37,070 nt of DNA from Candidatus Methanophagales archaeon (lineage in GTDB: Archaea > Halobacteriota > Syntropharchaeia > Alkanophagales > Methanospirareceae): NCBI GenBank assembly GCA_029241965.1, contig JAPWVK010000091.1:1-37070 (forward strand), written 5' to 3'. Positions 1-37,070 of the stretch are shown here, one piece after another. Each line of letters opens with the position of its first letter. Positions within the stretch are counted from its first letter, which is position 1. The notes under the pieces were generated by a model that saw only the letters and a list, made by a program, of their open reading frames with translations, did not search any database and was not told the DNA's origin. The position numbers and the translations under genes were made by a program.

Positions 1-714
1 ATGCGGTGCGGTTAAATTCTTTATCACATTATCGTGGATTTCAGTACCATTTCCACTCATCAAGCAGATTCCCTGGTAACTGTTGAGTATCTGATTACCG
101 TATATTTCCTGGTTCGTCTTTTTATATGCGTAGATTCCGTATAGATTATCAGTCAACAGCGTGTTTTTTACGGTGCAATTGTGTGCACCAAATTTTATAG
201 CTTGTTTGCAGTTGGTTATCGTACAGTTGTCAATAGTTGTGTTCGATCCCGTAAGAATACCAACGGAATTATTGTAATCTGTACCGGTGATGCTAAAACC
301 TAATATATTTACATCGGCTTTAGTAACAGTAAACGGATTCAGTCCAATTACTTCGACATCTGTGCCAACTAATGTCAATGTCTTGTTAATAGTGACATTT
401 TCGTTATAGGTCCCTGGAAGTACAGTAATAGTATCGCCGGATGAGGCATTGTTTATTAGGTCTTGAATAGTTTCATTATCCATGCCTACCACACTCGCAT
501 CGTTGAAGAAAAGCACATTTTCACTCTTTTCGGCACCTGCAACTTCAGCATAAGGTGCTTCTTCCAATCCAAGCACGCCTCCAACATACACATCTCCGTT
601 TGTCGTTCCCGCAGCGATAAGGTCCAACGGTAAACCATCGTCCATCGCGGTCGTCATTGCTAAAGTAAGCAGCAAAGCACTACCCAATACTATAAAAAAT
701 CCCACTTTTTTCAT
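1..714 (-). CDS. Secreted NosD-like right-handed beta-helix protein (partial, C-terminus outside window)
   Basis: The reading frame starts at ATG 714 behind an AGGAAG-like ribosome site and is open for 238 codons to the window edge, so the C-terminus is missing. Residues 1-24 form a signal peptide (MKK, then a hydrophobic run ending near TTAMD). After a spacer, residues ~100-238 show the NosD/DUF1565 pattern: 'DTITVLPGTYNENVTINKTLTLVG', here split by short turns, followed by short repeats rich in Asn, Gly, Thr and Ile (for example TTIDNCTITNCK, YGNQIL, IHDNVIKN). Such repeats build a right-handed parallel beta-helix in archaeal extracellular proteins. The ligand or substrate cannot be told. 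Probable role: cell-surface or exported protein. No neighbour in the window clarifies it. Confidence 0.85.
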   Translation of the reverse strand, partial: MKKVGFFIVLGSALLLTLAMTTAMDDGLPLDLIAAGTTNGDVYVGGVLGLEEAPYAEVAGAEKSENVLFFNDASVVGMDNETIQDLINNASSGDTITVLPGTYNENVTINKTLTLVGTDVEVIGLNPFTVTKADVNILGFSITGTDYNNSVGILTGSNTTIDNCTITNCKQAIKFGAHNCTVKNTLLTDNLYGIYAYKKTNQEIYGNQILNSYQGICLMSGNGTEIHDNVIKNLTAPH

Positions 715-903
715 CTTCCTATTTTCCTCTCTTTTTTCCTTCTCTTTACCCATAACACAATATTTTCTTTTTTTAGATTATTTTTTACATTATATAAACA
801 GGTATGATAATTGACAAAATATAAAACGTTTTGTAGTTGTTTTAGACGATGATATTTAGGATTAAGGACTTGGGATTTGTTTTTTTGTGTTGGTGCTCAG
901 GGT

Positions 904-3900
904 TCAATGTATTTCCCTCTTTACTGAACTGATACCTTCAATTGGTATCACATCTATCGCACCACCCTGAAAATCTCCTTTCACCTCGCCCATCTTATCT
1001 TCTATCCACCCTTCCATCTCCAGATACGCGCTCTTTAACCCTTCTATCACTTCCTCGTCTGCGTCCCACAACCCTCTTTCGTAAGCTTCTAACAGCCTTC
1101 TTCCTACTTCTTCCAACGCCCACGGGTTATTCTCCTCAAAGAACTTCCGCATCTCTGCATCCAGCACAAACGTCCTTGCAATGTCATCAAATATCCAGTC
1201 ATCTACCTCCTGCGTTGTCGCTTCCCAGCCGTAAACTCGCCCTATTCGCTTTGATATGTCCCCTGCACCCTTGTAGCCGTGACGTTTCATCCCTTCTATC
1301 CACTTAGGATTTAGCAACTTTGTTCGCACGACCCTTCTCATCTCGTCTGCAAGGCTTCTCACTTCTATCTTATCCTGGTCTCTCGTATCACCATAATATG
1401 CTGAAACCTCATGCCCCGATATCTCTCTCGCAGCAGTAGTTAAACCTCCCTGTGTTCCAAAATAGCAACAACAGCCGCACAGGTCGTATTCATCTGTAAC
1501 TGTCTTATTGAATGTCAAATCAACGGTTTTAAGCTGCGATACCAAACTATCACGTGCTTCAGCCCCGAAATTGTCTTTACCGTAGGCATATCCGTTCCAG
1601 TGCACAAACACATCCGACAAATCCTTTTCCTCTTTCCACGCGGAGGCATATACCGCCAAATTCACACCATTCCCATACGTGCCTGGCTTACATGCGAATA
1701 TACGCGCAAATACATTTTCTTTTGTGTTCCCAGGCATGTTCTCCACGGTGTGTTTTCTCAAATAGTTCTTCTCTACAGGTTCGTCAAGCATTGCAACCTC
1801 TCGTGTCGACTCGTCTAAGAGTTCAATACAATTATAAAAACAGTCCCGTATAATTCCACTCACTCTTATCGTTACGTCTATCCGTGGACGACCAATTTCT
1901 TCCAGAGGAATTATCCTGTATCCTTTTACCTTTCCACTGTTCCAGATCGGCTCCACACCGATTAAATGCAATATCTGTGATAGTTGCTCGCCATCCGCCC
2001 ACATGATATCAGAAGCCATCCAGTACATTGCTATGTTTTCTGGTGGCTTGCCGTTCTCCTCCTCGTATTTCCTTATCACACTATCTGCAAGTCGCTTACC
2101 AATCTCCCAGGCACTTCTTGTAGGAACCTTGAACGGATCGAGCGAATAAAAGTTCCTGCCCGTTGGCAGTATCTCAAGCTTACCCCTTGTTATGAGCCCC
2201 GAGGGTCCTGGTTCGATATAGCCTGCATCGAATCCATGTAACAAACTACCCATCTCGTCCGATGCTTCTACCCGTGACGAAATATCCATTACCTTCTCCC
2301 AGATAAAATAGAGCTTTCCCGCCTCGTTCCGCTCAAACCTGCTGCCTAATATCCTCTTTGCTGCTTCCACTGGGTCCTCTCCAGACAAGAAAGCAGAAAC
2401 AAACGCCTTCGCAAAGCCATCCACCTCTGCTAATAACGCGCTTCCTGCCTCAGAAGGTGTAACATCATGTTCCATGAGCGAAAAAACCAATTTTCTCAGT
2501 TCTGAATCGTGTCTCAGTATTGAGTTGATGAACTCAACCTTTTTAGCACCTTTCGGAACTTCACCAAAGATGTGCATACCATCAGGAATCTGCGTGTTGT
2601 AAATGCGTGTGATAGCCTCATGTGCTATTTCTATTACATTCTCAAAGGAATATCCCGCCTCTAACTTATTATCAAGTCTTATCTCCTCTGATAGATTCGT
2701 TTCCCTTATCAAATCAATAATTATGTGCTCTAAGGCATGTGCTCTTGCCTTATCGGCCGCTTTGACTTTGTTATATTCAGCAATCTGGTCTTCAAGCTCC
2801 TTTAAATCACCATACAGCCCGCTTTCGGTCATAACGGTCTGCATGTGGTCTATAAGCGTTGCATAACTCCTTCGCTTTGCTATTGCCCCTTCCGGGGGAT
2901 TATCAGAGTTATATATGTACAGATGAGGTAGATTTCCAATTGCAATATCGGGATAGCAGCTTTCGGATAATGCAACTGATTTACCGGGCAAAAATTCCAG
3001 GTTGCCGTGCGTTCCTACATGTATGATTACATCTGCATCAAAGGTGTTTTCCAGGTAACGGTAGGTAGCGAGATATTGATGTGGCGGTGGTACTTCGGGG
3101 TCGTGTAGGATCTTGCAGACCTGACCATCGCACCGTGAACCCGCACAGCCACGCTTCGGTTGCACGCATACGACTGCATTTCCGTATTGAACGCCAGTTA
3201 CCACGATTTTACCATTGTAAACCATAGCCGCAGGAACACCGTCTTTCTCCTCACCCGGTGGATTGCCCCAGGCTTCACACGTTCGTTCCTTCACTGCGTG
3301 TGCAAGACCATCAAACCATTTCTCGTAATCCGTTTTGCTTATCAACGCAAGAGCACCGCCCTTATTCACTATTTCATCCACGGTTGTCCATCTGAACTCA
3401 GAAATTGCTTTATGGTTCATGATATTCTCAATGAGTTCTTTTCCGCTTTCTGGTGGTTTGACAGAATATCCCGCTTCTTTCATGCTCTTCAATATCCTCG
3501 CAACGCTCTCCAGGGTATCAAGATGTGAACCGCTTCCTACTGAGCCCTCCACGCTTGCACAGGGATTGTTATGGAGTATGAATGCAACCTTTCTCTCGGA
3601 TTTCGGTTTATGTTTTAGCGCTATCCAGTTCTTCACCCTATTCACAACCTTTTTCACCCGCTCTTCTATTATCGTATGTCGCTCAAATTCGCTGTCTTTT
3701 CTTGATGTTCCTATAATTATCGGTTCGATTACGCCTCCTAATTCGGGCAATGCAACACTCCAGCCAACTTCCAGACTGCTTATTCCATGAATATCCTTTT
3801 GCCATTCTTCTTCTGTATTGTAGTATGCCGTCAACGGGTGGAACACAGGCACATCGAGCCTTTTCAGTGTATTGACCGAACTGTCTTCTCCTCCGCTTCC

Positions 3901-4617
3901 TGTATTAAATACCGATTGAAGGTTTATTAGCGCGTCAATCTGGCCCATGAAGAAGGAATCAATGACTTCACTGCTCGATTTAGCACCTAAATCTTTATCG
4001 CCCGCGCCATAACAGAATACCGGAATTACATCAAACTCGGTTTCCAACTCACGAATTAACGCATTCACGATCCCAAGATCTTTGTTCGTCCAATAAGTAC
4101 GAAAGAAGAGAATGCCAACTTTGTGCCGCCGATGGGGTTTATACCATGCGAAATAGTCATCTGTGTTCTCGAAAGCCGTTTCGGTATCCGGATGGTATAT
4201 CCCCTGCCACATCGTCTCTTGAGGTTTCTCGTATTCATAATCCAGACCTAAAACTTCTGCTCCGATGTATTTCAGCATATTCTCTATGTTCCCCGCCCCA
4301 CCGTAAACATAGTAGGCATTGACAGTTGCAACAACCTTCGATGAAACGTTTGAAGGACGACATAAGGATGAGTCATACCCGAAAGAGATCGTTGGCACTT
4401 TCTTATTCCTGCTTTCGGTTATCTCATCCCAAAATTCCTCATTTGATGGATGTAAGAGGATGATGTCCGCCTGCTCAAACGATTTTATGCTCTCCTTTCG
4501 CTTCTTCGCTTCTTCTACGTCATGTGTTGACCATGCGTTTAACTCAATTCCGAGCTCCTTACAGGCATTAATTAGCAATGCCATATCATTGCCCCATGTT
4601 ATTGCTGTTATCTTCAT
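904..4617 (-). CDS. cobN: CobN/BchH-type metal chelatase large subunit
   Basis: The 1237-residue length and conserved blocks match the CobN/magnesium chelatase H family, the porphyrin- or corrin-binding subunit that inserts Co or Mg with help from an AAA+/VWA motor. Visible landmarks are GILFFRTYW (~165), a Pro-His rich block PPPHQYLATYRYLE (~510), the family signature HVGTHGNLEFLPGKS (~535) and the C-terminal GTQGGLTTAAREISGHE block (~1055). Two Cys clusters stand out: GCAGSRCDGQVC (~490) and CGCCC (~1047). The gene lies downstream of a periplasmic binding protein gene, and a ChlI/ChlD-type ATPase is encoded 4.6 kb away on the same strand, the expected partner. In anaerobic cobalamin synthesis cobalt is normally inserted early by CbiX/CbiK, so the metal and tetrapyrrole used here (Co, Ni or other) are open. 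Family membership is sure; substrate is not. Confidence 0.93.
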   Translation of the reverse strand: MKITAITWGNDMALLINACKELGIELNAWSTHDVEEAKKRKESIKSFEQADIILLHPSNEEFWDEITESRNKKVPTISFGYDSSLCRPSNVSSKVVATVNAYYVYGGAGNIENMLKYIGAEVLGLDYEYEKPQETMWQGIYHPDTETAFENTDDYFAWYKPHRRHKVGILFFRTYWTNKDLGIVNALIRELETEFDVIPVFCYGAGDKDLGAKSSSEVIDSFFMGQIDALINLQSVFNTGSGGEDSSVNTLKRLDVPVFHPLTAYYNTEEEWQKDIHGISSLEVGWSVALPELGGVIEPIIIGTSRKDSEFERHTIIEERVKKVVNRVKNWIALKHKPKSERKVAFILHNNPCASVEGSVGSGSHLDTLESVARILKSMKEAGYSVKPPESGKELIENIMNHKAISEFRWTTVDEIVNKGGALALISKTDYEKWFDGLAHAVKERTCEAWGNPPGEEKDGVPAAMVYNGKIVVTGVQYGNAVVCVQPKRGCAGSRCDGQVCKILHDPEVPPPHQYLATYRYLENTFDADVIIHVGTHGNLEFLPGKSVALSESCYPDIAIGNLPHLYIYNSDNPPEGAIAKRRSYATLIDHMQTVMTESGLYGDLKELEDQIAEYNKVKAADKARAHALEHIIIDLIRETNLSEEIRLDNKLEAGYSFENVIEIAHEAITRIYNTQIPDGMHIFGEVPKGAKKVEFINSILRHDSELRKLVFSLMEHDVTPSEAGSALLAEVDGFAKAFVSAFLSGEDPVEAAKRILGSRFERNEAGKLYFIWEKVMDISSRVEASDEMGSLLHGFDAGYIEPGPSGLITRGKLEILPTGRNFYSLDPFKVPTRSAWEIGKRLADSVIRKYEEENGKPPENIAMYWMASDIMWADGEQLSQILHLIGVEPIWNSGKVKGYRIIPLEEIGRPRIDVTIRVSGIIRDCFYNCIELLDESTREVAMLDEPVEKNYLRKHTVENMPGNTKENVFARIFACKPGTYGNGVNLAVYASAWKEEKDLSDVFVHWNGYAYGKDNFGAEARDSLVSQLKTVDLTFNKTVTDEYDLCGCCCYFGTQGGLTTAAREISGHEVSAYYGDTRDQDKIEVRSLADEMRRVVRTKLLNPKWIEGMKRHGYKGAGDISKRIGRVYGWEATTQEVDDWIFDDIARTFVLDAEMRKFFEENNPWALEEVGRRLLEAYERGLWDADEEVIEGLKSAYLEMEGWIEDKMGEVKGDFQGGAIDVIPIEGISSVKREIH

Positions 4618-4870
4618 TACTCATACCATCTCTTATTTAATATACTCTATATTATAATAAAATCAATTGCTTATCGCTTTTATGATATTAAAAGGCAGAT
4701 TATGATTATTACGAATAGTGTTGTGCCGGTGTAATAGACTGAGTAGGTCATTATTAGAAGTAAATAAAGCATTTGTGTGCATTTTTCCCGCCATAACCAT
4801 AGTACGGCTTGCAATCTGCGTGTTGCTAACAATAAAACAATCTTTTCCGTATTTTTTCCGCTTCTTTTCT

Positions 4871-4901
4871 AATCACGAGATCACACAAGATTAACACAAA
4901 C
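4871..4901 (+). repeat. Fragment of MITE-like repeat
   Basis: The segment AATCACGAGATCACACAAGA and the following TTAACACAAA match the outer part of the element at 8125-8280 (AACCACGAGATTCCACAAGA then TTAACACAAG). Only this end is present, so it is a relic. Confidence 0.5.
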
Positions 4902-4940
4902 CTTTTTGCATGTAAAAAACTTTACCAAAAAGTCCCTAAA

Positions 4941-5130
4941 GTCACTATACCCCGTACTTAAGTACAAGACCTGTACTTAAGCGCGAGTGCCAACGACTTA
5001 AACTATACTTTTATCACAGGATTATAAAAGCTTTTCGATTTTTTATACTTCTCTCCAAAAAGTTTGTTATAAAGCGTTATGTACCCGGTTTTGTGCGCTT
5101 TCTCCTTTTCTTCATCTATCACCGGTACCG
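4941..5130 (+). repeat. Dispersed ~190-nt repeat, copy A
   Basis: This segment aligns over its whole length with 34791-34990. Shared blocks are GTCACTATACCCC, the palindrome-containing ACTTAAGTACA, CGAGTGCC, TATAAAAGCTTTTCGATTTTTT, shortened here to TATAAAAGCTTTTCGATTTT, then AGTTTGTTATAAAGCG and CTCCTTTTCTTC. Both copies contain a TATA-like TATAAAAGC in the same place and lie upstream of a minus-strand gene (cobN here). No known family is recognised. Possibilities are a small RNA gene with its promoter, a transposon relic, or a remnant of a duplicated gene. Confidence 0.75.
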
Positions 5131-5203
5131 TATCACCCTTCTCATAACCCTTCTGCCCCTAAATATACCGCTCTATCACTTCCCCACCCCCTGACGCGAA
5201 GCT

Positions 5204-5240
5204 GCGAAGCTTTTTTGGTCAAACTATTTCTAAAAGTTTG
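5204..5240 (+). repeat. GCGAAGC-TTTTT-TCAAAC motif, copy 1
   Basis: GCGAAGCTTTTTTGGTCAAA followed by CTATTTCTAAAAGTTTG resembles GCGAAGCTTTTTGATCAAAC plus TTTCTTAAAG at 11554-11586. The related string CAAACCTTTCTTAAAAAG occurs near 12690. It looks like a short dispersed intergenic motif; function unknown. Confidence 0.4.
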
Positions 5241-5341
5241 TTGATACAACTTTTCTTAAAAGTTTTGTAAACGCTTTTCTTAAAAAGGGTTTAGTGGTAA
5301 CAAGATGGCGCCCAATACTGGCCGATTTTGCTTTGCAAAAT

Positions 5342-5518
5342 CTAATTTCCCTTCGGGAAATCTGCATAAAACTGCCCCGGACACCACACCTTAAGCTGTG
5401 GAAATCTATCCCTCAACAGCTTACTACTCCTACCCTTTATCCGCTTCGCTATCCTGCTAACCGAATACTTCGGCGGGTATTTTATGGAAAAATGAATATG
5501 ATTTATATTCACTGCCAT
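5342..5518 (-). pseudogene. IS200/IS605-family Y1 transposase (tnpA) fragment
   Basis: The frame from ATG 5518 to TAG 5342 encodes 58 residues. Its content is characteristic of the Y1 HUH transposase: NHIHF (the metal-binding HUH pair), then PPKYSVSRIAKRIKGRSS and LLRDRFPQLK, then a W-x3-G-x-F block. A full TnpA has about 130-150 residues; the N-terminal strand before the HUH motif and the C-terminal part with the catalytic Tyr are missing, so it cannot be active. The frame ends in small hairpins (GATTTTG/CAAAATC, ATTTCCC/GGGAAAT), perhaps decayed transposon-end structure. No tnpB is present. The family assignment comes from recognition of these motifs. Confidence 0.75.
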
Positions 5519-5639
5519 GTTAAAAAAGGGCTGTGGTATCCTTAGAAGTAAATTTCCGCCGCTATTTTGATGTCTTTAAGTCTATATCTTCGATGTTAAA
5601 GTCCTATCCCTTTTCCAGTGTTTTAAGGTGCTCTTCTAA

Positions 5640-5834
5640 CTACGGTTCATGGCTCTTCGAGAAGGTTATAGAGTTTGTAAGTTCATTCAGCACAAAAGGT
5701 AACTTCGCGTCATTCAGTTCTTTGTGCTCGGCTAATTGGGCGGCTACCTTATTCTTCTTCTTCAATTTCAGCACGATAGCGACATCATCGGCAATCTCTT
5801 GTGAAGATTCCTTTAACGACTCGTATTCAATCAT
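5640..5834 (-). CDS. Small hydrophilic protein, possibly truncated by in-frame amber codons
   Basis: A 64-residue frame begins with ATG overlapping the stop of the upstream binding-protein gene by 8 nt, which suggests translational coupling. The product is charged and helical (MIEYESLKESSQEIADDVAIV, here split: SLKESSQEIADDVAIVLKLK), with no signal peptide. Directly after its TAG stop the same frame continues as LEEHLKTLEKG, a second TAG, then DFNIEDIDLKTSK and a third TAG. That continuation looks like protein, so the gene may have lost about 27 codons to nonsense mutations. Other genes in the window use TAG as a normal stop (thiDN), so general readthrough is unlikely. No family is recognised. 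Confidence 0.45.
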   Translation of the reverse strand: MIEYESLKESSQEIADDVAIVLKLKKKNKVAAQLAEHKELNDAKLPFVLNELTNSITFSKSHEP

Positions 5835-7053
5835 CCAAAGCCGGATACACGAATATCCTATCTTCCGGATATTCCACTCCCATGAACTCTTCGAGGAACT
5901 CTTTGTAAACCTCGGTTGGTTTTATGTCAAGCTCAGGGTAAAAAATCTTTGCAAACAGAGTCATTGCAAAAGGCTGCTCCATGCCATATATCGCACTCCA
6001 CGGTACAACATACACGCGATTATTCTTGATGGCTTTTAGGTTATCCCAACCTTTCCCTTCCTGCAGATCCGCTATTAGACCTTTAGGCTCGGTTTCGCTA
6101 TCCCAGCCGTAAATATCACTGCCTGTTACTTTTATTATGACTACGTCAGGGTTCTGCACCAAAACCCATTCAGCACTCACCTTTGGATACTTGATCGTCA
6201 AGTTGCCCGCGACGTTTATGCCACCTGTCATCACGCATAGGTCATTATCTGTTGTCCCCGAGCCATAAGTCGGAAGTTCACTGTTTAGTCCTATCGCTTT
6301 TGTGGTTGTCATAAATACTTTGGGTTTTTCTTTTCCACCTATAAGTTCATCAACCACTATTTTGTATTCTTCGTACCACTCAAGATACATTGAGGCCCGT
6401 TCTTCGCTTTCAAGCAGTATCGCAAGTTTTGTGACTTCGGTGGGTATGTGATTGGGGTCATAGAGATTCAAACCTGCTACCGGAATGCCAAACGAATTGA
6501 GCTTTTCTTCTGCTATATCCGCCTTTGCACCATACGTTGTGTATGTGATTACCAAATCGGGATTTGTCTCCACCACTTTTTCCCAGTCTACTTCTCTCCA
6601 TGTTCCGACAAGAGTCTTCTGGGACATCTCAGGGAAGTAAAAAGTTTTCTCCTGGACTGAGTCAACAATCCCAACTACCTTCTCGTCAGCACCCAAAATC
6701 TTCACTGCTTCGCCCGCATCCGAATTAAGCACGATTATCCGCTCTATCGGCTTGTATATCGTCACTGACCTATTAACAGAATCCGTAATCTGCCGTGGAT
6801 AGTGTGGATAATAACTCACCGATTCCCTCAGCTCTTCTACAGAAAGATGCTCTACGTCTTCACCTAAATACTCAGCTCTGAGATAAAGCATGATTTCATT
6901 GGCAAGCACTTCTTTCGCTACTGCTTCGGTATCTAAAGACACATTGTTCTGTTTTTGCGCTACCGCAGGCATAACTGCCAACTGTGAACAAGCAGCAAGA
7001 AACATCAGCACCAGTAGACAGGACAGTTTTCTATTCCCTTCCACGCTCACCAC
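5827..7053 (-). CDS. ABC transporter periplasmic-binding protein (Fe3+/corrinoid type)
   Basis: The 408-residue product starts with an export signal. LVLMFLAACS contains a possible lipobox (LAAC, Cys22), so it may be a lipoprotein. The mature part fits the BtuF/FepB-type binding fold (PF01497): ERIIVLNSDAGEAVKILGAD (~120), VVGIVDS, a conserved KVVETNPDLVITY (~175), and VLVQNPDVVIIKVTG in the second lobe. This family delivers ferric siderophores, haem, cobalamin or molybdate to an ABC permease. No permease or ATPase gene lies next to it here. The gene overlaps the PGF-CTERM gene by 23 nt and the 64-aa frame by 8 nt, so the three probably form one transcript. Its position near cobN suggests a metal or corrinoid ligand, but that is inference. 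Confidence 0.88.
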   Translation of the reverse strand: MVSVEGNRKLSCLLVLMFLAACSQLAVMPAVAQKQNNVSLDTEAVAKEVLANEIMLYLRAEYLGEDVEHLSVEELRESVSYYPHYPRQITDSVNRSVTIYKPIERIIVLNSDAGEAVKILGADEKVVGIVDSVQEKTFYFPEMSQKTLVGTWREVDWEKVVETNPDLVITYTTYGAKADIAEEKLNSFGIPVAGLNLYDPNHIPTEVTKLAILLESEERASMYLEWYEEYKIVVDELIGGKEKPKVFMTTTKAIGLNSELPTYGSGTTDNDLCVMTGGINVAGNLTIKYPKVSAEWVLVQNPDVVIIKVTGSDIYGWDSETEPKGLIADLQEGKGWDNLKAIKNNRVYVVPWSAIYGMEQPFAMTLFAKIFYPELDIKPTEVYKEFLEEFMGVEYPEDRIFVYPALDD

Positions 7054-7663
7054 CTCCTTTGTTGTTCTTCCTTCTCCTCAAGAACAAAAGCGGATACACA
7101 AGCAATCCCATAAGTGCAAATGCTACTTTGAAGCCTGGTGTGGACGGAGAAGGTACAGGTGTTGGACTTGGCGAAGGCATTGGAGAAGGTGTTGGTGTCT
7201 CCGCAATCCGCACAGAAACGTCAGTACCGTCAATATCTCCTGTTGTGCCATTCAAAGCATCGTACCACGTCCCACTGAAGGTACCACTTCCTTCTAAGGG
7301 TGCACGCACGTCATATTTTAGCGTTGTTTCGTTTATCACAACAAAGACAACCTTTTTGCCTGTCATGTAGGTTCGATTAAAAGGATGCGTAGTGCGGATA
7401 AATGTAAACCCATCAGGAATCGTCTCCACGACACCACCGATTTGGAACCCCGTCAGGTTCAGCATAACATTAAATGTAGAACCAGGGGCGGGGTTTGTTG
7501 TGGATAACGTACGTGTGGTATCGGCTGCTCTTGCTTCTGCGTTAACGATTGGTGCAAGTGTGGACAACGAAATACCAAGTATCGCTATGCTTAGCATTAA
7601 TACTATCGGTGAGATTCTCTTATGATCTTCATTCATAATCATATTTACTGTATCTTTATCCAT
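7031..7663 (-). CDS. PGF-CTERM surface-anchored protein
   Basis: The 210 residues show an N-terminal signal segment (~18-40), one beta-rich domain (~45-155, with TLSTTNPAPGSTFNVMLNLT and VVETIPDGFTF), a Pro/Ser/Thr spacer (~157-175) and a C-terminal sorting signal. The signal is Pro-Gly-Phe (~176), a membrane segment and a basic RRRK tail. In archaea this PGF-CTERM arrangement is recognised by archaeosortase A, which replaces the tail with a lipid anchor. The domain resembles those repeated in methanogen surface proteins with 'VVETLPEGF' strands. The gene overlaps the binding-protein gene downstream by 23 nt, suggesting a joint role at the cell envelope. The ATG at 7663 has no clear ribosome site; internal ATGs at codons 8 and 10 are alternatives. 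Confidence 0.85.
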   Translation of the reverse strand: MDKDTVNMIMNEDHKRISPIVLMLSIAILGISLSTLAPIVNAEARAADTTRTLSTTNPAPGSTFNVMLNLTGFQIGGVVETIPDGFTFIRTTHPFNRTYMTGKKVVFVVINETTLKYDVRAPLEGSGTFSGTWYDALNGTTGDIDGTDVSVRIAETPTPSPMPSPSPTPVPSPSTPGFKVAFALMGLLVYPLLFLRRRKNNKGGGERGRE

Positions 7664-8124
7664 ATATATATCTACATTTTAAAAATAAAAAGTTATATTG
7701 AAAACCAAAAAATAATTAATGCGGGATACTATTATCATTGTATAAAGTAGAAGTCAAATAAAAAATAGATGCGGGTATCAGATGCAAGAGTTCTGTAAGG
7801 GACGGGGAGGGGAAATTTGCAGATATCGCGATTTTGATCTTGAACTCTTCGTGGAATCGCTGCCAGAGACCGAACAAACGCTGAGTGCGATTTTGCATAT
7901 TCTCAATGGATAAGCCCCCAGGTAGGGCACAAATATAGAATCGGCGTTTCTATTACTTATTTGGTGCGCAACGTAATAACGGGATATGTCGATTTAGGAT
8001 TAGGGATCTAAATAAACATAAGAAGATTTTGAAAAACCCCCGAAAACATCGAGATATGCCCCAAAAGTATATAAAGAATGGGACGGAAAGAGGGGTAAAT
8101 CAAAATCATCATAAAAGGAATGGT
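7664..8124. other. Intergenic region without a supported gene
   Basis: I see no gene here. A 60-residue minus-strand frame at 7716-7898 starts MQNRTQRLFGLWQRFHEEF, which looks protein-like, but it has no ribosome site and no family I recognise. It may be a relic of a lost gene. The right boundary is the MITE-like element at 8125. Confidence 0.5.
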
Positions 8125-8280
8125 ATTTGTATAGCGATTTTTAAAAACCACGAGATTCCACAAGATTAACACAAGAAATAGGGAGTAATGTGAGATAATG
8201 TGGTCTATGGCATACTAAAATCTGGCTACTGTCCTTGTATTCTCGTGGAAATCTGTAAAATCTTGTAGTTAGCTAAACAA
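8125..8280 (+). repeat. MITE-like element, copy 1
   Basis: This ~156-nt element and the one at 9049-9195 are inverted copies of each other. Shared ends, reading copy 1: ATTTGTATAGC, AAAAACCACGAGATT and AACACAAGAA on the left; TCTCGTGGAAATCTGTAAAA and TTAGCTAAACAA on the right. The two ends of one copy are themselves imperfect inverted repeats (TAGCTAA plus CCAC-GATT), typical of miniature inverted-repeat elements. There is no coding capacity. The pair flanks the TPR gene. Confidence 0.7.
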
Positions 8281-8321
8281 TTACAAGGAATGTAAAGATT
8301 TTAAGAAGGAGATTAAAGGCT

Positions 8322-8912
8322 TTATTTTCTGGTGAACGTTCCGTTTTGAATTGAACGATACGCAGTTATTCTGTTCAAACTCCATTCGGCATCATCCATC
8401 TCACCACGCTCTTTCCAGTATTCATAGTTCTTTTCCCATGCTTTTAACGGCACTTCATAATCCGAGATATCTTTACCAGAGAGCAGCATGATCTCCGCAG
8501 CGTGTTCGTACGCATCTGCCGCTTCAAAGAAATTGTCTATTGTATAAAAGAAGTTGCCGATTGTTTCATAAGCTTTCTTGCAAGCCTCATAGTCTCCCTC
8601 CTTCTCAAACATCTGACATGAAAGACTCATAAGCAGAGCCCAGACCGAAAACTCACCTATTTTCTCCGCAAACGTTGATGCAGCCCCAAAATATTCTGCG
8701 GCATCCCGCCATTGTTGGGTTTTATCGTAAATCCTCGCAACATTGAAATATCCATAGATGCACAAAAAGTAGCTTCCTTTATTCTCCTTGACCTTTGCAT
8801 ACCGTTTCCACAACCCGATTGCCGCCTCATAATTTCCCTGTTTCTCCTCCTCTCGCGCCTCACGTTCATAAGACCTCGCTTTTAAGTACGCGTCCTTTTT
8901 CTCTTCTTCCAT
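8322..8912 (-). CDS. TPR-repeat protein
   Basis: The 196-residue all-helical protein has TPR-like helix pairs: EEEKQGNYEAAIGLWKRYAK (~22), YFNVARIYDKTQQWRDAAEYF (~54, shown without its last residues: YFNVARIYDKTQQWRDAAEY), EKEGDYEACKKAYETIGNFF (~98) and NFFEAADAYEHAAEIMLLSG (~126). There is no signal peptide or membrane segment, so it should be cytoplasmic. TPR proteins are usually protein-binding scaffolds; the partner is unknown. The arrangement of repeats also recalls SNAP-type TPR folds. It lies between two inverted MITE-like elements, with the ChlI/D gene upstream on the same strand, and may have been moved or isolated by them. Confidence 0.7.
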   Translation of the reverse strand: MEEEKKDAYLKARSYEREAREEEKQGNYEAAIGLWKRYAKVKENKGSYFLCIYGYFNVARIYDKTQQWRDAAEYFGAASTFAEKIGEFSVWALLMSLSCQMFEKEGDYEACKKAYETIGNFFYTIDNFFEAADAYEHAAEIMLLSGKDISDYEVPLKAWEKNYEYWKERGEMDDAEWSLNRITAYRSIQNGTFTRK

Positions 8913-9048
8913 CTCTCTTTATTAATTATTGTAATAATATAATAATTAATGTTATATATAAGTATTTTGATTGTGCAAAAAGCATAACTTTATCTATTTT
9001 CTCTCACCCTTTTCTGTGGGCAATCCTTTTATAATAAAAGATCGTATT

Positions 9049-9195
9049 TTGTTTAGCTAACCACAGATTACACGGATTTCCACGAGAAATATTAATATGG
9101 ATCAGGCGTAATCTCCCTATTGGCTTTTTTTTGATCCCCTGCTAACCCATAATTCTTGTGCTAATCTCGTGGTTTTTTAAATTAGCTATACAAAT
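9049..9195 (-). repeat. MITE-like element, copy 2 (inverted)
   Basis: Reads TTGTTTAGCTAACCACAGAT at the left and CTCGTGGTTTTTTAAATTAG then CTATACAAAT at the right, the reverse complement of copy 1 at 8125-8280. Its right end reaches to 15 nt from the stop of the ChlI/D gene, so it could act as a hairpin terminator for that gene. Confidence 0.7.
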
Positions 9196-9209
9196 AAAAA
9201 AGATCAAAG

Positions 9210-11297
9210 TTACCTACCTACTTCACCAAAAACCGTCTGTAAATCGTTCAACAAGCTTCGCTCCTGAACAACAATATCATGCACCGCCTCCGAACTCAAA
9301 TCCGCGACAGGATAATATTTACCGGCCGAGTTTGTGGCTATATCCCTGCAATAGCCAAGCTGCATTTGTATAAACGATTTGCTAACTAGCTCGGTATCAA
9401 TCACAATCACAGATATTCCATTAGCTCGTGCCTGCTCTGCGAGCAGTAACAACTCCTGTTTTATATCCGTATTAGAAGCGGAAACATTTGCACGACCATC
9501 TGATATTAAGAGCAGAATGGGTATCGCACCTTCATCCTTCTGTTTCTCATTCATCAGAAGGTTCAGCCCTCTCTCCAGACCTGCGGCTAACGGCGTTCTT
9601 CCTCCGGTTGGTAGTTCCTGCAGTCTCTTATATGCTAAATCCACGCTTGAACATAGTGGAAGCAACACATCTGCCTGGGCACCCCTAAACGCAACCATTC
9701 CGACCTTGTCCCTTTGTTGATACGAATCCAGTAATAAAGAGAGAACAGCACCTTTCGCAGATTCCATCCTACGATTCGCACCCATAGAACCCGAAGCATC
9801 CACCACAAACATCGTTGCTGATGATATCTTGCCGACACGAACTTTCTCACGAATATCCTGCGTTTTGATAACCACAGCCAAATCAGAATCCCCCCTTCTC
9901 TCTTTCTGATAAGGCGCCGCTGCACGTATAGTCGCATCAAGTGCAACATCCTTTATTCCACCTTTCGGGAAGCCATACCGCACATATTTACCGTTATTGC
10001 GAAGCGAGAGCGTAGGAACTCGCCTTCCTGATACCTTCCTGCGATATATCCTGTCTTTCTTTTGTTTTTGCCGTACTACACCGGCATCAATCGGATCGCC
10101 AATCGCAAACACAGCTTCTTCCTGTGGCTCGTTTATATCGCTGTCCTGAGTTTTTGGCGTTCCGTCATGATGTTCATTATGATGCTCCTTATTCTCTCCT
10201 TTATCTTTCTTCTCTCGCTTTTCCTCATGCTCCTGATGCTCTTCTTCATGTTGCTTTTTTGTATTCTCTGACATCATCTCATCGAGTTTTTCGGTATCCA
10301 AACTTGGAGGCTCAAAAGGCTTTCTGCGCATTCTATGTGGTAGTGCTAATTCCATTGCCTCTTTTATGTCCTCAGAAGTGACTTCTGTACGCCCATCAAA
10401 TGCAGCAATCGTTTTTGCAGCTCTATTTATGACGATTTCAGCTCTATGCGTCCTTACGCCGAGTTTTATGCAGGTATCCGCGGTCATCCTCAGCAAGTCA
10501 TCGCTAATCGTCACATCATTAAGTATCTGCTTTGCATGTTCTATTTTATCGCACAACTCTTTTTGTCGCCCCTCAAATCGTTCCCTGAACGCTTGCGGGT
10601 CAGTCTCAAAGCTTTCCACAAGCTTCACTATTTCTACCCTCTTATCCACATCGTTTATACTTTCTACACTTGCTTGAAGACCAAATCTATCTAATAATTG
10701 CGGTCTGAGCTCGCCTTCCTCGGGATTCATTGTTCCAACCAGGATGAATTTAGAAGGGTGAGAAACCGAGACACCTTCTCGCTCAACCACGTTTATTGAC
10801 ATCGCAGCCGAGTCCAAAATGACATCGGCGACGTGGTCGTCCAGAAGATTCACCTCGTCAATATACAGAATACCGCGATTAGCCGCAGCTAATATTCCAG
10901 GCTCCAACGCCTTTATCCCTTCTTTTATCGCCTTTTCTACATCTATCGAGCCCACGACTCTATCTTCGGTCGCACCTAACGGAAGGTCTATGACCCACAT
11001 CCTTCGTTTCGCTACTGCCGGGTTTTTACCGTCCATTTTATTCGCGTAGCATAGGTCGCACATCTCCCGCTCGTCATACGGATTGCAATTGAACGTACAG
11101 CCATTTACCACTTCTATCTCCGGCAGGAGTTCGGCAAGCGCACGAACGGCAGTGGACTTCGCGGTTCCTTTATCGCCTCTTATGAGCACACCGCCAATAT
11201 GAGGGTTAATAGCATTCAATACAAGCGATTTCTTCATCTTCTCCTGCCCGACAATAGCAGTAAAAGGCAATAGCTCTCTTCTAATGTGATGTATCAT
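9210..11297 (-). CDS. Magnesium/cobalt chelatase ATPase: fused ChlI (AAA+) and ChlD (VWA)
   Basis: The N-terminal half is a ChlI-type AAA+ ATPase: [15 protein letters not shown], Walker [10 protein letters not shown] (~40), a four-Cys insert [17 protein letters not shown] (~65-85), Walker [13 protein letters not shown] (~145) and sensor region [21 protein letters not shown] highly charged, His/Glu/Lys-rich linker (~330-395) leads to a C-terminal von Willebrand A domain with MIDAS motif DASGSMG (~500). This is the motor that drives metal insertion by a CobN/ChlH-type subunit, encoded 4.6 kb downstream here. The frame extends upstream to a TTG at 11342, but those 15 codons are Lys-rich low-complexity sequence. 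The ATG at 11297, directly before the conserved domain, is the likelier start. Function as chelatase motor is well supported; the substrate is not known. Confidence 0.92.
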
Positions 11298-11342
11298 TTT
11301 CTCGGTTTTTGTTTTTTTGATTCTTTTAATTTTTGAGCGCAA

Positions 11343-11608
11343 TAGATAATAATATATTGGCTAATATATTAATTGATGCTATTATAAAGTTTTTGATACT
11401 TTGTTTATATCTCAAAATAGCAATAATTTAAGACTGGTAGAACGGATACTTCTGCCGAAACTAATTGAAACAAGTGTAGAAAAGTTAGATCCTCGTGAGC
11501 CCAAGCTACCGGAGATAGAGAAGTTGGCGGAGTTTGAAGTTAATTCGCCGATTGCGAAGCTTTTTGATCAAACTTTCTTAAAGTTCGATTAGAGCCAAGC
11601 GAGCATAC
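11343..11608. other. Intergenic region with a weak 63-aa frame
   Basis: A plus-strand frame at 11401-11592 (TTG start) ends in SPIAKLFDQTFLKFD, which is the translation of the dispersed motif at 11554-11586. Its first part (VERILLPKLIETSVEKLDPR) is protein-like but unassigned. It is probably the end of a lost gene joined to the repeat. Minus-strand TATA-like ACTTTATAAT near 11380 could serve the chelatase gene. Confidence 0.35.
11554..11586 (+). repeat. GCGAAGC-TTTTT-TCAAAC motif, copy 2
   Basis: GCGAAGCTTTTTGATCAAAC followed by TTTCTTAAAG; related to 5204-5240. See that entry. Confidence 0.4.
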
Positions 11609-12574
11609 CTAAACTATCATTAACGCTATTATGAATATCACGTTTAATACGAGCGTAGTTGCTGCGTTTATCGCAACGGTCTTGCTGCCTAATTTTGGCC
11701 CGAACAGCGATACATGCAATGGCAGTGAATGTTTCATAAATCTCGCCGAGAATGATACCACATTTCCTAATAATAATGCGATTAACACTCCTTTTGTTGA
11801 GATCCAACCTTCACTCAGAAGGCTGCCAGCAAGGATTAACCCGGAATAGGTGTTCACAATATCGGTTGCGCAGATCAGAACGACACCACTTTCCAGGCCC
11901 AAAAAGTTTGTGGACGGTGCCAAAACTGCAGAAAAGGAATCGAATAGGTTCAGTTCCATCGCTATGGATACCAGAAGTAGCGTGATGAACATCGTGGGCA
12001 CAATCCGTTTGAGCATCTTGTGTGTGCTCTTAGCGCTTTTATTCACGGCGTCTCTTTTATCTACAACTGGCGTATTGGCATAATTGGTGGATAACTGATT
12101 GGAAACCGATTTCGCACCTATTAGCCAGTGCCGTGCAAGGAATATTCCGAAACATGTCTTCAAGAATGCGGTAAGCATTAGGAGGCATACATAAATAGAT
12201 CCGGTAGTGAGTCCGAGAAGGGGTATTACCACAGGTATAAAAAACGTGAGGAAGTGCGAGAGAATGCTTGGGAAAGAGCAGATTAGCGTGGTTGCGATTA
12301 CTTCTCGCTCTGATATGATTTTTTCGCTCAGACCGTCCACGAGCATGGAGTAACCCGCAACCGTGCTGAACGTGCACGTTACTACAGATAGTGCAGATAG
12401 CGTGCTGATATTCGCGTTACGAGAAATCGGCTTTATTAGACGGTCAAATTTGTGCATCAGCCCGTTTTTAACGGCAAAGTTCGTTACAAATACGCCTATG
12501 GCTATGACCGGTACAATTCTTGCCATCCAGTAAAGGGCGTATATCAAAGAAGTGTGTATAATATCTATAAGCAT
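11609..12574 (-). CDS. GATE-domain (nucleoside-recognition-like) membrane protein
   Basis: The 321-residue protein is strongly hydrophobic with about eight membrane segments, grouped in two similar halves around a basic loop (~165-195). Sequences such as TLSALSVVTCTFSTVAGYSM (~57), SILSHFLTFFIPVVIPLLG (~103), and NTYSGLILAGSLLSEG (~250) resemble the Gate-domain family of archaeal integral membrane proteins (COG3366-like, related to SpmA/FeoB gates). Members are thought to be transporters or gates, often with unknown cargo. It is the most upstream gene of the minus-strand block with the chelatase motor, so a role in metal or tetrapyrrole transport is possible but unproven. No ribosome site is clear at ATG 12574. 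Confidence 0.75.
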   Translation of the reverse strand: MLIDIIHTSLIYALYWMARIVPVIAIGVFVTNFAVKNGLMHKFDRLIKPISRNANISTLSALSVVTCTFSTVAGYSMLVDGLSEKIISEREVIATTLICSFPSILSHFLTFFIPVVIPLLGLTTGSIYVCLLMLTAFLKTCFGIFLARHWLIGAKSVSNQLSTNYANTPVVDKRDAVNKSAKSTHKMLKRIVPTMFITLLLVSIAMELNLFDSFSAVLAPSTNFLGLESGVVLICATDIVNTYSGLILAGSLLSEGWISTKGVLIALLLGNVVSFSARFMKHSLPLHVSLFGPKLGSKTVAINAATTLVLNVIFIIALMIV

Positions 12575-12607
12575 TTTAATTTGCTAAATATCTCTAATCA
12601 TTTGTAT

Positions 12608-12650
12608 TTGTTTAGCAAACCACAAGAATACACGTATATTCACGAGAAAC
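12608..12650 (+). repeat. Half copy of MITE-like repeat
   Basis: TTGTTTAGCAAACCACAAGA then ATACACGTATATTCACGAGA corresponds to the left end of the element at 9049 (TTGTTTAGCTAACCACAGAT, TTCCACGAGA). The other end is absent. Confidence 0.55.
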
Positions 12651-12728
12651 CTTTTCTTTGAACAGCTTCGCTGTTACATTGCTTTTGCACAAACCTTTCT
12701 TAAAAAGAAAGCTTTACCAAAGAAACAA

Positions 12729-12956
12729 ATGTACATAATAAAAGTTTATTGTGCTAAATGTCAAACGCTGCTGTACAAATACCAAAAAGAAGGTCTCGGA
12801 TTCCTGATCAAATGCTACAAAGACCGGATACAGGAAGATCACACAAATGGCGATTTAAAATGCCCGAAATGTGGTGAAAGTTTTGCCAGAGACGCTATGT
12901 ACCATGGAAAGCCAGCCAATAAAATTATAAGGGGTAAAGTTTACGTCAGGCGTTAA
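12729..12956 (+). CDS. Small zinc-ribbon protein
   Basis: The 75-residue protein carries two CxxC pairs, VYCAKC (Cys8, Cys11) and KCPKC (Cys45, Cys48), which would bind one zinc ion. A conserved-looking basic end reads GKPANKIIRGKVYVRR. I recognise it as a conserved archaeal small protein of unknown function. The zinc ribbon and basic character suggest nucleic-acid or protein binding. No ribosome site is seen; the ATG is probably near the transcript start. Its stop lies 21 nt before an inverted repeat that may be a terminator. Confidence 0.75.
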   Translation: MYIIKVYCAKCQTLLYKYQKEGLGFLIKCYKDRIQEDHTNGDLKCPKCGESFARDAMYHGKPANKIIRGKVYVRR

Positions 12957-12977
12957 ATCACGAAAAATAAAAATCTT

Positions 12978-13041
12978 GGAAGATTAAAGCGTAACCACCA
13001 AATAACCCAATTTGACTATGCTGGCACTCTCTTAATCTTCC
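12978..13041. terminator. Perfect 10-bp inverted repeat, possible bidirectional terminator
   Basis: GGAAGATTAA (12978-12987) is repeated inverted as TTAATCTTCC (13032-13041) with 44 nt between. It lies between the convergent ends of the zinc-ribbon gene and the dnaK end copy, where a terminator or recombination border is plausible. Confidence 0.4.
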
Positions 13042-13048
13042 CTTTGGT

Positions 13049-13210
13049 TTACTTCTCCTCGTCCTTCACATCATAATCCACATCAACGTAATCGCCTTCT
13101 TTCTCTTCCGTTCCTGCTTCAGGTTTTGCTTCCTTCTGCTTTGCCGCTTCCTCTGCAGCCTGCTTCTGCGCCTCTTGATACACTACCGCAGATACTTCGT
13201 GCATTGCTTT
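13049..13210 (-). pseudogene. Second, truncated copy of the dnaK 3' end
   Basis: This segment aligns with the true dnaK end (16131-16295) with six substitutions and one 3-nt gap. It encodes the last 53 residues of DnaK ([10 protein letters not shown] ... DVKDEEK and TAA). All six substitutions are synonymous in the DnaK frame, and the gap removes one of two terminal Lys codons. Similarity stops abruptly at 13210. It has no start and is not expressed as a protein by itself. The pattern fits a dnaK end that diverged under selection in a functioning gene and was later separated from it by insertion of 13211-16130. Confidence 0.92.
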
Positions 13211-13252
13211 GTAAACGTAGTAATAATGCGAAGCAACTATTTATTCTCAGAT

Positions 13253-15862
13253 TTAAGAAATAATTTTAGTGTCTAAAAGAGGTTGAAAATCTTCTTTTAC
13301 CAATTTCTTCCATTTAGAAGCATCCATAACCATACGATACTCTTCGTTTTCCAATAAATCCTCTCCTTTAAGAACGCATAATGTAGGATTATTCAAGGTA
13401 TCTACAACCATATACACAAAATATTCACTTCTTTCTTCCATAAGTGTTTTTGATTCATTTACGGTAAGGGATAACGCAGGATCATTGCCACTTCTGCCTT
13501 TTACTTCTATGTATATCTCATCACTTTTGGATTTAGAGCGGATATCATAACCTGGATGTCCCTCCTCAGATTCAGTCAGTTCTCCTGCATCCCTCTTCTT
13601 CTTTTCTTTCTCAAAATATAGTGTGGTTAATATTCCAATTCTGTTTGAAATATTTTTCTTTTCTTCTGTATTGTTTATTATATCATCAACACCTAATTTC
13701 ATGAAAAAATTTCGCCACCCTACGATTTCTGCATCGTCTTGCATTTCAATAAATTCTGCACTTACAAATTCCATAGGAAAATCTAAGAACCCCTTTTCTA
13801 TAAGAGTTTCAAGTCTGTGGTTTGACTTATACACTTTTGGAAACACAATCTCAGCAGGCTTTAACCACTTTCCACTTTTTGTTTTAAGCGTTAGGAAACT
13901 GAGCGGTTCAATATCTATTTTGTAATCTTTCGACAAATATTTAATCAACTTAATTTTCTCAATCTTCTCGTTATCAGATAGCTTGTTCCATTTCTCTTCC
14001 GTTAATTCAAATATTTTTGAGGTTTTTAAAGCTTCTTCAATATCCTTTTCCGTTAATTCCTTAATACTTTCTTTCTCTGGTAGTGGATGAAGATATCTTT
14101 CTCCATTTAACCTTCTTCTAAAAGATTGGAAGTTTTCATCTTCTGCTATAGCAGGATGCACAATTTTAAAGTTGTGTCTTATATCTTTAGGTATATCGAG
14201 ATTTCTGGGGTTTATACAACATTCAGTTACCTTCGCAAGTTCATTTTTATCTGTTAATATGATGGGCGTAGAAAGATCATGCATTTCATTCCAGAAATCG
14301 TCATGGTCTTTGTTGTGAAAGTAAGCTTGCACTATATCACGAAAGTAACTATGATCATATTTTGCAAACATAGAATAGAGCTTCTTAAACCATTCAACAT
14401 CACCGGTTTTTGCCTTTTGTTTCATTAATTCTATTACTTCAGAAGTCCGAATAAAAATTTTAAGATTTGAATATGCCGCTATATTACGGTAACCTAACTT
14501 TTTTATAGAAGACTCCAACTTATAATCAGTCTTACAATCAGGGTGAATAACCCTCTTACCAGGATAGAGTGTTTGCAAATCGTTTTCCGTGAGTAATTTT
14601 CTAATTTCCGGTGTTACTGAAATTATTTCCTCTGCTCTTGCCGTTGAACCATCTTCCGCAATTAATACTGGATTATCTTTAAGATAATCCCGTAATGGTT
14701 TTTGAATATTTTGCTCAAATAATTCATGTCCTCCTTTACCTGGATATAAAACTTTTGTGAAGTTGAACTTCCATCTTTCATTTTTTAAAAATTCTGGAAT
14801 GCATTTAGCAATTATTAAGTTGAATATTTCCTTAGCCATCCATTTATTCCATAAAGGATCTCTTTTGATATCCGCACGACCGGGTGTTGTTAAAAAATCC
14901 GCTTGGAATGAAAAATTCAGCCCGCTTTCAATTTCTTTTAATGGTACAAAACTAAAGACACCTGTATGAGCAGTCCCCCTTTCTTCAGTTTTAAGGTAGT
15001 TTTCTTCATCTTCATATAATCTAAACGCTGCTAAAACTTCCCTTTTAGTTACATCTTGTCCTTTCCACCAATCTATAGTCGCCTGATCTTCTTTAACTTC
15101 ATTTGGAACACTACATTCAGAACGGAATATCAGCCATCTATCTTGTGTCTTCAGTTCCGCGTTTTCGTATTCTTCTACTGAGTAAATTTCGTAGTTTGTG
15201 CCCGGTATAGAAATATTTTCTGATTTTACTATTTTTCTCTTGATATTTCTTATTTTATCGTGTATTTGTATTTCATTAATAGTTCTAAGGAACAGTATTA
15301 CCCTATTATTAAAATCGGATACTTCTTCCTCTAATTTTCGGATTATTTTTTCATCCATTTCTTTTGCTTTAGGTATAACAAAAATAGTATTCCAATCCTC
15401 ATTGTGACTGTCTAAATGTTCATCTATCCAAACGGGCATTACTTGCCAAGGAGTATTCTCTGGATTTTTCCAATGATTTTTGTCGAATTTGAATTTATAA
15501 TCTCCTGAATATATCTGGGGACAATCAGATATAAGAAAAACCGATTTGAAACCAACCCCCAGATAACCAATGTTATACTCAGCTTTTTTCGATGATCGCC
15601 CAACCTTGCAGATGCTTTCTACATCTTCTTGGGAAAAGCATTCGCCATCGTTAAAAATTTTTATAATATCTTCATCTATCTCAACTTTTATAGGTTTACT
15701 GTTTTCATCGTCAGCATTTTGTATGAATTCCATTAAAAAATGTCCTCGACTTGGAAATGCATCCTTTAATCTGTCTATAGCACCTGCGAGAGAATCAAGA
15801 GCAATATCGCTACTGTTTTCATATTTTCCCTGTATCTCTTCAATATGCTCTTTTGGGTTCAT
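13253..15862 (-). CDS. Sacsin-type HATPase with C-terminal DUF3883 nuclease-like domain; candidate defence protein
   Basis: The N-terminal ~200 residues are a GHKL/Hsp90-like ATPase of the sacsin type: HFLMEFIQNADDENSKPI with the catalytic E and N, IFNDGECFS (N-box motif D-x-G) and GYLGVGFKSVFLISDCP (G2 lid). A long middle part (~200-690) has no domain I recognise. The C-terminus has the DUF3883 fold: GHPGYDIRS followed by EIYIEVKGRSG, a D...ExK pattern of PD-(D/E)xK nucleases. Proteins of this build occur in prokaryotic defence islands. The start is set by GAGGG at 15871-15875, 8 nt before ATG 15862; the frame itself extends to TTG 15877. The gene is clearly richer in A+T than dnaK, and it sits between two copies of the dnaK 3' end, a sign of transfer. 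Confidence 0.88.
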   Translation of the reverse strand: MNPKEHIEEIQGKYENSSDIALDSLAGAIDRLKDAFPSRGHFLMEFIQNADDENSKPIKVEIDEDIIKIFNDGECFSQEDVESICKVGRSSKKAEYNIGYLGVGFKSVFLISDCPQIYSGDYKFKFDKNHWKNPENTPWQVMPVWIDEHLDSHNEDWNTIFVIPKAKEMDEKIIRKLEEEVSDFNNRVILFLRTINEIQIHDKIRNIKRKIVKSENISIPGTNYEIYSVEEYENAELKTQDRWLIFRSECSVPNEVKEDQATIDWWKGQDVTKREVLAAFRLYEDEENYLKTEERGTAHTGVFSFVPLKEIESGLNFSFQADFLTTPGRADIKRDPLWNKWMAKEIFNLIIAKCIPEFLKNERWKFNFTKVLYPGKGGHELFEQNIQKPLRDYLKDNPVLIAEDGSTARAEEIISVTPEIRKLLTENDLQTLYPGKRVIHPDCKTDYKLESSIKKLGYRNIAAYSNLKIFIRTSEVIELMKQKAKTGDVEWFKKLYSMFAKYDHSYFRDIVQAYFHNKDHDDFWNEMHDLSTPIILTDKNELAKVTECCINPRNLDIPKDIRHNFKIVHPAIAEDENFQSFRRRLNGERYLHPLPEKESIKELTEKDIEEALKTSKIFELTEEKWNKLSDNEKIEKIKLIKYLSKDYKIDIEPLSFLTLKTKSGKWLKPAEIVFPKVYKSNHRLETLIEKGFLDFPMEFVSAEFIEMQDDAEIVGWRNFFMKLGVDDIINNTEEKKNISNRIGILTTLYFEKEKKKRDAGELTESEEGHPGYDIRSKSKSDEIYIEVKGRSGNDPALSLTVNESKTLMEERSEYFVYMVVDTLNNPTLCVLKGEDLLENEEYRMVMDASKWKKLVKEDFQPLLDTKIIS

Positions 15863-15940
15863 GTTCAATTCCCTCAAAGTAACAGATATCCTCTTTACAC
15901 AAATAATTTGGCTATATTACCCACTTGGACGCAATTTCAT

Positions 15941-16111
15941 TTATCTGATTGACATATGAACCGCTAATACTATTAGCGCTATCACTATTAATGCCAGCCG
16001 CAAGTCATTGATGGTGAAATCTATTTTTCTATTTACCGAACCATTGGGGCAGCATGTTTCACTAATACTTATTCCAAGTTTTGGTCTTGCTTGTTCTATC
16101 TCTTTACCCAT
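15941..16111 (-). CDS. 56-aa single-pass membrane protein directly behind dnaK
   Basis: A 57-codon frame begins with ATG 16111 behind a perfect Shine-Dalgarno AGGAGGTGA (16118-16126, spacing 6). The dnaK stop is 19 nt upstream, so it should be translated from the dnaK transcript. Residues 1-37 are polar with a Cys pair (SETCCPNG, Cys20-Cys21). Residues 38-52 form one membrane segment (LRLALIVIALIVLAV), followed by a short tail HMSIR, so it is tail-anchored-like. The sequence matches no family I know. Nothing like it follows the second dnaK end at 13049, so it belongs to the inserted segment with the DUF3883 gene. Confidence 0.7.
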   Translation of the reverse strand: MGKEIEQARPKLGISISETCCPNGSVNRKIDFTINDLRLALIVIALIVLAVHMSIR

Positions 16112-16117
16112 ATCTTC

Positions 16118-16126
16118 TCACCTCCT
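16118..16126 (-). promoter_or_regulatory. Strong Shine-Dalgarno site for the 56-aa gene
   Basis: AGGAGGTGA on the minus strand, 6 nt before the ATG. It is the strongest ribosome site noticed in the window, which supports the small gene as real. Confidence 0.75.
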
Positions 16127-16130
16127 TTTT

Positions 16131-18011
16131 TTACTTCTTCTCCTCGTCCTTCACGTCATAATCCACATCAACGTAATCGCCTTCTTTCTCTTCCGTTCCT
16201 GCTTCAGGTTTCGCTTCCTTTTGCTTTGCCGCTTCCTCTGCAGCCTGCTTCTGCGCCTCCTGATACACCACCGCAGATACTTCGTGCATTGCCTTCATCA
16301 ACTCGTCCGAGTCATTCTTTATCTTTGCCACGTCAGTACCTTTCAACGACTCCTTCAGCGTATCACATGCTTTCTCTACTTTCTCTCGTTGTTCAGTGCT
16401 TATCTTATCACCAAGCTCACTTACCGTCTTCTCCGAGGTGTACACAAGCGAATCCGCCTGATTCCGGAGCTCTATCTCTTCCTTACGTTTCTCATCTTCT
16501 TCTTTGAGCCTCTCCGCCTCTTTCACCATCCGGTCTATATCGTCTTTTGGCAGTTTAGTTGACGCAGTTATACTTATAGAAGCTTCCTTGCCAGTTCCTA
16601 AATCCTTTGCCGTGACGTTCAAAATACCATTCGCATCTATGTCAAACGTTACCTCAATTTGAGGAATACCACGTGGTGCTGGTGGAATACCGTCTAAATG
16701 GAACCTGCCAAGCGAGGTATTATCCATAGCCATCGGTCGCTCGCCCTGCGTGACATGTATCTCCACACTCGTTTGGTTATCAGCCGCAGTCGTGAATATC
16801 TGCGATTTCCGCGTGGGTATCGTGGTGTTCCGCTCTATCAATGACGTGGCAACGCTTCCTAACGTCTCTATGCTGAGCGTGAGGGGCGTAACGTCAAGCA
16901 GAACTATCTCGCCCTTTACTTGTCCTGTTAAGATACCTGCCTGTACCGCCGCACCTATTGCCACAGACTGCATGGGGTCCACGCCGCCTTCTGCCTTCTT
17001 ACCCAGTATCTTCTCAAACCGTTCTCTTACTATCGGCATTCTCGTTGGTCCGCCAATAAGTATTATCTTATCAATATCCGAGGCTGAGAGTTTCGCATCT
17101 CCTAACGCTTGTCTTATCGGTGGTCCCAACTTGCTCAGCGTAGGTTCTGCCAATTCTTCTAATTTCGCTCTCGTTAGCGTCTCTTCCAGATGCTTCGGCT
17201 CGCCGCCATCGGAAACTGCAATAAAAGGTAGATTTATCGTTGAGGATACGGACGATGAAAGTTCTATCTTCGCCTTCTCGGCTTCATCCCGTATTCGCTG
17301 CATCGCCGTGAGGTCTTTTTTCAAATCTATCCCTTCCTTAGCTTTAAATGAATTCACAAGCCAGTTTATCACCGCAGCATCCATATCCGTACCACCAAGA
17401 TGCGTATCTCCACTGGTGGAGAGCACCTCAAATACTCCTTCTCCTATGTCCATGATGGTAATGTCAAAAGTCCCACCACCGAAGTCAAGAACTGCAACTT
17501 TATATTCCTCTTCCTTTCCAAGCCCATACGCCATCGCAGCCGCTGTTGGCTCGTTTATTATCCGTTTAACTTCAAATCCTGCGATTTCTCCTGCATCCTT
17601 CGTTGCCTGTCGCTGATTATCATTAAAATAAGCAGGTACTGTGATAACGGCAGCATCTACCTTTTCACCCAAATACGCCTCGGCATCTGTCTTTATCTTT
17701 TGCAGTATCATCGAGGAGAGCTCCTGAGGTGAAAACTCCTTGTTTACCGTCTTCACGTAAGTCTTTTCAGAAGTACCCATCTTTCGTTTCATCTCTCTTA
17801 CTGTCCCTTCCGGATTGATCACCGCCTGCCGCTTCGCTGCAACGCCCACTAACCTCTGTCCATCCTTTGCGAATGCCACTACCGATGGAAACATCTTCCC
17901 ACCATATGCACTACCTTCTGCACTTGGTATTATCTTTGCATCTCCACTCTCATCCATAAAAGCAGCTTCTGAATTCGTAGTTCCAAGGTCAATGCCTATT
18001 AATCTCGCCAT
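16131..18011 (-). CDS. dnaK: Molecular chaperone DnaK (Hsp70)
   Basis: The 626-residue protein has the complete Hsp70 layout: phosphate-binding [12 protein letters not shown] (residues 7-18), second signature [20 protein letters not shown] (~172), third signature [15 protein letters not shown] (~310), substrate-binding domain with [15 protein letters not shown] (~370) and the helical lid. The C-terminus is Ala/Glu/Lys-rich and ends [10 protein letters not shown]. An AGGAG precedes ATG 18011. It folds nascent and stress-damaged proteins, normally with DnaJ and GrpE, neither of which lies in the window. DnaK is not universal in archaea and is thought to have come from bacteria. The thermosome gene lies 99 nt upstream on the same strand. 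The last ~165 nt are duplicated at 13049-13210. Confidence 0.97.
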
Positions 18012-18082
18012 TTTTATTTATCTCCTATTCCCATCTCCCATTAATAAAAAGAACAACTTTTAGCGTGTGTATATTATTAAAT

Positions 18083-18098
18083 GAAAAAATAAAAAAAG
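18083..18098 (-). terminator. T-rich terminator behind the thermosome gene
   Basis: On the minus strand two T-runs (CTTTTTTTATTTTTTCAT) follow the thermosome stop within 30 nt. Oligo-T runs of this kind terminate archaeal transcription. A TATA-like TTAATAATATA follows, so dnaK may have its own promoter. Confidence 0.45.
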
Positions 18099-18110
18099 AG
18101 AGAGGAAAAA

Positions 18111-19763
18111 TTAGTAATCCTCACCCATTCCGCCCATTCCGCCTGGTGGCATACCTCCTCCTGGTGGCATACCTCCTCCTGGTGGTCCCCCCGACGAACT
18201 CGATGCAATTACATCGTCTATCCTCAGGATCATCGTCGCTGATTCCATTGCCGAGCTTATAGCCTGTGTCTTTATTCTTAGAGGCTCGATTACTTTCGCT
18301 TTCAGCATGTCTGTCGGTTCCCCTTTGAACACATCCAGACCCGCATTCTTGTCGCCCGCTTCATGTGCAGACCGGAGCGCGACAAGCATATCTATGGGGT
18401 CCAAACCCGCATTCTCAGCAAGCGCCCTAGGAATAACTTCCACTGCGTCTGCAAATGCCTGTATTGCCAGTTGCTCTCTGCCACCCACGCTCGCTGCATA
18501 ATTACGCAGATTCAACGCGAGTTCTATCTCTGTGGCTCCTCCGCCCACTACATACTTTCCATCTTCTATTACGCAGGCAACTACTCTTATCGCGTCGTTC
18601 ATTCCACGCTCTAACTCGTCCACCACGTGCTCTGTTCCTCCGCGTAGCAGTATAGATACCGATTTCGGGTTCTTGCAATCCTCCACGAATATCATCTCAT
18701 CTCCGCCTATCTTTCGCTCCTCAACCTTTCCCGCACTTCCAAGATCGTCTGATCTGATCTCCTCTAAGGTTGTCAATACCTTACCGCCTGTTGCACTTGC
18801 GAGCTTCTTCATGTCGCTCTCCTTTACTCGTCTCACTGCAAGTACACCCGCTTTTGAGAGGTAGTGCTGTGCCAGGTCATCTATGCCTTTCTGGCAGAAA
18901 AGCACATTCGCGCCACTCGATGTTACCTTGTTCACCATATCCTTCAGCATCGATTCCTCCTCATCTAAGAATGCTTTCATCTGGTCTGGCGAGGTTATTT
19001 CTATCTTCGCATCCACCTCGGTCTTCTCGATCTCCAGTGCTGAGTTTAGCAACGCTATCTTCGCATCCTCCACAAGCTTGGGCATACCTGGGTGTACCCG
19101 CTCCTTGTCTATCAGCATGCCTTTTATTAACACGGTGTCATCTTTGCTTCCGCCCGTCTTCTTCTCTAACTTTATGTGGTCCGTATCAACCGGCTCGCCC
19201 GTCTCTGCTATTGCTTTTACCGCTTCTACTGCAAGCTCGGTCAGTATCTCCTTTGACACCTCTGCTCCTTTGCCCGTCATCGAAGTCATTGCTATTTTCC
19301 TTAGCGTATTGGTATCATCAGGCTTAACTTTCTTTGCCATCTTCTCCAATACCATATACGACCTCTCTGCTGCCATTCTATATCCTGTTACAATCAGAGT
19401 CGGATGAACCTCCTGTTCCAGCAAGTCCTCCGCTTTCTTCAGCAACTCACCACCGATAACAACTGCGGTTGTCGTACCGTCCCCAACTTCGTCATCCTGC
19501 GTCTTCGCTATCTCGACCATCATCTTCGCTGCGGGATGTTCTATGTCCATCTCTTTTAATATCGTTGCACCGTCGTTTGTTATAACAACGTCGCCCATAG
19601 AATCAACCAGCATCTTATCCATCCCTTTCGGCCCAAGCGTTGATTTCACAGCGGCTGCAATAGTCTTCGCTGCGAGAATGTTCCTGCTCTGTGCGTCTCT
19701 TCCTCGTGTTCTCTCACTTCCTTCCTTTAATATCAATATCGGCGTTCCGCCTAATTGTGCCAT
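18111..19763 (-). CDS. Thermosome subunit (group II chaperonin)
   Basis: The 550 residues contain the group II chaperonin signatures: [20 protein letters not shown] (~33), [20 protein letters not shown] (~58), and [20 protein letters not shown] (~88) with the catalytic Asp. The C-terminus is a Gly/Met/Pro repeat ([18 protein letters not shown]) encoded by an 18-nt tandem repeat around 18142-18185; such tails point into the folding chamber. The complex forms a double ring that folds cytosolic proteins with ATP. GAGGTGAT at 19773-19780 is its ribosome site, with TATA-like boxes at about 19803-19829. Only one subunit gene is present in the window. Confidence 0.97.
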
Positions 19764-19912
19764 CTCTATTTTATCACCTCTATTTTCTATATTTGTAGTT
19801 CTATATAAATGTTGAGATATAAAAGTTATATAAAATTCAAATTTGTATTCCTAAACAAGAAATTAATTACAATGTAATAAATAAGAGAACCAAATTTTGG
19901 ATTTTCTGTATT

Positions 19913-19984
19913 GCCTTGGTAGCATAGTGGTAATGCGCCACCTTGGTAAGGTGGAGATCGCGGGTTCAAGTCCCGCCCAAGGCT
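19913..19984 (+). tRNA. tRNA-Thr (anticodon GGT)
   Basis: The cloverleaf is complete: acceptor GCCTTGG/CCAAGGC, D-arm with AGTGGTAA loop, anticodon stem CCACC/GGTGG enclosing loop TTGGTAA with anticodon GGT, variable loop AGATC, and T-arm GCGGG-TTCAAGT-CCCGC. The discriminator base is T (U73), as is usual for archaeal tRNA-Thr. CCA is not encoded. No intron is present. It lies 50 nt upstream of thiDN on the same strand. Confidence 0.95.
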
Positions 19985-20034
19985 TAATAATAATAATCAC
20001 AAAACAAAATAAGCACTGCTCTTATTAACTAAAC

Positions 20035-21414
20035 ATGCAACTAACAAGGAAACGAGTATTGACCATTGGAGGCTCGGACTGCAGTGGTGGCGCAGGAATA
20101 CAGGCTGATGTAAAAACCTTTTCCGCATTTGGCGTCTATGGTACATCAGTGCTCACCGCTGTTACAGCTCAAAACTCATCGGGTGTGCAAGACATGCAAG
20201 AAGTGCCCGTTGAACTCGTAAAGTCACAGCTTGAATCCATTATTGGCGATATGGCTGTGGATTACGCAAAGACAGGCATGCTGTATTCTGCTATGATGAT
20301 TAAGACGGTTGCTACACAGCTTAAAAAATACGGCGTGCCTTTTGTATTAGACCCTGTAATGATGGCGGGTTCAGGAGGAGCATTGATGGAGCGAGATAGC
20401 GTAAAAACGCTTATGGGGCATCTATTACCGGTATGCCAGGTTGTAACGCCAAACGTGCCCGAAGCAAACGTTATATCTGGCTTGAAAATAAAAACACTGG
20501 AGGATGCAAGGGACGCAGCAATTACGATACATGAACTGGGTGCACATGTGGTGATCATAAAAGGAGGGCATCTTAAGCGTGAAATAGGAGCGGGTAAAGC
20601 CACGGATTTGATATACGATGGTGATTTTGAGGAACTGCGCGGTAGATATATAAAGACGAAGAAGGGGGGTGTTGTGCACGGAGCAGGTTGTACTTTCTCT
20701 GCTGCGTTAGCTGCGGAATTGGCGAAAGGTAAAAATATACAGGTTGCTGCGGCATCGGCAAAAAAGTTCGTGTATGATGCAATATCGCATGGTGATCTGG
20801 TGTCCAGTCTGGTAGTGGTGAATCAGGCGTATAGAATGCGTGAAGACGCAGATAGGTATTACGTGCTGGAGAACGTAAAGGAAGCGGTCAGGATGCTGAA
20901 AACTGCAAAAAGCTTCACGAGTGTCATACCCGAAGTTGGAACAAATATCGGCATGGCGATAGCGAGTGCAAAAAGTGAGAATGACGTTGCCGCTGTGGAC
21001 GGTAGGATACGTTCAACCATAGAGGTAATACGTGCAGGAGATGTTGATTTCGGTGTGAGCAGTCATGTAGCAAGGATGATATTGGCGATGATGGCGCACG
21101 ATACTGAGAAAAGAAGTGCAATTAACGTGAAATACACACCGGAATTGATAGTAGCGTGCAAACAATCCGGGCTGATTGTCTCTTCATTTGATAGAGCAAA
21201 AGAACCTATGAGAGAAGCGACAATGGATTGGGGTGTGAAAGAGGCGATACAAAACCTAAATAGGAAAGCGTTAGCAAAAAGTTTCCCGAATGTTATCTTC
21301 GACCTCGGTGCGATAGGCAAGGAGCCGATGGTACGAATTTTCGGCAATACCGCAGTTGGTGTGGTGTTGAAATTGCGAAAGGTTCTGGATGCTTTAGGTG
21401 ATTACATTGAATAG
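20035..21414 (+). CDS. thiDN: Bifunctional HMP(-P) kinase / thiamine phosphate synthase (ThiD-ThiN fusion)
   Basis: Residues 1-~265 are the ThiD kinase, which phosphorylates hydroxymethylpyrimidine twice: GGSDCSGGAGIQADVKTF (~9), DPVMMAGSGGALM (~105), TPNVPEANVI (~135) and the anion-hole motif VVHGAGCTFSAALAAELAKG (~212). Residues ~285-459 are the ThiN domain, the archaeal thiamine phosphate synthase that replaces ThiE: VIPEVGTNIGMAIASAKSEN (~300) and VSSHVARMILAMMAHD (~340). The fusion is typical for archaea. No Shine-Dalgarno is seen; ATG 20035 is probably near the 5' end of the message or follows the tRNA transcript. A YjbQ-type gene, also linked to thiamine phosphate, lies 1 kb downstream. 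Confidence 0.95.
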   Translation: MQLTRKRVLTIGGSDCSGGAGIQADVKTFSAFGVYGTSVLTAVTAQNSSGVQDMQEVPVELVKSQLESIIGDMAVDYAKTGMLYSAMMIKTVATQLKKYGVPFVLDPVMMAGSGGALMERDSVKTLMGHLLPVCQVVTPNVPEANVISGLKIKTLEDARDAAITIHELGAHVVIIKGGHLKREIGAGKATDLIYDGDFEELRGRYIKTKKGGVVHGAGCTFSAALAAELAKGKNIQVAAASAKKFVYDAISHGDLVSSLVVVNQAYRMREDADRYYVLENVKEAVRMLKTAKSFTSVIPEVGTNIGMAIASAKSENDVAAVDGRIRSTIEVIRAGDVDFGVSSHVARMILAMMAHDTEKRSAINVKYTPELIVACKQSGLIVSSFDRAKEPMREATMDWGVKEAIQNLNRKALAKSFPNVIFDLGAIGKEPMVRIFGNTAVGVVLKLRKVLDALGDYIE

Positions 21415-21675
21415 AGTAAAAATCACGAAGATGCAATGTTGTGGCAACGATTTCATTCTTACTGATAGGCTATCGAATCGCATGTGTTTTTTCCTAACAA
21501 GACGAATATGACTTGTGTGATGCCCGAGGACGAGCTTGAGATGAGTATACAAAAGGTGGAGATTTGAAAGTGGAGCTGCCGTAGGCTGGGTCATATCTTG
21601 TGTGGTCCACAGAAAGTGTGTATGTGGGTGAGGTTAAAGGTGTGAGAACAAAACCTTCCTTTTGATCAATTATGT

Positions 21676-22368
21676 TTATAAAACCCCCCTTAGCTCACCA
21701 ATATTCTTAACTAAAAACGTAGGTTCACATTCGTTTCGCTCTTCGTTCCAGATAAACACCGAATCTATACCCGCCCGCTTTGCTGCTAATATCCCAACAG
21801 GGCTGTCATCCACCAGTATCGCATCCTCTCTGCGCATATCTAATTCGTGTAGAACTTTATTAACGTAATAAGGGTTCGGTTTCCGGTTGGCTAAACTTTC
21901 TAAACTGCTCTTTCTGCCATACCATATCTTAAAATAAGGTCTCAACTTGAAGTGCTCCAGCGCAAAATCCACACACGCTTGTTGTGAATCGCTAACCACC
22001 GCGAGATAATACCTTCTGCTGAGATATTTTATCACCTCCTCAGTGTCTTTACAAAGATTTATTTCGCCTTGTCGAATCGCTTCTATCTTCGCTTCTATAA
22101 CGTCCTTCTCCCTTCGTGTCCAGAACTCATCACAATCCAATCCAAACCGCTCACAAAATTTCCACACCCCTTCTTCACCTTCGGAATGCAGAAGGGTGAG
22201 GAAGAACTTATCTATCTCTTCAACAGTGAGTGTTATTTCGTAATGGTCCAACGTCCTTTTAAAAGCACCATACGCCCATTCATGCGCTATTGCTCCTTTC
22301 CCTCGTGAATCCAGAAACGTTCCGTCCATATCAAGGATAACGACCTTATGTTTGTTTCCCGTATCCAT
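21676..22368 (-). CDS. HAD-superfamily hydrolase (phosphoglycolate phosphatase-like)
   Basis: The 230-residue protein has the four HAD motifs: I, VVILDMDGTFLD (nucleophile Asp13, Asp15); II, AVVSDSQ (~122); III, the Lys in NRKPNPYYV (~165); IV, AILVDDSPVGILAAKRAGI (~185). The helical cap is inserted after motif I, as in phosphoglycolate phosphatase and beta-phosphoglucomutase relatives. It should remove phosphate from a small cytosolic metabolite. The substrate cannot be told from the sequence. It lies between two genes linked to thiamine phosphate (thiDN and the YjbQ-type gene), so a thiamine-pathway phosphatase is a possibility and no more. Confidence 0.88.
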   Translation of the reverse strand: MDTGNKHKVVILDMDGTFLDSRGKGAIAHEWAYGAFKRTLDHYEITLTVEEIDKFFLTLLHSEGEEGVWKFCERFGLDCDEFWTRREKDVIEAKIEAIRQGEINLCKDTEEVIKYLSRRYYLAVVSDSQQACVDFALEHFKLRPYFKIWYGRKSSLESLANRKPNPYYVNKVLHELDMRREDAILVDDSPVGILAAKRAGIDSVFIWNEERNECEPTFLVKNIGELRGVL

Positions 22369-22465
22369 ATATCAAGATGTATAATGAATTTGAAAGTTAT
22401 AAATACTCACACTTACGATTTTATTCTAAAAGTAAATCAGAATGAAGGCGGGTGGTGAGGAAAGA

Positions 22466-22882
22466 ATGAGTGTTGCAACAAAGGAACTGCATTTTGATAC
22501 ACAAGGCGAAGTGGAAATAATAGATATAACCGAGAAGGTGAACAGCAAGTTACGAGAATCGAGCATCGAAGACGGCATTGTAACCATCTTCGTGCCTGGT
22601 GCGACAGGAGCGGTCACGACCATAGAATACGAGCCAGGACTGCTGCAGGATTTGCCCAGCGCGTTAGAGCGATTGTTTCCTAAGGGAATAGGATACGAAC
22701 ATGAGTACAGATGGCACGATGGTAACGGACATTCGCATGTAAGAGCATCTATTCTGGGGCCTTCGCTGACCGTGCCGTTCCATGATCAAAGACTAATGCT
22801 GGGAACATGGCAGCAAGTGGTGTTTATCGAGTTGGACAACAAGAGACGGTCAAGACGAATAATCCTACAGATAATGGGATAG
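22466..22882 (+). CDS. YjbQ/UPF0047 family protein (secondary thiamine phosphate synthase-like)
   Basis: The start at ATG 22466 is set by GGTGAGG at 22454-22460; an in-frame ATG at 22442 would place the ribosome site inside the gene. The 138 residues carry the family's conserved strands: ITEKVNSKL, VTIFVPGATGAVTTIEYEPG (~42), the HDGNGHSHVRASILGPS block (~82) and GTWQQVVFIELDNKRRSRR near the end. The family forms a compact beta trimer; YjbQ of E. coli has weak thiamine phosphate synthase activity in tests. Together with thiDN nearby this suggests a thiamine-related role, but many lineages carry the family without a clear function. Confidence 0.9.
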   Translation: MSVATKELHFDTQGEVEIIDITEKVNSKLRESSIEDGIVTIFVPGATGAVTTIEYEPGLLQDLPSALERLFPKGIGYEHEYRWHDGNGHSHVRASILGPSLTVPFHDQRLMLGTWQQVVFIELDNKRRSRRIILQIMG

Positions 22883-23236
22883 TTATATCAGCCCCTTTTC
22901 CACCAATGTGCTCATAGTTCTCGCGCAAACTGTAGTAGCACGAGATACCGCCCTTCCAAAGGTTGCATGCGCCTCAGGATAATCCGCTTCCTCTATCAGC
23001 CGCTTTATCAGGTTCAATTTTTCTTCGACCAATGCGAATTCTTGGTCGCCCGTTGCCTTCAACGCCATTCCTGTCTCGATAGACAACGCATCAAAAAAGG
23101 CACCCAGCGCTATCTTCGCCCCCTCCAATTCACTACCGTCCAGCGTCTCTATCACCGTCAACATCTTGGAACCAATAATCAGCTCAGATTTTATCCGCTC
23201 TGCGAATTGATAACCTATTATATCATTTTTTGCCAT
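22883..23236 (-). CDS. Unrecognised 117-aa helical protein
   Basis: I place the start at ATG 23236, with a GGAG 12 nt upstream. The open frame continues further upstream only through sequence antisense to purA. The 117 residues look fully helical: [40 protein letters not shown] and [20 protein letters not shown]. There is no signal peptide, metal motif or membrane segment. The stop codon abuts the stop of the convergent YjbQ-type gene, and the start is divergent from purA with 64 nt between. I do not recognise the family. The well-formed, charge-balanced helices make it a likely real gene. Confidence 0.75.
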
Positions 23237-23300
23237 AACTGTTGTATTCTCCTCAATCCTATTAAAAAACTTCTTGTTATTCAACGATAATTGGATACAC

Positions 23301-24308
23301 ATGCCAACAACAATGGTAGTAGGGGGATTTTTTGGTGACGAGGGAAAAGGCAAGATCATTGCATATCTTGCAAAGCATGACGATCCAGAAGTGGTTGCGC
23401 GGGGCGGTGTAGGACCCAACGCCGGACATACAGTTGTAGTTGAAGATAAGGAATATGCGTTGCGGATGGTGCCTTCGGGATTTGTGTGTGAGTCTGCGAG
23501 GCTTCTGGTTGGTGCGGGTGTATTGGTAAATCCGAATGTGCTCAAACAGGAAGTGGAGTCCTTTGGACTTAAGGGCAGGGTTGGTGTGGACAAGAGATGC
23601 GGAATAATAGAAGAGGCAGATATAGAAGAGGACAAGAAGAATACCTATTTAAAAGGGAAAATAGGCTCCACCGGCTCGGGATGCGGTCCCGCGAATGCCG
23701 CACGTGCAATGAGAACGGCAAGGCAGGCAAAGGACGTGGAAGAGTTACAGGAGTTCCTTTGTGACGTGCCACAGGAAATAAACGATGCACTGAACCGAGG
23801 GAAAGGTGTGTTGATAGAAGGAACGCAAGGATTTGGCATTTCTTTGCTTTACGGTACTTATCCGTTCGTCACATCTAAAGATACAACGGCATCGCAGATT
23901 GCTGCTGATGTTGGTATAGGCCCTACGCGAGTAGATGATGTTGCAGTTGTATTCAAATCATTTCCCACACGGGTGGGTGAAGGTCCTTTTGAAACACAAA
24001 TGACCGAGGCAAAAGCGGCTGAATTGGACATCGAAGAGTTTGGTACTGTCACAAAGCGTAAGAGGCGGATAGGTCAGTGGGATGGTAAGATAGCCGCTTA
24101 CTCCGCGATGATAAATGGCGCGACAATGATAGCATTGAGCGGTGTGGACCGATTAGATCCGTCATGCCGAGGTGCAAATGAGTACGAAGACTTGAGTAAA
24201 GTGGTGAAGGATTTCGTGGCTAAGGTGGAGCATGACACAGGAGTTCCCGTGAAGTTAATCTCTACGGGGCCGGAGTTGTCGGAGATTGTGGATTTGAGGG
24301 GTAAATAA
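23301..24308 (+). CDS. purA: Adenylosuccinate synthetase
   Basis: The enzyme joins IMP and aspartate with GTP, the first step from IMP to AMP. Signatures are [20 protein letters not shown] (P-loop-like GDEGKGK, ~12), [12 protein letters not shown] (catalytic His, ~40), [20 protein letters not shown] (~125) and [19 protein letters not shown] (~180). With 335 residues it is the short archaeal form; bacterial enzymes have about 430. The frame opens at TTG 23274, but ATG 23301 (MPTTMVVGG) is the likely start; no clear ribosome site is present. The gene is single in its direction and divergent from the 117-aa gene. Confidence 0.95.
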
Positions 24309-24898
24309 AGGGTACTTGTTTACCGCGGAATCCGCAGAGGTCAGAGATACCTTTTATTTCAGCTTGACATTCTGTGCTAAATCTTGCCCCGTCCCAATCA
24401 CAAGTAGAGATGACAGAGGGAATCTCGGGAAAGTTGCCAGAAGGGGGGATATATTATTATAACGGGAAATCGGCGTATGCCTATTATGGTGCGAACATAA
24501 GGGATGCCCCCTCCGATCGGGATGTGCGCGGGGAAGGTAAAAGGGGTGCAATCACTAGCGATGGCTACGAGGGCGAGTGGATGGGGGATAGCGTATAAGA
24601 CGCGATCGTAGGCGGGGGAATACAAAACCACGAGTTTTAGTCTTTAAGGTATCTGATGAGCGGCGTCAGAAGCAAATGCAGGACGCCAAATTAACCTGTC
24701 TTCTTAAATCCTCAGTTCTATTATCGTTTTCCCGTCGAAATCAGAGTAACCTTGTGATAATCTAACTAATAAGGCTTTTTTAGTCGTTTATATGGTAATT
24801 AACCTAAGTAATCAGTTGTTGAGGCATAATGGAGGCATAATATTGCGAATTCAGAAACCACAAAAAACGAAACTATTAAATATTAATAAACTTATATA
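24309..24898. other. Intergenic region without a supported gene
   Basis: A plus-strand frame at 24374-24598 (GTG start) has atypical composition and no ribosome site, so I do not call it. The region holds an inverted repeat GGCGTC/GACGCC (about 24662-24688), an ACTAA/TTAGT hairpin followed by a T-run near 24775, and two tandem copies of GAGGCATAAT (24821-24841) about 150 nt before the winged-helix gene, which could be a regulator site. No RNA gene was recognised. Confidence 0.45.
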
Positions 24899-24972
24899 TT
24901 CCCTACACCTAACTATTACACATACCTTTTGCAACGGAATGTAACATAGGTGAAAGGTGGGCGTGTAGGGAA
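24899..24972 (+). promoter_or_regulatory. Nested inverted repeats in the leader of the winged-helix gene, covering its ribosome site
   Basis: TTCCCTACAC (24899-24908) is repeated inverted as GTGTAGGGAA (24963-24972). Inside it CACCTA and TTACA pair with TGTAA and TAGGTG. The right arm overlaps the Shine-Dalgarno region GGGAAGG (24968-24974). As RNA it would hide the ribosome site. As DNA it could be an operator for the winged-helix protein itself. Which applies depends on whether transcription starts from the TATA-like TATTAAATA near 24873 or from CTTATATAT at 24891; with the latter the left arm would not be in the message. Confidence 0.55.
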
Positions 24973-24984
24973 GGTAAAGTGCCG

Positions 24985-25257
24985 ATGGGGATAAAAGCAA
25001 GGAGTCGTTGGGAAATCATTTTAGATACTCTGAGGGGGATAACTGAGGAGGGTGGAGTAGCTAAAAAAACACGCATCATGCAGAAGGCGTATTTGGATTG
25101 GAGAAACTTTAAGAAATATTTTGACTTCCTTCTGGAGCATGGATTTATAGAAGAAACGGAGAAAACCGTTGGCAGAACGAGTTCTGAATACCAACTTACA
25201 GAGAAAGGCAAGGAAATTATGCAGAAATTAATAGAAATAGAGCGGATGTTGCAATGA
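24985..25257 (+). CDS. Winged-helix transcription regulator
   Basis: The start ATG 24985 lies 9-10 nt behind GGGAAGGT; a GTG at 24979 is too close to the ribosome site. The 90-residue product has the archaeal winged-helix layout (HTH_45/ArnR type): SRWEIILDTLRGITEEGGVA (helix 1), KTRIMQKAYLDWRNFKKYFD (helices 2-3), LLEHGFIEE, the wing ending SSEYQLTEKGKEIMQ, and a short C-terminal helix. Such proteins usually repress their own promoter or a neighbouring gene. The nested inverted repeats directly upstream fit autoregulation. Target genes are unknown. Confidence 0.88.
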   Translation: MGIKARSRWEIILDTLRGITEEGGVAKKTRIMQKAYLDWRNFKKYFDFLLEHGFIEETEKTVGRTSSEYQLTEKGKEIMQKLIEIERMLQ

Positions 25258-25271
25258 GCAACACCCAAAAA

Positions 25272-25565
25272 TCAGTCCTGAGGTAGTTCTAAAAATTGTG
25301 ACCCCAAAGGATTTAATCTCACTTTGCTTCCCTCATCCTTGCGACTGATAAAGTCAAACTCTATAAACAGGCTGAGGACCGGAGCGAACTCATTCATTGG
25401 GATTGAAAATTCTGCTTCAATCTCTTTTAATGAATGCCACTGCGAGTCTTCCAGCAATTCTAAGAACCTATCAAAGGCATTCCATTTTGGCTTTAGCCCT
25501 TTTGACGATCCACTCCACACAAGAGGGTTCTTTTCCTGTGTTCCGATTTTTGTATATTCCGCCAT
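25272..25565 (-). CDS. Small winged-helix protein
   Basis: The 97-residue protein is preceded by GAGGGAGA 6 nt before ATG 25565. KWNAFDRFLELLEDSQWHSL, KEIEAEFSIPMNEFAPVLSL and FIEFDFISRKDEGSKVRLNP give the helix-turn-helix and wing order, closing with LGSQFLELPQD. It is convergent with the other winged-helix gene, with 14 nt between the stops. It is probably a DNA-binding regulator; the target is unknown. The two proteins are not obvious duplicates of each other. Confidence 0.75.
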   Translation of the reverse strand: MAEYTKIGTQEKNPLVWSGSSKGLKPKWNAFDRFLELLEDSQWHSLKEIEAEFSIPMNEFAPVLSLFIEFDFISRKDEGSKVRLNPLGSQFLELPQD

Positions 25566-25697
25566 ATCTTGTCTCCCTCTACCCGCTTCACTTAACTTGT
25601 ATAGATATACAGGAAATATCGCATATATATAGACAACTACAATGCAATAAAACTATCCAAAATTGATGGCCTGGAATCAGTGCTATGCAGTGAGAAG

Positions 25698-26567
25698 TTA
25701 CTTCTTTACTAACCTCGACACAACATTCAGTACCAGCCCCATAAACACTCCTAATGTGCCTATAACTACGAAGAACCCTGTAAGCATCGTGAACGGTATG
25801 GAGAAATAACCTGAATCGTTGTATAGTTGTAGGAGTTTCAACCCGAAGAAGAACCCCATAAAAATCAACACTAATCCGGGAATACCCATAAAGACTAAAG
25901 GTCTTTCCTCTGCTATTAACCGAATAATAGAGCCAAGCACACCAAATCCGTGTGAGATAGGATTCTTTGTCGAAGTCTTACCGTTTCCATAGCTGCATGT
26001 AATCGGGACTTCTTGAATATTTAGGTTTAACTCTTCTGCTGCCAGTAACATTTCAGATTCTATTGAAAAACCATTTCCACGGAGATTCTTTGATTCTAAC
26101 GCATCAACAGCCCTGCGATTCAGTGCTCGGAACCCCGATTGTGAGTCCGTAGTTGCCCCGCTGATGCCGGTTGTATAATCAAGCACCTGCCTTCCAACTC
26201 TTCTGTGAAAAGGCATTTGCTCTGGACTCCGGTATCCAATAACGATATCTGCATTATCACGTTGAAATGGTTTTAAAAGCAATGGGATTTGATTTGGGTC
26301 ATGTTGAGCGTCACCATCGAGTAGCACAAGTGTATCAAATCCATTTCCCGCAACATATTCCAGGGCAGTCTTTATCGCTGCGCCTTTGCCTTCGTTTTTC
26401 TCATGGGAAATAACGTTTGCCCCCGCAGCACGTGCGATCTCCGCGGTCGCATCCGTTGAGCCATCATCCACTACCAGAACCTTCTCAACCTGCTCTCTCG
26501 CTTTTAGAACCACGCTTCCAATTGCAACCTCTTCATTGTAGCATGGAATGACCGCGACTGTTTTCAT
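25698..26567 (-). CDS. Family 2 glycosyltransferase with C-terminal membrane segments
   Basis: The 289 residues begin with the GT-A fold: VAVIPCYNEEVAIGSVVLKA (residues 4-), VLVVDDGSTDATAEIARAAG (~34), KNEGKGAAIKTALEY, the metal-binding LLDGDAQHDPNQIPLLL (~82) and DSQSGFRALNRRAV (~140). Two membrane helices follow (~222-242 and ~252-283), ending with VSRLVKK. This is the layout of dolichyl-phosphate mannose/glucose synthases, which load sugars on a lipid carrier for protein or lipid glycosylation at the membrane. The nucleotide sugar is not known. It lies where rpl12 would be expected behind rpl10, on the same strand, 145 nt away. Confidence 0.9.
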   Translation of the reverse strand: MKTVAVIPCYNEEVAIGSVVLKAREQVEKVLVVDDGSTDATAEIARAAGANVISHEKNEGKGAAIKTALEYVAGNGFDTLVLLDGDAQHDPNQIPLLLKPFQRDNADIVIGYRSPEQMPFHRRVGRQVLDYTTGISGATTDSQSGFRALNRRAVDALESKNLRGNGFSIESEMLLAAEELNLNIQEVPITCSYGNGKTSTKNPISHGFGVLGSIIRLIAEERPLVFMGIPGLVLIFMGFFFGLKLLQLYNDSGYFSIPFTMLTGFFVVIGTLGVFMGLVLNVVSRLVKK

Positions 26568-26620
26568 TTTTTCGCCCTTTTTCCTTCGCCGATGGTGGAC
26601 ATGAAATATGTTTTATGACC

Positions 26621-26640
26621 TAGAGATGAAAAGGTCTCTA
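26621..26640 (-). terminator. Hairpin behind rpl10
   Basis: TAGAGA (26621-26626) and TCTCTA (26635-26640) form a perfect 6-bp stem with an 8-nt loop containing a T-run on the minus strand (CCTTTTCA). It lies between rpl10 and the glycosyltransferase gene and may end the ribosomal transcript. Confidence 0.35.
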
Positions 26641-26712
26641 TAAAAACCTTTCGGTCAGGTCGAAGTGTGGTGCGCCTTAACACTCTAAATTCGGTGACTT
26701 ATCCTTCCCTGA

Positions 26713-27657
26713 TTACTTCTGCTGGTATGAGGCTAAACTTTGCGCCTGCGAACGCGCCTTTGTTAGCAAATACGGTAGCGTATCGTTCTCGTATACGCAA
26801 GCATTTATCGCCAAGTTTCTCGCATCCGTGTGCGCCTTCTGGAGCAACGGTTTTATCGTCAATGGCGTTGCATATGCGATATTAACCGCCAAAGCCAATG
26901 ATTTATCACCCGCTTCTCGTAACAGATCCGCGATGGTATAAGGAGTTGGATAGTCGTACTTTATGCGCGTGACAAGCGAGAAAGCCGCTTTCGCACCCTC
27001 TTTAAAGTCCTCGAAATACTTTAAGGGATCTACATGAAGAACGTCAGGCGTGAATAGCACTTGAGCTTCGCGGTCGTATATTACGGACAAATCCAGTCCC
27101 TCCTTCATCGGGTATATCTCCAGCTTGGCTAACATATCTGCATATGCAGGAGCGACTTTTTCGCCCTCTTTCACCGCTACCGTTCTCTTCTTTATCTCTA
27201 TTTTCCCCCCTGTTATCCCCGCGGGAATACCTAAATTCTGTAATTCCCCTACTATCGGTCCGGGTTTAAGCGAGGTGGGTCCTTCATCGAGTACTATATC
27301 ATGAGGCGCGATAGCACCTGCCTTTATCGGCGCAGGTATCTTCCCCTCCTCCGTTTTTTTATACAATTCAAACGCATCCAAATTGGTAAAGATCAGCGCC
27401 ATCTGGTCTTCTACAAAATTAACCATCTCCTCCAGCCCGCTTTCCTCCAACGAACGGGATATCAACCTATTTTTCGATACACGCATCTGCGTGTTCTCAT
27501 GCAATCCTTTTCTTAACTGCTGAAGTTGGTTAGCACCTATCCCTCTTACTTTCGCTATGCCCACTGTATTGTAGGACCCAACCAAGTCTTTCAGGTATTC
27601 GACCTGCTCCTTCTTCCATTCCTTAGCTCTCGTCACCCTTTTTTTCATCTTATTCAC
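26713..27657 (-). CDS. rpl10: Ribosomal protein uL10 (P0) lacking the acidic C-terminal tail
   Basis: The start GTG overlaps the uL1 stop by 4 nt (GTGA); an ATG three codons on is the alternative. The RNA-binding N-domain (EWKKEQVEYLKDLVGSYNTV, VRGIGANQLQQLRKGLHE) and the inserted domain II are present. The C-terminal spine has three L12-binding segments: KAAFSLVTRIKYDYPTPYTI, LALAVNIAYATPLTIKPLLQ and LAINACVYENDTLPYLLTKA. The protein stops at 314 residues with SLASYQQK; archaeal uL10 usually has ~335-350 and ends in an Ala/Glu-rich linker with an LGALFG-like tip that contacts GTPase factors. No acidic tail is found in any frame downstream, and rpl12 does not follow. Confidence 0.95.
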   Translation of the reverse strand: MNKMKKRVTRAKEWKKEQVEYLKDLVGSYNTVGIAKVRGIGANQLQQLRKGLHENTQMRVSKNRLISRSLEESGLEEMVNFVEDQMALIFTNLDAFELYKKTEEGKIPAPIKAGAIAPHDIVLDEGPTSLKPGPIVGELQNLGIPAGITGGKIEIKKRTVAVKEGEKVAPAYADMLAKLEIYPMKEGLDLSVIYDREAQVLFTPDVLHVDPLKYFEDFKEGAKAAFSLVTRIKYDYPTPYTIADLLREAGDKSLALAVNIAYATPLTIKPLLQKAHTDARNLAINACVYENDTLPYLLTKARSQAQSLASYQQK

Positions 27658-28277
27658 ACCACTTTCACTGCGGGACCCATGGTCGCTTTCATGTAAATAG
27701 AACCGATATTTTGCAATCCCCGTTCCAGATGAGATTCAACCGCTTTTATCACCGCTACGGCGTTCTCTGCTATATCTTTTGCAGACATGTCCTTACGGCC
27801 TATATTCACCCAAAAAGTCGTGGTCTTCGACTTCACCTTCACGACTCTCTGCAATCTCGATAATATCTGTACAGGGTCAGCACCCGGTGGAATGGGTATG
27901 GGCATCTTACCTCTTGGACCCAGAACGGTACCCAAACTTTTACCTATAAGCGCCATAAAAGCTACGTCAGCGGCAAAAAGGTCATACCTGTTTACCAGCG
28001 CCCTCGCCTTCTGCTTATCCATCTTCTTCAGTTCTTCCGGGTCTAACACATCCGCACCTGCTTCCTTCGCTTTTAATGCTACCTCTCCAGATGCAAATAC
28101 GCCTATCTTCGGCTCACGAAAAGTCTTTGGTAAATAAATATCCAAATTTATCCTGTTCTTCGGTTGTTTCAAGTCAACGTTCTTCAAATTTATGCAGAGG
28201 TCTACGCCTTCCACAAATTTTCTCTCTGGTGAATCCAATACCTTTTCTACCGCATCCACCACCTCTTCCGCTTCCAT
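27654..28277 (-). CDS. rpl1: Ribosomal protein uL1
   Basis: The 207 residues fit archaeal uL1: VDLCINLKNVDLKQPKNRIN near the start, domain II with FAADVAFMALIGKSLGTVLG (~105), PRGKMPIPIPPGADP (~127) and the returning domain I strand TTFWVNIGRKDM. It binds 23S rRNA at the mobile L1 stalk and, in methanogens, represses its own message by binding a mimic of that site. I did not test for such a mimic here. The start ATG follows the uL11 stop after a single base, and the stop overlaps the uL10 start, so the three genes are one operon. Confidence 0.96.
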   Translation of the reverse strand: MEAEEVVDAVEKVLDSPERKFVEGVDLCINLKNVDLKQPKNRINLDIYLPKTFREPKIGVFASGEVALKAKEAGADVLDPEELKKMDKQKARALVNRYDLFAADVAFMALIGKSLGTVLGPRGKMPIPIPPGADPVQILSRLQRVVKVKSKTTTFWVNIGRKDMSAKDIAENAVAVIKAVESHLERGLQNIGSIYMKATMGPAVKVV

Positions 28278-28278
28278 C

Positions 28279-28749
28279 TTATGCTATCACCTCATCATAC
28301 TTACCTGCTTCAATCTCACGCTGCATCTCCTTCGCATCCTTACCCTCTATCCTCACGCGCATCGAACAGCAAGAGCCTATCACCTCTTTTACTGCGCTCT
28401 TTAACGAATTGGCTAACATCTCCTCTTTCTTCTTCTGCGCTATCTCTTTTATCTGCTCTATCGAGATATCGCCAGTATAATCAGTTGTGGAGTCCGTTTG
28501 TGCCTTTTCGATACCCAATTCCTTCTTTATCAATGCCGCGGTCGGTGGTGAGCCCACTGTTATGTCAACCTTACCATCACCACCAACGGTTATCTTCACC
28601 GGGACTTCCATTCCCACATAACCCTTCGTTAGCTCGTTTATATTGCCTACTACCTCTTTTATGTTTATTCCGAGCGGTCCCAGAGCCGGACCCAGAGGTG
28701 GTCCCGGGCTCGCTTTTCCTCCTTCTACCAATACTTCAACGACACTCAT
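28279..28749 (-). CDS. rpl11: Ribosomal protein uL11
   Basis: The 156 residues include the switch motif VEGGKASPGPPLGPALGPLG (residues 8-27), GINIKEVVGNINELTKGY, and the rRNA-binding C-domain ending AVKEVIGSCCSMRVRIEGKD and EAGKYDEV. It sits at the base of the GTPase-associated centre with uL10. It is the first gene of the operon. GGAG lies upstream of ATG 28749, and a TATA-like TTTAAAAG at about 28798-28806 is the probable promoter. Confidence 0.96.
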   Translation of the reverse strand: MSVVEVLVEGGKASPGPPLGPALGPLGINIKEVVGNINELTKGYVGMEVPVKITVGGDGKVDITVGSPPTAALIKKELGIEKAQTDSTTDYTGDISIEQIKEIAQKKKEEMLANSLKSAVKEVIGSCCSMRVRIEGKDAKEMQREIEAGKYDEVIA

Positions 28750-28868
28750 CTCTATTCTTCTTCTCCGTTACACACGTAAATGACTCATGTTGATTATCTT
28801 TTAAAGTCTATTAGCTTATGTTATTTTTATTTCTTTTATTTCTGTTACATTAACGTAATCCGATAAAA
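28750..28868. promoter_or_regulatory. Divergent promoter region between rpl11 and fen
   Basis: The 119-nt gap serves two divergent genes. On the minus strand TTTAAAAG (~28798-28806) lies about 25 nt before a plausible transcript start, and GGAG precedes the rpl11 ATG. On the plus strand AT-rich boxes (CTTATGTTATTTTTATTTC, 28814-28832) precede fen, which has no Shine-Dalgarno. Confidence 0.45.
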
Positions 28869-29855
28869 ATGGGAACGAGTATTGCTGAGATATTAGAGCC
28901 GGAAGAAACGAGTATAGAGGCGTTTTCAGGCAAAATAGTTGCAGTTGATGCGTATAACACGCTTTACCAATTCTTAAGCATCATCCGCCAGCCGGATGGA
29001 ACACCCCTGAAAGATTCTTCGGGTAGAACGACTTCCCACCTCTCTGGATTGATATACCGCACAACAAATTTGATGGAGAAGGGGATAAAGCCCGTATTCG
29101 TTTTTGATGGCAAACCATCTAAGTTAAAAGCAGAAGTAATCAAAGCCAGGTCGAAACGGCGAGAGGTGGCGCGAAGGAAATGGGAAGAAGCGGAGGCACC
29201 GAAAGAAGCGCTCAAGTATGCTAAAGCATCGGCAAAAGTTGACGCGGCGATAGTAGAGGAATCGAAGACGCTCTTAACGTATATGGGCATCCCACACGTG
29301 CAAGCACTATCCGAAGGTGAAGCACAGGCGGCATATATAGTAATAAAAGGAGATGCCGAGCTCGTTTCCTCGCAGGACTACGATTCACTGCTTTTTGGCG
29401 CTCCTATTGTGATAAGAAATCTCAGTGCACCAAGAAAGAAGGTGCGGATTGAAGTCCTCAACTTAAAACAATTCGAAGCAAAGCAAGGGATCAGCCGTGA
29501 AGAGCTTGTAGACCTCGGTATTTTGGTGGGCACGGATTTCAACGAAGGAATAAAGGGTATAGGTGCTAAGACTGCGTTAAAGCTCATTAAGAAATATCAT
29601 AGCATCGAAAAATTGATAGCCGAATCAAAAATAGAGGAAGAGGCAGGAATAGAGAATTATGAACTCGTTCGTGATATATTCTTACATCCTGCGGTGACCG
29701 AATCTTATGATATAAAATGGTGTGCGCCAGACGAGGCGAAAGTAAAAGAGTTTCTCTGTGTGGAGCATGATTTCGCGGAAGAGCGGGTGAGTAAAGCGTT
29801 GGAACGGATTTCGATGCCAAAAGTAAAACAAGGTAGTATAGGGCAGTGGTTGTGA
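28869..29855 (+). CDS. fen: Flap endonuclease 1
   Basis: The 328-residue enzyme cuts 5' flaps during Okazaki-fragment processing and repair. Active-site acids are visible at Asp27 (VAVDAYNTLYQF), Asp80 (VFVFDGKPSK), Glu149 and Glu151 (LSEGEAQAAY), Asp170 and Asp172 (SSQDYDSLLFG), and Asp223 (VGTDFNEGIKGIGAKTALKL, which begins the helix-two-turn-helix). The C-terminus KQGSIGQWL is a PCNA-interacting box, slightly unusual in having Leu after Trp instead of Phe or a second aromatic residue. Length is typical for archaea. The start ATG has no ribosome site. Confidence 0.97.
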   Translation: MGTSIAEILEPEETSIEAFSGKIVAVDAYNTLYQFLSIIRQPDGTPLKDSSGRTTSHLSGLIYRTTNLMEKGIKPVFVFDGKPSKLKAEVIKARSKRREVARRKWEEAEAPKEALKYAKASAKVDAAIVEESKTLLTYMGIPHVQALSEGEAQAAYIVIKGDAELVSSQDYDSLLFGAPIVIRNLSAPRKKVRIEVLNLKQFEAKQGISREELVDLGILVGTDFNEGIKGIGAKTALKLIKKYHSIEKLIAESKIEEEAGIENYELVRDIFLHPAVTESYDIKWCAPDEAKVKEFLCVEHDFAEERVSKALERISMPKVKQGSIGQWL

Positions 29856-29911
29856 GAATATAGCATTCTTTTCGTTAATCAGTCACTTGGAGCGTATTTA
29901 AAGGTTTTGGT

Positions 29912-29953
29912 GCGGCATTCATCCCCGTTACAAGTAGCGGGGTCTTCTGCCGC
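29912..29953 (+). repeat. Solitary double-stem hairpin resembling an IS200/IS605-type transposon end
   Basis: An outer stem GCGGCA/TGCCGC encloses an inner stem CCCCG/CGGGG with loop TTACAAGTAG; the joints are TTCAT and TCTTC. Subterminal structures of the form 'TTCATCCCC...GGGG.CTTCTGCC' are typical of IS200/IS605 ends, which also form the 3' part of TnpB guide RNAs. No tnpA or tnpB lies next to it, so it would be a solo end or a miniature derivative. It could also be an intrinsic hairpin behind fen. Confidence 0.5.
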
Positions 29954-30130
29954 GGGGACTATAAACATTCTGATCAATCTCATTATCAACCTTCGAGTGT
30001 GCTCTGTGCGCCACCCACCTGTTCAAACACGCAATCGAACACTTCCCACTCACGCCCGTTCGTGTGCCTAATTGCCGTGGTCAAGGACGTATGCTCGCTG
30101 GTTGTAGCACTGCGGAGTTTTTTCACAGCC

Positions 30131-30138
30131 TTTATAAG
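30131..30138 (+). promoter_or_regulatory. TATA box for the UPF0182 gene
   Basis: TTTATAAG lies about 27 nt before ATG 30162. This spacing puts the transcript start at or close to the ATG and suggests a leaderless message. It argues against the in-frame GTG at 30141, which would lie only 3 nt behind the box. Confidence 0.55.
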
Positions 30139-30161
30139 AGGTGCATCCCTTATCATCTACT

Positions 30162-32870
30162 ATGCCACAGGACCGGGATCGATTCAACGCTATTGTCATC
30201 GCCCTATTAGTGATCTTCATCCTGTCCATATCCGGGATAGTCCGGCTGATTACCGATTACTGGTGGTTTGATGCTCTTGGCGCGTCCCAGATCTTCATGA
30301 TCAGCTTAAAGGCAAAGATACTACTCTTCATACTCCCAGCATTGGTTTTTCTCGCGTTTGCCCTGATCAATCTCCAGATCTCTTCGAGGTTGAACGAGTC
30401 AAAGATCTCTTTCAAGTTGAAGTTCATGGTTGTTCTGGTCATATCCTTCTTCGTGGGGCTTGCAAGCTCTGCCAAATGGTTCGTAGTGCTACAGTACATG
30501 AATCAGGTGCCCTTTAACCTGCAGGATCCGATCTTTTCAAAGGACGTATCCTTTTACGTCTTCTCCCTGCCATTCATGCTCGCTGTCCGGAACTTCCTGA
30601 TGGTCTGTGTAATAATCACGATCATCATGGTGCTTGTGGATTACCTGCAGTCCTTCATAGTCCGCTTCTTCAAACAGCCAGAGATCATCGCAGCGGACGG
30701 TACAACTTATGGTGTTGACTTCAAATCAGCAATCTCAGGCATGGGGCAGAAGGCACTGGTGCATCTAACAGTCCTTGGATCGTTCTTCTTCGTCCTTCTC
30801 GCTGCAGGTCACTACCTTGCCAGATTCTCGATCATGTACTCTGAAAAAGGGATTGTGGTGGGGGCTGGCTACGCTGATGTCGTTGCATACCTGCCGGTAA
30901 TCAAGATACTGATGATCATGGCGATAATCATCGCAGTACTGTGTTACGTCTGGATATTCGCAATCTCGAGGCAGCAAAGTCAGGGAAAAAGGAATATATT
31001 GGTGTCCGTAGTCGTGCTTTATCTGCTGGTGTCCGTAATTGCTCCGGCTGTGGTTCCTGGATTTGTGCAGGCTTTCAAGGTTTCGCCAAACGAGGAGAAG
31101 CTGGAACAGCCATACATCGAGAGTAACATCAAGTTCACAAAGATCGCTTACGGACTGACTGACGTGGAGGAGAAAGACTTCTCTGTCGAGATGATGACCC
31201 CCGAAATCCTATCGAACGCGACGGATACTCTTGATAATGTCAGGATTCTGGACTGGAGACCGCTCACACAGACGTACAAGCAAACACAGGAGATGAGGCT
31301 CTACTATGACCTTTCAGGGATTGACATCGACCGGTACGATATCAACGGAAGCTACACCGAGGTGATGATTGCCCCAAGAGAGATGAATCAGGAACGACTT
31401 CAGGCAAAGACGTGGGTGAATCTCCATCTGGTATATACACACGGTTTCGGTGTCGTGATGAGCCCTGTAAACAGCGTCACAAAAGAGGGCATGCCAAACT
31501 ATCTCATAAAGGATATTCCCCCTGTATATACGGTTCCTGATGAAGAACTGCAAATCGAGGTGCCACAGATCTACTACGGCGAGCTGGATAATGATTTCGT
31601 GATGGTAAACACCAGAACACCGGAGTTTGATTATCCCATGGGCGATACCAATGAGTACATCCAATACGATGGGAGCGGAGGGGTGAAGCTGGACTCATCC
31701 ACAAAGGAACTGCTGATGGCGATGCGCTTTGCTGACATCAAGATCATGCTATCCGGAGAGATCACCCCTGAGAGCAAGATCCTGTTTGATAGGAGCATCA
31801 AGGAGCGGATCTCAAAGATCAGTCCATTCCTCACACTTGACGAAGACCCGTATCTCGTCATCAGTGAAGGCAGACTCTTCTGGATGCTGGATGCATACAC
31901 CGTAACAGACAACTTCCCCTACTCAGAGAAACACGGCTCCATCAATTACGTGCGAAACTCCGTAAAGATCGTGGTTGATGCGTACAACGGGGACGTGACG
32001 TACTATATCGTCGATACCACCGACCCGATAATCGCAACTTATGAAAAAATTTTCCCGGGGTACTTCAAGTCCTTTGACCTGATGCCTGACGGGCTTAAGA
32101 AACATGTCAGATACCCGGAAGATCTCTTCAATATCCAGTCCGCAATCTACAACACATATCACATGGCTAACGTCAAGGTCTTCTACAACAAGGAGGATGC
32201 GTGGCAGATCCCGAACGAGGTGTACGGGACAGGTCAGCAAGTTACGGTTGATCCCTATTATATCATAATAAAGCTTCCGGGAGAGGTGAAGGAAGAATTC
32301 GTCCTGATGAGGTCAGTAACACCAATAAAGAAGGACAACATGGTTGCATGGCTCGCTGCCCGTTCGGATGAGGATCATTACGGGGAACTACTGCTCTACA
32401 AATTCCCCAAGGAGAAACTGGTATATGGTCCCCTGCAGATCGAGGCGAAGTTTGATCAGGATGCCGTGATCTCACAACAATTAACGCTCTGGTCACAACA
32501 GGGATCCAGGGTGACGAGAGGGAACCTGCTGGTGATACCGCTTGAGGATTCGATCCTGTACATAGAGCCGCTTTACATACAGGCAGAGACCGGGCAGATG
32601 CCCGAACTCAAACGAGTGCTGGTCTCAGACGGCGAGAGGGTGGTGATGGAGGAAGACCTTGACAAGGCACTCGTTGCACTCTTCGGTAAAACCAGACCAG
32701 GTGCGGCGGAAGCGGGTGCGGAAGAAGGGGAGAAGTCAACTGAGGCGCTGATAACAGAAGCGCAGATGTATTATGATGCGATTCTCGATTCCATGGGCAA
32801 GAACTGGACGGCATTCGGGGAGAACTTTGATAAGTTAGGCGATGTTCTCGGAGAGCTGGGAGGGGATTGA
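30162..32870 (+). CDS. UPF0182 family membrane protein
   Basis: The ~902 residues start MPQDRDRFNAIVIALLVIFI, the usual opening of this family (COG1615), which supports ATG 30162. The N-terminal third has about seven membrane helices, with LITDYWWFDALGASQIFMIS as a conserved loop after the first. The large C-terminal part (~310-830) is soluble and predicted outside; it contains the family blocks NATDTLDNVRILDWRPLTQT, YTHGFGVVMSPVNSVTKEGM and SINYVRNSVKIVVDAYNGDV. An Ala/Glu-rich tail ends it. Function is unknown. The family is best known from actinobacteria and cyanobacteria. By eye the gene uses more G/C-ending codons (ATC, CTG) than its neighbours, which suggests transfer. Confidence 0.93.
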   Translation: MPQDRDRFNAIVIALLVIFILSISGIVRLITDYWWFDALGASQIFMISLKAKILLFILPALVFLAFALINLQISSRLNESKISFKLKFMVVLVISFFVGLASSAKWFVVLQYMNQVPFNLQDPIFSKDVSFYVFSLPFMLAVRNFLMVCVIITIIMVLVDYLQSFIVRFFKQPEIIAADGTTYGVDFKSAISGMGQKALVHLTVLGSFFFVLLAAGHYLARFSIMYSEKGIVVGAGYADVVAYLPVIKILMIMAIIIAVLCYVWIFAISRQQSQGKRNILVSVVVLYLLVSVIAPAVVPGFVQAFKVSPNEEKLEQPYIESNIKFTKIAYGLTDVEEKDFSVEMMTPEILSNATDTLDNVRILDWRPLTQTYKQTQEMRLYYDLSGIDIDRYDINGSYTEVMIAPREMNQERLQAKTWVNLHLVYTHGFGVVMSPVNSVTKEGMPNYLIKDIPPVYTVPDEELQIEVPQIYYGELDNDFVMVNTRTPEFDYPMGDTNEYIQYDGSGGVKLDSSTKELLMAMRFADIKIMLSGEITPESKILFDRSIKERISKISPFLTLDEDPYLVISEGRLFWMLDAYTVTDNFPYSEKHGSINYVRNSVKIVVDAYNGDVTYYIVDTTDPIIATYEKIFPGYFKSFDLMPDGLKKHVRYPEDLFNIQSAIYNTYHMANVKVFYNKEDAWQIPNEVYGTGQQVTVDPYYIIIKLPGEVKEEFVLMRSVTPIKKDNMVAWLAARSDEDHYGELLLYKFPKEKLVYGPLQIEAKFDQDAVISQQLTLWSQQGSRVTRGNLLVIPLEDSILYIEPLYIQAETGQMPELKRVLVSDGERVVMEEDLDKALVALFGKTRPGAAEAGAEEGEKSTEALITEAQMYYDAILDSMGKNWTAFGENFDKLGDVLGELGGD

Positions 32871-32986
32871 TCTTAGCAGTTTTGGGATTTGCGCTAACAA
32901 CTTCTGCGGGTTGAATCGAATTTCGCGACCACTCCAACTTCTTATTGCGGACATCGTGATAGATTCATGAAGCCCCAACCATTCCA

Positions 32987-33006
32987 CACCCGAATGAATT
33001 CGGGTG
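32987..33006 (+). terminator. Hairpin between the UPF0182 gene and the restriction gene
   Basis: CACCCGAA/TTCGGGTG forms a perfect 8-bp stem with TGAA loop in the 190-nt gap between two convergent genes. No long T-run follows, so the terminator role is a guess. Confidence 0.4.
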
Positions 33007-33060
33007 CATCCTCTTTGTTGCATATTGCTGTTCGTTCTCATTTCTATCCATCCCATATCG

Positions 33061-33807
33061 CTATTTATCCGCTAAATCCAGATTGCCACTATTGAATTGA
33101 ACCAATTTCACCCAATTAATAACACCGCCATCACAAAATTCCTTTAGAAAATCCTCCGTAAACCTGTTTATAATCTCATCCTTCTTCCTAATAAAATTGT
33201 CATTATGTCTTTTGGCTTCATATCCTATTGGTTCAATAATATCAGTATAAAGTGATTCATTACCGCTCAAAAGATACCAAAAGTTTTGGCCTACAACTTT
33301 CATATAACTATGTATGTAGCTCGTTTTTGTTTTTCCATAGCAAATACCCAAAACCGGTTGAACATGTAAAGTGTGCTCTGATTGTTTTAGTACCGTTACT
33401 GCTTTATTAAAATCGTCTATTTGCTTCCTCTGTTGCGAACTATTTCCCCAATTTGGTCCCGACTTTACAGAAATCAAATAATGTACATCATTCTTATCAA
33501 ATTCGATATCTATCCCCGTAGCAGATGATTTTCGACCATCACACGTCGACGCGGAAATAAAGATTGCGAGCTCTTCTAAAAAATCGCCAAACTGTTTTTC
33601 TTCTGAAGATGACAAAAAAGCGTCAAGAATTTCAGTAATAAAAATAGATGCCAATGTGATGTTTTTCGCTTTAAATAAATAGGGGTTTTTCTTTTTTAAA
33701 ATCTTTTTTAAATCAATATCATTGAGGGTTTTTAATTTGTTATTGTGAAACTTCTCTATATTTTTGTTAACAAAGTTGTTTAACGTTTGAATGTCAAGTG
33801 AGTTCAT
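33061..33807 (-). CDS. Type II restriction endonuclease (PmeII-like)
   Basis: The 248-residue protein follows the methyltransferase gene without a spacer. A PD-(D/E)xK-like core is seen at GIDIEFDKNDVHYLISVKSG (Asp100, Lys115), followed by PNWGNSSQQRKQIDDF, a pattern I associate with PmeII-type enzymes. The acidic residue of the 'ExK' position is replaced by Ser in SVK, so another Glu must complete the site. An N-terminal helical region (KTLNDIDLKKILKKKNPYLF) is typical for the group. It should cut DNA lacking the partner's methylation; the recognition sequence is unknown. The gene is very A+T-rich, unlike the genes to its left, which fits recent transfer. Confidence 0.82.
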   Translation of the reverse strand: MNSLDIQTLNNFVNKNIEKFHNNKLKTLNDIDLKKILKKKNPYLFKAKNITLASIFITEILDAFLSSSEEKQFGDFLEELAIFISASTCDGRKSSATGIDIEFDKNDVHYLISVKSGPNWGNSSQQRKQIDDFNKAVTVLKQSEHTLHVQPVLGICYGKTKTSYIHSYMKVVGQNFWYLLSGNESLYTDIIEPIGYEAKRHNDNFIRKKDEIINRFTEDFLKEFCDGGVINWVKLVQFNSGNLDLADK

Positions 33808-34686
33808 TTATTTTGTCCTCTTTCGTTTTCCATTATTAATCTCTTTTTTTGCGAATTCACAATATTCTTTTTTAATATCTATCCCTACGTATCTTCTATG
33901 CATATTATTAGCTACTATTGCAGTTGTTCCTACTCCAACAAAAGGATCGAGCACTACATCCCCCACTTTAGTAAAGAGTTTTATGAACCATTCTGGTAAA
34001 GAAAAAGGAAAGGTGGCACTATGATTTCTATTATAACATTCAGTGGCTAAATAAAGAACATTTGTAGGGTATGCATTTTCCCTCCCTACCCACTTGGAGA
34101 CATTTTTCCCAAACCCACTGTTTGATTTCGATTCGTCTCGTATTTTATCGGTTTCACTCAAACTCTTTAGTCTAGTTTGTGCCCAATCCCCCATTGGCAC
34201 CATAACCGCTTCCTGATACATATTAAACCTTTTATCTTTGTTAAATTGTAGACATCTTTCCCACGCATCTCTAAATCTATTCGGCCACTTGCCAGGATAA
34301 CAATTTCTTTTGTGCCACACAAATTCTTCAGTCCATAGCCAACCTTGTTTTCTCATATTCAAAATAATTTCAATAACATACGTATGTCGTTCTCCATTTA
34401 CAGCTTTCTCTTTAATGTTTAAAATAAAGGTTCCCGTTGGTTTTAACACTCGCAAAAGATCTTTTGTTTTTGGAAGAAACCATTCCACATATTTGTCCGG
34501 GGATATGCCACCATAAGTTTTTTTTCTGCTATCCGCATAAGGCGGAGATGTTACAATCAAATCTATACTATTATCTGGGATTTTTTTTAATATTTCTTCA
34601 CAGTCTCCGTGAATTATACTATTTATTGGTAACTGTTTTTCTTTTTGTATCGAAAATACATCTAACGTAGGTTCTAGCTCTTCCAT
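33808..34686 (-). CDS. DNA (cytosine-N4 or adenine-N6) methyltransferase
   Basis: The 292-residue protein has the catalytic motif TSPPY (residues 46-50) near the N-terminus and the AdoMet-binding motif DPFVGVGTTAIVA (~247) at the C-terminus, the order of beta-class enzymes. HGDCEEILKKIPDNSIDLIV before the catalytic motif and RRYVGIDIKKEYCEFAKKEI at the end are typical. TSPPY is commonest in N4-cytosine enzymes but also occurs in N6-adenine ones. It protects host DNA from the restriction enzyme encoded immediately downstream. GGGGGTAGGT precedes the ATG. The A+T-rich composition matches the restriction gene. Confidence 0.92.
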   Translation of the reverse strand: MEELEPTLDVFSIQKEKQLPINSIIHGDCEEILKKIPDNSIDLIVTSPPYADSRKKTYGGISPDKYVEWFLPKTKDLLRVLKPTGTFILNIKEKAVNGERHTYVIEIILNMRKQGWLWTEEFVWHKRNCYPGKWPNRFRDAWERCLQFNKDKRFNMYQEAVMVPMGDWAQTRLKSLSETDKIRDESKSNSGFGKNVSKWVGRENAYPTNVLYLATECYNRNHSATFPFSLPEWFIKLFTKVGDVVLDPFVGVGTTAIVANNMHRRYVGIDIKKEYCEFAKKEINNGKRKRTK

Positions 34687-35196
34687 CTTTTCTTACCTAC
34701 CCCCTTGACTTTTTTAACTTCATTTATAAATAAAACACCAAGCGTAAATACTTTTTATTTTTTAATCGATATTTATAAAATCATCACGAAGTCACTATAC
34801 CCCCTACTTAAGTACAGGCCTGCCTTTAAGCACGAGTGCCTATGACCTAAACTATACGTTTGTCATAGGTATATAAAAGCTTTTCGATTTTTTAAATTTT
34901 CGATGCTTTCCACCAAAAGTTTTGTTATAAAGCGATGTGTACCAGGTTTTGTGCGTTTTTTCCTTTTCTTCAGCTATCACAACTACCGGCGTCTCTACAA
35001 ATATTTGACGGTTTATCACCCCATAATATACCTATTTACGGCTTCTATTCTCTCTTCTTCCTCAGCATTCATAACGCATCACAAAGAATGCGTTAAATTA
35101 TTTTGTCATCAAAAAAACTGAACGATGTATTGACCCTTTCCAGATATTGTTTATGATTTGGGGCTCAGGATTTAGGAGTTCCCACTCTTCATTCCC
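34687..35196. other. 510-nt intergenic region with repeat copy B
   Basis: The region contains the second copy of the dispersed repeat (34791-34990) and, to its right, a hairpin AACGCAT/ATGCGTT with 8-nt loop (35073-35094). A plus-strand frame at 34903-35121 begins inside the repeat (see findings); it lacks a ribosome site. No RNA gene was recognised. Confidence 0.5.
34791..34990 (+). repeat. Dispersed ~190-nt repeat, copy B
   Basis: Partner of 4941-5130, same orientation. Like copy A it contains a TATA-like TATATAAAAGC followed by TTTTCGATTTTTT, and it lies about 100 nt upstream of a minus-strand gene (the methyltransferase). Differences include a 1-nt shift in the left half and a 9-nt insertion in the right half. 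Confidence 0.75.
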
Positions 35197-36447
35197 TCAT
35201 GGCTGAAACGTCAGAAGCTTCCGGGCTTGCTCTGGATACTTCACAATGAACCTCATCTCGTCTTCGGTCACGGGCTTCTGCGTGTGCACGTTCGCATACC
35301 TTACGAGCTCTAATATCTTCCGTGCTTCATCGTCATCTTTAAATTTCAGCTCGTATCTTCCCGCCACGTTCTTGAACCCTTTTATTCCCGAGAATGCTCC
35401 TGCGGTTATGAGCCTGCCGGTCTCAATCTCCTCGATATGCCCCCTACCTACTTCGGTGAAGTGATACAGTTCATAATTCCTGAAATCCTTCAGTGCACCG
35501 TCAGCATGAATTCCTGATTCATGAGCGAAAGCGTTATCGCCTACCGCCGGCTGGTTAGGATGTATGGGCACTTTGAAAGATAGCGCGGCATATTTACATA
35601 TCTTCCAAGCATGGCTCAAATCAATATGCTCGTCCAGGAGATATTTATTTTCAAACCCGCTGGCTTTCTTTATCGCAAGAATGGTAGATACCAGATCTGC
35701 ATTGCCCGCTCGCTCGCCTATGCCATTCACTGTCGTATTGATATAGGCATCCACACCTGCATCTATTGCTGCTTTAGCTCCTGCGACAGAACATGCAACC
35801 GCCATGCCCAAATCATTGTGACAATGAAGTTCGATAGGGATATTTGCCGTTTCTGCAAGCGCTTTTATTCTGTCATATATTGTGAACGGATCGTCGTATC
35901 CTAATGTGTCACAGTATCTAATCCTATCAGCACCGTGTTCTTTAGCGGCATCTGCAAGTTCAACTAGCTTTTTGAACTTCGTCCTTGAAGCATCTTCCGC
36001 ATTTATTCCGATGGACTCGGCACCATAGTCCTTAGCTGCGTCAACAGCATCGCCCATCATGTTTAATAGTTCAGGCCACGTATATTTGCACTTGAATTTG
36101 CCTTGCATCATCTGCTTGGATGTGGATATGCTCAAATTAACGTGTTTCAGTTTCGGCACCAGTCGGAAGCCTTCTTCGACATCTTCTTTCATTGCTCTCA
36201 TCCACCCTGCGAGTCGTATGCGTTTCAGTGCCCCAATTTCTGCCAACTCCAGATTGGCGTTCAAATAATTCGTCTCATGTTTGGTTATCGGAAACCCAAA
36301 CTCGCTCTGGAATATTCCTGCATCATCCAGGTAAAAGTTCAGCAATGTCTTCTCTAACTTCGCTAATCCCAATCGCGACGTTTGCACTCCGTCACGGTTC
36401 GTGACGTCAATTATGTATATCTTGTTCTTCGCCATTTTTGTGCTCAT
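35197..36447 (-). CDS. Homocitrate/2-isopropylmalate synthase-family enzyme; possible Re-citrate synthase
   Basis: The 416-residue protein is a DRE-TIM metallolyase: an acyl-CoA plus 2-oxoacid condensing enzyme. Metal ligands are Asp in the opening motif and His in PIELHCHNDLGMAVACSVAG (~207); NGIGERAGNADLV (~246) and AFAHESGIHADGALKD (~312) are also conserved. The opening motif is DVTNRDGVQT (residues 14-23), where homocitrate and isopropylmalate synthases have DTTLRDGEQ. This change, with QSEFGFPITKHETNYL after it, recalls the Re-citrate synthases of anaerobes, which belong to this family. It could therefore make citrate from acetyl-CoA and oxaloacetate. TATA-like TTAAATAC about 22 nt before ATG 36447 suggests a leaderless message. 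Confidence 0.88.
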   Translation of the reverse strand: MSTKMAKNKIYIIDVTNRDGVQTSRLGLAKLEKTLLNFYLDDAGIFQSEFGFPITKHETNYLNANLELAEIGALKRIRLAGWMRAMKEDVEEGFRLVPKLKHVNLSISTSKQMMQGKFKCKYTWPELLNMMGDAVDAAKDYGAESIGINAEDASRTKFKKLVELADAAKEHGADRIRYCDTLGYDDPFTIYDRIKALAETANIPIELHCHNDLGMAVACSVAGAKAAIDAGVDAYINTTVNGIGERAGNADLVSTILAIKKASGFENKYLLDEHIDLSHAWKICKYAALSFKVPIHPNQPAVGDNAFAHESGIHADGALKDFRNYELYHFTEVGRGHIEEIETGRLITAGAFSGIKGFKNVAGRYELKFKDDDEARKILELVRYANVHTQKPVTEDEMRFIVKYPEQARKLLTFQP

Positions 36448-37070
36448 ATCTTTTCGTTACAATGCGTATTTAATTCATATGGGTTTTGGGTTAAATAATT
36501 AAGGTGACGGGTGTTCTCTATTGTGAAACAGAGCTGGCCTATAAAACGTAAGACAAAGAAGCTACATTTAGTGATTTTTACTAAAAAATCCGATAGCGCC
36601 AGCTTTTCCCTTTTTCAAACTTCTCCTAAAGAATATCCCGAAACCTTATTAACTCATCCTTCTACTCTGTCCGTTTCGTCGGTAAAAACGATTCTTGACT
36701 CTGTTTTTTTGTAAATTCATCTGCCAAACTGTATAATATATGACTCCATATCTCAAAGTAGTCGTGTTTAACCTGAATAGATTTAGACATGCCACCTACA
36801 CATCCTCACATGTGTGCCAAAAATCCTCGCTTCGCTCGGAACTTCATATAGACTCAAAGCGTTAAATTCAATAGCATTTTGAACCCAAGAGAAATATTTA
36901 TATGATTGCTTCAAATCATTTAAATCATGAGAGAATTTTGATTAACTCCTTTTTAAAGAATCCACTAAGACTTATTGCTCATATTTTCGATTTTTGGTAT
37001 CTTTTTCGGGTTTTCACTCCACTTAACAGTTCATTTTCTCATTTTTCTCATTTTTTGTCGATAGCTACCG
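36448..37070. other. Terminal 620 nt with little or no coding sequence
   Basis: The sequence is A+T-rich and has no convincing long frame. The only protein-like frame is the 42-residue one at 36662-36790 (separate entry). A plus-strand frame at 36511-36714 has a composition without protein character. The last 150 nt are T-rich on the plus strand, with three TTTTCTCATTTT-like strings. Confidence 0.5.
36662..36790 (-). CDS. Possible 42-aa protein
   Basis: ATG 36790 to TAG 36662 encodes MSKSIQVKHDYFEIWSHILY, then SLADEFTKKQSQESFLPTKR and two more residues. The first half looks like a helix of a real protein. GAGGATG lies about 10 nt upstream. No family is recognised; it may be the start of a decayed gene. 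Confidence 0.25.
   Translation of the reverse strand: MSKSIQVKHDYFEIWSHILYSLADEFTKKQSQESFLPTKRTE

Follow-up and report, generated by a model that had tools for sequence, protein, structure and literature searches.

The gene at positions 13253-15862 (minus strand) of a 37,070-nucleotide stretch of DNA, referred to here as the window, encodes a compact protein of 869 amino acids in which a sacsin-type ATPase is joined to a C-terminal NOV_C nuclease domain, and it lies within a small unit that was inserted by a single crossover at the 3' end of dnaK. The reading that we favour, at a probability of roughly 60%, is that of a single-chain, ATP-gated nuclease that would act against viruses or plasmids by direct restriction and that arrived on a circular unit of 3,085 bp. 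The host was taken as an ANME-1 archaeon because the McrA encoded by its genome fitted PDB entry 3sqg, which we take to be the ANME-1 enzyme, far best (1255 bits; next best entry: 651 bits).

Architecture of the protein: The reading frame starts at an ATG with GAGGGA just ahead of it; mechanical ORF calling had placed the start at an upstream TTG (15877), giving a reading of 874 amino acids. At the N-terminus, Pfam assigned the SACS family (PF25794, 4e-17, 63.3 bits against a gathering score of 32.8), and the sacsin-type ATP-binding domain of NCBIfam (NF047352) matched the protein at 3.9e-21. At the C-terminus, NOV_C (PF13020, DUF3883) was recognised (2e-12, 47.5 bits against a cut-off of 22.1), which has been described as a restriction-endonuclease domain (PMC3710099). 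The ORF list, Pfam and NCBIfam bore out the reading frame, the motifs and the coordinates given in an earlier note on this DNA. The SACS/GHKL ATP-binding domain (15461-15763, minus strand; residues ~34-134), as delimited from Pfam, conservation, PDB and Foldseek, carries its key residues at E45, N49, D52, N71-D72-G73, G99-G104, K106 and S107, and sacsin SR1 in the PDB was matched by the N-terminal domain at 8.4e-13. The Pfam part of the NOV_C/DUF3883 nuclease domain (13379-13609, minus strand; residues ~752-828) contains D773, E786 and K788, with E751 in a helix next to it.

To collect relatives, 84,980 species genomes were scanned by profile with an alignment as the query; a single-protein query in the same kind of contig scan returned no relatives. 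Eleven proteins were related end to end (33-47% identity), from ten to eleven independent loci because two contigs carry the same sequence, and many more shared mainly the ATPase. The compact relatives, ~810-874 amino acids long, align with the window protein over its whole length; in genome G297 the relative is interrupted by numerous stop codons, and G283 retains a remnant only. Residues E45, N49, G99, G102, G104, K106 and S107 were invariant in the 13 aligned sequences, and the NDG and GYLGVGFKS motifs were also conserved, so that GHKL motifs I-III are all represented. The D...ExK core (D773/E786/K788) was kept in all 12 aligned sequences that contain the NOV_C region; the active site, the degradation of which across the family had been named in the earlier note as one of the findings that would refute a defence effector, is therefore intact. 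The canonical helix-A glutamate of many NOV_C domains (GE) is replaced by T-T in the window protein. Most of the compact clade is likewise devoid of this GE yet possesses E751 six to seven residues further on, which may substitute for the missing residue. The helix-A glutamate is not essential in all PD-(D/E)xK enzymes.

Structure models: A full-protein AlphaFold2 model was built on 13 relatives (mean pLDDT 83, pTM 0.62) and submitted to Foldseek, by which it was matched to Hsp90 chains comprising the N-terminal and middle domains and to sacsin SR1. About 540 columns were aligned to the Hsp90 chains at a low overall TM, which signifies a likeness at the level of the fold and no true fit. On the strength of these AlphaFold2 and Foldseek matches, the ~490 middle residues that had previously been left unassigned (middle region: 13766-15265, minus strand; residues ~200-699) were modelled as two successive parts, the first Hsp90-middle-like and the second helical. 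The C-terminal 170 residues, modelled apart (pLDDT 87, pTM 0.80), gave RecU and the Holliday-junction resolvase Hjc of A. fulgidus as top matches, with a target TM of up to 0.68, and the NOV_C domain is accordingly predicted to have an Hjc/RecU-like PD-(D/E)xK fold; a search by sequence for a structurally solved NOV_C relative yielded no credible match. The proposed union of a GHKL ATPase with a PD-(D/E)xK-like nuclease is backed by Pfam, conservation, similarity to TmtA in PADLOC and the modelled resolvase-like fold, and, as far as architecture goes, the putative nuclease effector has good support.

Comparison with known systems: The PADLOC model for TmtA, the Tiamat protein, matched at 4.8e-88 from residues 6-761 (874-amino-acid reading) to positions 1-705 of a 1302-long profile, and eight TmtA profiles matched the protein. 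The sacsin-type start and the collinear middle are shared with Tiamat, and at least one long TmtA-like relative (L086) also ends in NOV_C. In contrast, the TmtA profiles are 1063-1782 positions long against ~810-874 amino acids in the compact proteins, the second half of the profile has no counterpart here, the long relatives scored 445-719 bits with the same profile and the compact ones ~280-350, and the compact clade branches apart from the long relatives (support 98). Because coverage of the whole profile and typical length are both wanting, the protein was classed as a compact variant that lies near the TmtA (Tiamat) set, and not as a member of Tiamat, the mechanism of which was listed as unknown in 2023 (PMC10482375). 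VcSduA, a protein of the Shedu family from V. cholerae, likewise consists of an N-terminal GHKL ATPase, a middle region and a C-terminal PD-(D/E)xK nuclease (PMC12137116). The nuclease of VcSduA is DUF4263, the Shedu domain, whereas that of the window protein is NOV_C/DUF3883; neither a DUF4263 match (Pfam) nor an SduA match (PADLOC) was found in the latter, and it was not assigned to Shedu. In VcSduA, mutation of the ATPase or of the nuclease abolishes the anti-phage activity, the middle is clamp-like, and protection is seen at all multiplicities with the infected cells remaining viable (PMC12137116).

By analogy with VcSduA, the N-terminal sacsin/Hsp90-type ATPase and the Hsp90-middle-like region would together form a switch, probably a dimeric clamp. 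Once ATP is bound, the clamp would shut around incoming DNA or a viral trigger and permit cleavage, and the switch would release or position the C-terminal NOV_C PD-(D/E)xK nuclease, by which the invading DNA would be cut. The protein is likely to serve in defence, and its role would be antiviral (or anti-plasmid) by VcSduA-like direct restriction.

Phylogeny and distribution: When 43 sequences were placed in a maximum-likelihood tree, the 12 rows of the compact set formed one side of a branch with an SH-aLRT value of 98. Its archaea belong to ANME-1, another family of the same phylum, Thermoplasmatota, Woesearchaeota and Halobacteria, and they are interleaved with bacteria from Clostridia, Planctomycetes, Ignavibacteria, Bacteroidetes and Bacillota; this interleaving points to movement of compact ATPase-nuclease genes between the domains. 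Plasmid proteins of haloarchaea and bacteria annotated as 'DUF3883 domain-containing' have the same two domains; that of a Halosimplex aquaticum plasmid (L070) is 37% identical over 96% of the length, and such proteins differ in having another small upstream gene and in residing on a plasmid and not in a dnaK insertion. No close viral or phage relatives were found, just distant, mostly N-terminal matches, and the phage collection contained almost none.

The C-termini in the wider family vary, with NOV_C, a sub-threshold HNH_2 match (0.0029), the GreA/GreB C-terminal domain and CxxC-rich ends being encountered, the pattern that a constant switch with interchangeable effectors would be expected to give. 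Four sacsin-type ATPases of ~1040 amino acids (L113, L114, L142 and L173) end in CxxC...CPxC, HNH-like by eye, and not in NOV_C; Pfam gave no match at their C-termini.

Gene neighbourhoods: Inspection of the neighbourhoods of homologues for phage-defence genes, recommended in the earlier note, gave a divided result. A TIR-domain gene, ThsB-like, lies ~100 bp downstream of the compact homologue in a near-identical pair (L095:2673-3134 and L096:12549-13010), CARF-RelE adjoins the homologue in L100, DUF1156/DUF499 Hma-like genes adjoin sister-group relatives on haloarchaeal plasmids, and QatABCD adjoins a distant relative in Sulfuricurvum. Several of the closest relatives, however, stand alone: in L101, in L104 and, within contig reach, in G322 the homologue was on its own among core genes. 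The homologues of L099 and L103 have a common site between metabolic genes, and close relatives otherwise occupy different places in different genomes, mostly at unrelated loci. Because close relatives are often alone among core genes, and defence genes are few beside the near relatives, guilt by association is weak, and the evidence from defence neighbours was rated as no more than suggestive.

The TIR gene beside L095/L096, and the attachment of differing C-terminal modules to one ATPase core as in sensor-effector systems, would also suit abortive infection, in which the ATPase switch would free the nuclease upon infection, host nucleic acids would be attacked and growth would stop. We regard this as a possible but rather unlikely explanation: the protein carries no fused membrane or toxin module, and VcSduA, the tested system closest to it in design, gives protection at every multiplicity while the cells live (PMC12137116).

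Elsewhere in the window, a type II restriction pair of ~33-35% G+C, consisting of an EcoO109I-type endonuclease (PF14511, 1.5e-74) and an N6/N4 methylase, was located at 33061-34686 (minus strand). Between the same flanks, genome G225 carries ~6.4 kb with an apparent type III restriction system (L216; by eye), and the site looks like a variable defence site.

Insertion behind dnaK: The G+C content amounts to ~33% over the ATPase-nuclease stretch and ~45% in its surroundings, and there are two copies of the dnaK 3' end, which form a 159-bp direct repeat with 96% identity. The copy now used by dnaK (16137-16295, minus strand) has an element-borne terminal part that adds one lysine to DnaK and leaves the protein otherwise unchanged; the other copy (13052-13210, minus strand) is the original, displaced tail and carries the empty-site alleles of G225 up to 13175. 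The empty site was found in the same-genus genomes G225 and G269, in which dnaK is followed directly by a 75-amino-acid zinc-ribbon ORF, the counterpart of which lies to the left of the insertion in the window. G225 was taken as the native state for the polymorphisms of the repeat: at differences up to 13175 the orphan copy was native, and for the rest of the repeat, starting at 13184, the intact copy was. All informative sites resolved consistently (4/4 left of the block; 2/2, together with the flank, right of it), and a single exchange within the 8-bp block 13176-13183 (GTGTATCA in dnaK sense; twin: 16261-16268) accounts for all of them. The inserted unit thus extends over 13184-16268 (3085 bp); it contains the ATPase-nuclease gene and an ORF of 56 amino acids only, and no recombinase of its own was found within it.

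A single exchange implies that the incoming DNA was a closed 3,085-bp unit with its own dnaK tail; this circle would have entered the dnaK 3' end by one crossover, by which the tail was replaced and restored. Direct repeats, a restored target 3' end, an empty site and a single crossover, all observed here, are features of a site-specific integrative element. The insertion may have been driven either by a recombinase in trans or by homologous recombination, and the unit may derive from a larger ancestor. The mobile-looking borders described in the earlier note accordingly correspond to the dnaK-tail repeat, and acquisition by horizontal transfer, suggested there from the A+T-rich composition, is supported by the G+C contrast, the insertion with its empty site and the domain-crossing clade.

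The dnaK tail was also considered as a recurrent hotspot for insertion and was rejected, no second copy being present in 20 other genomes of the family and in G225, and such flanking repeats being missing at 14 homologues, of which L098 showed repeats in inverted order only. The dnaK-tail attachment sequence was not found in viral contigs. Two dispersed repeats occur outside the inserted unit: a short one at 12604-12729, present in 42 of 51 family genomes and often as partial copies of ~50 bp, and one of ~200 bp at 34789-34990 and 4939-5130, with dozens of copies in same-genus genomes.

The location directly behind dnaK and thermosome genes, together with the sacsin/Hsp90-type ATPase, might suggest protein quality control, with a sacsin-like chaperone in the dnaK operon acting as a partner of Hsp70 as animal sacsin does. 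With animal sacsin SR1 and Hsp90, however, the protein shares the ATP-binding fold but not the remainder: those proteins lack a nuclease, whereas the window protein has a fused nuclease domain with conserved catalytic residues, and Pfam found neither a J domain nor a HEPN domain in it. As the insertion at dnaK is peculiar to this genome, the other relatives occupy unrelated sites and the distribution across the domains is patchy, a chaperone function is considered highly improbable. Carriage by a small integrated unit, as well as the relatives on haloarchaeal plasmids, would accord with a stability or exclusion gene that guards the element against rival elements and not the host against viruses. 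Such a function is judged improbable, since the majority of close relatives lie on chromosomes without visible element genes and the phage collection is almost free of relatives.

The earlier note had envisaged a membrane protein as partner in a two-gene system, and a hydrophobic candidate does exist: the 56-amino-acid ORF (15941-16111, minus strand) inside the inserted unit has one C-terminal hydrophobic segment and a good Shine-Dalgarno sequence (GGAGGTGA) ahead of its ATG. Apart from one marginal match, however, no relatives were recognisable in 295 genomes of the phylum, and relatives of the ATPase-nuclease have differing small neighbour genes or none. The two-gene system was therefore rejected for want of a conserved partner. 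A more elaborate proposal, which we consider quite unlikely, is that of a minimal, recombinase-less 3.1-kb ANME-1 defence cassette that would move as a circle between dnaK genes and restore dnaK, with a tail-anchored 56-amino-acid peptide and the nuclease placed under dnaK (stress) transcription and made upon infection stress. A different small gene, encoding 103 amino acids, lies immediately upstream of a compact homologue or homologue remnant in L097 (9686-9997) and L091 (6392-6703); the two copies are 82% identical, and that of L097 had no match in Pfam or PADLOC. It is possibly a partner in some lineages.

Although only about half as long as the profiled Tiamat proteins, those of the compact clade retain the sacsin-type ATPase, the conserved middle and the nuclease; if functional, the compact protein would offer a tractable minimal model of how Hsp90-like ATPases gate immune nucleases. 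The single-crossover insertion behind dnaK also illustrates how transfer among uncultured methane-oxidising archaea can involve cargo units of very small size.
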